From Methanolobus vulcani (lineage in GTDB: Archaea > Halobacteriota > Methanosarcinia > Methanosarcinales > Methanosarcinaceae): 64,000 nt of DNA. Of the stretch, positions 1-64,000 are shown in pieces. Position numbers and translations under genes: made by a program. Below the pieces are notes generated by a model. That model did not search any database. It saw only the letters and a list, made by a program, of their open reading frames with translations, and was not told the DNA's origin. The stretch spans positions 1-64,000 of the forward strand of contig NZ_VIAQ01000012.1 of the NCBI RefSeq assembly GCF_006546655.1, given 5' to 3'. Positions within the stretch are counted from its first letter, which is position 1. Each line of letters opens with the position of its first letter.

Positions 1-160
1 GAGGAGGGAGGAAGGAAGGGGGGGAGGAAGAGGGGAGGGAGAGGAAGAAGAGGAGGGGAGAAAGAAAGGAAGGAGGAGAGGAGGAAGAAGAGAAAGAGAG
101 AGAGAAGGAAGGAAGGAAGGAAGGAAGGAGAGGAAGAGAAGGGAGAGGGAAAAAAAGAGA
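1..160. repeat. uninterrupted homopurine tract
   Basis: All 160 bases are A or G, with no pyrimidine before position 161. The tract is built of irregular GGA, GAA and GGAA runs, including a stretch of GGAA repeats near 106-130. A tract like this can form triplex (H-DNA) or G-quadruplex structures. It sits at the window edge just upstream of the first gene, so it may be a sequencing or assembly artefact at a contig end. No function can be assigned. Confidence 0.9.
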
Positions 161-183
161 TAAGTCGTAAGGGGATATTACTT

Positions 184-390
184 GTGAAAAAACCTGGTCA
201 GAAGGATATGCAGATTATCATTAAGGAAGAAGGTAAACCCATTGAAGTTTTGAACATGACCGATCAGATTGGTGGTGGTCAGGGTGAAGCACTGGGAACT
301 GCCTACAAACTTGCTGACGGAAGAGTTGTTTACGTACCTGAAGAAGAGGATGCTGGTGAAGAGGAGGTAGAAACTACTACTTCCGGTTAA
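184..390 (+). CDS. small acidic hypothetical protein (68 aa)
   Basis: A 68-residue protein starting with GTG, preceded at about 169-174 by a purine-rich AAGGGG-like ribosome binding site at usable spacing. It has no membrane segment or signal peptide. The N-terminal half is lysine-rich and mixed charge, a Gly-rich stretch (IGGGQGEALG) sits in the middle, and the C-terminal 18 residues are mostly Glu/Asp followed by Thr-Ser. I do not recognise a family. The good ribosome site and lack of a competing frame make it a likely gene. The homopurine tract directly upstream leaves little room for a normal promoter inside the window. Confidence 0.6.
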   Translation: MKKPGQKDMQIIIKEEGKPIEVLNMTDQIGGGQGEALGTAYKLADGRVVYVPEEEDAGEEEVETTTSG

Positions 391-462
391 GTTTGAAATG
401 TGTGTAAGTTTTCTATTATTCGGGAATAAAACAGTACACGATGTAACAGTGGTTCATGATAT

Positions 463-717
463 TTGATTATATTTGTATGTGGGGCATTTATTTTGATTAC
501 AAAAGATGTGAAAAAAAATGATAATGAAATAGGATCACAAATCTTAGAAGTCCTTTCAATAAAAGATATGCATATAGCAGAAATCTCAAAAGAGTTAAAT
601 GTCTCAAGTACCTGTGTTTCAAAGAATGTACGTTCATTGGAAGATGCAAACCTTGTTGAAAGAAATATTTTTAGAAGGAGTCATGTTATATCGCTGGTAA
701 AAAAATATGAAAATTAA
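463..717 (+). CDS. small winged-helix DNA-binding protein
   Basis: An 84-residue frame. Residues about 25-75 match a winged helix-turn-helix: a helix ending in EVLSIKDM, then IAEISKELNVSSTCVSKNVRSLEDANLVER, a typical MarR/ArsR-like recognition region. It is probably a transcription regulator. The start is uncertain: TTG at 463 would add a short hydrophobic leader (IIFVCGAFILI), whereas GTG at 508 begins just before the conserved domain. No clear ribosome site separates the two. The gene stands alone and its target is unknown. Confidence 0.6.
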   Translation: MIIFVCGAFILITKDVKKNDNEIGSQILEVLSIKDMHIAEISKELNVSSTCVSKNVRSLEDANLVERNIFRRSHVISLVKKYEN

Positions 718-1200
718 GAAAGTGATAAAAAGTATCTGTCTGAATTGAATTTATCATTGTTGAACGTTGTTTTCTCATCTGAAAAATGATATTTTGAAAT
801 CAAATAGCTAGTGTACTTCTTGATTTAACTTTTTTACTAGTCATTTCTCTCTATTATAATATGTAGTATGATGTTATGGTTTGAAGCAATACCTTATCAC
901 ATATACATGGAAGATATAACCAAGACAATCTCAGTCCCAAAAGTTCACATTGGGGTTTTATTTTTTAAATTATCACTCAAGTTTTACAGTTTTCAGTCTT
1001 TGATGAAGAGAATATCTTCTCATTCAACCCTAAATTTTCGTTTTTTGTCAAGAAAAGCTATTTGACAGTTTAAACAATTTCGGCTTAACTGCTACAATTT
1101 CAACCCCCATTTTGCCTTAAAATCAGCGTATTTATGACATCAATTAGCAGAGTTCGGAAAATACCAAAAGATGATTAATTTCCTACATGACATGATGGAA
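718..1200. other. AT-rich intergenic region, nothing recognised
   Basis: This stretch separates the small wHTH gene from the convergent zinc-ribbon/wHTH gene. It has T-runs that could act as archaeal terminators and a 65-codon open frame at 868-1065 with no family resemblance. I see no tRNA, repeat or credible gene. Confidence 0.5.
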
Positions 1201-1734
1201 CTAGACCAGAAGATATGTATAGAGCTCATATTCTCCTTTTTTTAAGTTAATCCTAATCCTTGCTGCCCTTCTAGAATATTCCTGAGTCATTCTGAATTTC
1301 TTCCCTTTGTTGACATGTTGATTAATCGGAAGACCCATTTTCCATCGACCAGCATGACGATCAACCCTTTTTAATAGACGAGAACTCAACTTATACATGA
1401 TCTGTGGTCTCCCCCTCTGGCCTTTCTTTCGAGGAATCTCCTTTTTTAGTATAAGATATCCTCGCCTTCTCCTCTTGGTTTCTTCATAATAGCGAGAATA
1501 ACGATGAAGTATCTTATATACAGCACTTCTTGTCACCTTATGTTTTTTGTAGGGATTTTGATTTACAAGCTCAGTAAGTTCATCGGCGGTCAAGTATTTA
1601 TCTCCGTTATCCCTCATAGTTTGAAATAATAAGAATTTCGCAGCTCCTACAGTACCTCGATAGTAGCAATACTTACATAGAGGATGTTCGGGATATTCTT
1701 TATCAAAACCGCACGAGGGGCATTTATTATACAT
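1201..1734 (-). CDS. zinc-ribbon plus winged-helix protein, function unknown
   Basis: A 177-residue basic protein. Residues 5-23 carry CPSC...CKYC, a four-cysteine zinc ribbon. Residues about 30-110 look like a helix-turn-helix domain (LTADELTELVNQNPYKKHKVTRSAVYKILHRY) followed by an Arg/Lys-rich wing (ETKRRRRGYLIL). The C-terminal third is strongly basic, which fits nucleic-acid binding. It starts with ATG. I do not recognise a named family. It lies beside IS605 and ATPase relics, so it may be accessory rather than core. It could be a regulator or part of an old mobile element. Confidence 0.6.
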   Translation of the reverse strand: MYNKCPSCGFDKEYPEHPLCKYCYYRGTVGAAKFLLFQTMRDNGDKYLTADELTELVNQNPYKKHKVTRSAVYKILHRYSRYYEETKRRRRGYLILKKEIPRKKGQRGRPQIMYKLSSRLLKRVDRHAGRWKMGLPINQHVNKGKKFRMTQEYSRRAARIRINLKKGEYELYTYLLV

Positions 1735-2304
1735 ATTATGATGTTACCTGCTATTTTTTTTACTACTTAATGCACAGCAGCGTTACTGCCCATTGCTTGC
1801 AATGGCAGTTGTAGTGAGAGTGAGAGCGCTACGCTTGAGTGGGAGTGAAGGCTCAAACATTAATAAATTTGAAGTTTAATCCATAGACAGTGGTCTCTTG
1901 CTCTAATCCTTATGAATCCTTAAGCTACAAAGAACATCAAATGTACTGATGATTTTGATGATAATAATATAATAGTACTAGACATAAATATCTGTTGTAA
2001 TATCATAGTTTCACCATTAATCTATGTGCATTGATAATACATTTGAGTTATAAATAGTTATTATTTGTTATTATTTGTCTGATTAGTAACATTGAAATAA
2101 TAAGAATTCCTATTAAGAATCAGACAGGTCAAGCACTACTACAACAATAACTAGAAAGTTCTCCGAAATATATTCTGTATAGCATGTTAGTGGTTCCGCA
2201 TAACTGCTGTGTTTGACCTGTTTTTATTGGCCAATTATTGTACCAAGACCTTCCGCTAAAATTGGCCAATCCTCCTATTCTGAGTTAATCAATTACACGT
2301 AAAA
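1735..2304. other. non-coding accessory stretch with several short repeats
   Basis: No gene is visible. It contains a tandem TTATTATTTG pair (2058-2077), two copies of the 10-bp palindrome ATTGGCCAAT (2226-2235 and 2261-2270), and an imperfect inverted pair GACAGGTCAAGCAC (2123-2136) with GTGTTTGACCTGTT (2209-2222), 12 of 14 bases matching. The inverted pair would close a loop of about 70 nt. It ends at the right-end hairpin of the tnpB relic. Confidence 0.5.
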
Positions 2305-2905
2305 CTACCCCGAAGCTAAAGACTTCGTGGCTTCCTGCTTTATTCCCCTTACTAACGGAAGCAAGTCTACAAGTTCTTCTCCTCGTTCAGAGGGTGACGA
2401 TTATATTCCTATTAAGTTCTGCTTTTGTAAAGCAAATTTCTTAATGTTGATAGCAGCTTTTATGCTTCTATCATGATGAATATTGCAGTCCGAACATACC
2501 TATTCTCTATCTGCTAATGTCAGAGAAACGTTGTGATAGCCACATACGTTACAGATTTTTGTACTTGGCTCCAATCTGCCAATACGAAGTACGGATTTTC
2601 CATACCATTCGGCATTATATTCGAATTTTGTAAAGAAGGAATGACACGATGCGTCAGCTATGTGTTAAGCTAAACAGTGATTATTAAGCAGTCCGGACAC
2701 ATTAAGAGATTCTACTGCTATGGCTTTGTTCTCGCTAACGAGCTTCATTGAAACTTTATGTTGGAAATCGTGTATTTGATTGCTCATTTTTTCATGGAGC
2801 TTGGCTACTTTTTGACGAGATTTATTTCTGTTCTTTGAACCTTTCTGTTTTTGAGATTGGCTTTTGATAGAACTTTAAGTCCCTTCATGGAGTTTTTAAG
2901 GTGTC
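2305..2905 (-). pseudogene. tnpB: IS605-family TnpB relic (C-terminal part)
   Basis: The minus strand encodes the C-terminal half of a TnpB (OrfB) RNA-guided nuclease, broken in several places. Recognisable pieces in order are HLKNSMKGLKVLS, then KQKGSKNRNKSRQKVAKLHEK after a frame change, the ExLN-like block AVESLNVSGLL, the first zinc-ribbon pair CNVCG, the second pair CSDCN, the last catalytic block DRSIKAAINI, and the family tail ELVDLLPLVRGIKQEA after another frame change. Two in-frame stops interrupt it, one after NNHCLA and one (TAG) where the family has Trp in EW-C. The N-terminal half is missing; the relic abuts the ATPase fragment at 2906. It cannot make a working protein. Confidence 0.85.
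2311..2327 (-). repeat. right-end hairpin of the decayed IS605-type element
   Basis: CGAAG (2311-2315) pairs with CTTCG (2323-2327) around a CTAAAGA loop, overlapping the last codons of the tnpB relic. This is the position and shape of right-end hairpins in IS200/IS605 elements. A near-identical loop (CTAAAGA) occurs in the right-end hairpin at 46186-46206. Confidence 0.65.
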
Positions 2906-3391
2906 TTATATTATCGATTTTGTTATTCTCTCTACAGTAAAATCTGAAAGATAGTTCTGCAATGTAAGCAGCAAAACATTTTCCTGCTTTGCTATCTCAT
3001 GCAAGTTCTTAGTAAAAACCGATTTGCTGATGGGTGAAAAATACTCTTTTCTTTCAGGGAAACATTTCGCATGAGCTACCTTCTCTTTCAGACTGAAATG
3101 AACATCTGCATTGATTTTCTGCTTTTGCCATTTGCACTCACTGAAAAGTATGTTCTTTGCTTCCGGGTTGAGGGACACAAGATCAATTTCATAATCATTT
3201 ATCACTTTTGGAATATTGGGTATCTTTCCCCACTGCCTTCCAATAGACTTGAACCTGAATGGAAGCTTGCCATGAACATTCAGTTCAATGAGCATTTCTT
3301 TGCTGACCTGCTCAAATGATTCTCCCAGATAACGATCATAACTATTTTTCAGGTATTCAATAGCATATGAACTATCGCCTGCATCAATAGA
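2906..3391 (-). pseudogene. archaeal ATPase C-terminal (DUF234) fragment
   Basis: The open frame continues upstream of its first ATG (3295) to a stop at 3392-3394, giving about 160 codons with no proper start. The block IGRQWGKIP...YEIDLVSLNPEAKNILFSECKW matches the nuclease-like DUF234 domain found at the C-terminus of archaeal AAA ATPases of the DUF499/Archaeal_ATPase kind. The N-terminal ATPase domain with its Walker motifs is absent. The fragment is cut on its 3' side next to the tnpB relic, so it is best read as the remnant of an ATPase gene disrupted by or adjacent to a transposon. Confidence 0.7.
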
Positions 3392-3669
3392 TTACAGTAA
3401 ATGTAAAATCACTAGAGTTATAGTCCCTTTCAAAATAGTCTGACTCTTGACTATGATTAATAAAAAATACTGAACATACTAATTATGATTGAGTTCCGTA
3501 TAATTTATAGATAATGGATATGGTTGATTTTGTTCAGATTCATAACAACAAACAATTAAGAACAGAGCTAGTGGCATGAACAGGATACCATCTGTTATCT
3601 TCATGTATCTTTTATAAACGATCAATTAAGATATCTTTAGTATTATCCATGTTGACCCAAAAAACTAAG

Positions 3670-3888
3670 CTATTCACCTGAAATATAGTTGGTGAGATAG
3701 GAACTTAAATCGGGAATTATTCGAAGCAGATCTTCATATAATTGGGTTCTGTACTGTAAAGGAACGGCTTTTCCACCAAGAATTTATTCGTACAGGACAT
3801 TCAAAATGCCCTCGATGTGCTCTCTTCCAGAGTCACTACCAATATATGGTAATTTAACTAAGCTGTAGTTACCCGTATAGAGATAGTA
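3670..3888 (-). pseudogene. decayed coding fragment of unknown family
   Basis: The minus strand reads YYLYTGNYSLVKLPYIGSDS, continues GREHIEGILNVLYE, meets an in-frame TAA, and continues ILGGKAVPLQYRTQLYEDLL then RIIPDLSSYL to a stop at 3670-3672. The amino-acid composition is protein-like on both sides of the stop, which suggests a recently broken gene. I do not recognise the family. It may be another piece of the accessory gene set whose ATPase fragment lies at 2906-3391. Confidence 0.4.
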
Positions 3889-4032
3889 TTATCCAAGATT
3901 TATTACCATCATAAAGGAAGAGCTATATTTCATAAAAATCCTTCTCTTTTGCACAATATTAAGCGACCATATATGTTACCGTTATTAACATATTATCACA
4001 TGTGAGGAGAATAGGTATCATTAAATGAAAAA

Positions 4033-5319
4033 TTATAACAGATCGTCCTCCTCAACATCCAAAAGCCGTTTCCATTCAAGAGAATGCTTAGCAAGCAAAG
4101 GATAGAGATCATCCAATGTTTCGATCAATCTGCACTCAAGAATAAGTCTTTCAACAGCATCTGGTTCAGTGAAGATGTATTCATCTGCAATTACTACTCC
4201 TTCCCAATATGGATTATCCTCTCCATGATTATAACTAATAACCAGAATATTATTTTCTTTAAAAAAGCGGAATAATATTGATATAGTACTATCGGTTTCA
4301 GAATCATAGAATTCAAATCCTTCAGAATTATGGCTTATAACATTCAACAAAGTATATGAATCATCTTTTGACCTTTGTGATCTTCCAAAAACAAATGTAT
4401 TTAACTCTTCATCCACCCAGCTTTTTCCGTTCTGTTCTATAAATACAAATGCTCCATCATTGTATAATCCACTGGACTCAATTGCTGAGAAGAGGGATAA
4501 TAATTTTTCATTAAATACTTCATCATCGTCTAATCCACTGCAGCCAGGTGTTGAAAACAAGGATGATAACTTTTCATTAAGTGCTCCGTCATCGTCTAAT
4601 CCACTGTAGTCTGGTGTTGAGAAAAGGGATAATAACCTTCCATTAAACCACCACTGGTAACCGTCCTTTAACTTAGAGTGAGCCCTTATTATCATGTCAA
4701 TATTATTCAATCTTCGGAACTTCTCACAGATGTCCGGACCAAATACCTGTGCTCCCCACCTCTGCGGAGATTCTTCCAGCCTCTTTTCTTCTTGTGGATC
4801 GTTCCACAGATAAGGATGATAATCTTCTTTTTTAATTTGATTAAGAGTTACTGGCTCCCCTATTCCTCCATGGACACAAAAAACGTGAGAGGTCCTTAAC
4901 AGTGATTTCATACTTAAAACTGCAGCTATAGGCATCTTTTCAAATGTCCTGTTGGCAAGAGAAAACAACTCATCATCTTTATCCAGTTCATCATAAAGTC
5001 CATAGTAAGCATTAGTTCCTGCAGTTTCATGATTACCACGAAGTAGGATCACACCATCTGGGTTATCAAGTTTTAATTTGAAAAGCCGACAGAGCACCTC
5101 TACTGAATTATCGCCCCTGTCAATATAATCTCCTAGAAATATATAATTGCTACAATCAAGTTCCTCACCTTTCTTTAATATGAAATCCAATGCTTCAATA
5201 TTACCATGAAGATCACCTACAATAATGACCGAGGAAAAATCCACATGAACAACTGCCAGTTCAGATTCAAACAAGGATGATACTTTATTGTTAAGCTCAC
5301 AAAATAATGTTTTTTGCAC
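4033..5319 (-). CDS. PPP-family serine/threonine protein phosphatase with triplicated loop
   Basis: A 428-residue metallophosphatase of the PP1/PP2A type. The metal-binding signatures are complete: GDLHGN (D36, H38), GDYIDRG (D64, D67, R68) and GNHE (N96, H97), followed by HGGIGEP near 150 and a RAH motif near 213. It should hydrolyse phosphoserine/phosphothreonine in the cytoplasm using two metal ions. The segment equivalent to the eukaryotic LFSAPNYCG-DNAGA loop is present three times in tandem, at about residues 228-290. The C-terminal 130 residues are unassigned. Start is GTG at 5319, after a GGTGGG ribosome site. It is divergent from the CARF regulator at 5455. Confidence 0.85.
   Translation of the reverse strand: MQKTLFCELNNKVSSLFESELAVVHVDFSSVIIVGDLHGNIEALDFILKKGEELDCSNYIFLGDYIDRGDNSVEVLCRLFKLKLDNPDGVILLRGNHETAGTNAYYGLYDELDKDDELFSLANRTFEKMPIAAVLSMKSLLRTSHVFCVHGGIGEPVTLNQIKKEDYHPYLWNDPQEEKRLEESPQRWGAQVFGPDICEKFRRLNNIDMIIRAHSKLKDGYQWWFNGRLLSLFSTPDYSGLDDDGALNEKLSSLFSTPGCSGLDDDEVFNEKLLSLFSAIESSGLYNDGAFVFIEQNGKSWVDEELNTFVFGRSQRSKDDSYTLLNVISHNSEGFEFYDSETDSTISILFRFFKENNILVISYNHGEDNPYWEGVVIADEYIFTEPDAVERLILECRLIETLDDLYPLLAKHSLEWKRLLDVEEDDLL
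4457..4640 (-). repeat. 66-bp intragenic tandem repeat in the phosphatase gene
   Basis: About 2.7 units of 66 bp (22 codons) lie in frame. For example, TCATCGTC occurs at 4523-4530 and again at 4589-4596. Each unit encodes a version of LFS-x-P-x-x-SGL-x-DD followed by a linker of the form x-NEKL-x-S. The units have diverged, the third being LFSAIESSGLYNDGAF. Confidence 0.85.
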
Positions 5320-5454
5320 AAAAATCCCACCGAAAAGTTAGATTTAGATACAGACAGATAATTACATTACGTAATCATACTTAAAATTATAGTTTAAGTA
5401 AATAATGTCAAATTAATAAAAACACATATATTGAATTAAACATGATATTCAACC

Positions 5455-6183
5455 ATGGAACAAGCAAAGATGTTTACCCATCTGGTACCTGTTGGTTTTT
5501 CAGCTGATAAATTGATAGAAAGTATCAAACAGTTCCCAGTTCATAAGATAATCATTTTGACACACAAAAGTGATGAAGAACAGGAAATGGTACAATCCGC
5601 AGTAAAAAGCATCAAAAAAGCTTTCAAAGGGTTTGAAGTAGAGAACAGAACAATAGAAAGAGAGAATATATTAGAATCTTCTCTTGAGATATTGGAAATC
5701 ATTGAAGCTGAGGTCAAAGCAGGAAGCACAGTTAAAATCAACATCTCAGGTGGCCTGAGAAACATCGGAATATCAGCATATATTGTATCACTTGTAAGTA
5801 ATGTTCCTATTTACAGTGATGTTCCCGAATACACAAATAAAGAAACATATCATCTAAAAGGCATTCTTGACATTCCCCTCTTCCCAATCAAAGACCTTGC
5901 CAAAGAACAGCTAAGCATACTTGATAAACTTGAAGATGGTGTTGAATCTGTTGATGACCTTATCGCTAGATTAAAGCCAGAACTTGAAAAAGGAACAACT
6001 GATTTTGGCAATGAAAGATCACGTCTCAGCCATCATCTTAAAAAATTAACTAACGCTGGTTTCATTGAAACTAAAAAGGTCAGTCGGAACCTTGTAATCA
6101 GGAAAAGTAAGTTAGGTGCGATTTACATGAAGGGCAGAGAGATTAAGAAACAATCGAAAAATGCAGGAAACGAATTTGCATAA
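5455..6183 (+). CDS. CARF-wHTH transcription regulator (Csa3 / HFX_2341-like)
   Basis: A 242-residue protein. Residues 1 to about 135 form a Rossmann-like CARF domain: the start FTHLVPVGFSADKLIESI, a central ILTHKSDEE, and the signature NISGGLRNIG, which in CARF domains lines the cyclic-oligonucleotide pocket. Residues about 160-230 form a winged helix (RSRLSHHLKKLTNAGFIETK). Csa3-type proteins regulate CRISPR adaptation or interference genes, often in response to cyclic oligoadenylate. No cas operon or CRISPR array lies nearby, so the regulon here is unknown. Only a cas1 relic at 17184-17408 hints at a lost system. It starts with ATG and its promoter is shared with the divergent phosphatase. 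Confidence 0.85.
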   Translation: MEQAKMFTHLVPVGFSADKLIESIKQFPVHKIIILTHKSDEEQEMVQSAVKSIKKAFKGFEVENRTIERENILESSLEILEIIEAEVKAGSTVKINISGGLRNIGISAYIVSLVSNVPIYSDVPEYTNKETYHLKGILDIPLFPIKDLAKEQLSILDKLEDGVESVDDLIARLKPELEKGTTDFGNERSRLSHHLKKLTNAGFIETKKVSRNLVIRKSKLGAIYMKGREIKKQSKNAGNEFA

Positions 6184-6341
6184 AAATAGGTTTAGTAGAA
6201 TAACTACATCCTACTTTATTTTACTATGATGTTTAAAGAATATTATAAATTGGTATCTGTTTGAATTTGGTGTCGTTGGGGGATGAAAGTATGTGTATAA
6301 TGATTCCAAAAGTTGCTAGTAAACCTCTCTGCCCCGTTTTT

Positions 6342-7055
6342 TTATCTTTCTTCTAACTCTAATATCACTCTGGTATCCACTGCCATTACTCCATCTTCGT
6401 AAACAAAAAGCGGATTTATCTCAATTTCCCTGATCTCTTCTATCTTCGTTATAATATCAGACACTTTCATGATAATAGATGCCAGCAGCTCCCGGTCCAC
6501 AGACTTTGAACCCCGATATCCAGTCAAAAGCGGATAGCCTCTTAACTCCTCCATCATTGCCATGGATTCCCTTTGATCCAAAGGTGCAAGCCTGAAGCTT
6601 ACATCTTTCATCAACTCTACCATAACTCCCCCTGTACCAAACATAATTACCGGACCAAACTGAGGATCCCTCATCCCACCAATGATCACCTCCACACCCC
6701 TGGAAACGAATTCTTCGAGAAGGAATCCTTCTATCCTTGCCTGTGGAACATTCTCCTCAAGATCCCTTCTCATACGGATGACAGCATTTCTTACATCATC
6801 CCTATCCCTGAGGTCTGATATCACACCTCCAACCTCTGTTTTATGAAGGATATCCTTAGATACTACCTTAAGAACAAATGGAGGTTTGATCCTATCCATG
6901 CCAATTTCCTGATATTCCGTTCCTTTTATAAGAATCGAATTGGGAACCGGGATATCCCATTGGGAGATCAGGGCCTTGGCCTCTGTTTCAAGCAGGTGAT
7001 GCCTGCCCTCATTCAGGACATTATTGATGATATTATCAACCACTTTCATATCCAT
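6342..7055 (-). CDS. acdB: ADP-forming acyl/acetyl-CoA synthetase, beta subunit
   Basis: A 237-residue ATP-grasp protein, the usual length of the separate beta subunit (about 232 aa in Pyrococcus). It has the ATP-grasp lid and nucleotide region (PPFVLKVVSKDILHKTEVGG, GFLLEEFV) and the C-terminal EIREIEINPLFV motif typical of succinyl-CoA-synthetase-like beta chains. With the alpha subunit it converts an acyl-CoA plus ADP and phosphate to the acid, CoA and ATP. Its start overlaps the end of the alpha gene by 10 bases, so the two are translationally coupled. Substrate choice (acetate, branched or aryl acids) cannot be read from sequence. Confidence 0.88.
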   Translation of the reverse strand: MDMKVVDNIINNVLNEGRHHLLETEAKALISQWDIPVPNSILIKGTEYQEIGMDRIKPPFVLKVVSKDILHKTEVGGVISDLRDRDDVRNAVIRMRRDLEENVPQARIEGFLLEEFVSRGVEVIIGGMRDPQFGPVIMFGTGGVMVELMKDVSFRLAPLDQRESMAMMEELRGYPLLTGYRGSKSVDRELLASIIMKVSDIITKIEEIREIEINPLFVYEDGVMAVDTRVILELEER

Positions 7056-8449
7056 GGTCCTGCTCCTTTTAAGATATTATCCCGTACTGTTCCCCTGCCG
7101 GTCAAAACAGCTGCAGCCCTTACCGCAGCTTCAGGAGTTGAGAATACTGGCATGCCCTTTTCCTCGAATAGCCTGTACATATTTCTTGTGAACTCCCCTC
7201 CGGGACTGCATATTATCACGGGCTTATTATATCTGGTCTGAACCTCATATATCCTGCCAACGACTCCGGCAGTAAGTGCAGGTGCTCCCCAGAGAACCGT
7301 TACAATGGCAAGATCATACCCGTTCATGAAACCCTCTTCAAGAGCAGTGAAATAATCATCATCCTTTGCACTGGCGGTCAGGTCTATAGGATTATCCATT
7401 GCAGAGAATGCAGGAAGCCTGGTACTTAGATTGTTTTTTGAAGACGAAGAAAGTCTTTTGACATCCAGCCCGAAGTCCTCGCAGGCATCTGCCATGCTCA
7501 CCCCGATACCGCCACCATCTGTTATGATCAGTACTTTGTTGCCATCAACTATATCATAGGCATCCAGAACCCTGCAGGCATCCTTCAATCCCTCATATCC
7601 GTCAACCTCTATGATCCCTGCCTTCCTGAAAGCAGCCCTGTATATCTCATATTTTCCTCCCATAGCTCCCGTATGTGATCTGGCGGCATGCATTCCCGCC
7701 TCACCTCTGCCGACCTTTATGGCAATGACGGGTTTCTTTGCAGCACATCTGGAAGCTGCATCAACGAATTCCCTTCCGTTTTCAACCGATTCTATATACA
7801 AAAGAACGTATCTGGTGTCTTCATCATCTGCCAGCAGATCGAGACAATCTGCCTCATCAACATCAACCTTGTTCCCATAGCTCACGATCCTTGCAACACC
7901 TATACCTTCCGTTGCCATCTCATCCATGATCAGAACTGCAAAGGAACCACTCTGTGTAAGTATCGACAATCCACCCTTTTTTGGCCTCTTAACATGCTCC
8001 GTGGGAACCAGAAAAGTATCTACTCCGTAAATGGCATCATATATCCCCAGACAATTCGGCCCTATTATCCTGATGCCTTTTTCCTCAGCAATCATTTTAA
8101 GTTCCTCTTCCAGAAGCTTTCCTTTTTCCACTTCCCTGAAACCTGAACTTATGATGATCACTCCCCGGATGTTTTCAACAGGTCCCTTAAGGATATCCAG
8201 TACTTTTGATGCGGGAAGTACGAATATGGCCACATCTACCTGCTCCCCAATATCAGCGATAGAAGCGTAACATTTCATGCCGTCGATATGTTCATATTTA
8301 GGATTTACCGGATAGATGGAACCCTTATAACCTATTCTTTTGAGGTTTTCCAATATCACGTGAGAAGCTTTCCCAGAGGTGGGTGATGCTCCAATAATGG
8401 CAATTGACTCCGGATCAAAGAAAAATCCTATACCTTTCAGAGTATTCAT
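7046..8449 (-). CDS. acdA: ADP-forming acyl/acetyl-CoA synthetase, alpha subunit
   Basis: A 467-residue protein close to the family length (about 462). Residues 1-130 form a CoA-binding Rossmann domain (IAIIGASPTSGKASHVILEN; TQSGSF follows near 165). Residues 130-460 are the succinyl-CoA-ligase-like part. The phosphorylated histidine is H259 in AARSHTGAMGG, matching His257 of the archaeal enzyme. It works with the overlapping beta subunit in substrate-level ATP formation or in acid activation. It has an ATG start and is first in a two-gene operon. The IS605 element lies immediately upstream on the 5' side and may have displaced part of the promoter. Confidence 0.88.
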   Translation of the reverse strand: MNTLKGIGFFFDPESIAIIGASPTSGKASHVILENLKRIGYKGSIYPVNPKYEHIDGMKCYASIADIGEQVDVAIFVLPASKVLDILKGPVENIRGVIIISSGFREVEKGKLLEEELKMIAEEKGIRIIGPNCLGIYDAIYGVDTFLVPTEHVKRPKKGGLSILTQSGSFAVLIMDEMATEGIGVARIVSYGNKVDVDEADCLDLLADDEDTRYVLLYIESVENGREFVDAASRCAAKKPVIAIKVGRGEAGMHAARSHTGAMGGKYEIYRAAFRKAGIIEVDGYEGLKDACRVLDAYDIVDGNKVLIITDGGGIGVSMADACEDFGLDVKRLSSSSKNNLSTRLPAFSAMDNPIDLTASAKDDDYFTALEEGFMNGYDLAIVTVLWGAPALTAGVVGRIYEVQTRYNKPVIICSPGGEFTRNMYRLFEEKGMPVFSTPEAAVRAAAVLTGRGTVRDNILKGAGPWI

Positions 8450-8495
8450 TCACCATTTCTCCATATTAATTTAGGAGTTATTCCAGTGTGAACTA

Positions 8496-8515
8496 CCACC
8501 CTATTCATAGGGTGG
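8496..8515 (-). repeat. right-end hairpin of the IS605 element
   Basis: CCACCCTAT and ATAGGGTGG form a perfect 9-bp stem with a TC loop. It covers the original tnpB stop codon region. In this family the right-end hairpin is the TnpA cleavage guide structure and part of the guide RNA scaffold used by TnpB. Confidence 0.8.
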
Positions 8516-9639
8516 CTTCCTGCTTCATTATCGAGTCCAACGACTCAATTCCACAGGCTTGAACTGTAGTTCCTACAGCACGATTTAGAATATTGATGGC
8601 GGCATTATGGTCACGGTCCAGAATTAATCCACAGTGAGGACAGTTGTGTGTTCTCACTGCTAATGATTTTTCTACTTTTTGACCAGTTGCTACATAGTTG
8701 TGATGTATTACACGGGTTTACCAATTCTACAAACTTACCAGCTTCTTCCGCTTTGTATTTTGTAATCTGAATTAGATTACTCCATGATGCATCATGTATT
8801 GACTTTGATAATCTTGAATTTTTAACCATGTTCTTTACATTCAGGTCTTCAAAGGCTATGAAATCGTAAGCATTAATGAGTTCTCTGCTTAGTTTGTGGT
8901 TAAAATCATTTCTCTGATTGCGAATTTTACGATGTGAAGTGTTTACCTTATCACATTGTTTCTTCCAATTGTTAGAGAACTTCTTTTTACGACTAAGGTT
9001 GCGTTGTTGTCTTTTTAGTTCATCCTCTGTATTGCGATAATAGTTCGGAGAATCTATTTGAGTACCATCACTCAAAGTTACCAGAGAATTGAGTCCTACG
9101 TCAATACCCACAAAGGTAACAGGTTCAACAGGTGTAACATTGTTCTCAATGACTACAGAGAATGTAGCATACCATTGTTTCCCATCTTTGCGGATGGTAC
9201 AGGTCTTAATTTTACCTTCAATCTCTCGATGTTGAACTATCTTAATTTCTCCAATTTTCGATAGCTTCAATTTCTTTCCAAAGATACTAAAACCAGATTG
9301 CGGATAGGTAAAACTGTTATATCGGTTCTTACCTTTGAAACGAGGATAACCTACTTTTGCTTCTCCGTTCTTACAACGTCTGAAAAAAGCATCAAATGAC
9401 TTACCTAATCTCCTGATTACATCCTGTTTTACCTGTGAATGTACGTCTATATCAAATTCAAGATACTGAACCTGATACAACTGTTCCATAGTGGATAATC
9501 CCTGATTGCACCTTTCGTATGCGTTTCTACGGTCTGCAAGAAATTCGTTATAGATATGTCTACACACACCAAGAGTTCTAATTAAAGTCACTTCCTGTTG
9601 TTTTGTAGGATATAATCTAAACTTATAAGATTTCTGCAT
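8505..9639 (-). pseudogene. tnpB: TnpB with a two-base deletion in the zinc ribbon
   Basis: A 342-codon frame (8611-9639) covers most of TnpB: the N-terminal helix-turn-helix (MQKSYKFRLYPTKQQEVTL), the catalytic Asp block VGIDVGLNSLVTLSDG and the catalytic Glu block AFEDLN. After LCSN it shifts frame. The proper continuation, GQKVEKSLAVRTHNCPHCG then LILDRDHNAAINIL, is intact in another frame and runs to a stop at 8505-8507. Comparing AGC AAC TGG TCA with the expected AGC AAC TGT GGT CAA shows the loss of two bases. The frameshifted protein lacks three zinc-binding cysteines and the last catalytic Asp, so nuclease activity should be lost unless the shift is a sequencing error. Confidence 0.85.
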
Positions 9640-9643
9640 TAGA

Positions 9644-9687
9644 TACCTATAGGTTCATAATGTTTAAACATCTTTCGTACCTATAGG
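9644..9687. promoter_or_regulatory. symmetric divergent control region of the IS605 element
   Basis: Between tnpB and tnpA, TACCTATAGG occurs at 9644-9653 and 9678-9687. Each copy contains the palindrome CCTATAGG. The two flank the palindrome TGTTTAAACA (9661-9670) with exactly seven bases on each side. The right copy merges into AGGAGT before tnpA and the left copy supplies AGGT before tnpB, so translation initiation signals are part of the symmetry. It may also be an operator. Confidence 0.55.
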
Positions 9688-9692
9688 AGTAC

Positions 9693-10109
9693 ATGTCATA
9701 TTCAAGTTCTGCTGTATATGAAATTAACTACCATATTGTATGGTGTACTAAATATCGGAAACAGGTTATGAATGATGATTTAAAGGAATTTCTTGATGAC
9801 CAGATAAGAACCATTGCTGATTCAAAAGAATGGGAAATACTTGAACTTGAAGTCATGCCTGAACACATCCACCTTTTCATATCTGCACCACCATTCATAG
9901 CACCGACTGATATTGTTAAAATTATGAAAGGAGTTACTGCTAAGAGAGTTTTCCAGAAGTTTCCTGAATTACGAAAAAAGGAATTTTGGGGTAATCATCT
10001 TTGGTCGCCAAGCTATTATGTTGGTACTCATGGTCAGGTATCTGCTGAAACGATTAAGAAATACATTGACAGTAGTTCCAACAGGGGACGTAATTCATCC
10101 ACCGTTTGA
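9693..10109 (+). CDS. tnpA: IS200/IS605 Y1 transposase TnpA
   Basis: A 138-residue single-domain HUH transposase. The metal-binding HUH motif is H58-I-H60 in MPEHIHLFISAPP. The nucleophile is Y124 in AETIKKYID. Y1 transposases excise and insert single-stranded DNA by recognising the terminal hairpins. The length and both catalytic motifs are normal, so the protein looks intact. The stop codon lies inside the left-end hairpin. An AGGAGT ribosome site precedes the ATG. It is probably able to move this element and tnpB-only relatives with matching ends. Confidence 0.9.
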   Translation: MSYSSSAVYEINYHIVWCTKYRKQVMNDDLKEFLDDQIRTIADSKEWEILELEVMPEHIHLFISAPPFIAPTDIVKIMKGVTAKRVFQKFPELRKKEFWGNHLWSPSYYVGTHGQVSAETIKKYIDSSSNRGRNSSTV

Positions 10110-10119
10110 AAACAGCGGT
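10101..10119 (+). repeat. left-end hairpin of the IS605 element
   Basis: ACCG (10101-10104) and CGGT (10116-10119) form the base of an imperfect stem that continues through a TTTG/CA region around an A-rich loop. It overlaps the last codons of tnpA. Conserved ATTCAT lies just before it, as at the left end of the 46-47 kb element. Confidence 0.55.
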
Positions 10120-10291
10120 CTTCTTACTCCAACGTGATAAATTTACTGCTTTTCATAACAACAATGAGAATTGATATGAATTGATAGGGACACGACTGTC
10201 TTTTTGATAGGTGGCCCCATCAACAAAAGTAATTTTAATGCTTAGCGACATAATAAATATTAGAGTAAATTGTATAAAAGGGGGTAATCAA

Positions 10292-11425
10292 ATGGAAGAT
10301 ATCTTTCGATTTGCAGATGAACTCGGGCCAGCTAAGATAATTCATGTTTATGAGCCTTCGGTTGGTCTAAAGGCTGTCCTTGTGGTAGATAATGTAGCTG
10401 TAGGTCCTTCTATTGGTGGTGTTCGTATGGCACCGGATGTAAGCACCGAGGAATGCTTCAGACTGGCCCGTGCCATGACCCTTAAAAATGCAGTTGCCGG
10501 ATTGCCCCACGGTGGTGGAAAAGCGGTTATCTACGCCGACCCTAAAATGCCACAGGAAAATAAAGAGATACTTATTCGAGCTCTGGCATCTTCCCTGCGT
10601 GAGGTAAAGGAATATATCTTTGGTCCTGACATGGGCACCGATGAACGGTGTATGGCCTGTGTGCATGATGAGATTGGAAGGGCGGTAGGGCTTCCCCGTG
10701 AGATAGGGGGTATTCCACTTGACGAGATAGGAGCCACTGGCTGGGGAATGAGCCATGCAGCTGATGTTGCACTCGATTACTGTGATTTTGAGATGGAAGG
10801 TGCAAGGATGGTGGTCCAGGGTTTTGGTTCTGTGGGAAAACATGCAGCTCGTTTCCTCTCAGAAAAAGGGGCGGTGCTGGTTGGTGTGGCCGATTCCAGA
10901 GGAACGGCTTACATGTCTGAAGGATTTGATATCGATAAATTGATCCACCTGAAGGAAAACGGCATGAGTGTAGTGGATTATCCCGGTGCTGAAATTCGTG
11001 GTCTTGAGGATGTGATTGATATAGAGTGCGAGATATGGATCCCTGCGGCCAGGCCTGATATCATTCATAAAGATAATGTACACCGGCTCAAAACCAAACT
11101 TGTGATCGAAGGCGCTAACATTCCCATTACTCATGAAGCCGAGAAATATCTTCATGAAAAAGGAGTACTATGTATTCCTGATTTTATTGCCAATGCAGGC
11201 GGAGTGATCTGTGCTGCCATGGAATATCGGGGAGCATGTGAAGCGGCTGCATTCCAGGCAATAGAAGATAAAATACGGACTAATACCAGGGAAATGCTGG
11301 AAGGAGTGGCTAGTACCGGAATGATGCCGAGGGCTGTTGCAATGGAAATTGCAGTAAAGAGAATTAAAAAGGCTATGTCACACAGAAGATGGTCCCTGTT
11401 CTCCTCAGCTCCGGGATTTGTCTGA
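10292..11425 (+). CDS. Glu/Leu/Phe/Val-type dehydrogenase
   Basis: A 377-residue NAD(P)-dependent amino-acid dehydrogenase. The N-terminal domain carries the catalytic region LPHGGGKAVI with K77 and the GPDMGTDE motif. The C-terminal Rossmann domain has GFGSVGKHAA near 175 and the late signature EGANIPIT. It oxidatively deaminates an amino acid to the 2-oxo acid plus ammonium, or runs in reverse for ammonia assimilation. It is shorter than typical hexameric glutamate dehydrogenases (about 415-450) and closer to leucine-dehydrogenase length, so the substrate is uncertain. The start is ATG 10292, after a GGGGGT ribosome site, rather than the upstream ATG at 10211. The IS605 left end lies about 160 bases upstream. 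Confidence 0.88.
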   Translation: MEDIFRFADELGPAKIIHVYEPSVGLKAVLVVDNVAVGPSIGGVRMAPDVSTEECFRLARAMTLKNAVAGLPHGGGKAVIYADPKMPQENKEILIRALASSLREVKEYIFGPDMGTDERCMACVHDEIGRAVGLPREIGGIPLDEIGATGWGMSHAADVALDYCDFEMEGARMVVQGFGSVGKHAARFLSEKGAVLVGVADSRGTAYMSEGFDIDKLIHLKENGMSVVDYPGAEIRGLEDVIDIECEIWIPAARPDIIHKDNVHRLKTKLVIEGANIPITHEAEKYLHEKGVLCIPDFIANAGGVICAAMEYRGACEAAAFQAIEDKIRTNTREMLEGVASTGMMPRAVAMEIAVKRIKKAMSHRRWSLFSSAPGFV

Positions 11426-11654
11426 TACATGTCTTAGGCAAAAATTGTTATTTTAAGCTGGAGGGGCGGGGGCTAAAACCTCTATTCCCCCTCCGTTTGT
11501 CTGAATTATTCCTTTCTTCAAAAAATGAATAACCAAAAGAAATATGAATTTTAAAAACCGATTTTTACATGTGTAGAATTTTTTGAGCTATGCACGTTAA
11601 TAGAAATTAAATATTGAGTGAACAAAATAAAACTTAACCGGGAGTGAGGAACAA

Positions 11655-11936
11655 ATGTTGTTCATGGATATAATCACGTGGGATCCAAAGGATACCGAGG
11701 AAGTACTAAGTCGTTTTGAAAAGTGGGAATACCCTCAGGGAATTGAAGTCGTCAGTGAATGGGATGACCTGTCCACATGCCGTCACATAGTGGTCTATGA
11801 TGCCAAAAACTCAGAAGCATATCTTGCAGCCACCTTCCCCTGGAGGGACATCTGCTATTTCGACAGTTTTCCAGTGATGGAGTCAAATGCCTGTATGAAA
11901 TGCCTGGCTGATATATGGAGTCAAATGCCTGTATGA
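11655..11936 (+). CDS. DUF3303-like small protein, 3' end altered by a local duplication
   Basis: A 93-residue protein: MLFMDIITWDPKDTEEVLSR, then the pattern YPQGIEVVSEW and FPWRDICYFDSFPVMES. It resembles the DUF3303 family common in methanogens; function unknown, possibly a ferredoxin-fold ligand-binding protein. No membrane segment is seen. It starts with ATG after GGAGTGAGG. A 24-bp direct repeat (11877-11900 and 11915-11938, offset 38) at the 3' end shifts the frame of the second copy, so the protein ends SQMPV instead of a normal helix. The C-terminus may therefore be truncated relative to relatives. Confidence 0.65.
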   Translation: MLFMDIITWDPKDTEEVLSRFEKWEYPQGIEVVSEWDDLSTCRHIVVYDAKNSEAYLAATFPWRDICYFDSFPVMESNACMKCLADIWSQMPV

Positions 11937-11938
11937 AA
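11877..11938 (+). repeat. 24-bp direct repeat with 38-bp period at a gene end
   Basis: ATGGAGTCAAATGCCTGTAT plus GAAA occurs exactly twice, at 11877-11900 and 11915-11938. The offset of 38 is not a multiple of three, so the second copy is read in another frame and supplies the stop codon of the DUF3303-like gene. Confidence 0.85.
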
Positions 11939-12278
11939 CGTTGGTCATGATAACGAATGAAACTTTATCATCAACAATGGCTTAACATGGTTCTGTCTTA
12001 AGTGCCCTGTTGAACCATTGGATCTTCTTTTTTATCTATACGGTATCATCTGGCCTATTGGATCAAAACGATAATTGTCGGTATCGTTGCAGCATTGGCA
12101 TTCTGAATGAAAAAGATGGGATTCTCAACTGGCACTTTGCATTATATGAAGAAGAATGCTGAAGTTGATAACTATTTTCATTAAACTGTCTTGTTAGGGA
12201 AAGGGCAGAATTGTGGGAGCAAAGACTAAAGTATATATGTATCTATATTATACAAAATACGTAGGGTTGCTTTAGGAT
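11939..12278. other. intergenic region with promoter of the FilR1-type regulator
   Basis: No gene is recognised. Short open pieces without family resemblance occur at 12000-12190. The AT box AAGTATATATG near 12230, followed by ATCTATATTA, is a plausible TATA element for the regulator starting at 12279. Confidence 0.4.
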
Positions 12279-13073
12279 GTGAATCTGGTGAAAAAACGTT
12301 TACTTGATGTAGCATTTGCTTCTGATAAGAGAACGAATGTGCTATTATTGCTACAGAATTGCCCACAAGAAATGAATTATCTTCTTAAGTCACTAGAAAC
12401 TACCAGAAATGCAATACTGCCTCAGATAAAGATCTTAGAAGAACATAATCTTGTCACCCATTATGGTGAAACCTATGAACTGACATCTATTGGGAAAATG
12501 ATCGTAGATATGATGAAACCTTTAATAGATACTACTGAAATTCTGGATGTAGATATTGATTACTGGGGAAGTCATTACCTGAATTTTATTCCACATCATT
12601 TGCTATCAAGAATAGGTGAGATTGGAAAACCTACTGTGGTATCTATTTCTCCTGTAGATCAATACGATACAAGAAAATTATATCTTGAAAAATCTAAAGA
12701 ATCTAAGTTTCAGTATTCAGTTACTACACTACTCTATCCTAATTACCATGATATATTCACTTATCTGATTGAAAATAATCTAAAAACAAATTTAATTGTC
12801 TCTGAAACTCTATTTGAAAAAATACGTACCGATTATCGTGCAAATTTTAAAAACTACATAAAAACTGACGTAATCAATGTCTATGTTTATAAGAAAAAAA
12901 TGGACTTCCTGTTTTTTACGTATGATGAATTTTTCATCAATTTATATTTATTAAAAAGCAATAAAGAATTTGATACTAGATTTATGCGATTTGATAACAA
13001 AAATGCAATTAAGTGGGCAGAAGAACTCTTTGACTATTTCCTGAAAGATTCCGTGCAGATAACTGAACTTTGA
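12279..13073 (+). CDS. methanogen winged-helix regulator of the FilR1 (DUF1724) type
   Basis: A 264-residue protein with the architecture of Methanosarcina FilR1/Msr-like regulators. An N-terminal winged helix (residues about 15-80: LLLLQNCPQEMNYLLKSLET, then LPQIKILEEHNLVTHYGETY) is followed by a middle/C-terminal sensor region of about 160 residues (FIPHHLLSRIGEIG...TTLLYPNYHDIFTYLIE). Members of this group in methanogens regulate methylotrophy genes or respond to small carboxylated signals. The start is GTG 12279. It stands alone, with an unrecognised intergenic region on both sides, so its target genes are not evident. Confidence 0.75.
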   Translation: MNLVKKRLLDVAFASDKRTNVLLLLQNCPQEMNYLLKSLETTRNAILPQIKILEEHNLVTHYGETYELTSIGKMIVDMMKPLIDTTEILDVDIDYWGSHYLNFIPHHLLSRIGEIGKPTVVSISPVDQYDTRKLYLEKSKESKFQYSVTTLLYPNYHDIFTYLIENNLKTNLIVSETLFEKIRTDYRANFKNYIKTDVINVYVYKKKMDFLFFTYDEFFINLYLLKSNKEFDTRFMRFDNKNAIKWAEELFDYFLKDSVQITEL

Positions 13074-13315
13074 TTATCCTTCATTCTTTTTAATTTTACT
13101 TTGAAGTTCGGTTTTTTGGCGTTACCTATTACCAAAAATTGCCATGCAGAGATTTCGATTCAAACAAAAGAAAAGTTCCCATTAATAGTATTCCAATTCC
13201 TCATCTCAATTACAAAGATTATCATCTTATCTTCTTCGATACTCATTAGAATATATATTCCCTGCAAAAACTAAAAATCTGATGCATACAGATTTTACTT
13301 TACAGAGGTGTGTCA

Positions 13316-13951
13316 GTGGATAAAGAGGTCAGCCCTTCAATAAAGGTATCAAAAAATGGTCCATACATTGCAAAAGACATTAAAACACTCAGGAATTCAA
13401 AGGGTGTTTTAATTGAGACAAAACCCATTATGACACTTTGCAGGTGTGGTGGATCGGCGAAAATGCCATTTTGTGATGGAACACATGCAAAGATCGGTTT
13501 TTCCGGAGAAAAAGAAGAAGACCGTGTTCCCGACAAAATGGAGACTTTTGTAGGAAAACATATCACCATCCATCGTAACAGAGGTATGTGTTCCCATGTA
13601 GGTTACTGTGTTCGCAATCTGCCTTCTGTTTTCAGAAAGGGTAAAGATCCCTGGGCTGATCCAGATGCTGCAGACCCGGAAGAGATAGCAGCTCTTATCA
13701 GGACCTGTCCTTCCGGTGCATTGAGTTATACTATCAACGGGGAATTGCATAAGGATTACTCACAGGATCAGGAAATCAATATTCAGAAGGATGGGCCTTA
13801 TAATGTTACTGGGATAAAACTTGAAGATCCTGATGGCTCAGTACCGGAGACCCAGGACCATTATTCCCTTTGCAGATGTGGAGCCTCCCGAAATAAACCA
13901 TTCTGTGACGGAAGTCACAGCGATGTTGAATTCAAGGATGAGAAGAATTGA
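13316..13951 (+). CDS. iron-sulfur protein with two CDGSH clusters around a divergent ferredoxin domain
   Basis: About 211 residues. It has a first CDGSH-type motif CRCGGSAKMPFCDGTH (about residues 42-57), a central Fer4_19-like domain with the cysteine pattern GMCSHVGYC...RTCPSGAL (about 90-145), and a second CDGSH motif CRCGASRNKPFCDGSH (about 185-200). CDGSH motifs bind a 2Fe-2S cluster through three Cys and one His. The middle domain should bind a 3Fe or 4Fe cluster. It is likely a cytoplasmic electron carrier or redox/iron sensor. GTG 13316 is chosen because GAGGTG (13305-13310) sits at the right distance; GTG 13310 would add two residues. It appears monocistronic. Confidence 0.82.
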   Translation: MDKEVSPSIKVSKNGPYIAKDIKTLRNSKGVLIETKPIMTLCRCGGSAKMPFCDGTHAKIGFSGEKEEDRVPDKMETFVGKHITIHRNRGMCSHVGYCVRNLPSVFRKGKDPWADPDAADPEEIAALIRTCPSGALSYTINGELHKDYSQDQEINIQKDGPYNVTGIKLEDPDGSVPETQDHYSLCRCGASRNKPFCDGSHSDVEFKDEKN

Positions 13952-14211
13952 ATCTACCTGGTGATTTGACATGATCTTCTAAAGATAATTACCAGAGTAT
14001 ATGCTATTTATTTTAAACGAGCATTATCGCAGGTTACAGGACAGTTTATCTGGTCTGTTTATTCATAATTTTTTGTAGATGATAATCATTCATTACTATC
14101 GTCTACTTTATTCCATTGGCAGGGATGGGATACCATTAACTTTAAAGTATATGGGAAAAGACATGCAAAGTCGGTATTAAGATAATTTACACCGATCAGG
14201 GAGTTATCATC

Positions 14212-15075
14212 ATGAAAATACGCGAGCTTATCAGTCAGTATTGCAGCAGTACTGAGAAAAAAGGGAATGGTATCACCATCTATACGATCGATGTTCCTAA
14301 ACCTTTTGAAACACCCGAACTGTTCAGTTATCTGGATTTCCTGTCCGAGGAACCCTTAAGAAAGATCTGGGCCAGCGATGCTTACAGAATGATAGCAACA
14401 GAGATAGATGGCAAATTAACTGTTTACGAACACGTGAGGATGGCAAACTACAGGATACAGCTGGATGAACTTCAGGAAAAATATGAGGTGCACAAGGAGG
14501 CAGACCTGACAGAACTTGCTGATGCGTTTGCATTTGCCGTTGGTGCACACAATAACGCTATGAGGAAGTCCGGTACTCTATATATATCTCATCCAATGGA
14601 TGTAGCGTCCACCCTTCTCAAAGAGAATGCGCCTCTTGAACTTGTTATGGCAGGATTGCTCCATGATGTTGTTGAAGATACCGATGTTGACATTGGAACA
14701 ATATCAAACAAATACGGCCAGCAAGTTGCTGATTACGTGAACGCTGTTACCGAACCGGAAGAACTCAGGCAGCCTGCGACTGGTGACAAGGCGCAGACCT
14801 GGAAGCAGCGGAAGGAACACACTATAAGAGAGATAAAGAGTGCTGAGCGGGAGATCAAACTTCTCTCCTGTGCGGACAAACTTGCAAATATCAGGGACCT
14901 CATCAGCGAACTAAGGATGGAAGGAGAAGGCTTCTGGGACAAGTTCAACGCACCAAAGGAAGAACAGGAATGGTACTACCGCTCAATGCTGGAAGCTTTC
15001 GCTACGGGTCCTCAGAACATTGCAGAAACCCGCGCCTACCGTGATCTTAAGGAATGTGTGGAAAAGCTGTTCTAA
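14212..15075 (+). CDS. HD-domain protein resembling RelA/SpoT-type (p)ppGpp hydrolases
   Basis: A 287-residue protein. Residues 1-100 are unassigned. Residues about 105-225 form an HD phosphohydrolase: the first metal His in YISHPMDVAS, the HD pair in GLLHDVVEDTDVDIGTISNK, and the later Asp in LLSCADKLANIRDL. This order and spacing matches SpoT/MESH1-type hydrolases. No synthetase or TGS domain is present, so it resembles a small alarmone hydrolase. Whether this archaeon makes (p)ppGpp is unknown, so the real substrate may be another nucleotide. It starts with ATG and is followed by a hairpin at 15090-15118. Confidence 0.75.
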   Translation: MKIRELISQYCSSTEKKGNGITIYTIDVPKPFETPELFSYLDFLSEEPLRKIWASDAYRMIATEIDGKLTVYEHVRMANYRIQLDELQEKYEVHKEADLTELADAFAFAVGAHNNAMRKSGTLYISHPMDVASTLLKENAPLELVMAGLLHDVVEDTDVDIGTISNKYGQQVADYVNAVTEPEELRQPATGDKAQTWKQRKEHTIREIKSAEREIKLLSCADKLANIRDLISELRMEGEGFWDKFNAPKEEQEWYYRSMLEAFATGPQNIAETRAYRDLKECVEKLF

Positions 15076-15089
15076 ATTGCAGTATGCCA

Positions 15090-15118
15090 ATCATCCCGAG
15101 TATATATTAGAGGATGAT
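15090..15118 (+). terminator. possible stem-loop terminator after the HD gene
   Basis: ATCATCC (15090-15096) pairs with GGATGAT (15112-15118), a 7-bp stem with a 15-nt AT-rich loop, starting 15 bases after the stop codon. No T-run follows, so a structural or chance origin is possible. Confidence 0.35.
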
Positions 15119-15304
15119 ATTGAAAACTTGAAATGAAATCTGTTCACGCTGGTTCTTAGTTTACATTGGGAAGGAAGCCAATGATATTGATAAGCAGGAA
15201 TTGGATGTTGACAGAAAACTTTCCAGACAACAAAGAAAGTCATAGCAGAGGCTTTAAGGAAGGGTAAAAAGATTAATTTGTTGATTGAACAAAGATCGTT
15301 CTAT

Positions 15305-16276
15305 TTAAACAGATTGTAAGGGTAACTCTATGCTGAAACTCGATCCTTTGCCTAACTCACTTTCAAACCAGATTCTTCCTTGATGTAATTCTACAAATTG
15401 CTTTACCAGGGTAAGACCAAGCCCGGTTCCATCAGAAGTGCGATTTATACATGAATGAAGTTGTGTAAAAGGCTTGAATAGCTCTTTTTTATTCTCTTCA
15501 GATATTCCTATTCCAGTATCTTTTACTGTACATTGAAACATATTACCAACCAGGGATGTTGAAATAATAATTTTTCCTTTATTAGGAGTAAACTTGATAG
15601 CATTACTGATAAGGTTGAAAAGTATCTGTTTGAATCGAACTCTGTCGGCGTATATTTCCTTCAAAGAGTCATCGGTGAAGAATTCTATATTGATTTCTTT
15701 CTCGCTTGCAAGTGGAAATATGATATTTTTCACCTCATCAATAGCTCCGTAAATATCAAATTTTTCATAATGGAGTTCTAACTTTCCTGCTTCAACTTTT
15801 GAAATATCAAGTATACTATTTATTATGGATAACAGATGTTTACCACTTGAAGAAATATTATTTAGATATTTTCTCTGCTTATCAATATTTACTTCACTGG
15901 TTAACATTAGATTAGAAAACCCTATGATAGAATTGAGTGGAGTTCTCAATTCATGGCTCATGGTAGCAAGAAATTCACTTTTTGCACGATTTGCTGCCTC
16001 TGCGGAAACTAAAGATTGTTCCAGCTCTTTTTCAAGCAGTGTACGCTTTTGAATTTCCCTTTCCAAATCCTTTGATTTTTTGTATACAAGCACTGAGAAA
16101 ACAATGAATAAGTAAAGTGATAATGCTATTAATTCATCAACTTCCCATTTATCATATCTGGATACAAAAAGCGCAATACTTTCAAAAAAATCATATTGGT
16201 TTGCACTCACCCAGACTATTAAAGAAGTCACTAAAATAAACAATTTAACTGTGTTGTTACTTAAACGTTGTTTCAT
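15305..16276 (-). CDS. membrane histidine kinase
   Basis: A 323-residue sensor kinase. It has two transmembrane segments at about 10-25 and 48-65, with a short outside loop and hence no large external sensor, then a coiled coil (SKDLEREIQKRTLLEKELEQ). The HisKA box has the phosphoacceptor H108 in MSHELRTPLNSIIGFS. The ATPase domain has an N box (NLISNAIKFTPN), G1 (DTGIGIS) and G2 (DGTGLGLTLVKQ). It autophosphorylates and passes phosphate to a response regulator. No receiver gene is adjacent; the partner could be the stand-alone receiver at 58384-58755 or elsewhere. The short loop suggests it senses the membrane or a partner protein. Confidence 0.88.
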   Translation of the reverse strand: MKQRLSNNTVKLFILVTSLIVWVSANQYDFFESIALFVSRYDKWEVDELIALSLYLFIVFSVLVYKKSKDLEREIQKRTLLEKELEQSLVSAEAANRAKSEFLATMSHELRTPLNSIIGFSNLMLTSEVNIDKQRKYLNNISSSGKHLLSIINSILDISKVEAGKLELHYEKFDIYGAIDEVKNIIFPLASEKEINIEFFTDDSLKEIYADRVRFKQILFNLISNAIKFTPNKGKIIISTSLVGNMFQCTVKDTGIGISEENKKELFKPFTQLHSCINRTSDGTGLGLTLVKQFVELHQGRIWFESELGKGSSFSIELPLQSV

Positions 16277-16578
16277 ATATTCGATAATTTTATTGGGGTT
16301 TATTGCATAAAAATATAATGAGTGTTAGTTTAATGTTGACATATATGAATATAACGTGTTTTTCTATTCACATCTATAGCTTAAAATTCTAAGAGTGGTA
16401 TTTTTCTGAGTTACCTATATCCTAAAATAACTTTGCTGGGATATAGTTAAGCTGTAAAAACGGACCTCTTATTAAAAGTGAGCTATGTTGCCGTAACGAA
16501 ATATGTTTATTTGAGTTAAATAATTAGGTTCACACATATTTAATAAATTTAGAATAGTAAGGAGATATATCCGAAGCT
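16277..16578. other. divergent promoter region, no gene
   Basis: This AT-rich region lies between the minus-strand kinase and the plus-strand membrane protein. ACATATTTAATAAATTTAG near 16535-16555 could supply a TATA box for the plus-strand gene. No repeat or RNA gene is recognised. Confidence 0.4.
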
Positions 16579-17079
16579 ATGGTTAATCTTGATAAAATTG
16601 AACTTATACTTTATAGTGTTCTCTTTTTTGTCAGTATCATATACTTTATACATCTTAAAACTAAAACAAAGGAAGTTGAGTATAATCCCAATCCAAACCC
16701 GAATGAAATTTTCCAAAAAGAATTATGTAAGGAGTATAAAAAGAATCCAGATGACCGTTTTTTCTTGAAGTATTCTTTAATTATTCTTTTGGCAGCTGTA
16801 ATATGTTTTGCAGCAGGTTTTTTAATTGATTTTATCTATTTCATTTTAGGAATGATACTTTTTGTTGTTTCAGCACTACTTGGAATTCTTTCCGGCATGA
16901 TCAATTATTCAAAATCAAATACTCGAACAAAAAATGCCTTGAAAACTACTGCTGAAAGAACAAATGATAAGCAAGCAACAAAATTTACAAATAATTATGA
17001 CAGGATGGCACTGGGAGTTTTTATATCAATATTAGTTTTCACGTATATAGGAGTCAAAATACTGAAAATAATAAACTAA
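16579..17079 (+). CDS. membrane protein of unknown family (166 aa)
   Basis: A 166-residue protein with a clear membrane profile: one helix at about 8-26 (LILYSVLFFVSIIYFIHL), a soluble linker of about 30 residues, two closely spaced helices at about 58-104 with small-residue turns, and a last helix at about 143-163. A polar, charged loop (110-140) probably faces the cytoplasm. The linker has a run of Asn-Pro repeats (NPNPNPNE). I do not recognise a family. It starts with ATG after AAGGAGATATATCCG. It is monocistronic and lies next to the cas1 relic. Confidence 0.6.
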   Translation: MVNLDKIELILYSVLFFVSIIYFIHLKTKTKEVEYNPNPNPNEIFQKELCKEYKKNPDDRFFLKYSLIILLAAVICFAAGFLIDFIYFILGMILFVVSALLGILSGMINYSKSNTRTKNALKTTAERTNDKQATKFTNNYDRMALGVFISILVFTYIGVKILKIIN

Positions 17080-17183
17080 TATATTTTAACCTGTCAACAC
17101 CCTTCCCACATCTCCAACCTTTCCCAGACAGGAGAATTTAGAGTACAGGTCTTCTCTGATTCAGCATTCTTTTTCATATAATG

Positions 17184-17408
17184 TTAAGTGCTTAGAAGCT
17201 TACTGTTCCAATCAAGGAAAGTAACCTGAACATTATGTTTAATCAACCACCTGACAGCATCAAGAGTTAGATTTCCATTTCTACCATAAACAATAATATG
17301 GCCTATATCCATCCTTTTTGGAGAGAATACATACTCTTTAGGTTCTTCAGTAGATGAGTCTGCTTTTTAATGCCAGCCAAGGTAGAACATTTCGGAGAGG
17401 TACTTCAT
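17184..17408 (-). pseudogene. cas1: Cas1 N-terminal relic
   Basis: A 75-codon stretch starts at ATG 17408 and ends with TAA at 17184-17186. It reads MKYLSEMFYLGWH, an in-frame TAA, then KADSSTEEPKEYVFSPKRMD, then IGHIIVYGRNGNLTLDAVRW, then LIKHNVQVTFLDWNSKLLS. The block with IVYGRNGN, LTLDAVRW and LIKHNVQV followed by FLDW matches the N-terminal beta domain of Cas1 integrases (the region with the conserved structural YG and the helix carrying the xWLxKHNV motif). The catalytic C-terminal domain is missing and an internal stop is present. With no cas2 or array nearby, this is a remnant of a lost or moved adaptation module. Confidence 0.55.
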
Positions 17409-17600
17409 GCCCTTTTCCTGAGAGATGCAAATTGACTTTATACAGCATCAGAATCTATCTTATTTCTGAAAATTCATTAGCAATCAGCTTTGTCAGACTA
17501 AATTACCTGAGGTGACAAGAAGAAGACTTATTCTTGGTGAAAGAATTACTCTAGAGAAATAGGATCAATTTAAATTCAGAACTACCCAAAGTTTTTAAGT

Positions 17601-17674
17601 GGGCCTAACCGGATTCGAACCGGTGACCGCTCGGTTATGAGCCGAGCGCTCTAACCTGGCTAAGCTACAGGCCC
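17601..17674 (-). tRNA. tRNA with CAU anticodon (Met, or Ile2)
   Basis: The minus strand folds as a complete 74-nt tRNA. The acceptor GGGCCTG pairs with the 3' TAGGCCC. The D arm is TAGCTTAGCC. The anticodon stem CTCGG/CCGAG encloses a CTCATAA loop, and the T arm is CCGGTTCGAATCCGG. The CAU anticodon means elongator Met or, after agmatidine modification, Ile(AUA). The GGGCC acceptor start is more usual for archaeal Ile2, so the identity is left open. CCA is not encoded. It follows the Asn tRNA by 21 bases, so the two are probably cotranscribed. Confidence 0.92.
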
Positions 17675-17695
17675 AATACGAGAAAAGATTGAAGC

Positions 17696-17767
17696 GCCGC
17701 AAACAGGGCTCGAACCTGTGACATTCTGGTTAACAGCCAGACACTCTACCAACTGAGTTATTGCGGC
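17696..17767 (-). tRNA. tRNA-Asn (GUU)
   Basis: A complete 72-nt cloverleaf on the minus strand. The acceptor GCCGCAA pairs with TTTGCGGC at the 3' end. The D arm is ACTCAGTTGGTAGAGT. The anticodon loop CTGTTAA gives GUU, and the T arm is CAGGTTCGAGCCCTG. No intron and no encoded CCA. It is first in the two-tRNA unit; an AT box (CTTTTAAAAG on the minus strand, near 17812-17822) could be its TATA element. Confidence 0.95.
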
Positions 17768-18060
17768 TCTCAGCATGGCGCTCACGCGCGAAACTTCTTA
17801 ATGCACTTATTGCTTTTAAAGCTTTTGATTGCACGGCTTTTTAGGTCCTATTCTTATCCAATTTTAACCCCACATTTACTCAATATTTACCCTCAAAATT
17901 GAATTCATCATAATGATGATAATCATATATGCTATAAAATATATGTTCCAGTAGAAACGAAGGGGTAGTGAATGATATAAACTTTATATATAGCAACAAT
18001 AAATAGTTACAGACACACTATTTTTAAAAAGAAAATTTATAAAATTTGCCCGAACCTGTC
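17768..18060. other. tRNA leader and AT-rich spacer
   Basis: It holds the likely tRNA promoter near 17812-17822 and a GC-rich leader (GGCGCTCACGCGCG) between it and tRNA-Asn. The rest is AT-rich and lies downstream of the convergent-facing AmrS-like gene end. No gene is recognised. Confidence 0.4.
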
Positions 18061-19077
18061 CTAATCATCTGACACAACATTAATTGGAGTGCCGCAACGC
18101 GGGCAAGTTCGTTTGTCGGTCAGTTCATAAGACTCTACTCCAAACATTCCCCTTTTTATAATCAATTCCCCACATTCCGGACAAAAAGTATGCTCATGGC
18201 CATTTCCCGGGACATTGCCTATGTACACGTATTTCATGCCCTCTTCCTTTGCAATGGAATAAGCCATCTCAAGTGTCTCCAGATGAGTAGGACAAATATT
18301 CTGCAGCTTATAGTATGGATGGAAACGTGTAAAATGAACAGGAATATCTGCACCAAGGTTCTCATTGACCCACATACACATTTCACGTATCTCAGTCTCA
18401 GAATCATTGAGAGTAGGGATAATAAGATTCACAACTTCCACATGCATTCCCAGCTTTTTTGCAAGTTTTGCAGACTCAAGAACAGGTGCCAGTTTTGCAC
18501 TCGTAATCTCCTTGTAGAACTTCTCAGTAAAAGCCTTGATATCCACCCTGAAAGCATCCAGATACGGAGCAATAGTTTCCAGGGCTTCAGGAGTTATGTA
18601 CCCATTCGTAACATAAATTGTATCAAGTCCTTCTTCCTTTGCAAGCCTGGCGCAGTCATATGTGTACTCAAACCATATTGTCGGTTCGTTATACGTCCAT
18701 GCAATTGACCTTGCACCAGAAGCCACAGCTCTTCTTACAGCCTCCTCAGGGCTTATTTCAATAGCATTTGCCTCATCTATACTTACCTGTGAAATTGTCC
18801 AGTTCTGGCAATGTTTGCACCTGAAATTGCATCCAATGGTCCCCAGCGAATAGACAACTGACCCAGGATGAAAATGATACAGAGGTTTCTTCTCTATCGG
18901 ATCAAGAGCTTCACTTGAAACAACATTATAATTCAGCGTGTAAAGGACCCCTTCCCTGTTCTCCCGCACAGCACAAAAACCGCGTTTACCAGGTGCTATT
19001 CTGCACCTGTGTGCACATAATTTACACCGGACTTTACCATTATCCAGTTTCTCATAGAGCATAGCTTCCTTAATCAT
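18061..19077 (-). CDS. amrS: AmmeMemoRadiSam-type radical SAM enzyme (AmrS-like)
   Basis: A 338-residue radical SAM protein. The 4Fe-4S/SAM motif is C83-x3-C87-x2-C90 in GTIGCNFRCKHCQNW. The N-terminal part is the family signature CKLCAHRC...GKRGFC with further cysteines. The radical SAM barrel spans about 75-270 and includes WTYNEPTIWFEY. A C-terminal zinc ribbon (CPECGELI...CPRCG) is present. The family is usually encoded near the AMMECR1-like and Memo-like partners, which are not in this window. The reaction is unknown for this protein; pyruvate-formate-lyase-activase-like glycyl-radical chemistry has been suggested for the group. ATG 19077 is preferred over TTG 19080. Confidence 0.85.
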   Translation of the reverse strand: MIKEAMLYEKLDNGKVRCKLCAHRCRIAPGKRGFCAVRENREGVLYTLNYNVVSSEALDPIEKKPLYHFHPGSVVYSLGTIGCNFRCKHCQNWTISQVSIDEANAIEISPEEAVRRAVASGARSIAWTYNEPTIWFEYTYDCARLAKEEGLDTIYVTNGYITPEALETIAPYLDAFRVDIKAFTEKFYKEITSAKLAPVLESAKLAKKLGMHVEVVNLIIPTLNDSETEIREMCMWVNENLGADIPVHFTRFHPYYKLQNICPTHLETLEMAYSIAKEEGMKYVYIGNVPGNGHEHTFCPECGELIIKRGMFGVESYELTDKRTCPRCGTPINVVSDD

Positions 19078-19155
19078 CAAAAATCCCCATTTAAAGATGT
19101 GACTTCATTATTGATGAAACTAAGCATTGATGAAATTAAAACAAATAAAAAATGT

Positions 19156-20049
19156 TCAGGACAAAAGATTAAGTCTTGCATCAAAAAATGTCTTTGTGAC
19201 ATTAATCTTAATATCCCCTGAGTTCCCTTCAAGGAAAAATACAACTGCAGTATCATTAAAACTTACAGAGTAATCTGATGCATCAATCCCCGCATCATCA
19301 GCCAATGTTTCTAAATAACTTGCCCAGGATGAAGCATATGATGTTTGAATGGTCATTGTCATATCTGTGAACAGGGTACCATCCCAGTAAAGGTCATCAG
19401 TCCCATTCGTCCTGAAATTGATCTCTTCAATAGAATTACTGCTGATAGACCTTCTGGGACCACTTAAATCTATTACATTTAATTCCACAGAAATATTGCT
19501 GGAATTATCCGTTTTTCTGATATCCATCTGGGGACCAAGGCGCATCAATGAAAAACTGTCCTGAGCCAGAATGAGAGCACCACCCTCATAAACATATTTC
19601 TGGTCTACGAAATAATTGTTGTCTGATCTGTAGCTTACAGTTCCAAGATCTAGGAGTAGAGAACTACTATTGCGAGTAATTCCCTGAGTAGTCCCAACAA
19701 TACTAATTCCAAAATCATCCTCATTTACAGTAAGCTGTCCACTTGTTTTCTCGGGACTGAACATAGGCAATGAAGCTCCACCCATTTTTATAGGAACACT
19801 TACAGAAAGACTTGTGGAAGGTTCGGTTCTTGCATAACCCGAAAGGATATCGAGCTCATTTTTCATTCCTGCCATATCATAGAAGACATCATCCATATGC
19901 GATTGTTCCGCAGATGTTTTCCATTCGGGAATATACTGGACATTAACAAGCGTTATCACAGATACCAGTATGCCAAAAAGGAGGACAGCTGAAATTGCTG
20001 CGGATACAGCTTTTTCACAGGACACTATTGATCTTATCTTCATTTCCAT
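19156..20049 (-). CDS. type IV pilin-like or pilus-associated protein
   Basis: A 297-residue protein, last of the five-gene pilus operon. The N-terminal cytoplasmic stretch ends in SCEKAVSAA, followed by a hydrophobic segment at about 18-40 (AISAVLLFGILVSVITLVNV), as in archaeal pilin-like proteins. The rest is a Ser/Thr/Asn-rich extracellular beta-type region with no lectin or PKD domain. It resembles archaeal DUF7289-type pilus proteins. It is likely a minor pilin or anchored subunit. Its ATG follows AAGGGG and lies 15 bases after the LamG pilin gene, which supports cotranslation. Confidence 0.65.
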   Translation of the reverse strand: MEMKIRSIVSCEKAVSAAISAVLLFGILVSVITLVNVQYIPEWKTSAEQSHMDDVFYDMAGMKNELDILSGYARTEPSTSLSVSVPIKMGGASLPMFSPEKTSGQLTVNEDDFGISIVGTTQGITRNSSSLLLDLGTVSYRSDNNYFVDQKYVYEGGALILAQDSFSLMRLGPQMDIRKTDNSSNISVELNVIDLSGPRRSISSNSIEEINFRTNGTDDLYWDGTLFTDMTMTIQTSYASSWASYLETLADDAGIDASDYSVSFNDTAVVFFLEGNSGDIKINVTKTFFDARLNLLS

Positions 20050-20064
20050 TGCCCCTTTTTTCTA

Positions 20065-21528
20065 TCAAGCATAGAGATCGTATCTTTGTTGAACTTCAGT
20101 TGCATTGAGAGCATAGTCATAGATAGCAACTTCATCCAGCATTCCATTAAAGCCATAAGTACCATCTGTAAGTTGAGCTCCCATTTGTAGAGAACCTGTA
20201 GATGGATTAGCCGCTATGTTTGTACCTGTATTTGTATTATCTAAAATTCCATCAATATAAACATTTATTGAAGTCGAGTTCCAGGTTCCTACAACATGGT
20301 ACCATGTATCGAGAGAAAGTTGAGAGGATGATAATACAGTAAATTGTCCATTATTCAAACTAAATAGTATCTGCTCGTTGTTTCCATAAACTCCTCCTCC
20401 AAACTGCAAACTGTAACTTTCATCGGAAAAAGCACTAGATTGTCCTTTATGAACAATTCCTGAAAAATCACTGTACTCTTCCAGATATATCCAGGACTCA
20501 ACAGAGCCTTCAGTCGTTATATCAAGATTGCTACTATCAGGAACTGTAACGTATTGTTTATTACCAGATCCTGCACCTGGACCTTGCTCGAACTTGATTG
20601 CACTATTATTTACGTCAGAACTTACTCTGGTTGCACGTATTATTGCACCATCATTTCCATCTGCGGAATCTACGACAATGCTATCACTGCGTATATCAAA
20701 AGTCCACAATGAAACCGGCGATGTTGTTTCAGGAGTTACCGTTGAAACTGTAACAGTCACAGTTTGGGAAGTACTGCCTGTATTGCCATCATCGTCAGTG
20801 ACATTAAGCGTTATTGTATAGGTTCCTGCTGAAGAATACTGATATGAAGGATTCTGGGTACTGGAAGTTCCTCCGTCACCAAAGCTCCACGACCATCCTA
20901 CAACAGTTCCATCAGCATCAGTTGATTGATCAGTAAAGGTAACTGTTTCGGAGGTATTAGGACTTGAAGGTAAATATATGAAATCAGCCACCGGATTCTG
21001 TTGCTGTGGTGTTACATTGCCACCTGAGCCTGAACCCGAATCAATTTCGACTTCCTCTCCATGAAGAGAACCACTTTCTATGACAGCATTTGCATTGGTC
21101 TGAATAAGTATCATACCAACATAATCATCTTCATTGATAGTTGTATTCCAGAGATCATCCGTATCAATATCAATCGTTTGTCCAAGATGCCAGCTTCCGC
21201 TTCCCAATCTCTCTTCAAGCTGGGACGAGGAAAGGTCTCTGCGCGTGCCATTCAGGTTAAGAACTAATTCCACCTTATTAAGATCAATAGTCTCACCGCC
21301 TGAATGTCTCAGATAGACAGTGGATGAACTGACATCAACCCATCCATCTATATCTGCATGTACAACATCTTCTGACTCCATATAAGAAAACACAAACACA
21401 GCTATTACTGAAAATGCAAGCACAGCTATAGCTGTCAAAAGGACCTCGCCGATTATCTCGGACAGGGCTTTTTCATCATAGAAAAATGTCATGATTTTTG
21501 ATCTTACATTATCAAACTGTGTTCCCAT
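20065..21528 (-). CDS. pilin-like adhesin with PKD and LamG/concanavalin domains
   Basis: A 487-residue surface protein. A class III-like N-terminus (FFYDEKALSEIIGEVLLTAI, then AVLAFSVIAVFVFSY) gives a pilin helix at about 18-45. A beta-rich pilin body spans about 50-150. A PKD domain occupies about 175-260 (SWSFGDGGTSS...YTITLNVTDDDGNTG). A C-terminal laminin-G/concanavalin-like domain occupies about 270-485 (SLWTFDI...WIYLEEYS...LDEVAIYDYAL). LamG domains bind carbohydrates or proteins. It is probably a pilus tip adhesin. It sits 11 bases after the membrane platform gene. Confidence 0.8.
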   Translation of the reverse strand: MGTQFDNVRSKIMTFFYDEKALSEIIGEVLLTAIAVLAFSVIAVFVFSYMESEDVVHADIDGWVDVSSSTVYLRHSGGETIDLNKVELVLNLNGTRRDLSSSQLEERLGSGSWHLGQTIDIDTDDLWNTTINEDDYVGMILIQTNANAVIESGSLHGEEVEIDSGSGSGGNVTPQQQNPVADFIYLPSSPNTSETVTFTDQSTDADGTVVGWSWSFGDGGTSSTQNPSYQYSSAGTYTITLNVTDDDGNTGSTSQTVTVTVSTVTPETTSPVSLWTFDIRSDSIVVDSADGNDGAIIRATRVSSDVNNSAIKFEQGPGAGSGNKQYVTVPDSSNLDITTEGSVESWIYLEEYSDFSGIVHKGQSSAFSDESYSLQFGGGVYGNNEQILFSLNNGQFTVLSSSQLSLDTWYHVVGTWNSTSINVYIDGILDNTNTGTNIAANPSTGSLQMGAQLTDGTYGFNGMLDEVAIYDYALNATEVQQRYDLYA

Positions 21529-21539
21529 GTAATTTCACC

Positions 21540-23486
21540 TCAGATGAAGAAGGAAAACAACAGGTAAGCAAATGACATCATTATGAGAGAATGCTTATAA
21601 CCTGAATGGATGTTTCCACTTCCCATTTTACCTGCAACAAGACCGGAACAGAATCCCTGTATCATAGCTGCATGGAAAAATAACAGAGTATATTTTTCAA
21701 GGTCAAAATTCATTGACAGGCTTAATCCTGAAATAGCGCCTTCGGTGGACGCAGGCATTGCTGGCAGGAAATAAGCTGCCAGTATGTAAACAATAAACAG
21801 GAATACCATGAAAGCAATGTAGATAATAAAGATGTAAACAAACATCTCAGCATTGCGTTCTTTCTTAAGCTGCCTTTGAATATCAGCATCGTGAGCTGCA
21901 AGTGTCAGTACGCTCTTAATGTCACTGGTGGACTCATTGGCCTTAATTATCAGGTTGATGATACGTCTGGTCATTTCAGTACGTATTCTGAATTCGAATT
22001 TTTTCAGTGCATCATCAAGTTTAGTTCCCCATGAAATATCATTGACAAGACGCTTTACCTCTGAATGAAGAATTCCTATCTTAAGCTGCATGCTCATGAC
22101 AATAGCATCAACAAGAAGAATCCCAGCCTCATTTATGCTTGCCAGGTTATTAAGAAAATCCGGAATATGATTTTCGATCTGCTTCACACGATAGGTCCGT
22201 AATTCATCAAATATGATGTAAGGCAGGAGCAGAATAATGAGTGCTATGAATATCTGATCGTCAACTATGCTTACCGTTGCAATATTGAAGCTGTTGAGAT
22301 AGAGAATATTTGCAACGTTTACGTAATTATTAACGGTATAGAATAGGTACAATAATGAAACGGGTACAGTAATAAATAGAACATAAGAGGGATTATTTCT
22401 GAAAAGCACCAGTGGATGAGCAACTTTGTCCATGAACTTGACAATTCTGGTATAATCACTCATCTTTTTCCTTTTGACCTCCTCATCAGGTTCACCTTCC
22501 GTTAATTTCACATGGGAAAAAACATCAAGTTCCTTTTCAACAACATAATAATCAGGAATCTTTGGATTATCATTTGTCAGTGAATTCAACAGAAGAAGGA
22601 AAACGACTGTTCCAATTGGGATTATCAGGTAAACTATGAGATTTAGAATGCTGGCAGAACTTGAATTTACAAGTCCCAGAACTACGAGAATTGTAATAAG
22701 AAATAACGGACCTGCAACAAAGGCTGAAATGTATACTTCTGCAAGTACACTAAGAGTTTCAAAGAATATTTTCTGCTCTTTTGTAGCGGTGAGACGATAC
22801 TGGTCATTCTTTGCTTTGAGATATGAATTAACATCACCACCACTTGTCACAATTGAAGTCATTCCATCCAGAAAATCCTTGAATTTTTTGGAAGGGGTCC
22901 TCTGTCCTGCACGGTCAAAGGCCTGAAGAAGATCGGTTCCATAATATTCCATGTCTTTTACAATATAACCAACTTCTTCTGCTGCTGCTCCATAAATGTA
23001 ATAATTCTGTGCCAGGGATTTCATAATATCAATCAGATTCATTCCACCACCATGACTCATTGCATACAGATACGCAGTTGTGTGTGGAAGAGACTGATTG
23101 ATAAGAGCACTCCTTACATTTGCCTGAACTTCAGGTATTGACATGAAAATGTAATATGTCAATGAGGAAGCTATCAATGAAAAAATAAAAGCTAGAACAA
23201 TACTTAGTAATATATGGAAATTTGACCATATCCAGGGAATTTCAGTACCGATACCTAACATATATGGTCTTACGTTTCCAAGAAGATAGTAGCCGGCAAG
23301 AAGGCCAATTAAACCTGCTGATAATGCCATGACCAGTGAAAAGAAATATGTCTGGGCAATGTATTGTTCAACCAGCATACCCAGCCCTGCTTTGCGTATT
23401 GACAGGCGCTGATCCTCATATCGATGGATGCGTCTTCTCACATATTTTCCAAATATAAGGTGGGCAGCCGAGTCGATGATATCCAT
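21540..23486 (-). CDS. type II/IV secretion F-family (TadC/ArlJ-like) membrane platform protein
   Basis: A 648-residue integral membrane protein with two related T2SSF-type halves (about 85-300 and 400-610). Each has a cytoplasmic helical bundle followed by hydrophobic helices. Further membrane helices lie at about 50-70, 95-115, 250-310, 350-400 and 560-645. Duplicated F-domain proteins of this length are the platform of archaeal type IV pilus and Tad-like systems. It partners with the ATPase encoded immediately upstream (11-base gap). No archaellum genes accompany it, so it is for pili or secretion rather than swimming. Confidence 0.85.
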   Translation of the reverse strand: MDIIDSAAHLIFGKYVRRRIHRYEDQRLSIRKAGLGMLVEQYIAQTYFFSLVMALSAGLIGLLAGYYLLGNVRPYMLGIGTEIPWIWSNFHILLSIVLAFIFSLIASSLTYYIFMSIPEVQANVRSALINQSLPHTTAYLYAMSHGGGMNLIDIMKSLAQNYYIYGAAAEEVGYIVKDMEYYGTDLLQAFDRAGQRTPSKKFKDFLDGMTSIVTSGGDVNSYLKAKNDQYRLTATKEQKIFFETLSVLAEVYISAFVAGPLFLITILVVLGLVNSSSASILNLIVYLIIPIGTVVFLLLLNSLTNDNPKIPDYYVVEKELDVFSHVKLTEGEPDEEVKRKKMSDYTRIVKFMDKVAHPLVLFRNNPSYVLFITVPVSLLYLFYTVNNYVNVANILYLNSFNIATVSIVDDQIFIALIILLLPYIIFDELRTYRVKQIENHIPDFLNNLASINEAGILLVDAIVMSMQLKIGILHSEVKRLVNDISWGTKLDDALKKFEFRIRTEMTRRIINLIIKANESTSDIKSVLTLAAHDADIQRQLKKERNAEMFVYIFIIYIAFMVFLFIVYILAAYFLPAMPASTEGAISGLSLSMNFDLEKYTLLFFHAAMIQGFCSGLVAGKMGSGNIHSGYKHSLIMMSFAYLLFSFFI

Positions 23487-23497
23487 ACCAGAATCTC

Positions 23498-25189
23498 CTA
23501 CATGTTCTGTTCTATCATTGTCTGCAGGGTGTCTGTCTCTATGGCTTCAATAACGCCTTGCGGATTTGCATCGTAAGCCTGCACTACCAGGGATATACTA
23601 ATATAATCCCTCAGGTTCTTCTCGCGAAGATACGTAAGAATTCTGACTCTATTTTCCAGTTCAACTGCCAGTTTCTTCCGGTCCCAGCCTCTGGCAACCA
23701 TTACCTTGTTCAAGGTGTACGAATCACCTGTCTTAATGTAACTATCACTAATAGGGTCCCAACGGTAGAGTTCGTTTATGCGTATATAGCCGGTTTTTGC
23801 ATCTATGCCTGTAAATTCAACAAGACTCTGAGTTCTGCGAACCCTTTTGTTGTTCACGAATGTCTGTATCTGGATACTCAGGATATCGAGTGACTGGAGC
23901 ATTACATGAGGAACATTGAGCGGCGGACTGTCAAGCCTGTTGACAACTGTCTGCACGTCACCCGCATGCATCGTGGAATATGTAGCATGACCTGTGGATA
24001 TTGCCTGGAACAATGTGAGGGCTTCCTCGCCCCTGATCTCTCCCACAAGTATGTATTCCGGCCTCTGCCTGAGGGCTGAACGTAGCAGGTCATACATGGA
24101 TATCTCACCTGAACTATTCACATTCAATGGTTTACGTGTAACACCTGCTATCCAGTTATCATGATGGAGTGTAAGTTCTCTCGTATCTTCAATAGATACG
24201 ATCTTTGACAATGGAGGGATAAACAGTGAAACTGCGTTGAGCAGGGATGTTTTTCCTGATGCGGTACCGCCTGCAAATATGGCGCAATCACCATTTTCCA
24301 TTGCAAGCCAGAAATAGGCCATTATTTCAATGTTACATGTATTATAATTTACAAGATCGATAGGCGTGATAGGATCTCCACGGAATTTCCTGATGGTAAA
24401 AGAACTACCTCTTGTTGTGATCTCTTTTCCAAGGGTTGCCTGAAGACGTGAACCATCAGGAAGGGTTGCATCTACCATAGGTTCACCAACTGAGATATGC
24501 TTACCACTTTTCTGACAGAGCTTTATTACAAGAGAGTTGAGTTCCTCTTCATTGAATGAAATGTTTGTCTTAATATTACGATACTTGCGATGATACATAA
24601 AAACCGGGACATCTATCCCGTCACATGAAATATCCTCTATACCGGAATCCAGCATTAGTGAGTTTAAACGGTCGTGACCAAGGAAATTACGTTTCAGATA
24701 ATAGAATATCTTGTAGGTTGAAGCTATTTCCAGACTTGCATGATACCTGTTAAAAAGAGTGAGAGCATGCTCCTTGAGCACTGTCTCCTTATTTCTCTCA
24801 GTACTGACACCACCAAGACTTAGAATATCCTGAAGGTCGTCATATACCCTTTCAAGAAGATCTTTTTCATATAACGTGAGCATTGGCTCTACAACATGAT
24901 AATGAAATATGTTGCCTTTTTCCAGTATGATAATGAATGAATAAGGCTCGTTTACCCAGTAACGTTCAACTTCCTGATAGCCATCAGGAACTTCAAATTC
25001 CACCAATGGGCCATGTATTTCGGGATCATAGTCCGGAATCTTTGTACGTGGATGTATTATTGAATCTATCCCTGACCTGAGATCAGTAATTAAAGTGGAT
25101 AATCTGGAAGGGTCTTTGTCTTTTTTATCGACATCTTCGTTTTCAACTGGAATTTTTTCTTCAATAATTAGATCCCGGGGTTCCATCAT
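23498..25189 (-). CDS. type II/IV secretion (GspE/TadA-type) ATPase
   Basis: About 563 residues. It has an N-terminal variable domain (1-200), a conserved GIEDISCDG block near 205, Walker A GGTASGKTSLLNA near 310, an Asp/His-box region (SIEDTRELTLHH), and the Walker B region YILVGEIRGEEAL near 385 with HATYSTMHAG after it. It powers pilus assembly by moving subunits through the adjacent platform protein. The start is set at the ATG pair 25189/25186; the longer TTG start at 25207 lies too close to the TATA-like TTTATATACT at about 25213-25222, which would make the message nearly leaderless. Confidence 0.88.
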   Translation of the reverse strand: MMEPRDLIIEEKIPVENEDVDKKDKDPSRLSTLITDLRSGIDSIIHPRTKIPDYDPEIHGPLVEFEVPDGYQEVERYWVNEPYSFIIILEKGNIFHYHVVEPMLTLYEKDLLERVYDDLQDILSLGGVSTERNKETVLKEHALTLFNRYHASLEIASTYKIFYYLKRNFLGHDRLNSLMLDSGIEDISCDGIDVPVFMYHRKYRNIKTNISFNEEELNSLVIKLCQKSGKHISVGEPMVDATLPDGSRLQATLGKEITTRGSSFTIRKFRGDPITPIDLVNYNTCNIEIMAYFWLAMENGDCAIFAGGTASGKTSLLNAVSLFIPPLSKIVSIEDTRELTLHHDNWIAGVTRKPLNVNSSGEISMYDLLRSALRQRPEYILVGEIRGEEALTLFQAISTGHATYSTMHAGDVQTVVNRLDSPPLNVPHVMLQSLDILSIQIQTFVNNKRVRRTQSLVEFTGIDAKTGYIRINELYRWDPISDSYIKTGDSYTLNKVMVARGWDRKKLAVELENRVRILTYLREKNLRDYISISLVVQAYDANPQGVIEAIETDTLQTMIEQNM

Positions 25190-25274
25190 CACGTAATATA
25201 TAATCAATAGTATATAAAAAGTCTTTGATTTTTATTTGTATAAATATATGGAAATGAGTTATTAGAGAAAATAT

Positions 25275-26087
25275 TCAAGCTATTTCAATTCCCACTAACA
25301 CAGGATACTCTGAATCATTAACAATATTGAAATATAACTTCTCAGACGAACCAAGCCCTGTAGAACGCGCCACAGTTGCAGATTGTTCAAAGCTGTAATC
25401 ACCATCTAATACCACAACATACCGATGTTTTCCAGGGATTTCACTTATTTCAGGAGATGCTATAATCTCACCCGGAGATATTGAGTAATTCTCACTGAAT
25501 ATCAATGAATTTGATGGATCGAATATCTCAATGGAGATATTATGATCCAGGCTATCCTCATTGCTTATCTCAAAAGTCAATGGATCGATAGGATACTGTT
25601 CATGCCTTTGTTCCTCTTTCTCATAATCGGTCATGTAAAGAACGTACATATTTTCATTCCCGACTAGTTCTCCTGTATTTACTATATGATAGGAATAGGT
25701 TCCAAGATCAATATAACAATGGCATGTGTCCTCTCCACAATAGAATTCAGCTTGGTTGGCTGCTACGCCATTGGCATATCCACGGTAGTAACCATCTGCT
25801 TTGTTTGATTTAAAGATTATAATATGTACATCCTCATCCAGCAGCCGGAGACTAAAATTACCACTATCGAGTGATTGCCTTAGCTTATCAACATTCACTG
25901 TTACAGCTTTATACTCATCCCAGTGTGATTGCACATCTTCTTCATCTATAGTATAGTCTATATCTGAGATGATTTCATCTTCATTTGAGAGATTAATGTA
26001 TAAAAGTCCCGCAACTGCAAGTATGACCAATACAATTGCAATTAAGGAAAAAGGAATCTTTTTTGATGTTATTTTACTCCACTCCAC
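25275..26087 (-). CDS. membrane-anchored extracellular protein of the pilus cluster
   Basis: A 270-residue protein with one N-terminal transmembrane helix at about 13-31 (IPFSLIAIVLVILAVAGLLY) and an acidic extracellular body. A four-residue cysteine pair (CGEDTCHC) lies near residue 118. The C-terminal 100 residues look like a beta-sandwich (SNEDSLDHNISIEIFDPSNS). I do not recognise a family. It lies 85 bases upstream of the pilus ATPase on the same strand, so it may be the first gene of the pilus operon or an independent secreted protein. Confidence 0.6.
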   Translation of the reverse strand: MEWSKITSKKIPFSLIAIVLVILAVAGLLYINLSNEDEIISDIDYTIDEEDVQSHWDEYKAVTVNVDKLRQSLDSGNFSLRLLDEDVHIIIFKSNKADGYYRGYANGVAANQAEFYCGEDTCHCYIDLGTYSYHIVNTGELVGNENMYVLYMTDYEKEEQRHEQYPIDPLTFEISNEDSLDHNISIEIFDPSNSLIFSENYSISPGEIIASPEISEIPGKHRYVVVLDGDYSFEQSATVARSTGLGSSEKLYFNIVNDSEYPVLVGIEIA

Positions 26088-26214
26088 ATTAATGTAAAGT
26101 GAAATACTGTTTTTAATTTATTTAAATTTTATCAAAATAAAATAATTATGTTTTGCTTTAGCTTTAATCATATATGTTGCATCAAAAAAGAAAATAAAAA
26201 GAACTAACCTGCGC

Positions 26215-27114
26215 TTAAGCCGGAAGTTCAAGTTTACCGAAATTCTCTTCGTAACGTGCCTTCATGATATCCCATGTTGGAAGATCAGTTTGGCATCCGA
26301 TACTCTGAACAGCGAAAGAAGCAACTGTGGAACCGATCTTACCACAAACTTCCAGCGGGTAGCCACGTGTGTATGCAAGAAGGAATCCGGCTCTGTAAGC
26401 GTCACCTGCACCGGTTGGGTCAAGAGCTTTCACTGTAACCACAGGAATCATTACTTCAGTTCCCTTATTGTAAATTTTACTGCCGCTTGCATCATAAGTT
26501 ACAATCACGGTCTCGATCATGCTGAGAATATCATCCATTGATTTTTCGGTCATGTCACAGACACGCTGAATCTCATGCTTATTTGTAAAGAGAATATTGG
26601 TGTTTTCAAGGATGCTTTCAAGGTTTCCCCTTGAATAAGTCACAAGGTCCTGTCCGGGGTCAAATGATACGAAATTTGCCTTTTTAGCAATCCTTGCATT
26701 ATATGTTGAATCTGATGTTGCAAGGTGTACGAAATCAACTTCTGGTGGTTCAAGTTCTTTAAGTTCTATGGATGCTCCCCAGTGGAAATATGTACTCTGA
26801 TGATGGTTCTGGTCAGTGAACACAAAGGCTCTTGTGCTCTTGTGTTCTGGGAACCTGTAAAGAAGTGACAGGTCAACACCGAACTTTTCAAATTCAGCCT
26901 CATATCCTGATGAAGCAAAATCTCCTCCAACTGCGGATATAAGCTGGGCATTTCCACCAAGTATTGCGATTGCGACTGCAATATTGGCAGCTCCGCCCCC
27001 ATAATACTGGTTGTAATCTATAATAGGATGGGATTCATTGTGGACTGCAATGTTCTCAACATCAAAAAGAAGATCAATAGCTGCATGTCCTACAACAGTG
27101 ATTGCCCGGTCCAT
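26215..27114 (-). CDS. PfkB-family sugar/nucleoside kinase
   Basis: A 299-residue ribokinase-fold kinase. The N-terminal signature is GGGAANIAVAIAILGG (about 39-54). The C-terminal signature DPTGAGDAYRAGFLLAY (about 240-256) has the catalytic Asp. It transfers ATP phosphate to a sugar or nucleoside. Archaeal PfkB proteins of this sort include broad nucleoside kinases, and that is my best guess, but the substrate is not determinable. It is last in the dphB-herA-DUF357-DUF555-pfkB run and lies nine bases after the DUF555 gene. Confidence 0.85.
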   Translation of the reverse strand: MDRAITVVGHAAIDLLFDVENIAVHNESHPIIDYNQYYGGGAANIAVAIAILGGNAQLISAVGGDFASSGYEAEFEKFGVDLSLLYRFPEHKSTRAFVFTDQNHHQSTYFHWGASIELKELEPPEVDFVHLATSDSTYNARIAKKANFVSFDPGQDLVTYSRGNLESILENTNILFTNKHEIQRVCDMTEKSMDDILSMIETVIVTYDASGSKIYNKGTEVMIPVVTVKALDPTGAGDAYRAGFLLAYTRGYPLEVCGKIGSTVASFAVQSIGCQTDLPTWDIMKARYEENFGKLELPA

Positions 27115-27123
27115 GTGAACACC

Positions 27124-27465
27124 TTACTCGAATTCCTGAACATCGACAACGGCTAGAGGAACATCCCTTAATGCACGGCCGATAACTGATTTTGAAATTC
27201 TGGCTGCGTGCTCCGCGCTTTCTGCATCAAATACTTTCATTTCAAGTACAAGACCGACAATTGCGGTGTTGGCAACAATGAAAACACTGCTTAATGGCTC
27301 TTCACATGCAGAACAGAAAGTTGTTCCGATATCTACCTCTACATAGTCTAGCTTTGGATTCAAGCGCTTTCCTGCTTCAGAAATTGCAACTCCTATTGCA
27401 TCATCTGCTGATTTTACGTCTCTAACCAACCAGGCAGCTTCAAGTGTAACATGATAATTTGACAT
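27124..27465 (-). CDS. DUF555 / UPF0212 protein
   Basis: A 113-residue archaeal protein. The family signature is clear: [20 protein letters not shown], then [20 protein letters not shown], then [12 protein letters not shown] and a C-terminal helix ending [12 protein letters not shown]. The CxxC pair may bind a metal. UPF0212 is almost confined to methanogens and relatives and has no experimentally known function. It is encoded between DUF357 and the PfkB kinase with tight spacing, so it is probably cotranscribed with both. Confidence 0.85.
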
Positions 27466-27507
27466 TAGATCTCTCCGATTTATACTTCATTTCTTCTTCA
27501 ATTTAAC

Positions 27508-27789
27508 TCATATTGTAAACAACACGTCATCATCGACGTCAAACAGGCCAAGTCTTGCTCCTGCGTCAAGCCATGCATGTCCGTAACTGAAACAGACCAG
27601 AGCATTGACAGGGTCATCAATTTCAATAAAGTGAAGACCATCATTATAATATGAACTTGCCATATTGCGATAATCTCCGGCCACTGTATACATATGAGAT
27701 TGAGGGATAGGGGCCACTTTAGCCTTTTCAAGAGCTTCCCTTAATAGTCGCTCATATCTCTTAACTTTTTCATTCAGGTCAGCAGCCAT
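27508..27789 (-). CDS. DUF357 protein
   Basis: About 93 residues, all helical. The first half is a charged amphipathic helix (LNEKVKRYERLLREALEKAK). The second half is the family core GDYRNMASSYYNDGLHFIEI then NALVCFSYGHAWLDAGARLG. DUF357 is widespread in archaea, often beside informational genes; its role is unknown. ATG 27789 with GGTGAT just before it is preferred to the TTG at 27807. It follows HerA closely and precedes DUF555. Confidence 0.85.
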   Translation of the reverse strand: MAADLNEKVKRYERLLREALEKAKVAPIPQSHMYTVAGDYRNMASSYYNDGLHFIEIDDPVNALVCFSYGHAWLDAGARLGLFDVDDDVLFTI

Positions 27790-27823
27790 ATCTATCACCC
27801 TGTTCAACAGTACTCATAGTTAA

Positions 27824-29590
27824 TTATCTGTTCGCCCGGAAAAGCTTCTTGAACAACTTTCCTCCACCCTCAGACTCCTCCGCATTTTTGCTTTCAATAC
27901 GTGGTGGCCTTGAAGGCTGTCTCTTTGGAGGAGGAGTGAAGTTTGTGTCCTGCCCCGGAGAATCAACTACGGGAATATCCAGAACATCGTGCTCATGTGC
28001 TTGCACTGTGCTTGCAACAGGCACAGCCCTGCGTACCGGAGTTGGAACTGCCGGTTCATGGCTTTGACTTGTTGCAAACTCTGGTGGTGGCGGTGGAGTT
28101 GCAGTCCTTGCAGCCTTGAGTACATTGACAGATTCTCCACCGTGCTTGGACTTTCTTATTCTTATATCTACAAGCACAGGTCTTTCGATCTCATTGCTCA
28201 CAAGCATGGCAACACCCGGGGGCAGACGCATCAGTTCTTCTTCCACATAGGATGTAACACCCTCCAGACCCTTGCTTATAGCCTTAAGGTCGTTAGGGTT
28301 TGTGACTTTCATTATAACCTGGGTTCCACATTGAGAGAGCACATTCTTGTCAACCCTGGCAGGTCTCTGTGATATTACCATCATACCAAGACCGAACTTA
28401 CGTCCCTCAGACGCGATCGTTCTGAGAATATCCGTACTTGAGGTCTTGCTGAAACCCTTTTCAGGTGCATAGTTATGCGCTTCTTCTACAACAAGCATTC
28501 CAGGTGGAATCTGGTTTAATTTGCGAGCCTCGAATAGACTTGAACAAAGGCTTGCAACTATCATGCTCTGCAGTTCCGGAGCAACTCCCTTGAAGTCGAT
28601 AACAGAAGCTTTACCCTTCTGGAATAATTCAGTGATAGAAGTAGGATTTGGCGAAAGGATATTTGTGTCCCTTATCTGTTCAAGGACATTGATAACATTC
28701 CACTTTGCCTTGCTCTTGTCGTTGCCTACTTCAAAAATAATATCCTCAATGGTGTATGTTTCCATCTCTGCACGCACTTTCTGTATTGCTTCGTACAATA
28801 TACCAGTGTGTGTGGTTGAGAAATTATCAGGGAATATCGATGTCAGATCCTTTACTGTAAGGTTCATTCCATTGAGCCTGAAAAGATCATCTGCATCAGG
28901 GTTTATTACCTTGCTTGCAGGAGTATATACTTTAATACTGTTCCCGTAACCTTTTGGTTTGACACCAAACCGCTTGAAATCCTCTTCACCGCCTTCACCT
29001 TCTACTTTCAAAGATGAATACTCGCTATGAGGATCAAGAATCAGAAGTGGAATATTCTGATCAAGCAATTCTTCCAGCAGCACTGATGCTGTATATGACT
29101 TACCGCTTCCGGTCTTTGCAAGTATACTGCAGTGTTTCTGCACAAGACTGTTGACACTTAACTGTACTTTGATATTGGTACCTTCAAGCATACCGATATT
29201 CATTTCGTTGCCTGTAAGTCCAAGCACTGATCTTGTAAGTCCCTCGTCTGCCGCAAAAATAGGGCTTCCCGGACTGAAAGGAATCACAGGTGCACGAAGC
29301 ATTCCGGTCTCGTCCCTTGAACCGATAATTGTTACTTCGGCAACTATCTTGTCATCGCTTTTATCAGCGCGTTGTCCCTTCATCGCTTCTTCGATAGAAA
29401 ATGAATCACTGTACCTTTTGATGGCCATTACCTGACCAAGTACCCATGTGTGATCTTTCTCGTCCGATGACGCATCATGCCATACTTTGACGTATGCGCC
29501 CCTGTATACTTTGGAACTGTCAAAAACCATTACTTTAAACTCAAAGGTTCCTGTTTCTCCAAAAATAACGCCTACTGAACCTCTTACCAT
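27824..29590 (-). CDS. herA: HerA-type DNA translocase/helicase ATPase
   Basis: A 588-residue ATPase. The N-terminal HAS-barrel spans about 1-110. The RecA-like domain has Walker A AKTGSGKSYTASVLLEEL (about 158-176), Walker B GMLVVEEAHNYAPE near 365, and the sensor/arginine region ISQRPARVDKNVLSQC. The last 90 residues are a Pro-rich, disordered tail ending in a basic patch (KLFKKLFRANR). HerA forms hexamers that act with NurA in DNA end resection. NurA is not adjacent here. The proline-rich tail is an addition to the core fold. It is in the same run as dphB and DUF357. Confidence 0.88.
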   Translation of the reverse strand: MVRGSVGVIFGETGTFEFKVMVFDSSKVYRGAYVKVWHDASSDEKDHTWVLGQVMAIKRYSDSFSIEEAMKGQRADKSDDKIVAEVTIIGSRDETGMLRAPVIPFSPGSPIFAADEGLTRSVLGLTGNEMNIGMLEGTNIKVQLSVNSLVQKHCSILAKTGSGKSYTASVLLEELLDQNIPLLILDPHSEYSSLKVEGEGGEEDFKRFGVKPKGYGNSIKVYTPASKVINPDADDLFRLNGMNLTVKDLTSIFPDNFSTTHTGILYEAIQKVRAEMETYTIEDIIFEVGNDKSKAKWNVINVLEQIRDTNILSPNPTSITELFQKGKASVIDFKGVAPELQSMIVASLCSSLFEARKLNQIPPGMLVVEEAHNYAPEKGFSKTSSTDILRTIASEGRKFGLGMMVISQRPARVDKNVLSQCGTQVIMKVTNPNDLKAISKGLEGVTSYVEEELMRLPPGVAMLVSNEIERPVLVDIRIRKSKHGGESVNVLKAARTATPPPPPEFATSQSHEPAVPTPVRRAVPVASTVQAHEHDVLDIPVVDSPGQDTNFTPPPKRQPSRPPRIESKNAEESEGGGKLFKKLFRANR

Positions 29591-29652
29591 TTTTCATCCC
29601 TCAAATTCATGGTCTTCGGTATTATGTTTATTATGTGTTATTATATCTTCCC

Positions 29653-30456
29653 TCAGTCATCAAGTCCTTCAAGTATCTCAGCAGGTGCGCCCAGTAATTC
29701 CACAAGGGCTTCTGCTTCTATAAAATGAAGGGACGCAGGAATAACCAGTATGTGAAGAGGTTCTCCGAAATCATCTTCCTTTAGATCATGAGCGTATCCT
29801 GCCTTAACAACTGGAGCTTCTGAACCTGCTCTGGCAATGCCCACAGCAATGGCATTCTCCATCACACCTTCACCTCGTTTTTCCTCTACCTGAAGAAGCA
29901 ATGAAAGTGCCTGGTTTATTGTCATATATCCTTTGTCCTTATCGATATCAAGGAAAACAAGGGTATGCATATTGTGCTCTTTGTTAAGTTTAATAGTATC
30001 ATAAGGAGTTTCAGATATGACTGTAATACCACGGCTGCTGGTATATGGATGAGGAATGGTTGATGCTTTTCCAAAACGATAATTCTGGAGGCATGACAGA
30101 CCACAAATCGCCGAGGCAATGGATGAACCGTGTATAAGTTTAGTCTCGATACCAAGGTTCTTTGCACGCAGTCTCAGGTCAACATGAGTTGTGGAAACCA
30201 TGGTGTCTCCTCCAGTGAGAAAAGCCACGTTCTTATCTTTAGCTTCGGCAAGCCAGTCAGGAGATATTTCCACATCTTCCCTGTAAAGCAGGTTGACCTT
30301 CTTCCCATAGAGTGATTCCATTTCTTCCAATGAGCTACCCATCAGTCTTGATGTGTAGAATTCAGCAAATACCATATCAGCATTTTTTATAGCTTCAAGT
30401 CCTTTCAGGGAGATATCTTTCTCGTCAAAAAGGCCAAGTCCTATGAAAGTGAGCAT
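29653..30456 (-). CDS. dphB: diphthine synthase
   Basis: A 267-residue SAM-dependent methyltransferase of the tetrapyrrole-methylase fold. It opens with MLTFIGLGLFDEKDISLKGL and has AEFYTSRL, then FLTGGDTMVSTTHVDLRLRA, then HGSSIASAICGLSCLQNYRF, all landmarks of archaeal DphB. It methylates the modified histidine of elongation factor 2 to make diphthine. It is the first gene of the minus-strand housekeeping run and is divergent from the thermosome. Confidence 0.93.
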   Translation of the reverse strand: MLTFIGLGLFDEKDISLKGLEAIKNADMVFAEFYTSRLMGSSLEEMESLYGKKVNLLYREDVEISPDWLAEAKDKNVAFLTGGDTMVSTTHVDLRLRAKNLGIETKLIHGSSIASAICGLSCLQNYRFGKASTIPHPYTSSRGITVISETPYDTIKLNKEHNMHTLVFLDIDKDKGYMTINQALSLLLQVEEKRGEGVMENAIAVGIARAGSEAPVVKAGYAHDLKEDDFGEPLHILVIPASLHFIEAEALVELLGAPAEILEGLDD

Positions 30457-30628
30457 AGTTCGCAGATATGTCCTTATGGGATAAATGCTTTGAGAACAGA
30501 GAGTGATATGGGATGGGAGTAGAGACTCGCAATGTTTTTATAGAACCACATACAGTTAGTTTCACTCGTATATTATACTGACAAATTATACTACTATAAT
30601 TTATTTATACTATTGGAGGTCCGAAGTC

Positions 30629-32257
30629 ATGGCAGGATATGGTAATCAACCAATAATCATCGTTGATCCAAGTAAAGAGCGCACAACAGGTAAAGACGCA
30701 TTATCAATGAATATCGCTTCTGCAAAAGCAGTTGCAAGCATTGTGAAAACAACCCTTGGTCCAAAAGGTATGGACAAGATGATGGTAAACATCATGGGTG
30801 ATATAACCCTGACAAACGACGGTGCAACAATTCTTGAGGAAATGGAAATCGAGCACCCAACCGCAAGAATGATCGTCGAGGTTGCAAAGACACAGGAAAA
30901 GATGGCAGGCGACGGTACCACCAGTGCTGTTGTAATGGCTGGCGCACTGCTCGATAAAGCGCAGAAACTCATTGATACCGGTGTTCACCCAACAGTCCTT
31001 GTAAAAGGTTACACAATGGCAACTGAGAAAGCTCTTGAGACACTCAAGGACTACGCGATAACAATTGAGAAAACAGACAGGGAAATGCTTGAGAAGATCG
31101 CAAATACATCCATCACAGGAAAAGCATCTGAAATGGCAAGGGGTCACCTTGCAAATATCTGTGTTGATGCAATCTATGCTATTGAGAATGAAGGAAAGGT
31201 CGATGTTGACAAGGACATTGTAATGGCAAAGGAAGTTGGTGGAACCCTCGATGATACTGAGCTTATCAACGGTATTTCCATCAGGAAAGAAGCACTTCAC
31301 AATGAAATGCCACGCCGCATTGAAAATGCAAAGATCGCTCTTATTGATACTGAACTTGTGTTCGCAAAGACAAACACAACATCCAAACTCCATGTTGACA
31401 GTGCTGAACAGTTGTTCGATTTCAAGGAACAGGAGAAAGCAAACTTCAGGGCAACTATCCAGAAGATCATTGACACCGGAGCAAACGTTGTATTCTGTTC
31501 AAAGAAGATAGAAGATTATGCACTCCACTTCTTCAAGGAAGCTAACATGTATGCAACAAGACGTGTCAAGGATGAGGACATGGAAGTACTTTCATACTCA
31601 ACCGGTGCAGCTCTTGTAAGGAATGTCAATGAAATTACAGCTGATGACCTTGGATACGCAGAACTTGTCGAGCAGGAAGACGAGCATGAGGAGAAGACCT
31701 ACATCAAGGGATTCAAAGATGCAAGAACCATGACAATTCTCATAAAAGGTGGTACAGAGCATGTTACTGACAACATCGAGCGTGTGTTCGATGATGCACT
31801 CCACGTGGTCAAGTCAGTATACGAGGATGGTACCATCGTACCTGGTGGCGGTGCTTCTGAGATAGAGGTCGCACAGGCACTCAGGAAATATGCAGCAACC
31901 ATCGAAGGTCGTGAACAGCTTGCAATCAGTGCATTCGCTGATGCAGTTGAAGAGCTTCCAAAGGCAATTGCTGAAAACTGTGGTTTTGACACAATTGACA
32001 CTATAATCAACCTCCGTGCAAAACACGGAACAGTGAAGAATGCAGGTCTTGATGTGGAAACCGGAGATGTTATTGACATGCTGGGCAAAGGCATTGTCGA
32101 TCCTCTCAGAGTCAAGACACAGGCAATCAAGTCTGCATCAGAAGCAGCAATTATTGTACTTCGTGTTGATGATATGCTCCGTGCAAAGGAACAGGCTATG
32201 ATGGATGTCAAACCTGAGCACAACGTACACAATTACGATGCAACAGGTATGTTGTAA
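30629..32257 (+). CDS. thsA: thermosome (group II chaperonin) subunit
   Basis: A 542-residue subunit. The equatorial ATP site has [22 protein letters not shown] and [15 protein letters not shown]. The apical domain is in the middle (residues about 220-370). The C-terminal equatorial half has [17 protein letters not shown] and ends DATGML without the Gly-Gly-Met repeats of many thermosomes. It folds proteins in an eight- or nine-membered double ring. A strong GGAGGT ribosome site (30615-30620) precedes ATG 30629, and TATA-like sequences occur at about 30570-30605. The region upstream is shared with divergent dphB. Confidence 0.95.
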
Positions 32258-32420
32258 AGAGGTTATTACCTCTTACATTCATTTTTTTCTGTTTTCATTT
32301 CTTATCTTTTTTGAGTTTTATACCCTATTTTGGATTAATCCGGAATTTCCTGTTTCTTATATTGGCAATCCTGTTTCAGAAAAGAAAGAACATTAACCAG
32401 CTATTAAATCGATGTAAGTC

Positions 32421-32487
32421 ATATGAGAGGATATGAGAACATATGAATGAAATGATTAATCGTGATAAATAACGAAACCTATAAATA
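32421..32487 (+). promoter_or_regulatory. promoter of micro-protein gene 1 with phased boxes
   Basis: ATATGA occurs at 32421, 32431 and 32441 with an exact 10-bp period. It is followed by ATGATTAATCGT (32452-32463) and the TATA box TATAAATA (32480-32487). The ATG lies 38 bases beyond the start of the TATA box. The same arrangement recurs at 32872-32939. Confidence 0.7.
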
Positions 32488-32505
32488 CCATGTAAGAATG
32501 GTGTA

Positions 32506-32521
32506 TCATGATAAATCATGA
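32506..32521 (+). promoter_or_regulatory. start-codon hairpin or operator repeat, copy 1
   Basis: TCATGA-TAAA-TCATGA: two palindromic hexamers separated by TAAA. As RNA they can pair with each other, placing the start codon (32518-32520) in the stem. The start of transcription expected from the TATA box falls near 32508-32512, so the left arm may be partly outside the message. The element is repeated exactly before copy 2. Confidence 0.55.
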
Positions 32522-32622
32522 CAGAACAATACTACAACAACAACATTAACCTCCGAAAGTTTGCAACTATGCTGATGGCTCTTACCGCTACAATGGTAGG
32601 ATACTATTCCTTCATGGCATGA
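32518..32622 (+). CDS. 34-residue membrane micro-protein, copy 1
   Basis: ATG at 32518 opens a 34-codon frame closing with TGA at 32620-32622. The protein starts MTEQYYNNNINLRKFATMLM and ends in a hydrophobic helix (residues about 14-34, MLMALTATMVGYYSFMA). So it has a short polar, tyrosine- and asparagine-rich N-terminus followed by one membrane span. Copy 2, at 32969-33070, has the same opening MTEQYYNN and the same architecture with synonymous codon differences, which argues for translation. There is no strong ribosome site; the TATA box 38 bases upstream implies a very short leader. I do not recognise a family. Confidence 0.65.
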   Translation: MTEQYYNNNINLRKFATMLMALTATMVGYYSFMA

Positions 32623-32870
32623 TTTGTAAGTGAATCTGCCATGAAAACATTTCTTTAAACCCCTTTACGTTTTTATATAATAAGATATTCTTCTTTTAAT
32701 CATTCGTTTTTGAAAAATCATATACCTGATATTTTCAGCGCATGAAGTAAAAGATGATGAAAATAACATAATTTTTTGTTTATTTTCTTTTAAATTTGTA
32801 CTTTTTTATGCCGAATTTTCTTAGATAACAGATAAAAACAGACAAATGCAAAGCGGGCGACATTGCAAAA
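32623..32870. other. AT-rich spacer between the two micro-protein units
   Basis: T-rich blocks (for example TTTTATATAATAAG near 32670 and a long T-rich run near 32775-32815) could end transcription of copy 1. No further open frame with the MTEQYY opening is seen. Confidence 0.4.
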
Positions 32871-32871
32871 G

Positions 32872-32939
32872 ATATGAGAAGATATTATAAGATATGAATA
32901 GTAATGATTAATCATGATGAATTGCAAAACGTATAAATA
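32872..32939 (+). promoter_or_regulatory. promoter of micro-protein gene 2 with phased boxes
   Basis: ATATGA at 32872, ATATTA at 32882 and ATATGA at 32892 repeat every 10 bp. The perfect palindrome ATGATTAATCAT (32904-32915) follows, and the TATA box TATAAATA is at 32932-32939. Spacing from palindrome to TATA (17 bases) is the same as in copy 1, and TATA to ATG is 37 against 38. Confidence 0.7.
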
Positions 32940-32956
32940 GATTGATCCAAGAAGAG

Positions 32957-32972
32957 TCATGATAAATCATGA
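32957..32972 (+). promoter_or_regulatory. start-codon hairpin or operator repeat, copy 2
   Basis: The same TCATGA-TAAA-TCATGA element as at 32506-32521, again with the ATG (32969-32971) inside the right arm. Identity over this element is complete between the copies while flanking bases differ. Confidence 0.55.
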
Positions 32973-33070
32973 CAGAACAATATTACAACAATTACATAGA
33001 CCTCAGTAAATTTGCTGCAATACTAACCGCTTTTGCAACTGTAATAATACTTTATTCATTCATTTCATGA
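32969..33070 (+). CDS. 33-residue membrane micro-protein, copy 2
   Basis: ATG 32969 opens 33 codons ending in TGA at 33068-33070. The protein opens MTEQYYNNYIDLSKFAAILT and continues as a hydrophobic helix (AFATVIILYSFIS). It shares MTEQYYNN, a following I-x-L, KFA and the terminal Y-S-F pattern with copy 1, so roughly half the residues are identical. Codons for conserved residues differ at third positions (TAC/TAT, AAC/AAT). A single-span membrane peptide with a polar N-terminus is predicted. Function unknown; subunit of a membrane complex, stress peptide or toxin-like peptide are all possible. Confidence 0.65.
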   Translation: MTEQYYNNYIDLSKFAAILTAFATVIILYSFIS

Positions 33071-33174
33071 ACAATGGTCTGGCACAGAAAAGTTCAGTAT
33101 TAAATTGATCTTTATCCAATGCATCAAAATGAGATTGGATTATGGGCTTTCTGCATTTATCCCTTTACAGGAGA

Positions 33175-33771
33175 TTAGATATCATCATCTGAAAGACCAT
33201 AAAATATCTTATAATCTTCAATTGCTTTTCTTGCCTGCTTTGGATACATGTCAAGCATGTAGTAAAGGAACTCATCCCTTGAAGTGAACTCTTTCATCCT
33301 GTTAATTAGCTTTCTGGCATATTCCTTTGAATCATGGTTCTCTTTCTGAATCTCAAAAGTAAGGCAGAGTGCATCCTGTGGAAAATATTTCCTGCGTATA
33401 TACGGAGCCACAGAACCCATAAGTACATCGTGGTCAAGTCTGCTGAAAGCCGGAACACCGATGCGTTCCAGTCTTGTAGAACCTGTTAGAGATTCTAGAT
33501 TTTCAGCGGAGTATGAATGAATCTCAATGTAGACATCGGGCCTGAGTTCTTCCACAGCTTCAATGATCGGAATTCCAATTTCTGAAAAATACCTTTCATC
33601 CAGTGTTGAGATGTAATTACCATTATTAACAAGCGGTATAACTGCAAGAGTACCTTTTTGTGGAGCTTCTATATTTTCAAGAATATCTGAGGTATCTTTC
33701 CATTCATCACCGTGCAGGCCTGCCACAAAAAGCCTGACAGGTTCTCCTTCTCCAAGTATCCTGTATGCCAT
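33175..33771 (-). CDS. DUF2119 protein (deacylase-like fold)
   Basis: About 198 residues. The family markers are LFVAGLHGDEWKDTSDILEN, AVIPLVNNGNYISTLD and YIEIHSYSAENLESLTG, which echo the zinc ligands (HxxE...H) of the M14/succinylglutamate-desuccinylase fold, with CLTFEIQKEN near the end. DUF2119 is found in methanogens and has no proven function; a zinc-dependent amide hydrolase is a reasonable inference. ATG 33771, just after GAGGTTA, is chosen over TTG 33780. It is downstream of the TlyA-like gene on the same strand. Confidence 0.82.
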   Translation of the reverse strand: MAYRILGEGEPVRLFVAGLHGDEWKDTSDILENIEAPQKGTLAVIPLVNNGNYISTLDERYFSEIGIPIIEAVEELRPDVYIEIHSYSAENLESLTGSTRLERIGVPAFSRLDHDVLMGSVAPYIRRKYFPQDALCLTFEIQKENHDSKEYARKLINRMKEFTSRDEFLYYMLDMYPKQARKAIEDYKIFYGLSDDDI

Positions 33772-33816
33772 TAACCTCAACTCATTTTTACTCTCGGGTT
33801 CATTCTTCGACAGATT

Positions 33817-34473
33817 TCACGTTTTCTGTGCGATTATGTAAATCTCCTGCCTTTCCGAATCCAGGACATCAAGTACCCTCACGCCAAGAGACTCAACTTT
33901 AGCAAGTATGGGTTTACTGTTCTTCTCTTTTCCCATTTTGATGACCTGAAGCAATTTCCCATTGTCCCTTAACAGCGGTAATACTCTTTCAAGGGCTGCC
34001 AGCGAGTCCATCGGTTCAAGCGTCATGTCACTGAGAATCACATCCACCGGCTCCGGTGACATCTCATCAAGAGGAATCTGGAACACATCACCAAACATCA
34101 CAGATACATTCTCCTTTTCACTGACAACTTTGCCAAGTTCAGTATCAAAATCCCTGCTGAATTCCACACCCTTCACAGACGAGGCGATCTCAGATGCCAT
34201 CATCAGAAATCCTCCTGCACTGGAACCAAGGTCAAGTACACGGTCACCAAGAGAGATCACACCTGTTTCATCCTGAATTCTTTTTAGCTTGAAGTAACCT
34301 CTGGGCATATCCAGTCCCTCGTCAACATCAATCTCTGAATCTGCACTGATGTCTTTTGAGGGCTTTTTGACAACTGTGCCATCAACCCTGACACTTCCGT
34401 TGAGTATGGCTGTCTTGGCCCGTCCCCGCGATTTAAAGAGTCCTGTTTCAACAAGGTATGCGTCCAGTCTCAT
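33817..34473 (-). CDS. S4-domain FtsJ/TlyA-type RNA methyltransferase
   Basis: A 218-residue protein. The S4 RNA-binding domain covers about 1-55 (MRLDAYLVETGLFKSRGRAK). The Rossmann methyltransferase domain covers about 60-215, with the SAM motif VLDLGSSAGGFLMMASEIA and the acidic motif VDVILSDMTLEPMDS. The TlyA/RrmJ-like arrangement suggests 2'-O-methylation of ribosomal RNA. The active-site tetrad is not fully confirmed by eye. It starts with ATG and is followed at 45 bases by DUF2119, probably in one operon. Confidence 0.83.
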   Translation of the reverse strand: MRLDAYLVETGLFKSRGRAKTAILNGSVRVDGTVVKKPSKDISADSEIDVDEGLDMPRGYFKLKRIQDETGVISLGDRVLDLGSSAGGFLMMASEIASSVKGVEFSRDFDTELGKVVSEKENVSVMFGDVFQIPLDEMSPEPVDVILSDMTLEPMDSLAALERVLPLLRDNGKLLQVIKMGKEKNSKPILAKVESLGVRVLDVLDSERQEIYIIAQKT

Positions 34474-34565
34474 GGTTCAATTAATAAGGAAACGTACTAT
34501 TTATATTGTAGTTCCGCATTGAACGGAAAAATTTCACAAGAGATGCACTTCTCAGGAACTGTATA

Positions 34566-35465
34566 ATGATTAAGAAATTCACCTCCCTCTTCCCTGTATG
34601 GGCGATTATGCTTTCGGTTGTGGCCTTCATTTACCCTTCCATATTCTCACCATATAAAAGTGCCATAACTCCACTTCTGGGAGTTGTGATGTTTGGCATG
34701 GGAATTACCCTTTCTGCAAATGATTTCCTGCTGGTGCTCAAAAGACCAAAAGTCATTGTTCTTGGAACTGCATTGCAGTACATCCTGATGCCACTTATCG
34801 CATTCATTATTTCATACTTACTGAATCTCCCTCTTGAGATTATGGCCGGAATGGTACTTCTTGGAGCATGCCCTGGAGGAACTGCATCAAATGTGATATG
34901 CTATCTTGCAAAGGGAGATGTGGCACTGTCCATCACACTCACATCGGTTTCCACACTGCTTGCATTCGTCCTGACACCTGCACTTACCTGGCTTTACATC
35001 GGACAGGCTGTGCCTGTAGAAGTTGGAAGCATGATGCTGAGTATAGTGAAAATTGTTCTTGTGCCTGTGGCACTTGGAATTATCCTGAACACATTCTTTG
35101 ACAAACATATCGAACGTTTCAGGCATGCATTCCCTGCATTATCAGTTGCTACAATCGTTTTTATCATTGCGATAATAATCGCCCTGAACAAAGAAAGCAT
35201 TCTCGTTGCCGGAAAACTGGTGATAGTTGCAGTTGTACTTCATAATGGATTCGGGCTTGCCAGCGGATACCTGCTTTCAAAGAAACTTGGTTTTGATGAA
35301 AAAGATGCAAGAACAATTGCAATTGAGGTTGGAATGCAGAATTCCGGGCTGAGCGTTGCGCTTGCTGTGAAATATTTCTCTGCACTGGCTGCTCTTCCTG
35401 GTGCGTTGTTTAGTATATGGCATAATATTTCAGGGTCGTTTTTGGCGTATAGGTTTAGTAAGTGA
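34566..35465 (+). CDS. bile acid:sodium symporter (BASS) family transporter
   Basis: A 299-residue membrane protein with about nine or ten hydrophobic helices. The family region GACPGGTASNVICYLAKGDVA (about 100-120) forms the sodium/substrate crossing helix, with the second crossover near EVGMQNSGLSVALA (about 258-271). BASS transporters in prokaryotes carry organic anions such as pantoate or pyruvate with sodium. The substrate here is unknown. It starts with ATG and is divergent from the TlyA-like gene. Confidence 0.87.
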   Translation: MIKKFTSLFPVWAIMLSVVAFIYPSIFSPYKSAITPLLGVVMFGMGITLSANDFLLVLKRPKVIVLGTALQYILMPLIAFIISYLLNLPLEIMAGMVLLGACPGGTASNVICYLAKGDVALSITLTSVSTLLAFVLTPALTWLYIGQAVPVEVGSMMLSIVKIVLVPVALGIILNTFFDKHIERFRHAFPALSVATIVFIIAIIIALNKESILVAGKLVIVAVVLHNGFGLASGYLLSKKLGFDEKDARTIAIEVGMQNSGLSVALAVKYFSALAALPGALFSIWHNISGSFLAYRFSK

Positions 35466-35515
35466 ATATTATTTTTGAAAAAATAGGTATTTTTTTAGGG
35501 TAAAGAAACGAACAG

Positions 35516-38500
35516 TTAAGTTCGTTTCCTGAAAATTGAATATCCTACAATTCCACCTATCAACAAAATTGACAATGATCCAATTGCTATCCAGTTTTTG
35601 GGTTTACTAATCTGTTCTGCCGGCACTTCATTTTCATCAAAAGTATCGTCTATTGTAGATTTAGTAGCTTTTAGTTCTACTTCTTCTACAGTTTTCTCCA
35701 CTGAATTACCAACAATAGCAAATGGTGAGAATCCAGGAGTACTTGCCTCAAAGTGCAGATACTTATCATCTTCACCTGTCTTCTGATTATCAAGATAATT
35801 CCATTCACCATTTGAATATCTACACAACTTTATAGTATCCACATCAATCTCATTATCTTCGATCCACTCTTTCTCAACTTTGAATCCAATAACCGGATTG
35901 GCAATATTATCTGAGCTTGAGAATCCAGATTTTCCAACCCATAGATTGACATTGCAGTAAACTATATCCGGTGCATCCTCATCCACAAGTGCAGACCTTC
36001 CGTTAAGCATCTCAATTGTAGAGAATATCTTACCCCAGTTCCTGGAAGCTTCAAAGTTGATGTATTCGATGGCATTTAACTCATTATCAAATTTATAAGA
36101 TGTTACATCACCTTTTGATACGAATTCAGAGAGAACGTCCTTGTATGCGATGTTTTCGATTTCTTCGCCGGTTGTACCACTTCCTCCGCCTCCACCACCA
36201 CTTCCACCTGAGGATGTACTAGTCGTTGTAGATGATTCTGTATCAGATTCGCCATCATCTTCTGGAATGATAACTTCATCATCTATAGAAGAAGTTCCCT
36301 CCATTACAAAAGGATAATATCTGAGGTCACTACTATCAGCTACTCTAAACTTTATATTGTCAGTTATGTTAATTACAGCGCCCTTTGATAATAAAATTGA
36401 ATATTCATTTTTGAAAACAATAGAATTATAATCGTAACTAGTAATTTCCATATTTTCAAAACTGTCACCATCTGTAAATGTTACGAAATTGTCTGATATT
36501 TGGAACAAACCTTCAATGAAGACACCTTTCTTTTCCCCGGCAACAATGATGTCTTTGAAATGAACTGCTATGAGTGGCACATTTGTATTATTTCCAATAT
36601 CATGTGAGTACACATAATCACTAGAAGAAGAAACTATGCTACTATCAATTTCCTCTCCATCCTTGGTAAGAGTTAAAAGTATTTCATTGGTACTTGTGTT
36701 AATTTCAGTAATATCAAGCACATAGTTTTCTTCAAAAATTAAAGATGAATCAGAATAAATCAAAAAACTATCATCATCATCATTTATGAGTAGCTTTGAA
36801 AGATGACCTGTTGACAACAAACTTACTTCATCAAGACCATCAATGTATGTGTCATCTGCATAACCTGCAAAATACTTCTCTGCCATAAAGCTCATGATCT
36901 GGAAATATCCCCATTCAGAATGCTCGAACTCAACAGATGCAGGAATAGTTGTATAAATGAGGTCACCATCATCGATGGTTCTGTTGGATATAGCTTTTAG
37001 TTCAAGGGTTTCTGTCTGTATGCCTTCGTCAATATCATAGTAGAAACCTTCAAAATTTAGAGGTGTCCATGTAAGAAGCTCGGAACCTTCTGCAATTGTA
37101 CCACGCAGTTCGTATTTCTCATTTTCAGCTACACTTACAAATGGAGCAAGTCTAAGATCATTGTTGTCAGCAACCAGGATATTTATATCCTCCATCAAGT
37201 TTGCTGTACTTCCTTTACTTAAGAGAATATTAGCATCGTTTTCCATTTCAATCAAGTCAGAGTTTATAGCAGTTATCTCCATATTTCCAAATACATCCCT
37301 AGACTCAATATCCAAGTATACATCTTCTATTTGGAAGACACCTTCGATAATCACACCTTTTGATTCATTATCAATAAATATTTCATTGAAATGAACAGCT
37401 ACTGTCACAACGTCTTCTGCATCACCGAGGTCAAGTTTATAGACATAATCATCACCTTCGGAAACTACGGCACTGTCAAGGTTGATATTGTCTTTTGAAA
37501 GAGTGACATATGCACTTGTACCGTTTGTATCAATCTCAATGATATTAAGTGAGTAGCCATCTTCAAGTTTAAGGTAAGAAGACACATTTACTGATATTGT
37601 TTCACTGTCATCGATTAGAATCCTCGATAACTGACCTGATGACAGCATACTTACTTCTTCAACATCATCAATTTCAGTTTCATCAGTGTATCCTGCAAAG
37701 TACGTTTCCGCCATGAAAGAAATTAATTGATATGAGACCCAGTCACTATGTTCAAAATCAGTTTCTATTGGTCTAGTCTGGTAAACAATATCCCCCTCTC
37801 CAAGAGAACGATTTATATTATGAATAGTCATGATTTCGGAACTGAGTCCAGAGTCAAGATCATAGAAAAAGCCAGAAAAACTTCTTGCATCCCAAGTGTA
37901 GGTTGTAGATTGTCCAGTGTTTTCATCCCAAATTCTGTAACCAGTGTAATAGGTCTGTGGATAAACTGTGATGGTTGTGACATCAGAATTATCTTCTCCA
38001 TCACTATTTGTCACTTTAAGAGTTACATCATAGGAACCGATTGAAGTAAATGTATATACCGGGTTTTGATCAGTTGAATCAATGATACCGTCATTGTCAA
38101 AATCCCAGCACCATGCTGTAGGACTATTTGCTGAAGTATCAGTAAATTCAACAGTGAGAGGAACAGTGCCTTCTACAACATCTGTAGTGAATGAAGCAAC
38201 AGGAATATTTGATACTGGTTCATTAACTGTTATGGTCTGAATAGCAATATCGAATTTACTTCCATTAAATGCTGTTAAGGAAACACTGTAGGTACCCACA
38301 TTGGTAAAAACATGAATTGGGTTCTTGTCAGTTGAAATGGATCCATCCCCAAAATCCCATTCATATGCATCAGCATTGATAGAGATGTCAGTGAGAGCTA
38401 CAGACAAAGGATTGTAACCTGAAGTAACATTTGCACTGAATGAAGCTACAGGCATCACATCTCCAATACTCCATGATGCAAGTGGAAGATAATCGATATT

Positions 38501-39670
38501 ATACATGGACCCATATAAAGAATACCTTGTATCACAGATACCATCACCGTCCGCATCAGTGCATCTCTGACTGAATCCCTTACCATCAGGCCTTGCCCAG
38601 TAGTTGCCTCCAAGATAGGGGCCACCTACGATATTAGTGCCTGCGGTTTTATTAACATTCCATTCATTGATGGTGGGACAATAGGATAAGGGTTCATAAA
38701 TCCTGTAGTTTGCGGTGTTTTTAAAGAGATTGTTATAGATTATGTTGTCGAGGGAAGAATACACATAGATACCATACTCACCGTTGTTTGATACTAAGTT
38801 GCTTACCAGCTCATTGTAAAAGGAATAATACACCCATATTCCACGGTTTGCATTGCTTGAAATAATATTTTCTTTCAGAATGTTGTTGTTGCAGGTAGAA
38901 ACCAAGCGTATGCCGTCATTAGAACTGTCTACTGCTGTGTTGTTCACAAGTGAGTTATCGCTGGAACAAGTCAAGGCGATACCATCGGAATTGTCTTTTA
39001 CCGTGTTTTTCACTAGAATGTTGTTGTTGGAATAAAAAAGAATTATGCCACCAGAACTACTGTTTGTTGCCGTGTTGTCTGTTAATGCGTTATTAGTAGA
39101 ATAGTACAGACGCATCCCTAACTTATTGCTTGTTGCTATGTTGTTTGTGAGAGTATTGTTGCTGGAATAGTATAGAATTATGCCATCATAACTATTGTTT
39201 GCTACATTGTTATATGCCAGTGTGTTGTTTCTGCAAGAATCCAGGTAAATTCCCCAGGTATTGTTTACTGCATTAATATTTGTCAGCGTGCTGTTGGAGG
39301 AATCTAAATAGATACCTGCTTTGGAATATCCCGTAAATCCACTTACATAAAAGCCATCTATCATCACTCCATCGGCAGTGACATTAAAAACATGATTATC
39401 TGCAGATGTAGCAATAACATGCGTAAGCTCGGCTCCACCTGTTGATATGATGTTCAGTTGCTTTCCCACATCTACGTTCTCATGATAAGTACCCGGATAA
39501 ACGAGGATTGTATCCCCGTTATTTGCATCATTAATAGCATCCTGTATTGAAGAATAATCTGCACCTTCTGGACTTACAGTTAGAACTGCCGCATCAACTG
39601 GATTTTGTATTAGAATAAAAAATGACAATAAAATAATTGTGATGATTGAAACGTTTTTATTAAAGAGCAT
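35516..39670 (-). CDS. large S-layer-type surface protein with beta-helix, PKD, S-layer and PGF-pre-PGF domains
   Basis: About 1384 residues. Order of domains: signal peptide (1-28); right-handed beta-helix of the NosD type with many NN-L-x-N-x repeats (35-340); two PKD domains (about 405-575, AYEWDFGDGS and CWDFDNDG); two copies of the Methanosarcina S-layer domain (about 585-850 and 860-1125, each with WxxxxFxGFYYD-like and FMAETYFAGY-like motifs); a Ser/Thr/Gly linker; a PGF-pre-PGF domain (about 1175-1340); and a C-terminal membrane helix (about 1358-1380) with RKR. It is anchored outside the cell, in or on the S-layer. The ATG at 39670 follows GGAGGTGG at good spacing. Confidence 0.87.
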   Translation of the reverse strand: MLFNKNVSIITIILLSFFILIQNPVDAAVLTVSPEGADYSSIQDAINDANNGDTILVYPGTYHENVDVGKQLNIISTGGAELTHVIATSADNHVFNVTADGVMIDGFYVSGFTGYSKAGIYLDSSNSTLTNINAVNNTWGIYLDSCRNNTLAYNNVANNSYDGIILYYSSNNTLTNNIATSNKLGMRLYYSTNNALTDNTATNSSSGGIILFYSNNNILVKNTVKDNSDGIALTCSSDNSLVNNTAVDSSNDGIRLVSTCNNNILKENIISSNANRGIWVYYSFYNELVSNLVSNNGEYGIYVYSSLDNIIYNNLFKNTANYRIYEPLSYCPTINEWNVNKTAGTNIVGGPYLGGNYWARPDGKGFSQRCTDADGDGICDTRYSLYGSMYNIDYLPLASWSIGDVMPVASFSANVTSGYNPLSVALTDISINADAYEWDFGDGSISTDKNPIHVFTNVGTYSVSLTAFNGSKFDIAIQTITVNEPVSNIPVASFTTDVVEGTVPLTVEFTDTSANSPTAWCWDFDNDGIIDSTDQNPVYTFTSIGSYDVTLKVTNSDGEDNSDVTTITVYPQTYYTGYRIWDENTGQSTTYTWDARSFSGFFYDLDSGLSSEIMTIHNINRSLGEGDIVYQTRPIETDFEHSDWVSYQLISFMAETYFAGYTDETEIDDVEEVSMLSSGQLSRILIDDSETISVNVSSYLKLEDGYSLNIIEIDTNGTSAYVTLSKDNINLDSAVVSEGDDYVYKLDLGDAEDVVTVAVHFNEIFIDNESKGVIIEGVFQIEDVYLDIESRDVFGNMEITAINSDLIEMENDANILLSKGSTANLMEDINILVADNNDLRLAPFVSVAENEKYELRGTIAEGSELLTWTPLNFEGFYYDIDEGIQTETLELKAISNRTIDDGDLIYTTIPASVEFEHSEWGYFQIMSFMAEKYFAGYADDTYIDGLDEVSLLSTGHLSKLLINDDDDSFLIYSDSSLIFEENYVLDITEINTSTNEILLTLTKDGEEIDSSIVSSSSDYVYSHDIGNNTNVPLIAVHFKDIIVAGEKKGVFIEGLFQISDNFVTFTDGDSFENMEITSYDYNSIVFKNEYSILLSKGAVINITDNIKFRVADSSDLRYYPFVMEGTSSIDDEVIIPEDDGESDTESSTTTSTSSGGSGGGGGGSGTTGEEIENIAYKDVLSEFVSKGDVTSYKFDNELNAIEYINFEASRNWGKIFSTIEMLNGRSALVDEDAPDIVYCNVNLWVGKSGFSSSDNIANPVIGFKVEKEWIEDNEIDVDTIKLCRYSNGEWNYLDNQKTGEDDKYLHFEASTPGFSPFAIVGNSVEKTVEEVELKATKSTIDDTFDENEVPAEQISKPKNWIAIGSLSILLIGGIVGYSIFRKRT

Positions 39671-39862
39671 TAACTGTACCACCTCCTGAAAATTGTTTTA
39701 CAAAATATAAAAGGACATCGAAATAGAATTCATGTAATTTAAAAAGTCATCCATGAAGCACTCAAAAATATACTCACATACAAGCTGATAGAATGACAAT
39801 GAATTGATGACAAAACAAGTTTATACAATGCAAACCGATGCTTCCCCCACAATGGTGATGAT

Positions 39863-40534
39863 TTGTTAAAAGCTGTAATATTCGATATGGATGGCGTGCT
39901 GGTTGATTCTATGTCAGATCATGCAGAAGCTGTCCAGCATATTTTTGACGAGATTGGCGTTGAAATGGATAAACAGGACATCTATGAGAGAGAAGGAGAA
40001 AGAACCGTTGACATCATGAGGTTCCTGCTTCAGAAAGGAAGCGGAGATGCATCCCAATTTGACGTATTGAACATCGTAGAGAGATACATTGCAGAATTTA
40101 ACAGGATAGCAGAATTCAAGGTTTTTGAAGGTATGTTAGAGTGCCTCACAGGTCTTAAAGATAAATTCAACCTTGCTGTTGTTTCAGGTTCAGACAGACC
40201 TATAGTTTATGATATAATTGAATCTGAATATCCGGGGATATTCAGGGAACTTGTTACAGCCGATGATGTACAGCGTGGAAAACCTGAACCAGACCCATAT
40301 CTTAAAGCAATAGAAATGCTTGGGATTTCAAGCCATGAAGCTATTGTAATAGAAAATGCACCAATGGGAGTTGAATCTGCCAAAAAAGCAGGATTATGTT
40401 GTGTCGCGGTACCAACATATCTTGATGCTGAAAAATTCCATCAGGCAGATATGGTCATTGAAAACCACACCCGCCTTGTTGAGTTCCTGAATGAACTGGA
40501 ACCCTCTTATGACTGTTTGCGGTCAAAATTATAG
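39863..40534 (+). CDS. HAD-superfamily phosphatase (beta-phosphoglucomutase-like)
   Basis: A 223-residue HAD hydrolase. Motif I is FDMDGVLVDSM (catalytic Asp pair), a helical cap spans about 15-85, motif II is VVSGSD, motif III lies around GKPEPDPYLKAIEM, and motif IV is VIENAPMGVESAKKAG. It removes phosphate from a small metabolite or moves it within one (mutase). The start is TTG 39863, with GGTGATG just upstream. Its 3' end overlaps the convergent oxidoreductase gene by 28 bases. Confidence 0.8.
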   Translation: MLKAVIFDMDGVLVDSMSDHAEAVQHIFDEIGVEMDKQDIYEREGERTVDIMRFLLQKGSGDASQFDVLNIVERYIAEFNRIAEFKVFEGMLECLTGLKDKFNLAVVSGSDRPIVYDIIESEYPGIFRELVTADDVQRGKPEPDPYLKAIEMLGISSHEAIVIENAPMGVESAKKAGLCCVAVPTYLDAEKFHQADMVIENHTRLVEFLNELEPSYDCLRSKL

Positions 40535-41607
40535 TTACACTTTATACCGCTCTCATCGGAACACAGGTTGCATGAAACACATTTTGCGACCTCTGCCTCA
40601 CCACTTTTGATCTTTGCCACAAGATCAGGTTCACAAATGAGAGGTCTGCAAAGTGATACCATATCAGCATATCCTTCATCGAGCATCTGTTCCATGACAG
40701 CCTTTGAGCGTATACCGCCTACAACCATTACAGGAACATCCACTGCTTCCTTTATCATTTTGGAATAATCCTTGTAATATGCTTCTGCATCAGCGTTATT
40801 GATCTTTGTCCTGAACATCTGCTGTCCGGCTTCAACGATTCCACCGCTGACCTCTATTGCACAGACATCATTTGCAGCAAGTATCTTTGCTATCTCAACG
40901 CATTCAGGTGCATCAAGAACATTCTTCATCCCCACTGGGAAACCATCGGTTGCATTAAGCTTGACAAGTATCGGGAACTCATCACCTATCATCTCGTGTA
41001 TCCTGTCGATGATATCAAGGATTATCTGAGTCCTTTTCTCAGTGGAACCTCCCCACCTGTCCTTACGCCTATTCGTGTATGGAGAAATAAAATTACTAAG
41101 CAGGAAACCATGAGCGACATGTAGCTGAACTCCATCAAAACCTGCTTCCTTTGCCCTCCTTGCAGAATTGGCAAAGTTCTCGATTGTCTGAAGCACTTCT
41201 TCCTCGGTCATTTCCTCAGGAGTCATGCCGTTTCTTTTATTGGTCACAGCAGATGGTGCAAGAACTATAGGATACTCTGCACTGACCATTGTCTGCCTAC
41301 CACCATGAACAATCTGGATAACTATCTTGCTTCCGTGCACATGTACCTTGGAGACTATCTTCCTGTAAGGTTCTATGAATTTATCATCATAGATTCCCTG
41401 CTGGAGATTGTCACTTTTTCCGTTTGGATTCACGTATGCATACCCAGTGATTATAAGCCCGACTTCTCCACGTGCTAGCTCTTCATACATATCACCGATC
41501 CTGTCGGTTGGCGTGCCATCGGGCTCTGCCATCCACTCATGTGTGGCAGAACGTACAAAACGATTGGGTACTTCCATATTCCCCAGCATAATAGGTTCAA
41601 ACAACAT
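40507..41607 (-). CDS. Old Yellow Enzyme family NADH:flavin oxidoreductase
   Basis: A 366-residue TIM-barrel flavoenzyme. It opens LFEPIMLGNMEVPNRFVRSA and has IVIQIVHGGRQT, the active-site DGVQLHVAHGFLLSNFISPY then TNRRKDRWGG, and a C-terminal phosphate-binding region (MVVGGIRSK...SLCRPLICEPDLV). A CVSCNLC-type cysteine pair near the C-terminus could bind a 4Fe-4S cluster as in the 2,4-dienoyl-CoA-reductase group, although the longer FAD/NAD domain is absent. It reduces activated double bonds or similar; substrate unknown. Its 3' end overlaps the HAD gene. Confidence 0.87.
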   Translation of the reverse strand: MLFEPIMLGNMEVPNRFVRSATHEWMAEPDGTPTDRIGDMYEELARGEVGLIITGYAYVNPNGKSDNLQQGIYDDKFIEPYRKIVSKVHVHGSKIVIQIVHGGRQTMVSAEYPIVLAPSAVTNKRNGMTPEEMTEEEVLQTIENFANSARRAKEAGFDGVQLHVAHGFLLSNFISPYTNRRKDRWGGSTEKRTQIILDIIDRIHEMIGDEFPILVKLNATDGFPVGMKNVLDAPECVEIAKILAANDVCAIEVSGGIVEAGQQMFRTKINNADAEAYYKDYSKMIKEAVDVPVMVVGGIRSKAVMEQMLDEGYADMVSLCRPLICEPDLVAKIKSGEAEVAKCVSCNLCSDESGIKCNYNFDRKQS

Positions 41608-41649
41608 GCAGGTGTATTGATAGCAGGAACTTATATGCTTTTCTTAGAT

Positions 41650-42360
41650 TCAGGAATGGCTGTACTTCATTTCCTCAAGCTCTTCTTTCAGAGCTTCGTT
41701 GTTGATCCTGTAAACAAGCATTGAAGCAAATAGCAACGCAAAAGCAAGCATATTAACAGCAAGTGTCACCTGAAGTGAAGTTCCTTCAAGTCCACCGCCA
41801 CTGCTTCCATATGAAGAGCCACCGAACATCAGCGGGTGTGCTGAGCGCCACAGCCTGATGGATAAGAAACTCAGTGGAACTGACATGAATCCGACAATTC
41901 CAAAGACAGCCGCAAGACGTGCTCTCTTTTCAGGTTCTTCAAGAGCCTGACGAAGCATCAGGTAAGCAAGATAAACAAGGAAGAGTGCAAGTGAGGTAGT
42001 GAGCCTTGGCTCCCATATCCAGTACCAGCCCCATGTTGCTTTAGCCCAGATCGAACCTGTGACAAGTACAAGGAATGCAAATACCACGCCTACCTCGGCG
42101 GCAGAATGAGCAACGATGTCCCATTTACTGCTGTTTCCTTTCAGGTGCATTATGCTGGCAATGAAAACAACGGTGAACGCAAGATAAGCTACCATAGCTA
42201 TTGGTAGGTGGAAATAGAATATCCTGAAACTGTTGTCAAGTATCTCACCGGCATTGCCTTTCATCTGGGGCAAATAGAAAAATATCATCCAGATGGCAAT
42301 TAGCATAACAGGAGCCGTAATAATTGTAAGTATCCGTTCTTTTTTCCTGTCAATAAGCAT
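41650..42360 (-). CDS. ccmC: cytochrome c maturation protein CcmC-type
   Basis: A 236-residue membrane protein with six hydrophobic helices. The haem-handling WWD motif appears as WGWYWIWEPRLTTSL near 110-124. A His in the second helix region (FYFHLPIAMVAYLAF) and another in the SAHPLMFGG loop are the likely haem ligands. CcmC delivers haem for c-type cytochrome assembly outside the membrane. It is last in the run CcmA-CcmB-small-PH-like-CcmC. It starts with ATG. c-type cytochromes are typical of Methanosarcinales. Confidence 0.87.
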   Translation of the reverse strand: MLIDRKKERILTIITAPVMLIAIWMIFFYLPQMKGNAGEILDNSFRIFYFHLPIAMVAYLAFTVVFIASIMHLKGNSSKWDIVAHSAAEVGVVFAFLVLVTGSIWAKATWGWYWIWEPRLTTSLALFLVYLAYLMLRQALEEPEKRARLAAVFGIVGFMSVPLSFLSIRLWRSAHPLMFGGSSYGSSGGGLEGTSLQVTLAVNMLAFALLFASMLVYRINNEALKEELEEMKYSHS

Positions 42361-42454
42361 AATCGTTCTTCTGCCTTATTGAAATTTCTTGTTTAAATGC
42401 TTTTCATACATCAAACCTGAGGAACAGCATTGTTGAAGAAAACTGGAATAAGTG

Positions 42455-42799
42455 TTATGAATCTTCGATCCTTATACCCTTTGACTCAATAGCTTCAATA
42501 AAAGCCTTTGAATCCTCCACAGTAAAACCAATTCGTGTGCTTTGGGTTGACATTTTGATGAAAAATATAAAATCCCTGCCTGACCTGTTCCAGTCCAGAG
42601 GGAACCAGGTTACAAAATCACCAGAACCCCAATATCTCCACTTGCCATTAGCTAAAGTTGGCTGTCGTCTCTCCATTTTAAAAATGTCCTGAAACTTCAC
42701 GAACTTCGCCTGTCCTAAAGGAAAATAGTATCTCTTAAGACGTATGCCTTTATCATCGACGTCTACAAGTTTATCGGAATATATCAGATCACTTTCCAT
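42455..42799 (-). CDS. PH-like fold hypothetical protein in the ccm cluster
   Basis: About 114 residues, soluble, with no signal peptide. It is beta-rich: YSDKLVDVDDKGIRLKRYYF, then KFVKFQDIFKMERRQ, then a Trp/Phe-rich middle (WRYWGSGDFVTWFPLDWNRS) and a C-terminal helix. This resembles PH-like domains of archaeal small proteins. The start at 42799 has AGAGGAAAA directly upstream; the earlier ATG at 42838 lacks such a site. It lies between the 63-residue protein and CcmC, which suggests a link with cytochrome assembly, but the function is unknown. Confidence 0.6.
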   Translation of the reverse strand: MESDLIYSDKLVDVDDKGIRLKRYYFPLGQAKFVKFQDIFKMERRQPTLANGKWRYWGSGDFVTWFPLDWNRSGRDFIFFIKMSTQSTRIGFTVEDSKAFIEAIESKGIRIEDS

Positions 42800-42904
42800 T
42801 TTTCCTCTTTGAAGTTTGAACTTTGACAGCAGACGCAACGAGAGGTTTAGTGAAGCTAAAGCTCTCTCATATTAACAAAATGAACCAGTTATATGTTGTT
42901 CTTT

Positions 42905-43093
42905 TTACTGGTATTTTTTAAAATCATATTTAGCAGCAACTTTTGATTTTTCCTCTGGCGGAAGTGAAGTAAAATACTTTTTCCATCCTGGACAAAAATT
43001 GATGTGCCAGCGCCAGAATCTTCCTAGAAATGACTTTGGTTTTTCATCATATTTTTGTCTCAACTTGCAGTTTGCACAATTGCTTTCGGCCAT
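42905..43093 (-). CDS. small cysteine-containing protein in the ccm cluster
   Basis: About 62 residues: MAESNCANCKLRQKYDEKPK, then SFLGRFWRWHINFCPGWKKY, ending KYDFKKYQ. A CxxC pair near the start plus a later Cys-Pro resembles a metal- or haem-handling site. ATG 43093 lies seven bases after AAGGAGT, so it is preferred to ATG 43099. The Trp/Phe/His block resembles a membrane-surface helix. It is conserved in layout with the ccm genes but not recognised as CcmE. Confidence 0.6.
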   Translation of the reverse strand: MAESNCANCKLRQKYDEKPKSFLGRFWRWHINFCPGWKKYFTSLPPEEKSKVAAKYDFKKYQ

Positions 43094-43247
43094 AACCATA
43101 CTCCTTCCTAAATTTAGTTATTTATTTAGGATATTGTATCCCAAATTTATATCCATAACGTTTTGACTTACCCTGCAGGCAATTGGAATGTTTGGGAGGG
43201 ATGGAAAAAACACTTGATTTATGTTTCGTGGAGATTTTTCAGAAATC

Positions 43248-43922
43248 CTAATCCATCACAGTATATTCAAACACCAGTTGTCCTACTACAAAGAATATCA
43301 GGTCATACACAACAAGCAACCTGAGTTCAGAACCTATACTACATATCCCACCATCTGTAAGTATCGTCCCTGTTGCCATTACAGCCGGAATTATCACCGG
43401 AATAATCAGTGGAAGCAAAAGCACCGGAAGCATGATCTCTCGTGCCCTTGTACTCGCTGAAAGTGCTGAAAGCAGAGTTCCCACACTGACAAAACCGAAA
43501 GTTCCCAGGAAGATTACAAGTGCAAGTCCAGGAATACCACTGATGTTGTAGTTGAACAGAACTATGAAAATTGGTATTGTGAACAATTCAACAATGAACA
43601 TCAGGATTGCATTTGATATTGTTTTCCCGATGTAGATTGAACTCCTGTCAATTGGTGAGAGTTTAAGTCCTTCAAGACATCCATTCTCTATCTCACCTGC
43701 AAATGAACGTGAAAGTCCAAGGGTGCCTGCGAAGGTGAAAGCAACCCATAGAACACCGGGAGCAAGTTTTCCTACAAGTTCAGTCTGGCTGAGAACATCA
43801 CCAAATGAGATGCTGAAAATAACTATAACAATAAGTGAGAAGATAAGCATGGAATTGAGCATCTGTTTTGTGCGAAACTCGGATTTGAGGTCCTTTGCTG
43901 CAATGTAGAGGCTTTTCTTCAT
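43248..43922 (-). CDS. ccmB: haem exporter permease CcmB
   Basis: A 224-residue membrane protein with six hydrophobic helices. It opens SLYIAAKDLKSEFRTKQMLN, then has the LWVAFTFAGTLGLSRSFAGE family block, ENGCLEGLKLSPIDRSSIYI and the C-terminal MLPVLLLPLIIPVIIPAV. With CcmA and CcmC it forms the membrane part of the CcmABC haem-release complex. It lies 18 bases after CcmA. The start is ATG after GGTGAGATT. Confidence 0.88.
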   Translation of the reverse strand: MKKSLYIAAKDLKSEFRTKQMLNSMLIFSLIVIVIFSISFGDVLSQTELVGKLAPGVLWVAFTFAGTLGLSRSFAGEIENGCLEGLKLSPIDRSSIYIGKTISNAILMFIVELFTIPIFIVLFNYNISGIPGLALVIFLGTFGFVSVGTLLSALSASTRAREIMLPVLLLPLIIPVIIPAVMATGTILTDGGICSIGSELRLLVVYDLIFFVVGQLVFEYTVMD

Positions 43923-43940
43923 AATCTCACCACAGGCAGG

Positions 43941-44687
43941 TTAAACGTTACTAATGCCCTCTGCATCCGTATCCTTTCCCACTATGGAAAGATACTGTTC
44001 TCTGAACTGTTCCACGCTTTCAATTTCAGTTTTTAGTTTGTCAAAGCGTATTTCCCCATCATCCATTATGAGCATGCGACCGCAGAGTTCAAAAGCACGC
44101 TCAATATTGTGGGTTATCATTATACTAGTTACATCAGAATCGCCGGTACTCATGAGCACACGCTCAAAATTAGCAGCAGCATGCTGGTCAAGTCCGGTAT
44201 ATGGCTCATCCATGAGCAAAATCTCAGGCTGATGCAGTAATGCTCTTGCGATTGAAAGCCTCTGCTTCATCCCTCTTGAAAATGAACCGGCACACTCATC
44301 GGAACGCTGAAGGAGATTTACACTTTTTAGTATGGAATCGACTCTTTCATCGATTTTATTATTCTCAATCCCATACATGCGTGCGAAAAAAACAAGGTTT
44401 TCTCTTGCTGTCAATTCATCGTAAAGGTAAGTTTCGTGGGAGATAGCACCAATAATTCCCCTTATCTTTTCAGGATGTTTTTTGGCATCAATCCCGTTTA
44501 CAAGCACTTTTCCCCTGGAAGGATTGATGATCGTGGACATTATCTTAAGAAGAGTTGTCTTTCCGGCTCCGTTGGGACCGAATATGGCAACGAACTCACC
44601 TTTTTTGATATCAAGGTCAATATTGTTCAATGCCTTCCTTCGCCCAAAGCTCTTTGAAAGACCAGTTATTGAGATGATACTGTCCAT
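43941..44687 (-). CDS. ccmA: haem exporter ABC ATPase CcmA
   Basis: A 248-residue ABC ATPase. Walker A is GPNGAGKTTLLKI, the signature is FSRGMKQRLSIARALLHQP, Walker B is ILLMDEPYTGLD, and the switch His is in MITHNIERA. Position next to CcmB makes CcmA the natural call. ATP hydrolysis drives release of holo-CcmE in bacteria; no CcmE is recognised here. It heads the ccm run on the minus strand. Upstream is the 0.4-kb region holding a doubtful small frame. Confidence 0.87.
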   Translation of the reverse strand: MDSIISITGLSKSFGRRKALNNIDLDIKKGEFVAIFGPNGAGKTTLLKIMSTIINPSRGKVLVNGIDAKKHPEKIRGIIGAISHETYLYDELTARENLVFFARMYGIENNKIDERVDSILKSVNLLQRSDECAGSFSRGMKQRLSIARALLHQPEILLMDEPYTGLDQHAAANFERVLMSTGDSDVTSIMITHNIERAFELCGRMLIMDDGEIRFDKLKTEIESVEQFREQYLSIVGKDTDAEGISNV

Positions 44688-44809
44688 TGAGGCTATATTT
44701 ACACCTTTGGCTTATATAAATTAACGTTTTTTAGACTCTGTAGAATTCCGGTATTATATGATTGACACAAACGTTGCTCTTTTTCATTTCCACAAAAACA
44801 ACCTGAAAG

Positions 44810-45016
44810 CTAAAAACAAAGTAACCATACGCCGAAGGCAGCACATTCCAATGCTGTTATACATAAGATTATTCCAATGATTATTATTTCTGATGAGAAT
44901 GCTACAGAAGTCCTGCAGATAAAATATTTCATGTTATTATGCCAAGGATATTTTGTATTGTCTTGTGGAAAAACGCCGGCTTCGCCAGACCCTTCGGTTT
45001 TACCCAAGTTATTCAT
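44810..45016 (-). CDS. possible small membrane protein
   Basis: A 68-codon frame with a polar first half (MNNLGKTEGSGEAGVFPQDN) and one hydrophobic helix at about 40-66 (FSSEIIIIGIILCITALECA). AGGTA lies just before the ATG, a weak ribosome site. No family recognised. It is in a region of 466 bases between CcmA and the Mo-oxidoreductase gene. A chance frame is possible. Confidence 0.35.
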   Translation of the reverse strand: MNNLGKTEGSGEAGVFPQDNTKYPWHNNMKYFICRTSVAFSSEIIIIGIILCITALECAAFGVWLLCF

Positions 45017-45153
45017 TACCTACGAAAAATCATATTGAACTGACAAAACCTATCTACTTTCCTTAAAGTTTTAATAGCAGGATTTCTACAAAGCCGTTTT
45101 GTTAAGAAAAAGAGGATTTCAGGACAAAAATAAAAAGTCAATTTGACAACTGG

Positions 45154-45831
45154 TTATCTCTCAAAAGCAGGTCCGCCAACATCGGCATTGTTGTTGTAAC
45201 CTACACTTTCCCAGTATCCCTCGTACGGTTCATTGATAACTTCAATTGCTGTAATCCATTTTGCCCATTTGTAACCATATTTATCCTCAGCCACAAGCTG
45301 CAGAGGGAATCCCCTGTCAGCAGGCAGGGTTATGTCATTTAACTTGTAGGCAAGCATGATGTCATTATCAACAAGATAAGCAAGTTCAAGTGATGTGGAA
45401 TAACCGTCTGCACAATAGAATATGACCGTTGTTGCACTGCTGTTGATTCCAGTTTCATTGAACAACGTGTTCAGAGTCACACCGGTCCACTTGGCATCAA
45501 ATCCCCAGCCTTCAACACAATCCAGACGAACGAACCTCGATACTGAAGGATAAGCAAGCAACTGATCATAGCTCAGGTTTACAGGGTTGTCGACCATACC
45601 ATAAATTCTGAGCTCGTATGTATCCTGATCAATGTACTGACTACCTTGAATTGCATTATTTCGTTGTTCAGATATGGGAGTCAATTCTTTACCTTCAAAA
45701 ACAGTAGCTTCACCGGAATTATTGGCTTCTTGTTGTTCCTGCTGCGGGTCTCCAGTGCACCCGCTGGCTAAAACAAGAAATAACGCTACTGTACAGTAAA
45801 TTAAGGAACTATATTGCCTGAATTGAACCAT
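45154..45831 (-). CDS. lipoprotein molybdopterin oxidoreductase (sulfite-oxidase/YedY fold)
   Basis: A 225-residue secreted protein. The lipobox is LASGC (C25), so it is likely lipid-anchored outside the membrane. The body has RIYGMVDNPVNLSYDQLLAY, RLDCVEGWGFDAKWTGVTLN with C105 at the position of the molybdenum-ligating cysteine, YSTSLELAYL, and DRGFPLQLVAEDKYGYKWAK ending in WITAIEV. This matches the small oxidoreductase molybdopterin-binding domain alone. The electron partner is not evident; haem or a membrane subunit is not adjacent. It is 15 bases after a small wHTH gene that probably regulates it. Confidence 0.85.
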   Translation of the reverse strand: MVQFRQYSSLIYCTVALFLVLASGCTGDPQQEQQEANNSGEATVFEGKELTPISEQRNNAIQGSQYIDQDTYELRIYGMVDNPVNLSYDQLLAYPSVSRFVRLDCVEGWGFDAKWTGVTLNTLFNETGINSSATTVIFYCADGYSTSLELAYLVDNDIMLAYKLNDITLPADRGFPLQLVAEDKYGYKWAKWITAIEVINEPYEGYWESVGYNNNADVGGPAFER

Positions 45832-45846
45832 GAACTAAGCTCCAGT

Positions 45847-46140
45847 TTAAATGCAGCCAAGAAGTTCTATTCCCTTATCACTCAAGGAATACTTGTCCTC
45901 AATAATATTCACGAATTCACCTTTTATAAGGAATTCTGTGTGATACTTGAACACTTTCTCATCAAGCTCAGTACTTTCCAGAATCTCACTTTTTGTAGAT
46001 CCGAATGCACCGATAGCTCTGATAAGTTGACGCCTTATAGGATGTGAAGCTGCCTTGTGAGCAAGTTCATGTTCCGCTTTTACCCTTTCCCTTTCAGAAG
46101 GCTGTGCATCTAATAGATCATCGAGATCATCTTCCAGCAT
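45847..46140 (-). CDS. small winged-helix regulator next to the Mo-oxidoreductase
   Basis: A 97-residue wHTH protein. The recognisable core is SHPIRRQLIRAIGAFGSTKS, then EILESTELDEKVFKYHTEFL and the wing GEFVNIIEDKYSLSDKGIEL. It resembles ArsR-like methanogen regulators. It has an acidic N-terminus (MLEDDLDDLLDA). An ATG start is preceded by GGAG. It probably autoregulates and controls the oxidoreductase. Its 5' side ends about 45 bases from the IS element's right end, so the insertion may sit in its promoter. Confidence 0.75.
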   Translation of the reverse strand: MLEDDLDDLLDAQPSERERVKAEHELAHKAASHPIRRQLIRAIGAFGSTKSEILESTELDEKVFKYHTEFLIKGEFVNIIEDKYSLSDKGIELLGCI

Positions 46141-46185
46141 TTCCCACTCCTCCTATTTTCATTATGAAAGTATAATGTGACTGCT

Positions 46186-46206
46186 CCCACGTCTAAAGAA
46201 CGTGGG
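46186..46206 (-). repeat. right-end hairpin of the tnpB-only element
   Basis: CCCACGT (46186-46192) pairs perfectly with ACGTGGG (46200-46206) around CTAAAGA. The tnpB stop codon TAG lies at the loop edge (46193-46195). The guide RNA scaffold used by TnpB would end at this hairpin; the guide itself would be the adjoining bases below 46186. Confidence 0.8.
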
Positions 46207-47317
46207 CTTCTACGGATTCAATACCGACAGATTGCAACCCCAATCTGAGAATGTTGATAGCTGCATTGTGGTCACGGTCTAAAACCAGACCACAGCTATT
46301 ACATTTATGTGTTCTATCAGATAGTGTTTTTTCAACTAACAGACCACACCTTGAGCACATCTTAGAAGTATTTGCAGGATTAACCAATGCAACTAAAGAA
46401 CCAGCACTTTCAGCCTTGTACTTTGTTGCAGAGATTAACATGTTCCATGCAGCATCTGATATGCTTTTTGCGAGACAATGATTTTTAAGCATGTTTTTGA
46501 TGTTCAAGTCCTCAAAAGCAATGAAGGAATAATCACCTACCAATCGTCTACTCAATTGATGAATAAAATTATAACGCTTGTTTGCAATTCTTTCATGAAC
46601 TCTCCGTACTACTTTAATAGCTTTTTTACGTTCTGGAGAAAACTTTGCGGCTGTAGATAATTTTCTTTGAGCCTTAGCGAGTTCTTTTTCTTCCAGACGG
46701 AAAAAACGAGGGTTAGGTATCGCTGTTCCGTCAGACAAAGTTGCGAAACTGGATAAACCCATATCAATACCTACAACATGTTCCATATTACACTCTGGAA
46801 TTTCTATATCCTCACACTCCGTAGTTATGGAAATATACCATTTTTTACATGCAGAGCGTCTAACAATTATCCTTTTAATGTCACCTTCGACTTCTCGATG
46901 TGCTTTTACACGGACGTTTCCGATTTTAGAAAGATACAAAAGGTTTCCATCGAGTTTAAAACCCATCTGTGGATATGTGAAACTATCGTACCATCCTTTG
47001 CCTTTGAAACGAGGGTATCCGGGTTTTTCTCCGTTTTTCACACGTCTGAAAAAATGCTTGAATGCTAAGTCTACTCTTTCCTGTACTTCTTGAAGGGTTT
47101 GAGAGAATACATCTTTATATTCAGGATTTTCTTTTTTCCAATCGGGTAGTAGTTTGTTGAGAGTGTATTTAGATAGCGTTTCTCCTCTTTCATCATAAGC
47201 GGTTTTTCTTTCTGCTAATGTACGATTATAGACTTGCCTGCATATCTCCAAGCTCTGCTCCATCTGTTTTTGTTGTGGTTTATTAGGATAGATACGGAAC
47301 TTGTATGTTTTACGCAT
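46193..47317 (-). CDS. tnpB: TnpB RNA-guided endonuclease, apparently intact
   Basis: A 374-residue TnpB. It has an N-terminal helix-turn-helix (MRKTYKFRIYPNKPQQKQME), a wedge/REC region, and the RuvC-like core with D185 in VGIDMGLSSFATLSDG, E269 in FIAFEDLNIKNM, and the last catalytic Asp in LDRDHNAAINIL (D347/D349). The zinc ribbon is complete: C321, C324, C339 and C342. All active-site residues seen in active TnpB proteins are in place and no stop or frameshift is present. It cuts DNA guided by an RNA from the element's right end. No tnpA is linked. Confidence 0.88.
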   Translation of the reverse strand: MRKTYKFRIYPNKPQQKQMEQSLEICRQVYNRTLAERKTAYDERGETLSKYTLNKLLPDWKKENPEYKDVFSQTLQEVQERVDLAFKHFFRRVKNGEKPGYPRFKGKGWYDSFTYPQMGFKLDGNLLYLSKIGNVRVKAHREVEGDIKRIIVRRSACKKWYISITTECEDIEIPECNMEHVVGIDMGLSSFATLSDGTAIPNPRFFRLEEKELAKAQRKLSTAAKFSPERKKAIKVVRRVHERIANKRYNFIHQLSRRLVGDYSFIAFEDLNIKNMLKNHCLAKSISDAAWNMLISATKYKAESAGSLVALVNPANTSKMCSRCGLLVEKTLSDRTHKCNSCGLVLDRDHNAAINILRLGLQSVGIESVEAHVL

Positions 47318-47394
47318 TGTATATTAATACGTTCTTTTTGCTTAAAAATGGATATGTTAGAAATGGATTAACTAAAAGGTGGGTACGATTCATC

Positions 47395-47412
47395 CCACAG
47401 CTAAAGCAGTGG
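47395..47412 (-). repeat. left-end hairpin of the tnpB-only element
   Basis: CCACAGC (47395-47401) and GCAGTGG (47406-47412) form a stem with one mismatch and a TAAA loop, preceded by ATTCAT. It matches the left-end pattern at 10101-10119. Confidence 0.65.
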
Positions 47413-47579
47413 ACTTTCTCTACTCCCTACACTCCGAAAATCGTAAATAAAGTATAAAATCAAGACCACAAACCGAGAAGTTCTAAAGAAAATTACAAAA
47501 TCTGAATCAGAATCATTAATAAAAAATTTATTAAAAAGAGTTCAGATGCTTGCTTTCATGCTCCTTTTTTATATAGGAG

Positions 47580-47670
47580 AATATAAATGCTGGCTTGTTG
47601 AAAGCAAACAATTTGTTAATGCAAGAGGGTGCATTTATCTGAGGGGATCGTTGGTGCCAGCATTTATATT
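47580..47670. repeat. 14-bp perfect inverted repeat enclosing 63 bases
   Basis: AATATAAATGCTGG (47580-47593) is exactly inverted as CCAGCATTTATATT (47657-47670). Each arm contains a TATAAATG box facing inward. The interior includes TTGTT/AACAA pairings. It lies just downstream of the hypothetical gene ending at 47678, on the side facing the IS element. It may be a structured RNA, a pair of convergent promoters, a terminator structure or the ends of a small transposon-like unit. Confidence 0.65.
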
Positions 47671-47677
47671 AATGTGA

Positions 47678-48022
47678 TTAAGCCACTGCTTTTTCTGGAC
47701 TGCAGACATGTTTCATCTCCATTTCAGATGCTATTTGTGACTCTTTTGCGACGATTCCCGGGTCAGCAGGCAGGAATGTAAGACTTCCATTCCGGTATCT
47801 CATTGGAGATCCGATAGCCTTGTAATATTCATTTTTAAGGCTCTGTATTGCCGCTACCACGGTTTCGTTATCATACTTCGAATTACCAAGGTTTGCAAAT
47901 GCTACGCCAAGCAGCACATTATTTGCGTGCAGGGCAAGATGCAAATGCCATGTGTCCTTGTCAACGAACTCATGAATTTTAATATCCATAACCAAATTGC
48001 TTTCATTTTCCCTCAATGTCAC
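47678..48022 (-). CDS. hypothetical soluble protein
   Basis: About 114 residues from GTG 48022, which has AAGGAG three bases upstream; TTG 48016 gives better spacing and is an alternative. The longer frame to 48196 would add a membrane-like leader overlapping the next gene and is less likely. The visible protein has KIHEFVDKDTWHLHLALHAN, AFANLGNSKYDNETVVAAIQ, and SPMRYRNGSLTFLPADPGIV. No family recognised; an alpha/beta soluble fold is likely. It overlaps nothing on the opposite strand. It lies downstream of the DUF457 gene. Confidence 0.55.
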   Translation of the reverse strand: MTLRENESNLVMDIKIHEFVDKDTWHLHLALHANNVLLGVAFANLGNSKYDNETVVAAIQSLKNEYYKAIGSPMRYRNGSLTFLPADPGIVAKESQIASEMEMKHVCSPEKAVA

Positions 48023-48152
48023 AATCTCCTTGTAATTGATTGCAATTAGTACATTACATGTACCCATATAAAAGGAGTTTGTTATTATATTTAGAATGAT
48101 GTACATAAATAAAATTAGCATGTACCTAATATGGAGCATCATGTTCACAAAA

Positions 48153-49262
48153 TCATGCAAACATGCCGGATGGCATTGGTTTGCTATACTGAACATTCCT
48201 TTTCACATAAACATCATAATTTTCGCTATCAGTGTCAAATACAAAGATATATTCGGTTTTAAAATGTGCCCAATACAAAGCAAATGGATTGCGTACATCA
48301 CTAAGAACTACCGTGACATTGGAATCATAAGTAGAAACGTTATACACCGGATAATCCACCTCACCCGGAAGACTGGAATCATAAAGCGACTGTGCCCTTT
48401 GTATGTATTGAGCCGAAGAATCCTCGTCGCAATAACATTTGTTCACAAATCCTTCTTTCTCAATACCAGACCAATAACTCGATGTGAGTATCTTGTACGT
48501 GGTCTCATTGAACTCATATGCTGAAAGAAAAATACCCGGCGATATCGGATAAGAGTCCTGATAACTAATATCATGACCTTCAGTTCTTTCGATATCAGAT
48601 ATTAGAACTGCTTTTGCCACAGGATTGAAAACACACCATATAACAAATATCAGCAGCAGTTTCCTGTAGAGTAACCTGTGTTCACCTTTTGAAATACCAG
48701 TGAGCCAACTGCCGTTTCCCTGAAAAAGTGAACGTATATGACCATTTACCTTTGAATATGGATTATATCCATTACCAAAGACAGCATTGTTTTTACTTTC
48801 ATGGACACGACCCACCATAATATAGAACAGCGGTATAAATGATATGATAGTAACCACAGGATCAAAGAAATCAATTCCACCTATTGTTGACGTTTCTTTT
48901 ATGAATGGAAAAAATGGCCTCATTTTCCAGCTTGTAACATAATCAAGATATATATGACTGAGTATGGCAGCACCGGAAGCAAGTGCAAGCATGCGGTCCT
49001 TTTCCTTATACCTGATATACAATGTCACAAACAAAGCAAAAATAAGGGAATGCATGAACTCTCTGTGACCCATCATATAGTAGAGAGTGTTATACATCTG
49101 GTGATCAAGGTGTCCGTTTATTGCAATAAATAATGCATTCAATATGAAATCAAGATCCGGTAGTATTGACATAAAAGCAACTATCTTGATCTGCCTTTTA
49201 TTCAATCCTGCAACTGATGCTATCAGTAACCCGATTCCCAGATGGGATAGTGTATTTACCAT
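48153..49262 (-). CDS. DUF457 membrane-bound metal-dependent hydrolase-like protein
   Basis: A 369-residue membrane protein. The opening MVNTLSHLGIGLLIASVAGL and the SILPDLDFIL, MGHREFMHSL and SHIYLDYVTSW blocks are the DUF457 (YdjM-like) signature, in which His and Asp residues likely bind a metal. There are about six or seven hydrophobic helices, with the last soluble region (about 250-365) outside the membrane. Its reaction is unknown. ATG 49262 is chosen, with GGTGAG upstream; the frame before it starts with TTG. It is divergent from the methyltransferase. Confidence 0.78.
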   Translation of the reverse strand: MVNTLSHLGIGLLIASVAGLNKRQIKIVAFMSILPDLDFILNALFIAINGHLDHQMYNTLYYMMGHREFMHSLIFALFVTLYIRYKEKDRMLALASGAAILSHIYLDYVTSWKMRPFFPFIKETSTIGGIDFFDPVVTIISFIPLFYIMVGRVHESKNNAVFGNGYNPYSKVNGHIRSLFQGNGSWLTGISKGEHRLLYRKLLLIFVIWCVFNPVAKAVLISDIERTEGHDISYQDSYPISPGIFLSAYEFNETTYKILTSSYWSGIEKEGFVNKCYCDEDSSAQYIQRAQSLYDSSLPGEVDYPVYNVSTYDSNVTVVLSDVRNPFALYWAHFKTEYIFVFDTDSENYDVYVKRNVQYSKPMPSGMFA

Positions 49263-49413
49263 CCTGTCAAGCTCACCCAATATAAAAGATGTTACTATTT
49301 CTTTTTATATTTTTGGAGGATGCTGGATTGTTAGATTGTCCAGATATTTAGTTCATGGATTGTCCGCTTCATTTCTGCATAGATGTTTAAATGAAGAAAA
49401 CAAAAATAATTAC

Positions 49414-50013
49414 ATGTCAATTATCTCCAAGTACAACCGGGTATCCTATGTTTTTGATACCATGGAAATTCCAATGGAGTACATGTGGTTCAGTAAATGG
49501 AGAAAAAAGATATTACCAGAATTATCCGGCAGGGTACTTGATCTGGGTATAGGAACAGGAAAAAACATCCCTTATTATCCAGATGAATGTGAGGTTGTGG
49601 GAGTTGATATTAGTGACAAAATGCTTTCTCACGCAAAGGAGAAAGCTGTTCATAAAAATAACATCTCCCTTTTTCAGATGGATGCTGAGAATCTGGCATT
49701 TAAAGATGACAGCTTTGATTATGTAATCACTACTTTTGTCCTGTGTTCGATACCAGACCCAATTGCTGCACTAAAAGAGATGAAACGTGTATGCAAACCT
49801 GATGGCATGGTCGTTAATCTGGAGCATATGAAAAGTGAAAACAGGATTATTGCTTTCATTGAAGACCTGTTCAATCCACTTACAGTTGCAATTACTGGAG
49901 TGAATATTAACAGAGAAACTGTAGAGAATGCAAAAAAAGCAGGTCTTAATGTTATTAATGTTGAAAATAAAGCCCTGAAAGATGTTTTCAGGTTAATAAA
50001 GTCAAAACCCTGA
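49414..50013 (+). CDS. class I SAM-dependent methyltransferase
   Basis: A 200-residue methyltransferase of the UbiE/PmtA-like shape. Motif I is RVLDLGIGTGKNIPYYP, motif II is VVGVDISDKMLSHAKEKA, an acidic DAENLAF block follows, then YVITTFVLCSIPDPIAALKE and a C-terminal GMVVNLEHM block. The upstream part of the open frame (from 49144) is not coding-like and overlaps the DUF457 gene. The substrate is unknown; methyltransferases like this act on lipids, quinone analogues or arsenic. It ends one base before the convergent wHTH gene stop. Confidence 0.83.
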   Translation: MSIISKYNRVSYVFDTMEIPMEYMWFSKWRKKILPELSGRVLDLGIGTGKNIPYYPDECEVVGVDISDKMLSHAKEKAVHKNNISLFQMDAENLAFKDDSFDYVITTFVLCSIPDPIAALKEMKRVCKPDGMVVNLEHMKSENRIIAFIEDLFNPLTVAITGVNINRETVENAKKAGLNVINVENKALKDVFRLIKSKP

Positions 50014-50014
50014 A

Positions 50015-50308
50015 TCAATCAAATATTTCATCCAGGTCTTTAAGACAAATATCTACATCGAATTCTTTCAGCTTATAGAACTTCTTGGCACGGTTATCAT
50101 TATCCTCAAGTCTCAGGTCACTTTCAACAAAACCAGCCTTTTCCAACCTCTTTAAGTGAAGTTGGATAACCTGACGTGAAAGCTCAAGATCCTTCGCCAG
50201 ATCATATATGTATCTCTCCCTTTCAGAAAGCAGATACAGGAGTTTTAATCTGACAGGATGAGAAATAGCTTCTCCGATAGTTATTATTTGCTGAAGTGTT
50301 TTTGTCAT
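50015..50308 (-). CDS. ArsR-like winged-helix regulator
   Basis: A 97-residue wHTH repressor-like protein. The core is GEAISHPVRLKLLYLLSERE, then YIYDLAKDLELSRQVIQLHL, KRLEKAGFVESDLRLEDN and a C-terminal FYKLKEFDVDICL. ArsR-type folds act as ligand-dependent repressors; no metal-binding cysteines are present, so it is not a classic metal sensor. It converges with the methyltransferase gene. Neighbours include the TM/coiled-coil protein and a secreted PepSY-like protein, which may be its targets; the palindrome at 51241-51270 is a candidate operator. Confidence 0.8.
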   Translation of the reverse strand: MTKTLQQIITIGEAISHPVRLKLLYLLSERERYIYDLAKDLELSRQVIQLHLKRLEKAGFVESDLRLEDNDNRAKKFYKLKEFDVDICLKDLDEIFD

Positions 50309-50369
50309 CTGAGAACCTGCTGCACTTAGTTCTTAGCTCTGTAATGGAATTTGAGCATGAATAATTAAT

Positions 50370-50591
50370 TTAAATTTCATCAAGTTTTTCCTTAATATCC
50401 TGAACCATCTTTTTGATGTCCTCTACATCCTTTTCCACTCTTGCCAGACGTTCATTGTTTTCTGAACCAGCGGAACCGGACTTATTGAGAAGTGTAACTG
50501 TCACCCAGACAACTAAAAAGATAATAATTATATTTAATAGAAGACCCCAGATACCTATTCCATACGTGCTAGTGCCCATCATATCATACAT
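50370..50591 (-). CDS. small membrane protein with coiled coil
   Basis: A 73-residue protein: a short N-terminus with a Met/Gly/Tyr-rich stretch (MYDMMGTSTYGIGIWGLLLN), a membrane helix at about 14-36, then a charged amphipathic coiled coil (ERLARVEKDVEDIKKMVQDI) to the C-terminus. It is likely an inner-membrane oligomeric scaffold. Family not recognised. It lies about 60 bases downstream of nothing coding and upstream of the wHTH gene on the same strand. Confidence 0.65.
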   Translation of the reverse strand: MYDMMGTSTYGIGIWGLLLNIIIIFLVVWVTVTLLNKSGSAGSENNERLARVEKDVEDIKKMVQDIKEKLDEI

Positions 50592-50700
50592 AGTTTATTT
50601 TTCACCCCTTAAAATATATAATTAATAAAGAGTATATGGGAAGGAACTATTATTACTTTTCTACCTCCCACACCTGTTTATTGAATCCTGAAAATGCTTA

Positions 50701-51204
50701 TCAGTATCTGTAACCACAGCCACCGGAACCGTCGTAACTACTTCCACGCATGCCACGTCCATCCTGATAGTACTGACCCTGATATGCGGAATCTGCATAG
50801 AAGTCTTCGATTACATCACCGGTGTATGCATCAATACGACCCTGCTTTACAGTACCATCTTCGGTGTAGGTAAATACCCACCATCTTCCCATCTGGTAGA
50901 CATCTGACTCATCTACTTCCTGGCCTGTTGCATCTTCTGCGATATCGATGGCATCAGTAACTGTTTCTACTGTAATCTCAACCATTGTTCCGTCAGTTGC
51001 ATATGCTCCATTGGCCGGACAATCAGCATTTCCATAGCCGTTAATGTATCCATTAGCATATCCAACACATTGTCCTGCCAGCCTGTACATATGTCCAAAG
51101 AAAGTGGTGTCCTCGGCATTATCTGTTGCTGCGCTTGCCATCCCAATCCCTGCAATTGCTGCAATGAGCATACCAGCAAGAAGTATTGTTGTAGTTTTTT
51201 TCAT
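50701..51204 (-). CDS. secreted PepSY-like protein with Tyr/Gly-rich tail
   Basis: About 167 residues. A signal peptide lies at 1-26 (MKKTTTILLAGMLIAAIAGI then GMASAAT). The mature part has GHMYRLAGQCVGYANGYING, a PepSY-like unit at about 70-135 (DAIDIAEDATGQ...WWVFTYTEDGTVKQGRIDAY and TGDVIEDFY), and a Gly/Tyr/Ser tail (QGQYYQDGRGMRGSSYDGSG). PepSY units bind metals or inhibit proteases in secreted proteins. ATG 51204 has GGAAGGTG upstream. A 12-bp palindrome pair (51241-51270) lies in its promoter or leader. Confidence 0.72.
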   Translation of the reverse strand: MKKTTTILLAGMLIAAIAGIGMASAATDNAEDTTFFGHMYRLAGQCVGYANGYINGYGNADCPANGAYATDGTMVEITVETVTDAIDIAEDATGQEVDESDVYQMGRWWVFTYTEDGTVKQGRIDAYTGDVIEDFYADSAYQGQYYQDGRGMRGSSYDGSGGCGYRY

Positions 51205-51240
51205 TTTTACACCTTCCTTCATTACAGGAATATATCATCC

Positions 51241-51270
51241 TGCATATGTAGTTTTAACACTACATATGCA
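51241..51270 (-). promoter_or_regulatory. 12-bp perfect inverted repeat before the secreted-protein gene
   Basis: TGCATATGTAGT (51241-51252) and ACTACATATGCA (51259-51270) are exact inverses with a six-base spacer. A TATA-like TTTAAATA on the minus strand lies near 51280-51287, so the repeat covers the expected start of transcription. It is a good candidate for a dimeric repressor operator; a leader hairpin is the alternative. Confidence 0.65.
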
Positions 51271-51533
51271 TGAGAGGTTAGTATTTAAAGTTAAGGTGAA
51301 ACTTCTGATTTTATCTCATTTTTCACAGTTATTTAAAAATGAACACAGTTGCAGATAAAATCAAATCAAATTTGTTTTTAATGAAATGTCAGTTTGAAAA
51401 ATGGCCAGAACTCATATATGCAGTAACAGTCATAGAAAATTAAATATTAAATTAAAATTAATAGATAAATAAATAAATAAACATTGATGCAATAATCCTA
51501 CATTATTTTAAGATGAATTGAAGAAAAGATATC

Positions 51534-51857
51534 ATGGCCCTAAACGAAGAAAAAAGAATAGAAGTCTGTGCAATCACAGACTCAACTATAATGACTGAGC
51601 CTACAGCTTTTGCCGGAATATACTTGTTCCACATAACGATTGGTGATATCGGGACAAAACATTCCACTATTTTTACAGTCGAGCATGAAGAACACAGACT
51701 TACAATTCTTTACTCAGGAATTTGCCCTGTCCTGAAAAACGATAAATTACTGATAACTGGAAAAATGAAAGATGGAAAAAAAGCAGGAATACAAGGAGAA
51801 GTGATGAAAGCATCCTGCATTGAGAATCTTGATACTGGCGACGTTTATCACAAATGA
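51534..51857 (+). CDS. hypothetical beta-rich (OB-like) protein
   Basis: A 107-residue soluble protein. Beta-strand blocks are EVCAITDSTIMTEPTAFAGI, YLFHITIGDIGTKHSTIFTV, LTILYSGICPVL and the C-terminal GEVMKASCIENLDTGDVYHK, a layout like OB-fold nucleic-acid binding proteins. Two cysteines do not form an obvious metal motif. Family not recognised. It starts with ATG; no strong ribosome site is seen. It converges on the alanine-dehydrogenase-like gene with a three-base gap. Confidence 0.6.
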   Translation: MALNEEKRIEVCAITDSTIMTEPTAFAGIYLFHITIGDIGTKHSTIFTVEHEEHRLTILYSGICPVLKNDKLLITGKMKDGKKAGIQGEVMKASCIENLDTGDVYHK

Positions 51858-51860
51858 CAA

Positions 51861-52847
51861 TCAGAACAACTTCATCTTTGTACCAATACCCAGTTCAACA
51901 GCTTTTGTGTAAACAATATTCGCAGTCACAAGATCCTGAACTGCAAGTCCTGTTGAATCAAATATTGTAATATCATCATCAGAAAGACGACCTTTTTTTA
52001 CTCCTGCGACCACTTCACCAAGTTCTGCATGGAAATCAGATTCTGAGATAATTCCCTGAGACAGCGGCACATTAACCTCTCCTGAATGAGATGCCTGTAT
52101 AATATCATCAACAATTATCCTTGCTTTTTTCATAAGTGAGGATTCCAGTTCCTGCTTACCCATGGCATCGGCACCGATGGCATTGATGTGTGTACCTTCA
52201 TGCACCCATTCGGCCTTTACAACCGGTTCTCTCACAGGCGTGGTTGTTACAAGGACATCGCAGTCACATACATTCTTGATACTCTCTTTTCTCGTAAAGT
52301 CACAACTGACCACTTTTTGCATATCCTTTTCGAAGGAGTCACAATGAGCAGCATTCCTGCATGTAATCTTAACTTCTTCGATATCCATAACTTCTGACAA
52401 TGCCAGCAATTGGGTTCTGGCCTGGCCTCCTGTACCAACCATACCAACTATATGTGAATCTTTACGAGCAAGATATTTTGCAGCGACTCCACCTGCAGCA
52501 CCGGTTCTCATATCAGTTACATGCGTACCATCCATGATTGCAAGGGGAGCACCTATTTCCGTAGAATTAAGGACTATCACAGCCATAACAGTAGGAAGAC
52601 CTTTTTCGCGGTTGTCCGGGTGCACGTTGACAATTTTTACACCTGCAATATCCTTTTCTTCCATAAACGATGGCATGGTGCGCAGGTCACCATTGTGCTT
52701 TTCAAAATAGAGATAGGACTTTGGAGGCATCTGCACTTTTTTAAGGCCATGCTCCCTGAATCCATTCTCCACAGCAGACAGGGTAAGAGGCATATCGATT
52801 ACACTTCTGACATCAGATTGGTCAAGCCACAGAACATCCATTTCCAT
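51861..52847 (-). CDS. ornithine cyclodeaminase / archaeal alanine dehydrogenase family protein
   Basis: A 328-residue protein of the mu-crystallin fold. The substrate lysine region is YLYFEKHNGDLRTMPSFMEE, the Rossmann motif is HIVGMVGTGGQARTQLLALS, and the late domain has THINAIGADAMGKQELESSL and DSTGLAVQDLVTANIVYTKA. The family includes NAD-dependent alanine dehydrogenase (Archaeoglobus), ornithine cyclodeaminase and imine reductases. The exact reaction cannot be told by eye. It starts with ATG after GGAGTG. It is divergent from the 302-residue unknown protein. Confidence 0.87.
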   Translation of the reverse strand: MEMDVLWLDQSDVRSVIDMPLTLSAVENGFREHGLKKVQMPPKSYLYFEKHNGDLRTMPSFMEEKDIAGVKIVNVHPDNREKGLPTVMAVIVLNSTEIGAPLAIMDGTHVTDMRTGAAGGVAAKYLARKDSHIVGMVGTGGQARTQLLALSEVMDIEEVKITCRNAAHCDSFEKDMQKVVSCDFTRKESIKNVCDCDVLVTTTPVREPVVKAEWVHEGTHINAIGADAMGKQELESSLMKKARIIVDDIIQASHSGEVNVPLSQGIISESDFHAELGEVVAGVKKGRLSDDDITIFDSTGLAVQDLVTANIVYTKAVELGIGTKMKLF

Positions 52848-52962
52848 AACACTCCTTCTATTGTAAATATATAAAATATGTTGGCAGGATAAGATAAAAC
52901 CCTATTCATCCTTTTTTAAAGAATATATATTATATATTATAAGAAATGTAATATAATATGTG

Positions 52963-53871
52963 ATGGAACAGAACCCAGGTGACATATCAAGGAAAGATAT
53001 CTCCGGTCTTGTGAGTACAGGAGAAAAAATGCTGGAACTGCTGGACGAGATGTCTGCAAATAACGAGCACGAATACCAGAAAAATCGCAATATCTTCACA
53101 TCAGAATATGGAAAATGGTATGCAAAGTGTCTTCCACTCATTAGAAGTATGGTACCTGATAAAGCGACCAGATTTGAAAGCCTTTATCACACTAACAAAC
53201 GTTCGGGAATGAATGAATATACCTACACCATACAGGATTATATTCATGGTATCTATTTTAAGGACAGGCCAAAAAGCTACACAGATGCTATACTCTCAAA
53301 AAGACTGAAAGAACAGATGTCTATCTTACAGGCATCAGTAGCCAGAACCAGTGATTTTACATTTGACATGGAACAGTTTGTTAAAATAAATCCTATCAAT
53401 GGGCTGGATTCATCATCCATCGTCAAGCAGAACAAATTGATAGATATTGATTTTGTTGATGATCACTACAATTCTATCCGCACGGAAATAAACACCTGTT
53501 TTAAACAGGGATTTTATATGGCAAGCCTTGAGCTATCAAAAAGGCTCATACAGAACCTTCTGGTAGACCTTATCAGAAGTAATTTCCCCCTTGCAGGTGA
53601 AGGCCACAGGTCACTTTATTATGATTATCTGAAAGAGGACTTCAGGAATACAGATGAATTGTTAAAAGAACTCTCTGAGAAAAAACATGACTTCAATGTT
53701 AACCCTGATGCTATCGATTATTTGATAGAGCTTATCGGTCCGATGGAACCTAAGAAAAAACCGGAATCCCACAGTTTTGGAGTTATCCCGAAAAGAAAAG
53801 ATATCCAGAATCTCAGGATTGAAGAAGCAATGGAACTTATCATCCAACTAATCGACTTTATCAAGGATTAA
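52963..53871 (+). CDS. hypothetical protein, possibly DUF4145-like in its middle
   Basis: A 302-residue soluble, helix-rich protein. The middle stretch CFKQGFYMASLELSKRLIQN then LLVDLIRSNFPL resembles the helical core of DUF4145-type proteins that accompany restriction or abortive systems. The N-terminal half is unknown. There is no membrane segment and no enzyme signature. The AT-rich region 52921-52960, with an alternating AT tract, provides a TATA element so close to the ATG that the message would be nearly leaderless. ATG 52963 is preferred to GTG 52960. Confidence 0.55.
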   Translation: MEQNPGDISRKDISGLVSTGEKMLELLDEMSANNEHEYQKNRNIFTSEYGKWYAKCLPLIRSMVPDKATRFESLYHTNKRSGMNEYTYTIQDYIHGIYFKDRPKSYTDAILSKRLKEQMSILQASVARTSDFTFDMEQFVKINPINGLDSSSIVKQNKLIDIDFVDDHYNSIRTEINTCFKQGFYMASLELSKRLIQNLLVDLIRSNFPLAGEGHRSLYYDYLKEDFRNTDELLKELSEKKHDFNVNPDAIDYLIELIGPMEPKKKPESHSFGVIPKRKDIQNLRIEEAMELIIQLIDFIKD

Positions 53872-54026
53872 ATCCTCATTCAAGGAACTTGAAAAATAAC
53901 CGGTGGAACTACACAGCAGACAGATTAGTGTTGAAAGTGAACCCGGCAAGGCGAGCACTTTTACTTTTACATTGCCTGCCTGCAAAAAGACTTGATTTTT
54001 AAAATCATTTCAACTTATTTTAAACT

Positions 54027-54066
54027 CTTAAACTTGTATTAAGTTCAAACCGATTCGAAGTTTAAG
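54027..54066. promoter_or_regulatory. 9-bp perfect inverted repeat upstream of a lipoprotein gene
   Basis: CTTAAACTT (54027-54035) and AAGTTTAAG (54058-54066) are exact inverses separated by 22 bases, about 55 bases before the next gene's start. The arms are AT-rich, so chance occurrence is possible; an operator is the alternative. Confidence 0.4.
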
Positions 54067-54120
54067 TAACTGTTTTATTGTTTTAGATTCAATTAGGCTT
54101 ATAGGGGGAGTGAGGATTCT

Positions 54121-54597
54121 ATGAAAAGCAACAACACATTTGTAGGGATAATAGTGCTGATAACAATCATATTGGTTACTATTGCCACATTTTCACTGGG
54201 ATGTGCCGAACCACCGGCAATTCCTGATAATGAGTCAGTTCTTACAGAAGAAAACAACAGTGAGTATGTTTACGGTGACGCAAATGTAGAAAGCATACAG
54301 ATACTGACGCTTGAATCGTTTCCTGTCCAGATACATGTGATTGCAACAGGATATCTGCCGGATGGCTGTACAGCTATAAATGAGAAAACCGTCTTATATG
54401 ATGAAGAAACAAAGAGCTTCACAGTCCATATCACAACCATAAGACCTGCAGATGCAATGTGCACTGAAGCAATTGTATCATTTGAAGAATCTATTGCCCT
54501 TGATGTTAACGGGCTTGAAAAGGGCACCTATAAAGTGGATGTAAATGGTGTTACTGATGAATTCGAACTTCAAATGGATAATATTCCACAGGAATGA
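54121..54597 (+). CDS. secreted lipoprotein-like protein
   Basis: A 158-residue protein with a signal peptide at about 1-26 ending in a lipobox (TFSLGC, C28), so it is probably lipid-anchored outside. The mature part is acidic with a beta-sandwich look: VESIQILTLESFPVQIHVIA, TGYLPDGCTAINEKTVLYDE, VHITTIRPADAMCTEAIVSF. Two further cysteines may form a disulfide. Family not recognised. The start is ATG after AGGGGGAGTGAGG. It converges on the large hybrid kinase gene (10-base gap). Confidence 0.7.
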   Translation: MKSNNTFVGIIVLITIILVTIATFSLGCAEPPAIPDNESVLTEENNSEYVYGDANVESIQILTLESFPVQIHVIATGYLPDGCTAINEKTVLYDEETKSFTVHITTIRPADAMCTEAIVSFEESIALDVNGLEKGTYKVDVNGVTDEFELQMDNIPQE

Positions 54598-54607
54598 GTG
54601 TTTTTAC

Positions 54608-57600
54608 TCATTCCTTTTCTGCTTTATCAGAAGTCTTTTCAAGTTTCCCAAGAATGCTGAGGAGATCTTCTTTTGAGAACGTACCCTTTTGCAATATACT
54701 GAAAGCATTGCTGTTCAGATAATCTACTTCATCAGCTTCCATATCCTTGGCAGTGCACACGACCAATGGTATGCCTATTGTCCTCGGATCGGATTTTAAT
54801 GTTGATATAACATCAAAACCACTTACCTCAGGCATCATTAAATCAACTATCAAAACATCAGGATCTGTTTCAAAAGCCTTATCAATACCTTCCTGCCCAC
54901 CTCCGGCGGTTATCACATCGTATCCGATAGATCTTATCATTTCGGAAAGCATTTCTACAACCATTGGGTCATCATCAATAACCAGGACTTTAAACGATGT
55001 TTTCCCTGACTTTATAACAAGATCAGAAAGAACTCCCAGCAAGCGATCTGAATCTACAGGTTTTGTCAGGTGAGCCACAATACCAACGATCATACCTATA
55101 TCCTTCTCACCAAGTGAAGAAAGTACCAGCACAGGAATAGAAGAGGTACAATCATCTTTTTTCAGCTTTACCAGTATTTCAGTTCCGTCCATTCCAGGAA
55201 GATTCAGATCTAAAGTGATAGCAAACGGATGGACTTCTTTCACAATTTCAAGTGCTTCTGCACCATTTTCTGCCAGAATTACCCTGAAACCTGCTTCATT
55301 TAGCATGAAACTTAGAAGTTCCCTTGAATTCGGATCATCTTCCACCACAAGAATAAGAGGTTCAGATCCATCTGAATTCTTTGGCTCAAGAATAATAAGA
55401 TCATCTGCCGAACTTAGTTCTAATGCCTGAACAGTATCATCCTCTCCATTCTCATCTACAATTGCATTGGCATTAAGATCCTTGTCCTCGAGGTTTAAAG
55501 GAACTCTGATACTGAATGTGGAACCTGTGCCCAGTTCACTCTCAACTTCAATTGTACCGCCATGCAATTCAAGTAAGTTCTTTACAAGAGCAAGACCCAG
55601 ACCTGTGCCCTCAAATCTCCGGTTACTGGAGGAATTAATCTGTACAAACGGCTGGAATAGTTTTTTCAGATCTTCTTCAGACATGCCAATGCCAGTATCA
55701 CGGACACTTACCTGAAGCATCTGGTCTTTCATAGAAATATCAACATGAACCTCTCCATGTTCAGGAGTGAACTTTATTGCGTTGCCTATGATATTGTACA
55801 AAACCTGTTTCAGCTTACCCCTGTCGCCATTTATGAAAATACTTCTTTGCTTCATGTTGAATTCAAGAAGAAGATCCTTCTTTGATGACAGTGGTTCCAT
55901 CATGAGATGAATATCAGATATCAGATCAGAGATATCAAATATTTCATGGAAAAGTTCCATCTTTCCGGCTTCTACCTTTGAAATGTCCAGAATGTCATTA
56001 ATTAGATTCAGCAGGTGTTTTCCACTATGAGAAATGTTCTCCATAAACTTATTCTGCTTGTCATTAAGATCTCCGAAACTTCCGTCCAGCAGCAGATCAG
56101 AGAAACCAATAACTGAATTTAAGGGTGTGCGCAGTTCATGACTCATTGTGGCAAGGAACTCACTCTTTGTACGGTTTGCAGCCTCTGCAATAATTTTTGC
56201 TTCAATTAGCTCATTTTCAGTTCTCTTGATATCAGTAATATCAACAAAACTTTCAATGAAAAGTTCACGACCTGATAGATTGACTACTTCCACAGATTTC
56301 AGAATTGGGACCTTCGTGCCATCAGAACGTATAACTACATGTTCTAATCTGTCAAGCGATTGATTAAAATCAGTAATAGGACAACTATCAACCTCACTTG
56401 GACAAATGAATTTATGACATCTGTGACCGATTAGATCTTCTTTTTTGTGGTCTATAATTTCCAGAGCAGTTGGATTGACATCGACAATCTCATGAGTAAT
56501 AGCATCAATGACAATCACACCACAATGTACATTGTCTATAATAAGACTCATTCTTTCCTGATTTTCATGCTCCAGTCTTTCTATCTGTTTTCTTTCAGTA
56601 ATATCGCGAATAATAAGCTGAACAGTTGAATCTGCATCATCTACAAGAGTAGCAGTTACTTCAGCATCGATAAGGTTTCCATTTACTTTCTTAATTTGCA
56701 TTTCAGCTTTACTGAAACTGTTTATTATTGAATAATCAATAAGAGAGTATAACAATTCCTGCTGACCAGCACTTACCAGATCATCTAGCCCTAAGTCAGC
56801 TATAGCCTGATCAGGCAGACATGCAAACATACGTGCTTTCTCATTAAGATCATTAATCATTCCATCTTTCACAATGAAAATTGCATCATTAGCGTGTTCA
56901 AAGAGAGATCTGAATCTATGTTCTTTCTCACAGAGAAGGTCTTCAGCCTTCTTGTGTTCAGTAATATCCCGTAAACTAAGAATCCTTCCAATAATTTTGT
57001 CTTTCTGCAATAAAGGAAATGTAGAAAACTCAAAATGAGTACCATCTATGAATTGTATGATAAAAACATTACTCACTGCTGTCATGTGATATTTACGCAG
57101 CATGGAAAGGAGATAATCATAATTGACTATCCTGTCTTTAAGGTGTTCAAGTAACTTTAGGCCATCTTTTTCAACAATAATATTATCTGGAATATCCCAG
57201 AGTTTGATGAACTTGGACTTAAAATGAGTCATTTTGTAATTGTCATCTATGACAATGACTCCATCTGATACAGATTCTATCACAGAGGAGAGAAGACTTT
57301 CTCTTGCACTGAGAGTTCCAGCCAGATTATCTATACTTGACGCCAGTGACGATATTTCATCGTTTCCAGGAACATCTATGCCTTCATATGAGGATAAATC
57401 AATCTCTGCTGCATCTACATTTCTCTTCAAAATGGATAATCTGGAAAGGATACCATTTTCAAGGAATACTGTTCCTGCAGCTCCATAAAGAATACCTGCA
57501 AAAACAACCACATATAGAATATATAAAAATGTATCCTTAGCTTTCTGATATATTATACGAGGAGTCGAGACCTCAAGAAGTAAGGCTGGTTCTCCATATA

Positions 57601-58351
57601 CATCGTTAATTACAGTATATCCAAGAATAGTATTATCGCTAATAGGCTCAATATAAATGTTCTCAGCATTTTGCGTGGACAATAACAATTTGTTTAATAT
57701 TTTGTCATCTACGTTGTTATTTTGAAGAAGAATATAATTTAGTGGAGTGCCATGTACATCTGAAAATATTTGATTCCTGCTTTTAGTAAAATATGAGCCT
57801 ACAATTAAAGTTCCTTTTGAACTAAAATTATCCAGAGGGTCCTTAATTGTACGTGATGCAACCATGAGAGGACCTGCAGGCAGTACTACTACACCTGAAA
57901 AAGTATCATCGTCGGATGAAGACAGCAATAAAGGATTTTCATCAGTGAGACTGGAAACAAATTCATAAGGAACCGGGATTTCAGTGTCTGATCTATAATC
58001 ATAACCCATGTTATAAACAATATCATTAGAACTATCAAGGACTATGACAAAATTGAGATTGTTTTCCTTTTGTTCATCATATACTAAATTCCAAAGATCC
58101 GGATCAAACCCACCATTTGATGCCAGTTTATTAATATTTGGACCGGAGTCCATGCTCTGAGCTATTAATTCAAGACCAGAAACCGAATACTCAAAATAAT
58201 CAATCGCTTTATTTATATCATCAGTAACATCCTGGCGTTCAAGGTTCTCAAAGTTCTGGAAAATGATAGACCCGGAACTGAGATACAAAGTTAAAACCAG
58301 TAAGAATAGAGTCAAAATAAAAACTATCAGTGTCTTTGAGCGTAATTTCAT
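54608..58351 (-). CDS. hybrid histidine kinase with sensor, three PAS and two receiver domains
   Basis: About 1247 residues. It has a transmembrane helix (3-25), an extracellular Cache-like sensor (about 30-265), a second helix (about 268-290), HAMP (about 300-350), three PAS domains (about 355-475, 480-600, 605-725), HisKA (SHELRTPLNSVIGFSDLLL), the HATPase domain (NIIGNAIKFTPEH, DTGIGMS, GTGLGLALVK), receiver 1 (acceptor Asp in TLDLNLPGMDG) and receiver 2 (LIVDLMMPEVSG). In receiver 2 the usual Lys-Pro pair is replaced by QKGTF. It senses an extracellular or membrane signal and relays phosphate. ATG 58351 is used; an earlier TTG (58375) is in frame. Confidence 0.9.
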   Translation of the reverse strand: MKLRSKTLIVFILTLFLLVLTLYLSSGSIIFQNFENLERQDVTDDINKAIDYFEYSVSGLELIAQSMDSGPNINKLASNGGFDPDLWNLVYDEQKENNLNFVIVLDSSNDIVYNMGYDYRSDTEIPVPYEFVSSLTDENPLLLSSSDDDTFSGVVVLPAGPLMVASRTIKDPLDNFSSKGTLIVGSYFTKSRNQIFSDVHGTPLNYILLQNNNVDDKILNKLLLSTQNAENIYIEPISDNTILGYTVINDVYGEPALLLEVSTPRIIYQKAKDTFLYILYVVVFAGILYGAAGTVFLENGILSRLSILKRNVDAAEIDLSSYEGIDVPGNDEISSLASSIDNLAGTLSARESLLSSVIESVSDGVIVIDDNYKMTHFKSKFIKLWDIPDNIIVEKDGLKLLEHLKDRIVNYDYLLSMLRKYHMTAVSNVFIIQFIDGTHFEFSTFPLLQKDKIIGRILSLRDITEHKKAEDLLCEKEHRFRSLFEHANDAIFIVKDGMINDLNEKARMFACLPDQAIADLGLDDLVSAGQQELLYSLIDYSIINSFSKAEMQIKKVNGNLIDAEVTATLVDDADSTVQLIIRDITERKQIERLEHENQERMSLIIDNVHCGVIVIDAITHEIVDVNPTALEIIDHKKEDLIGHRCHKFICPSEVDSCPITDFNQSLDRLEHVVIRSDGTKVPILKSVEVVNLSGRELFIESFVDITDIKRTENELIEAKIIAEAANRTKSEFLATMSHELRTPLNSVIGFSDLLLDGSFGDLNDKQNKFMENISHSGKHLLNLINDILDISKVEAGKMELFHEIFDISDLISDIHLMMEPLSSKKDLLLEFNMKQRSIFINGDRGKLKQVLYNIIGNAIKFTPEHGEVHVDISMKDQMLQVSVRDTGIGMSEEDLKKLFQPFVQINSSSNRRFEGTGLGLALVKNLLELHGGTIEVESELGTGSTFSIRVPLNLEDKDLNANAIVDENGEDDTVQALELSSADDLIILEPKNSDGSEPLILVVEDDPNSRELLSFMLNEAGFRVILAENGAEALEIVKEVHPFAITLDLNLPGMDGTEILVKLKKDDCTSSIPVLVLSSLGEKDIGMIVGIVAHLTKPVDSDRLLGVLSDLVIKSGKTSFKVLVIDDDPMVVEMLSEMIRSIGYDVITAGGGQEGIDKAFETDPDVLIVDLMMPEVSGFDVISTLKSDPRTIGIPLVVCTAKDMEADEVDYLNSNAFSILQKGTFSKEDLLSILGKLEKTSDKAEKE

Positions 58352-58383
58352 ATTCAACCCAGAACCCTTACGCAAAAAGGAAC

Positions 58384-58755
58384 TTAGTTTGAAGCTTCAA
58401 GGTGATATTGGATCTTTTCTTTAAAACTGTGGATATCTATTGGTTTAGAAATATAATCAATACAACCTGCGGCAATGAAACGCTCATCATCACCACGCAT
58501 TGAATGAGCTGTCAGAGCAATTACCGGAATATCTTTTGTAGCTTCGTCTTCCTTTAATCGTGAAAGAACCTCTAGCCCGTCCATTTTAGGTAACTGGATA
58601 TCCAGAAGAATCAGGTCAAATTTTTCCTCTTTTACCTTGTCCAGAGCTATGAACCCATCTTCTGCAGGAGTTACATTATACCCATAGGACTCCAGCAAAT
58701 CTACAGTTAACTCCATATTTACAGGATTATCCTCAATTACAAGTATGTTGCACAT
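58384..58755 (-). CDS. single-domain response regulator
   Basis: A 123-residue receiver domain with nothing else attached. The acidic pair is in LVIEDNPVNMELTVDLLE, the phosphoacceptor Asp in LILLDIQLPKMDG, the Thr/Ser in ALTAHS and the Lys-Pro in YISKPID. It probably shuttles phosphate from the hybrid kinase just downstream in the same operon (or to it). With no output domain it acts by protein contact. ATG 58755, directly after GAGGGAAAAA, is used. Confidence 0.88.
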   Translation of the reverse strand: MCNILVIEDNPVNMELTVDLLESYGYNVTPAEDGFIALDKVKEEKFDLILLDIQLPKMDGLEVLSRLKEDEATKDIPVIALTAHSMRGDDERFIAAGCIDYISKPIDIHSFKEKIQYHLEASN

Positions 58756-58861
58756 TTTTTCCCTCAAGATATTTAGACCCGCTTTGTTTTAGATATAAAA
58801 CATCAGCATTATTCGCAAAGTTGGTATACATCCATGATGCTGTCACGGGAGATAAATATAA

Positions 58862-58888
58862 TAACTGAATGATAATATTATTCAGTTA
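58862..58888. promoter_or_regulatory. near-palindrome in the intergenic region between receiver and fusion genes
   Basis: TAACTGAAT (58862-58870) is exactly inverted as ATTCAGTTA (58880-58888) with a nine-base AT-rich centre. A related TTACTGAAT follows at about 58930. The region lies between divergent genes, so one site could control both. Confidence 0.45.
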
Positions 58889-59056
58889 CTCTATAAAAGC
58901 ATGTCGCAATCAGAAGTTCATTCGGAATAATTACTGAATGTTAGTAGTATCCCTATTAAATATTATTGAACTTAATGTTAAGAAAGTAGATCAGTAATGG
59001 TTGAGTTATTTATAAGAAACAATTCCTATCAGAGAATACAAAATTGAGGCTACTGA

Positions 59057-60247
59057 ATGGAAGATAAAATTTTGGACATACACAGATCACCCTTCAGAAT
59101 AGTTCTGGCAATAACCGGCGGAGGAACTGAAGCTATCGGAGAACTTCTACGTCATGGAGGGGGATCAGATACTCTTCTTGAAGCCATTGTCCCCTATGGC
59201 AAAGAATCATTGCACGACCTGATCGGAAAAGAACCGGATAAGTATGCTTCTGCTGAAACTGCAAAAGATATGGCAATGTCGACCTATCGTCGTGCATTAT
59301 TACTTGATTCTAAATCTGAAAAACCAGACCCACAGAGCCTGATAGGAATTGGCATTACCTGCAAACTTGCAAAACAAGGACGTGAACGTGAAGGCAGGCA
59401 ACATGAGCTTTATTTTGCCAGCCAGTCATACTACAAAACTACTGTTTCCGGTGTTAATTTAAAGAAAAAAGGGAGCAGAGAAGAACAGGAAAGTATCGCA
59501 GCAGATTATATTCTGGACAGAATAGCATCCCTGTGTAATCCAGAAAAGTACGCAGTTCAAGGTATTCAAGAAAAGGATACGGCAGAGAGAACACTTATTC
59601 TGGAAAATGAGGCTGAAGCTAATAATGAAACTTCAGAGCTGCTCCTTAAAACACTAGAAAGCATTAATTCTGGAAATAATGTCCCACGAAAAGTTAATCT
59701 TGGAATAAGTGCCAACAAACCAGGCATCATTTTGTCAGGTTCTTTTAATCCATGCCACAAGAACCATATTGAAATGGCGATGATAGCATCGGAAAAATAT
59801 GACATGCCTGTGGACTTTGAGATTTCCCTTGCCAATGTTGACAAGCCACCTATTAACTACATATCCCTGAAGGAAAGAGTGGATTCTGTCAGGGCTTGTA
59901 TGCAGGATATGAGAGGAGGTTCGGCAGGAAATATTTATCTGAGCAACTCTCCTCTTTTTGCAGACAAAGCTATTCTATTCCCGGATTCTGTTTTTTTGAT
60001 AGGGACAGACACCCTTAACAGACTTTTTAATGTCAATTATTATAGGGAAGGAGAAGACATGCAGAGCCTCATTGAACACTTCAGTAAATACAATACTAAA
60101 TTCCTGGTTTTCAGGAGAAAGGAGTCACAAATATGCAGTGAGATTGATATCCCTGATATCTGCGAGATAGTCTCATATGATTGTTACACCGATGACGGCA
60201 CTTCTTCTACGAAGATAAGAAATGAGAGGAAATGCAGTTTCAAATGA
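59057..60247 (+). CDS. CinA-like domain fused to nicotinate/nicotinamide-nucleotide adenylyltransferase-like domain
   Basis: A 396-residue fusion. Residues 1-165 resemble the CinA C-terminal (PncC-type NMN deamidase) domain: RIVLAITGGGTEAIGELLRH, LDSKSEKPDPQSLIGIGITC. A linker spans 165-225. Residues about 225-390 form a nucleotidylyltransferase: GSFNPCHKNHIEMAMIA (the HxGH-like turn is H-K-N-H), IGTDTLNRLFN and TSSTKIRNE, the family's ISSTxIR motif. Deamidation of NMN followed by adenylation is a plausible pathway, but both active sites need checking. It starts with ATG and overlaps the convergent neighbour by eight bases. Confidence 0.75.
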   Translation: MEDKILDIHRSPFRIVLAITGGGTEAIGELLRHGGGSDTLLEAIVPYGKESLHDLIGKEPDKYASAETAKDMAMSTYRRALLLDSKSEKPDPQSLIGIGITCKLAKQGREREGRQHELYFASQSYYKTTVSGVNLKKKGSREEQESIAADYILDRIASLCNPEKYAVQGIQEKDTAERTLILENEAEANNETSELLLKTLESINSGNNVPRKVNLGISANKPGIILSGSFNPCHKNHIEMAMIASEKYDMPVDFEISLANVDKPPINYISLKERVDSVRACMQDMRGGSAGNIYLSNSPLFADKAILFPDSVFLIGTDTLNRLFNVNYYREGEDMQSLIEHFSKYNTKFLVFRRKESQICSEIDIPDICEIVSYDCYTDDGTSSTKIRNERKCSFK

Positions 60248-60647
60248 TACTGCATGCATTGTATATGAAAGGACATCCCCTCATGTCATTCGTCTTTATA
60301 ATATCTGCATTTACTGCATTTGCAAGTTTATGAACAATATCCTTTGCTTTTGCTATACATTCAGCATCCATATCATTCCACTTACCGAATGATATGTTAT
60401 CAAGAGTCTCCTTCAGCATTAAAAGCTCATCTTTTGATACACAGTTCTCACTAGTTACACAATAGTCATTATCGTTACTCAGGTTCTTTAGATTACAGAG
60501 TATGGTATCCAGCCGGGAGCTTGTAAGCTCTTCGTTAAACCTGTGCTCAGAAGGATTTACATTATCCCTCCGATAATGAACTTCCGCCAGGAACAGGAAA
60601 CGGTCGCACTCGTGGAACCAGTCTCTAACGTCATATAATAGATTCAT
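60240..60647 (-). CDS. hypothetical helical protein
   Basis: About 135 residues. It is helix-rich, with a Cys-containing first part (LLYDVRDWFHECDRFLFLAE) and a central acidic part (SKDELLMLKETLDNISFGKW). No signal, no membrane helix, no recognised family. The start at 60647 follows a GGTGTGGGGT stretch; the alternative first codon is at 60659. The 3' end overlaps the fusion gene by eight bases, a convergent arrangement. Confidence 0.55.
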   Translation of the reverse strand: MNLLYDVRDWFHECDRFLFLAEVHYRRDNVNPSEHRFNEELTSSRLDTILCNLKNLSNDNDYCVTSENCVSKDELLMLKETLDNISFGKWNDMDAECIAKAKDIVHKLANAVNADIIKTNDMRGCPFIYNACSII

Positions 60648-60770
60648 ACCCCACACCACTAAAAAGATTGACTTCTATGATATAAAAGGCTATGGTGATA
60701 AAATTATACAAAAGTAAAAAATGCACAACAAAATATATACATTCGAGAGAAATAGATTCTTTTTACTAAT

Positions 60771-61445
60771 TTACGACTTTTTTTCAAGATATTTCTTGTA
60801 CCAGACAAACCATGGAGTATCCAGCAGACCAATGAAATTCTTGGCAATTATCTGTCCAATGATAAGAGGAACAAGTGGTGCAACTCCATAGAATGCAAGA
60901 ACTACAAATATCAGGCTGTCAAGTGTGAGACTTAAAAGGTCACTTGAAGCACTTCGGAGAAATACCTGTTTTGGGTAATTCCTCTTCATCCAGGCAAATA
61001 CGTATGCGTCAAGGTTCTGGAATAGAAGGAATGATAACCATGATGCTATGGTGATCCTTATGCTCTGTGAGAATATACCCTGCCAGGCATCCTCGTATTC
61101 AAAAAAAGGTGCCGGACTAAGACTATTTGTCATTAGAATAAATGTCACCAGCAAGATCTGTGTCAAAAATGCGATGATTATGGCAACATGAGCTTTTTTC
61201 TCACCGTATACCTCATTGATCATATCAATAGCCTGTGAAAGGAATGGGTAAAGGAATACGGCAGCAGGCGCAAAAAACGTGTAAAAACCCAGGTCGAATT
61301 CTATAAGTCTTGAAGCTACTATCTGGGAAGCTGCGAGATAAATCGTGTAAAAAGCCACAAGAGCAGAAAAACCATATTCTCTGTGCCTGTTGATGATGAA
61401 TGCAGAAACATATGTAACTACTGTGAGACTTATTATCCAGTACAA
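60771..61445 (-). CDS. queuosine-precursor (YhhQ/VUT) family transporter
   Basis: A 224-residue membrane protein with six hydrophobic helices. Family marks are the early Asn/Arg-containing loop, AAVFLYPFLSQAIDMINEVY GE, SWLSFLLFQNLDAYVFAW and the C-terminal SDLLSLTLDSLIFVVLAFYG. YhhQ-type proteins take up 7-deazapurine precursors; in an archaeon this could feed archaeosine synthesis. The start is a TTG or GTG-like codon near 61445 and is uncertain. It is monocistronic. Confidence 0.78.
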   Translation of the reverse strand: MYWIISLTVVTYVSAFIINRHREYGFSALVAFYTIYLAASQIVASRLIEFDLGFYTFFAPAAVFLYPFLSQAIDMINEVYGEKKAHVAIIIAFLTQILLVTFILMTNSLSPAPFFEYEDAWQGIFSQSIRITIASWLSFLLFQNLDAYVFAWMKRNYPKQVFLRSASSDLLSLTLDSLIFVVLAFYGVAPLVPLIIGQIIAKNFIGLLDTPWFVWYKKYLEKKS

Positions 61446-61510
61446 CCATACAACAGGAAACGTTATGCAATCACCACATAGATGCTCATTATAAAGATTA
61501 ATAATAAGAT

Positions 61511-61774
61511 TTAGATAAACGATATATAAACATTTCTAACAATACGGAAGAGTTTCTGATCATTAAAGTCATGACGATTCTGGAAACATGAACACCAGAG
61601 TTTTCCTTCCCGGTATCTGAGCATGTTTATCCTTTCCTGCACCATCAAATCAAATAGTTTTTCTATGCCAAGAGGAGGAGATACGGTAAAGGAGATTGTT
61701 GCAGCTAATACCAAACGTGTTTGAACGGTTGGAATTATGTGAAAGTTACAAGAATTAAACAACAACAAATTCAC
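61511..61774 (-). CDS. possible gene fragment of unknown family
   Basis: An 87-codon frame. The stretch LGIEKLFDLMVQERINMLRY then REGKLWCSCFQNRHDFNDQK looks protein-like, with two cysteines and Trp, whereas the first 30 residues do not. It may be the 3' part of a decayed gene. No ribosome site is convincing. No family recognised. Confidence 0.3.
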   Translation of the reverse strand: MNLLLFNSCNFHIIPTVQTRLVLAATISFTVSPPLGIEKLFDLMVQERINMLRYREGKLWCSCFQNRHDFNDQKLFRIVRNVYISFI

Positions 61775-62145
61775 TTATCTTATCTATACGTTCTGTTGTA
61801 TATTTCAAATTTGAAATATCAAACAACAAATATCATTCAACAGACCAAAATGTAAGAACAAAAAACGTGATAGATATCCTTTATACCCTCTATTCTGTAA
61901 AGTTCGTTAAAAGCTGACCTTTCACTACCAAGTAGCACGTTAACCATAGTTACTCCAATTACCATTGTATCACTTAACATGAAAAGAACACTTAATATTA
62001 ATCATAAATTGTAAGCCATACACACGTATGAACTGTAAGGCATAGTTAAGAAAAATATGAATACATAAGCATACACCATTTTGTACAACTAACCACGCTA
62101 AAGCAACAAGATTACAAAATCATACGCGTAGGAAAATATAAAAAA
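61775..62145. other. AT-rich spacer with a 20-bp palindrome
   Basis: Apart from the palindrome at 61800-61819, it has the near-repeat GTAAGCCATAC/GTAAGGCATAG around 62010-62045 and AAC-rich repeats. No gene is recognised. Confidence 0.45.
61800..61819. repeat. 20-bp perfect palindrome
   Basis: ATATTTCAAATTTGAAATAT is its own reverse complement across all 20 bases, with TTGT-rich flanks that extend the symmetry partly. It could be a dimeric regulator site or a cruciform-forming element. No gene lies close on either strand except the doubtful frame ending at 61774. Confidence 0.7.
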
Positions 62146-62673
62146 TCAGTATCCTTCGCGGTTGCGGCCCTGTTCTATTGACATTTTTAAAACATCTGGC
62201 TCCTGTGAGCCCAGCAGGAGGCGCTTCCCATTTCTAAATTCAAGCATCAGACCTTTATTACCACTTATGTTGTAGGCTTTACCGTTGCGACCATACCTTA
62301 TGCCCCAACCACCATAATCCCTCAGTGGTCGATAGCGCACAACCTCAGCAGAGATTATGTCACTAAAAGGAAAATGCTTGAAGGAAAGGTGGAACGGGAA
62401 GAACTTCAAGTAAAGACCACTGTTGCGCACAACAAACACAAGACGGATAGAAAGCATGAAAATTGGAAAAATAATTCCCATACCAATCAGAATTGCCAGC
62501 ATCCCTTCATCTGATGCAGGATTACTGCCGAATGGACGGCCATATACGAGCTGTTCTATAGCGCCGTACCATGTCAGCCCGGTAGTCACAAGTAACAGTG
62601 CCAGTAACCAGATTTGCCTGAATTTCTGAACCTCCCGGAAAATCACAGAGTCTGCTGAATCATCGTAAGTCAT
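62146..62673 (-). CDS. membrane protein with PH-like region (DUF6141-like)
   Basis: About 175 residues. Two membrane helices lie at about 20-40 and 65-85. After them a soluble beta-rich region follows (GLYLKFFPFHLSFKHFPFSD, RYRPLRDYGGWGIRYGRNGK, LLLGSQEPDVLKMSIEQGR), like PH-domain membrane proteins of archaea. The function is unknown; a regulatory membrane protein is likely. ATG 62673 (MTYDDSADS) is chosen because the frame upstream is not coding-like. It is divergent from cutA. Confidence 0.65.
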   Translation of the reverse strand: MTYDDSADSVIFREVQKFRQIWLLALLLVTTGLTWYGAIEQLVYGRPFGSNPASDEGMLAILIGMGIIFPIFMLSIRLVFVVRNSGLYLKFFPFHLSFKHFPFSDIISAEVVRYRPLRDYGGWGIRYGRNGKAYNISGNKGLMLEFRNGKRLLLGSQEPDVLKMSIEQGRNREGY

Positions 62674-62738
62674 CAACAAAAAATAAGAATCTGAAAATAT
62701 ATAATCATTATTAATATTGTGACTACGAGGTGAACAAT

Positions 62739-63044
62739 ATGCATTCCATTGTATATACCACAACTTCAAGCAAAGAAGAAGCCAGGAAAATTGCCAGGGA
62801 ACTTGTGGAAGGTAAACTTGCTGCCTGTATCAATATACATGAAATTGATTCTGTGTATTCATGGGAAGGTAATATTGAGGAAGAACAGGAATTCGCACTC
62901 TCCGTAAAGACTGCAACATCAAAAATACAGCAGGCTATTGACAGAATAAAAGAGATGCATAGTTATGAATTACCTGCAATAATAACATGGAAGATCAGTG
63001 GCGATAAAGAATACCTTAAATGGATATCCGAAATGACAGATTAA
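62739..63044 (+). CDS. cutA: CutA1-type divalent-ion tolerance protein
   Basis: A 101-residue protein of normal CutA1 length. The family marks are HSIVYTTTSSKEEARKIARE, KLAACINIHEIDSVYSWEGN and the E-E-Q-E-F region. CutA1 forms very stable trimers with ferredoxin-like folds, binds copper and other metals, and is cytoplasmic. ATG 62739 with GAGGTG six bases upstream is chosen over GTG 62730. It is divergent from the DUF6141-like gene. Confidence 0.9.
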   Translation: MHSIVYTTTSSKEEARKIARELVEGKLAACINIHEIDSVYSWEGNIEEEQEFALSVKTATSKIQQAIDRIKEMHSYELPAIITWKISGDKEYLKWISEMTD

Positions 63045-63123
63045 ATCAAAAAAGAAGGTAAAGAAGATAAAGAAACTGATTGCAGGATGCGGCAATCAAT
63101 TTCACGATCATTTCTTACGATAA

Positions 63124-64000
63124 CTACCTCTGATGAATAATAGTCCTGACAGGGAAAGGAATCTCGATACCCTCTTTCTCAAATTCAGCATTGATCTTTG
63201 TATTAACCTCGTTAATCACAGTGAATTTTTCACCCGGATGAGTTACCCACATAATGATTGCAAAATCAAGACTGGAATCTCCGTGGTTATCAAACCTGAC
63301 ATAAGGAGAAGGGTCATCAAGTACGAAATTCACAGTTTTTGCAATGTCTGTCAGAATACCCCTAACCTTTTCAACATCGGAGCCGTAAGCAACACCTATT
63401 GTTACCTTAACCATCATTGTCTCTTCCGGTGAAGTATAATTAGTAACCTTACTGTTTGCGATTATGCTATTTGGAATTACTATCATGTTGTTGTAGAGAT
63501 TCTTTATTCTGGTACTGCGAAGACCAATTTCCTGCACGATACCTATCTCACCGTCATCGATCTCAATCCTGTCCCCTGGTTTGAAAGGCTGGTCGAAGTA
63601 AATTGAAAGACCACCGAAGAACTGGGAAATTGTATCCTGTGCAGCAAAAGCGACTGCCAATCCTACGATACCTGCTGATGCAAAAAGAGGCAGTATATCT
63701 GCATCCCACACACATTTCAATATTGCAAGGATACCGAAGAAAACAATGAGTACGTCAACTATGTTCTTGAATAAAGGCAGAAGTTCATCATCCAGTTGAG
63801 TATCTGTTTTTTTGACAAGATGAGAGAAAACGTGCTTGAAAAGGACTTTGTCTATCTTCAGCAGAGCAAATATCCACAGAACACCCAGACCCGTTAGAAG
63901 AAGACCCATAATAAGCTCTATAGCAGCATTTCCAGGGAGTACAATTTCTGCTGCAAGGAAAGCTCCCACAAATGCAACCGTATAGAATATTGGTTTTTTA
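63124..64000 (-). CDS. MscS-type mechanosensitive channel (start beyond the window)
   Basis: At least 291 residues; the frame is open through the right edge, so the N-terminus is cut. Two or three membrane helices remain. The pore-lining helix has GIVGLAVAFAAQDTISQFFG, then the beta domain QPFKPGDRIEIDDGEIGIVQ and IPNSIIANSKVTNYTSPEE. The C-terminal vestibule has VTIGVAYGSDVEKVRGILTD. It opens under membrane tension to release solutes. No accessory domain is seen in the visible part. Confidence 0.9.
   Translation of the reverse strand, partial: KKPIFYTVAFVGAFLAAEIVLPGNAAIELIMGLLLTGLGVLWIFALLKIDKVLFKHVFSHLVKKTDTQLDDELLPLFKNIVDVLIVFFGILAILKCVWDADILPLFASAGIVGLAVAFAAQDTISQFFGGLSIYFDQPFKPGDRIEIDDGEIGIVQEIGLRSTRIKNLYNNMIVIPNSIIANSKVTNYTSPEETMMVKVTIGVAYGSDVEKVRGILTDIAKTVNFVLDDPSPYVRFDNHGDSSLDFAIIMWVTHPGEKFTVINEVNTKINAEFEKEGIEIPFPVRTIIHQR

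Follow-up and report, generated by a model that had tools for sequence, protein, structure and literature searches.

Putative paired-operator promoters of a micro-protein gene family in Methanolobus, with an upstream site in common with cdhA

Results

We analysed a 64,000-nucleotide stretch of DNA from Methanolobus vulcani (contig NZ_VIAQ01000012.1, positions 1 to 64,000), referred to here as the window. The locus occurs throughout a genus of 27 genomes, and the named proteins closest to the neighbouring DUF2119 protein come from Methanolobus. A thermosome gene and a DUF2119 gene flank two tandem micro-genes, each preceded by an array of ATATGA-like boxes, an operator-like palindrome, a BRE-like element and a TATA box (Table 1). 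A third paralogue has the palindrome and TATA box and lacks the ATATGA array; it lies on another contig and was therefore missed by the original prediction made for this DNA.

Table 1 Features of the micro-gene locus and operator promoters elsewhere in the same genome.
Feature	Coordinates	Strand	Remarks
Thermosome gene (Cpn60_TCP1)	30629-32257		Flanks both micro-genes on one side
ATATGA array, copy 1	32421..32446	+	10-bp period; ATATGA at 32421, 32431 and 32441; lineage-specific
Upstream operator, copy 1	32452..32466	+	ATGATTAATCGTGAT
BRE-like element and TATA box, copy 1	32473..32487	+	CGAAAC; TATAAATA at 32480-32487
Second operator, copy 1	32505..32519	-	ATGATTTATCATGAT; inverted, over predicted start site and ATG
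Micro-gene 1	32518..32622	+	34 aa, MTEQYYNNNINLRKFATMLMALTATMVGYYSFMA
Hairpin across stop codon of micro-gene 1	32611..32645	+	TTCATGGCA / TGCCATGAA
ATATGA array, copy 2	32872..32897	+	10-bp period; ATATGA at 32872, ATATTA at 32882, ATATGA at 32892
Upstream operator, copy 2	32904..32918	+	ATGATTAATCATGAT
BRE-like element and TATA box, copy 2	32924..32939	+	GCAAAAC; TATAAATA at 32932-32939
Second operator, copy 2	32956..32970	-	Inverted, over start site and ATG
Micro-gene 2	32969..33070	+	33 aa, MTEQYYNNYIDLSKFAAILTAFATVIILYSFIS; divergent, without 3′ hairpin
DUF2119 gene	33175-33780	-	Flanks both micro-genes on the other side
Third paralogue	G000:C13:12080-12193 (L003:5081)		MTEYYVNHNSYSFGTLFLSLMVALITYYSFLSYHGVV; same promoter core
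cdhA operator promoter	C3:52120		CODH/acetyl-CoA synthase; tandem partner at 52005
DUF22 operator promoter	C14:299752
LeuA/homocitrate-synthase-like operator promoter	C18:188176
UPF0058 operator promoter	C1:352472		Weak

Proteins of this family are 33–39 aa long, combine a polar N-terminus with a single hydrophobic segment, and are predicted to be single-pass membrane proteins; both window copies are free of cysteine. Group A occupies the thermosome locus in 1–3 tandem copies, while group B, whose proteins end in YYSFLSYHGVV, occupies the locus type of the C13 paralogue. The micro-genes are real and under purifying selection, with pN/pS of 0.29 in group A and 0.26 in group B. A first profile found them in 18 of 27 Methanolobus genomes and a broader profile in g11, which is another genus of that family; other profile matches in the order were weak, and the micro-protein family is confined to Methanolobus and g11. 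Pfam and NCBIfam held no match to the micro-proteins. The sole match of a PDB profile search, PsaM (E 0.45), was taken as chance, as were weak profile matches on other 34-aa frames (for example C15:201284), which lack both a start codon and an operator promoter.

Stand-alone micro-genes with membrane-complex-associated products are likewise found in other Methanosarcinales, namely MtrI, MtrR and sP36 of Methanosarcina mazei (PMC12774963, PMC13370731, PMC10714827), with sP36 likened by description only. MtrI, however, has 68 aa and an N-terminal four-cysteine zinc ribbon (PMC12774963), in contrast to the shorter proteins described here and the cysteine-free window copies. MtrR, with 49 aa, lacks a membrane domain and occurs in Methanosarcina only, whereas the present family has its hydrophobic segment and its own distribution.

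To describe the promoters we aligned a related set of 49 from Methanolobus and g11. The 15-bp upstream operator (ATGATTAATCATGAT) is matched at 14–15 of 15 positions in 45 of them, 5′ of the BRE and TATA box. At the start site, the minus strand matches the same operator at 12–14 of 15 positions in all 49, always at −13; random 55-nt segments mostly reach 7–9 of 15. The starts of the two operators are separated by 52–54 bp throughout the set, and the distance from operator start to ATG is 65–67 bases in every scored case. Nearly invariant in the alignment are ATGATTAATC(A/G)TGATAAAT, an A-rich BRE, the TATA box and TATCATGATAAA(T/A)CATGACAGAA, the last of which is the first operator inverted. 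The dyad was also found by promoter model R1 itself (described below), which gave minus-strand matches on many micro-gene promoters. The original prediction had described two duplicated promoters in which ATGATTAATC(A/G)T is followed by TATAAATA at fixed spacing. The duplication is real, and the spacing is 16 intervening bases in both copies (17 as a coordinate difference); the inverted operator copy over each ATG was absent from that description. Both micro-gene promoters are very probably regulated. Group-B promoters additionally have TTGTTCGTA in common, about 25 bases 5′ of the operator. That the operator might be a general Methanolobus promoter element was considered and rejected: in 463 kb sampled from the same genome, only 6–7 of 254 TATA-like sites carry it; of the seven ATCRTGA occurrences near these sites, six lie between −21 and −27.

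In M. psychrophilus R15 the promoter-to-TSS distance is 19–22 nt, and 15–16% of transcripts are leaderless (PMC5378194). If the same distance applies here, transcription of copy 1 would start at about 32507–32510, inside the second operator. Judged from where the BRE and TATA box lie, the 5′ UTR would be only about 8–11 nt long, making the micro-gene mRNA probably near-leaderless. The block over the ATG could then be a translation-initiation signal of such an mRNA instead of a second operator. It overlaps the ATG in 49/49 promoters, and codons 2 and 3 are fixed at the DNA level (Thr2 ACA 43/43, Glu3 GAA 49/49), so the constraint over the start site reaches into the coding sequence. Against this, the block is a near copy of the upstream operator, inverted and at a constant distance from it, its dyad is detected on the minus strand by the promoter model, and it persists as a palindrome where the ORF has been lost. 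We consider a purely translational signal unlikely and favour a second operator.

The original prediction had centred on the ATATGA-like boxes, which were said to recur every 10 bp before both micro-genes and to form an activator array on one face of the helix. The boxes lie where they were placed, with three-box scores of 18/18 in copy 1 and 17/18 in copy 2, and inside the window both arrays are far above chance. A 26-bp array pattern with ≤3 mismatches gave four matches across the window, all within the two array places, with 0.31 expected, and WTATKA ×3 at period 10 gave two matches there and none in 100 shuffles. However, both arrays also score in TRF as 2.7–2.9-copy 10-bp tandem repeats, and the similarity between the two window copies starts exactly at the array; since these copies are paralogous, their arrays are not independent evidence. 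Among the 49 related promoters the array is found in four, the two window copies and one each in G008 and G023, where copy 1 only keeps it, in degenerate form (15/18 each) and at the same place. The remaining 45 have three-box scores of 8–13/18, which is shuffle level; absence of the phasing from orthologues is what the original prediction had itself named as counting against it. The WTATGA-N4-WTATGA pair is not enriched genome-wide (9 matches versus 6 for the reversed control), and the search for further arrays thus pointed to no regulon. Each of two winged-helix regulator genes arranged in tandem (G000:C4:15540-16930, L174), in the vicinity of a Ni-Fe hydrogenase operon, combines a pair of WTATGA boxes spaced by 10 bp with an operator-like ATGAATAATCATGAG close by, which makes a local role of the boxes possible in the window lineage. 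As the main control of the micro-genes, conserved across the family, a phased activator array is quite improbable; at most it is an accessory of one sub-lineage. What survives of the original reading is a pair of duplicated, regulated-looking promoters, without the helical-phase array as their key.

Model R1 is sequence-only, was built from the micro-gene promoters and was scanned over the same genome, the genus and the family. Its matches outside the micro-genes alone are independent; their scores are modest (20–28 bits), their E-values rough, and the target genes are identified from downstream ORFs. In the genome of the window, the operator precedes cdhA, a DUF22 gene, a LeuA/homocitrate-synthase-like gene and, weakly, UPF0058 (Table 1), and the tandem operator pair of cdhA recurs with similar spacing in several genomes. 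Within the fetched loci, own genome included, the element stands before cdhA in 16 Methanolobus genomes and before DUF22 in 18. In other Methanosarcinaceae genera it lies 5′ of cdhA in g7, g10, g11 and g12, and 5′ of DUF22 in g9. The operator core is located about 20–24 bases before the TATA box in the micro-gene, cdhA, DUF22 and LeuA-like classes, with the cdhA P1 site read manually; the weak UPF0058 site has no scored operator–TATA offset. The non-micro promoters show no clear counterpart of the start-site operator. The HdrC/HdrB promoter (G000:C9:34555-34669, L038) has two operator-like sites, but these are 81 rather than 53 bp apart and were not counted. In genus g7, an operator ATGATTAATCGTGATAAT lies before the gene for another predicted membrane protein, of 55 aa (MDTYYEGSMMDDEDN...; G121:C1:71258, L272).

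Short, single-helix proteins present in 1–3 tandem copies per genome could also be small hydrophobic toxins in a pair resembling type-I toxin-antitoxin systems, a reading that would account for both the tandem copies and the tight control. Yet no antisense gene was identified, the sequence is conserved between paralogues, and control in common with cdhA would be unusual for a toxin. We regard this explanation as highly improbable.

At the RNA level, the hairpin across the stop codon is a group-A feature, its ATGGCA/TGCCAT stem being read from the listing in 19 of 22 group-A copies. The full stem is YTCATGGCA/TGCCATGAR, with a C-G to T-A exchange near the base, and has been lost from window copy 2. 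Group-B transcripts have a common 3′ UTR, which includes GTACCACA and a stem-loop at its end, and a 3′ TTTTCCTCC block occurs in many orthologues. A downstream TTTTCCTCCAATC block, conserved in most orthologues and not in the window copies, could pair with Shine-Dalgarno sequences.

In five Methanolobus genomes (G002, G006, G012, G018 and G019; loci L203, L207, L206, L023 and L204) the ORF is lost or decayed while the loci keep the promoter, with its palindrome over the start, and the 3′ stem-loop. Identity among these loci is 68–91% in the promoter and 80–100% in the 3′ UTR with its terminal stem-loop. The ORF region, mostly closed by stops, has 12–26% identity between two sub-clades, and the upstream flanks have 30–41%. 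Loci with enough flank lie near a YetF-like gene (weak Pfam match), a neighbourhood that leaves their homology to group B resting on RNA features and not on synteny.

This retention where the ORF is gone means that the transcript itself may be functional. It could be a small RNA with a dual function or a mainly regulatory one, with the micro-ORF secondary, or lost in some lineages. The persistence of promoter and 3′ UTR, the group-A hairpin and the 3′ block of many orthologues all agree with such a role. There is also a functional analogy, and only that, to M. mazei sRNA41, a Methanosarcinaceae small RNA that acts on the cdh pathway by repressing ACDS (cdh) translation through RBS masking (PMC5867862). 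On the other side, purifying selection on the protein is clear in intact copies, the conserved 3′ stem-loop may be a terminator only, the CCTCC block is absent from both window copies, and Rfam gave no match. A dual-function or mainly regulatory RNA is a possibility of less than even weight. Equally tentative, and somewhat doubtful, is a composite of both functions: dual-function Methanolobus transcripts would combine a paired inverted-operator promoter, its upstream site as in CODH/acetyl-CoA synthase, with a functional 3′ stem-loop RNA and, in most species, a micro-protein, and one species group would have dropped the protein and kept the RNA.

Discussion

Our preferred reading, to which we assign a probability of roughly 0.6, is that these are paired-operator promoters of micro-protein transcripts, under a putative regulator of the operator ATGATTWATCATGAT, with the upstream site common to cdhA, DUF22 and LeuA-like genes. 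What we observe directly is the sites themselves, how they are oriented, spaced and conserved, the constraint on the coding sequence and the element shared with other genes. From these we infer a trans-acting regulator of acetyl-CoA and energy metabolism, with an additional operator over the start site at its micro-gene targets.

In the proposed mechanism, a putative DNA-binding regulator would recognise the 15-bp operator. Archaeal activators that recruit TBP/TFB sit just upstream of the BRE. The upstream operator abuts the BRE/TATA, and this shared position favours activation from the upstream site, presumably through TBP/TFB recruitment, although graded repression could act from the same place. 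The second operator lies on the same helical face as the upstream site, about five turns away, and from its position over the start site and ATG may cap or switch off initiation at the micro-genes. Alternatively, both sites may repress. The sign of control and the role of the protein are likewise putative parts of this model.

A candidate regulator gene of the Lrp/AsnC family (G000:C14:299890-300336, L040) lies directly 5′ of the operator-bearing DUF22 gene, and adjoins DUF22 in all Methanolobus loci that showed the two genes. It is present in g1, g2, g11 and g14 only, so that the micro-genes (g1, g11) could be under its control, but not all cdhA promoters. As sole regulator it was rejected, being absent from g7 and g10, which keep the cdhA element. 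A palindromic site in an energy-metabolism promoter is likewise described for the winged-helix regulator HdrR of hdrBCA in M. barkeri (PMC11218639), a likeness by description, with a target other than those of the micro-gene/cdhA operator.

The two-operator promoter, the micro-protein family without a database match and the operator in common with cdhA across Methanosarcinaceae make a better finding than the array. To our knowledge, few cis-regulatory sites have been defined in methanogen carbon metabolism, and fewer regulators. The result is a precise 15-bp operator at a fixed place relative to the TATA box, common to cdhA in several genera. Such a defined operator makes the putative regulator findable and the question of RNA or protein testable. 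Under a cdhA-type site, this micro-gene family without a database family may reflect the state of the cdhA pathway or take part in it.

Follow-up and report, generated by a model that had tools for sequence, protein, structure and literature searches.

A CinA-like domain joined to an NMN/NaMN adenylyltransferase-like domain in Methanolobus, bacteria, and contigs classed as viral

A conserved fusion gene in Methanolobus

The gene described here occupies positions 59057 to 60247 on the forward strand of the window (the whole 64,000-nucleotide stretch of DNA that was analyzed) and encodes, from an ATG start, a protein of 396 amino acids (aa) in which a CinA-like domain is fused to an NMN adenylyltransferase (NMNAT)-like domain. 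The open reading frame (ORF) named in the original prediction is real: its coordinates are exact, and the two motifs quoted from it, GSFNPCHKNH (aa 228 to 237) and SSTKIR (aa 383 to 388), are present. A genome search found one copy in its own genome. The fusion occurs in 27 of 27 Methanolobus genomes, its own genome counted, and in 4 of the 10 listed genomes that represent other genera within the family; none of the 23 genomes examined from other families in the order had it. In a draw across the phylum, 40 of 392 genomes carried it, every one of them in the same family. The nearest named loci were from Methanolobus, with 86% identity to M. vulcani, and the remaining named archaeal matches were mostly from Methanosarcinaceae.

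Pairwise comparisons with six close orthologues gave dN/dS values of 0.095 to 0.131 for the whole protein, 0.079 to 0.147 for the N-terminal domain, and 0.061 to 0.098 for the C-terminal domain. The gene is under purifying selection. Its presence throughout the genus, together with the whole-protein values, excludes a chance ORF, and the low values for each domain indicate that both halves are maintained. In one genome (G497), the gene is split into two pieces about 26 kb apart (C1:2582880-2583155 and 2608747-2609697) and is thus broken there.

Domain architecture and predicted structure

A confident structure model computed from an input of 39 sequences (pLDDT of 89.8, pTM of 0.90) resolved the protein into two domains. 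The N-terminal domain (aa 1 to 167; positions 59057 to 59557, forward strand) has the CinA/PncC fold, aligning in VIA-align with the CinA structure 6l19_A at a Z score of 16.5 over 149 residues (rmsd of 2.5), with 2a9s_A at 16.1, and with 4ct8_A at 15.6; the scores against ten CinA entries ranged from 15.4 to 16.5. It is followed by a linker (positions 59558 to 59713, forward strand), comprising a low-confidence stretch at aa 170 to 174 and a strand and helix at aa 178 to 205, which is the fastest-changing region of the protein at replacement sites. The C-terminal domain (aa 220 to 396; positions 59714 to 60244, forward strand) has an NMN/NaMN adenylyltransferase fold, its best match being Bacillus anthracis NadD (3e27_B; Z score of 14.3). 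Foldseek agreed with VIA-align on the folds of both domains.

At the sequence level, the sole Pfam match of the window protein was CTP_transf_like (PF01467) at aa 226 to 389, with 28.5 bits against a cutoff of 21; the same scan did not find the CinA family PF02464, which weakly matched 12 of the 16 members of a family alignment (best E value of 3e-4, in a listing open to E values of 10). Profile-profile (HMM-HMM) comparison of the N-terminal domain with 17 CinA sequences gave a probability of 95.9 and a score of 60.6; control scores were 19.95 at most for 20 column shuffles, 16.7 for the reversed alignment, and 13.1 for the C-terminal domain. These 17 sequences were drawn from 26 fetched loci, the other 9 of which had no ESCTGG-type pattern, so that the comparison leans toward CinA proteins bearing the catalytic dyad. 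Hence, the proposed kinship of the N-terminal half with CinA/PncC holds on fold and profile comparison, with Pfam silent on the window protein, and that of the C-terminal half with NMN/NaMN adenylyltransferases holds on both the Pfam match and the fold. The fusion falls far below the NCBIfam equivalog cutoffs, and its NadD matches are weak, with 19.6 bits against a cutoff of 112.45 for the curated NadD model TIGR00482. The archaeal NadM model TIGR01527 does not match the fusion, and its single match in the genome is another gene (G000:C17).

NAD genes and neighborhood in archaeal genomes

The original prediction had asked whether the genome holds separate NadM and PncC genes; it has a NadM, over the model cutoff, and no match to PF02464. 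With NadM present, the basic NMNAT step does not depend on the fusion. NadM was matched in 59 of the 60 genomes searched; the exception, G032, carries the fusion, which could be the sole NMNAT there if the missing match is not an assembly gap. PF02464, the PncC family, was matched in none of 40 genomes, including the fusion's own, whereas the control was positive in 10 of 14. The genome also encodes a PncB (TIGR01514, 425 bits). In a draw of 100 genomes from the family, 53 had the fusion, and a PF04095 gene was found in 51 of these 53 versus 25 of the 47 genomes lacking it (Fisher p of 2.8e-7), an association confounded by ancestry and assembly completeness, with the PF04095 gene confirmed as PncB in the window's genome only.

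For the gene neighborhood, 515 ORFs adjoining loci L040 to L088 were clustered. Among the recurring neighbors inspected, which were found in archaea only, no NAD gene was recognized beside the archaeal fusions. A nicotinamide phosphoribosyltransferase (NAMPT)-like gene was found near none of the 73 archaeal loci, although loci L001 to L039 had flanks of only about 1.5 kb and were weakly tested in this respect. In the window, a convergent ORF of 139 aa on the reverse strand (positions 60240 to 60659) overlaps the last 8 bases of the fusion gene; the largest recurring neighbor cluster (17 archaeal loci) appears homologous to this ORF, which matched no NCBIfam or Pfam family at an E value of 0.01.

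The altered HxGH motif of the C-terminal domain

Residues were counted across 129 members, comprising 73 archaeal, 15 bacterial, and 41 viral-contig members; the 73 archaeal loci represent 53 distinct sequences, some species having been reached by two tools. The nucleotidyltransferase motif HxGH appears in the window protein as HKNH (positions 59756 to 59767, forward strand), retaining both histidines (H234 and H237), which are present in all 128 members with the corresponding columns. G316 and D318 are likewise present in 127 of 127 members that have these columns. The SxxxxR-type ATP-binding motif is SSTKIR (positions 60203 to 60220, forward strand), and its arginine is found in all 125 members with the column. 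At the third HxGH position, the archaeal loci have asparagine (63), lysine (9), or serine (1), so that none of the 73 has a strict HxGH, whereas every bacterial (14 of 14) and viral-contig (41 of 41) member with the column has glycine. In a tree of 39 representatives, the archaeal members form one clade (support of 100/98), the nearest neighbors of which are four viral-contig sequences (unstarred support of 89/94, in an unrooted tree). Given this single clade, the change in HxGH most simply arose once, at the base of the archaeal lineage.

The original prediction was right that HxGH is altered, but its concern that catalysis may be affected is weakened. Solved NadD enzymes have HTAH in Staphylococcus aureus and HLAH in Enterococcus faecium, and human NMNAT has TNMH; loss of the glycine is therefore not in itself loss of activity, and taking HKNH as proof of inactivity would be too strong. 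In the cyanobacterial NMNAT-C, both histidines are described as mattering (PMC13036487).

An alternative that we regard as doubtful is that the archaeal branch is a pair of pseudoenzyme domains, in which the replacement of glycine by asparagine or lysine abolished adenylyl transfer, leaving a protein that only senses or stores pyridine nucleotides. The fixation of the change in 73 of 73 archaeal loci and its absence from the 55 remaining members that have the column would fit this, as would the presence of NadM and the apparent dispensability of the fusion, which had no match in 47 of the 100 family genomes and lies in two pieces in G497. Against it, the archaeal members keep the histidine pair, G316, D318, N260, D262, and K263 invariant, as well as S383, S384, and R388 wherever the column exists; the C-terminal domain has the low dN/dS noted above; and alanine or methionine occupies the third position in the solved NadD/NMNAT enzymes.

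Viral-contig and bacterial members and their linkage to NAMPT

A scan of viral contigs, “viral” meaning as classed by the source collection, recovered 61 loci (L134 to L194) with the fusion or its parts, whose contigs measure 8 to 513 kb, with 20 exceeding 200 kb. Both domains are carried in one ORF at 41 of these loci, the members counted above, and in two adjacent or overlapping ORFs at several others; both domain profiles passed an E value of 1e-3 in all 41, weakly in L188 and L189. Within the examined flank, 33 of the 61 loci have a NAMPT-like gene. Among the 41 single-ORF fusions, 23 have one there (21 of 38 without near-copies), and none was found for the other 18. In all 23 cases the gene lies on the same strand as the fusion, and in 10 of them the two are at most 400 bases apart. 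Assuming one such gene on every contig, chance placement would still predict only 7.9 of 41, compared with the 23 observed; on contigs over 60 kb, the linkage was observed in 15 of 31 cases versus 2.7 expected. The NAMPT model itself was verified on four genes (at L086, L164, L166, and L135), and the weakest NAMPT-like matches (at L172, L173, L182, L183, and L185) may be other phosphoribosyltransferases.

A NAMPT-like neighbor was found at one of the 15 bacterial loci, L086 (Vogelbacteria record); it is closest to solved nicotinamide phosphoribosyltransferases and lies two genes upstream in the order NAMPT, Nudix-like gene (below its model cutoff), and fusion. Neighbors were listed for 13 bacterial loci, a few of them scanned with NCBIfam, and L086 alone was informative. 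In the phylum of another bacterial member (L073, a Planctomycetales protein with HxGH), only 6 of 294 genomes had full-length matches (E value below 1e-90), most of the 129 matched genomes having partial ones. In a Dehalococcoidia locus (L088:5908-7163), the domains lie in two ORFs with a one-base overlap, either a natural split or a frameshift. Two queries found no match in a plasmid search, and phage records yielded two matches, both uncultured and unannotated. No PHROGs family was found for four of the five members tried, and the fifth, L146, had one weak, chance-like match.

Gene linkage to NAMPT is, in our reading, the strongest pointer to a role as an NMN adenylyltransferase. It bears on a further alternative, which we consider improbable: that the adenylyltransferase acts on some other phosphorylated compound instead of NMN or NaMN and that the N-terminal domain binds this same compound. 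Such a substrate would be consistent with the remoteness of the sequence from named equivalogs, with the absence of a conserved PncC TGIAGP stretch, and with the failure to recognize an NAD gene beside the archaeal fusions, but both domains have NMN/NaMN-handling folds, and the linkage in viral contigs and at L086 points to pyridine nucleotides.

The N-terminal pocket

PncC relies on a Ser/Lys dyad, which in Agrobacterium tumefaciens CinA (AtCinA) consists of S31 and K63; the S31A and K63A mutants are inactive (PMC5384747). In T. thermophilus CinA (TtCinA), contacts to the phosphate come from Arg377, Tyr296, and the main chain of Gly284 and Ser286, with Lys301 put forward as the base (PMC4246079). 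The E. coli PncC mutants K61Q and S29A bound NMN without catalysis, whereas Y56A and R142A lost NMN binding (PMC8231969).

The catalytic lysine is lost from the N-terminal domain of the fusion. Its position (K63 in AtCinA, K301 in TtCinA) is taken by Leu52 (positions 59210 to 59212, forward strand), which stands opposite lysine in 17 of 17 CinA sequences in a register identical in every alignment made, whether HMM-HMM or MAFFT, and lysine occurs in this column in 0 of 129 members. The candidate phosphate-site residues are kept. Ser37 (positions 59165 to 59167, forward strand), matched to S48 of AtCinA and S286 of TtCinA, faces serine in 17 of 17 CinA sequences under four MAFFT settings, and its column has serine in 128 of 129 members and threonine in one. 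Tyr47 (positions 59195 to 59197, forward strand), matched to the phosphate-binding tyrosine (Y58 in AtCinA, Y296 in TtCinA), faces tyrosine in 17 of 17 CinA sequences and is tyrosine in 129 of 129 members. The HMM-HMM alignment places a one-column gap between Ser37 and Tyr47; the spacing from Ser37 to Tyr47 to Leu52 (+10, +5) equals that of Ser286, Tyr296, and Lys301 in TtCinA. Arg141 (positions 59477 to 59479, forward strand; arginine in 128 of 129) is a candidate match for the phosphate-binding arginine (R145 in AtCinA, R377 in TtCinA), facing this conserved arginine (17 of 17) in two MAFFT settings and another arginine (16 of 17) in two, and being off by two in the HMM-HMM alignment.

The position of the catalytic serine (S31 in AtCinA) falls within Ala18-Ile19-Thr20 (positions 59108 to 59116, forward strand), with a register uncertain by two. 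The HMM-HMM alignment pairs the TGG motifs of the two families, with Ser31 facing a gap, so that counting back leads to Ala18; under four MAFFT settings, Thr20 stands opposite serine in 17 of 17 CinA sequences. Column 18 is serine in 16 of 129 members, and column 20 is threonine or serine in 119 of 129, making Thr20 a possible stand-in for the nucleophile. The TGIAGP stretch of PncC is not conserved in the fusion. Elsewhere in the domain, all 73 archaeal loci share E110, R111, R114, and H116, which perhaps form an archaeal-specific pocket; the bacterial members vary at positions 110, 111, and 116 and have a gap at 114.

As the catalytic lysine is absent, we do not class the fusion as an NMN deamidase. 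With the lysine lost and the candidate phosphate-site residues kept, a state resembling the K61Q mutant, the best reading of the N-terminal domain is a non-cutting, putative pyridine nucleotide-binding domain. The original proposal that one chain converts NMN to NaMN and then to NaAD is therefore very unlikely, because the lysine essential in PncC is missing in 129 of 129 members and its replacement inactivates both AtCinA (K63A; PMC5384747) and E. coli PncC (K61Q; PMC8231969), even though the folds of both enzymes are joined in one chain, a separate PncC was not detected in the genome, and Thr20 faces the catalytic serine in the four MAFFT alignments. For the role in repair also raised there, we found no evidence.

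Proposed function

We suggest, with a probability of roughly 60%, that the fusion is an accessory NMN/NaMN adenylyltransferase carrying a non-cutting, deamidase-derived nucleotide-binding domain. The C-terminal domain would join NMN (or NaMN) to ATP to form NAD (or NaAD). The N-terminal domain, which appears to descend from an NMN deamidase that lost its essential lysine and kept candidate phosphate-pocket residues, most likely binds a pyridine nucleotide uncleaved and may serve the synthase as a sensor, a substrate-capture module, or an assembly module. In methanogens, the fusion would work beside NadM, using NaMN made by PncB and NMN that arises by turnover. It may serve viruses, probably large phages, and at least one bacterium as the NAD-forming step after nicotinamide phosphoribosyltransferase. 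Counting against this reading are the coverage of the same step by NadM, the lack of a recognized NAD gene beside the archaeal fusions, scores far under the equivalog cutoffs, and the clade-wide replacement of the HxGH glycine, which might mark lost or altered catalysis. Phages that rebuild NAD as a counterdefense are known, by the NARP1 and NARP2 pathways (PMC11984713), and a survey of viral NAD systems names NadV together with NadM or NadR (PMC9503650).

More tentatively, we hypothesize that the protein is a natural NMN sensor built into an NAD synthase, in which the CinA-like domain would bind NMN (or NAD) and gate the adenylyltransferase or channel substrate to it. Large phages would then restore NAD in the course of infection by pairing the fusion, as a third NMNAT type beside NadM and NadR, with NAMPT, and methanogens would have acquired the gene once and retuned HxGH. 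If so, the phage fusion could be considered a candidate countermeasure against NAD-depleting defense, and the clade-wide change from HxGH to HxNH would offer a clean test of the importance of the glycine.

Comparison with known systems

Our literature search found no recognized description of a CinA-NMNAT fusion. The word “CinA” does not occur in the main text of the viral NAD survey (PMC9503650), and the work on cyanobacterial NMNAT-C, considered and set aside, names CinA once, as a pathway enzyme (PMC13036487). Should the proposed function hold, the NAD metabolism of archaea, bacteria, and viruses would gain an uncharacterized NMNAT type.

The C-terminal domain resembles NadD/NMNAT enzymes in its fold (Z score of up to 14.3), in the two histidines of (H/T)xxH, and in its GxD and SSTxxR motifs, but differs from them in the archaeal HxNH in place of HxGH, in scores below the equivalog cutoffs, and in the extra CinA-like domain. 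We take this domain to be related to yeast Pof1 and its plant homologues, At2g01220 presumably being a plant relative. Pof1 is described as a noncanonical NMNAT with HxxH and SxxxxR motifs, although the available parts of those papers mention no CinA domain for it (PMC13191266, PMC12470169, and PMC3282682). The NadM-Nudix and NadR-kinase NMNATs, including phage ones, likewise have a second NAD-related domain, and in phages a NadV partner (PMC9503650), but the second domain of the fusion is deamidase derived rather than a Nudix or a kinase.

With PncC/CinA (AtCinA, 2a9s; TtCinA, 4ct8; and E. coli PncC), the N-terminal domain shares its fold, the phosphate-site serine and tyrosine with their spacing, and TGG, along with an arginine that is a candidate match, but it has leucine for the catalytic lysine and alanine or threonine for the serine, its TGIAGP stretch is replaced, and it is joined to an adenylyltransferase. 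A further parallel is offered by the E. coli PncC mutants S29A and K61Q, which have been proposed as NMN sensors (PMC8231969): in the N-terminal domain, too, the lysine is lost and the phosphate-binding tyrosine and arginine are apparently kept, although the fusion is natural, is joined to a synthase, and has a putative ligand. If our reading is correct, loss of a catalytic residue would have turned a natural enzyme into a ligand-binding domain, matching the NMN-sensor mutants that have been built by hand.
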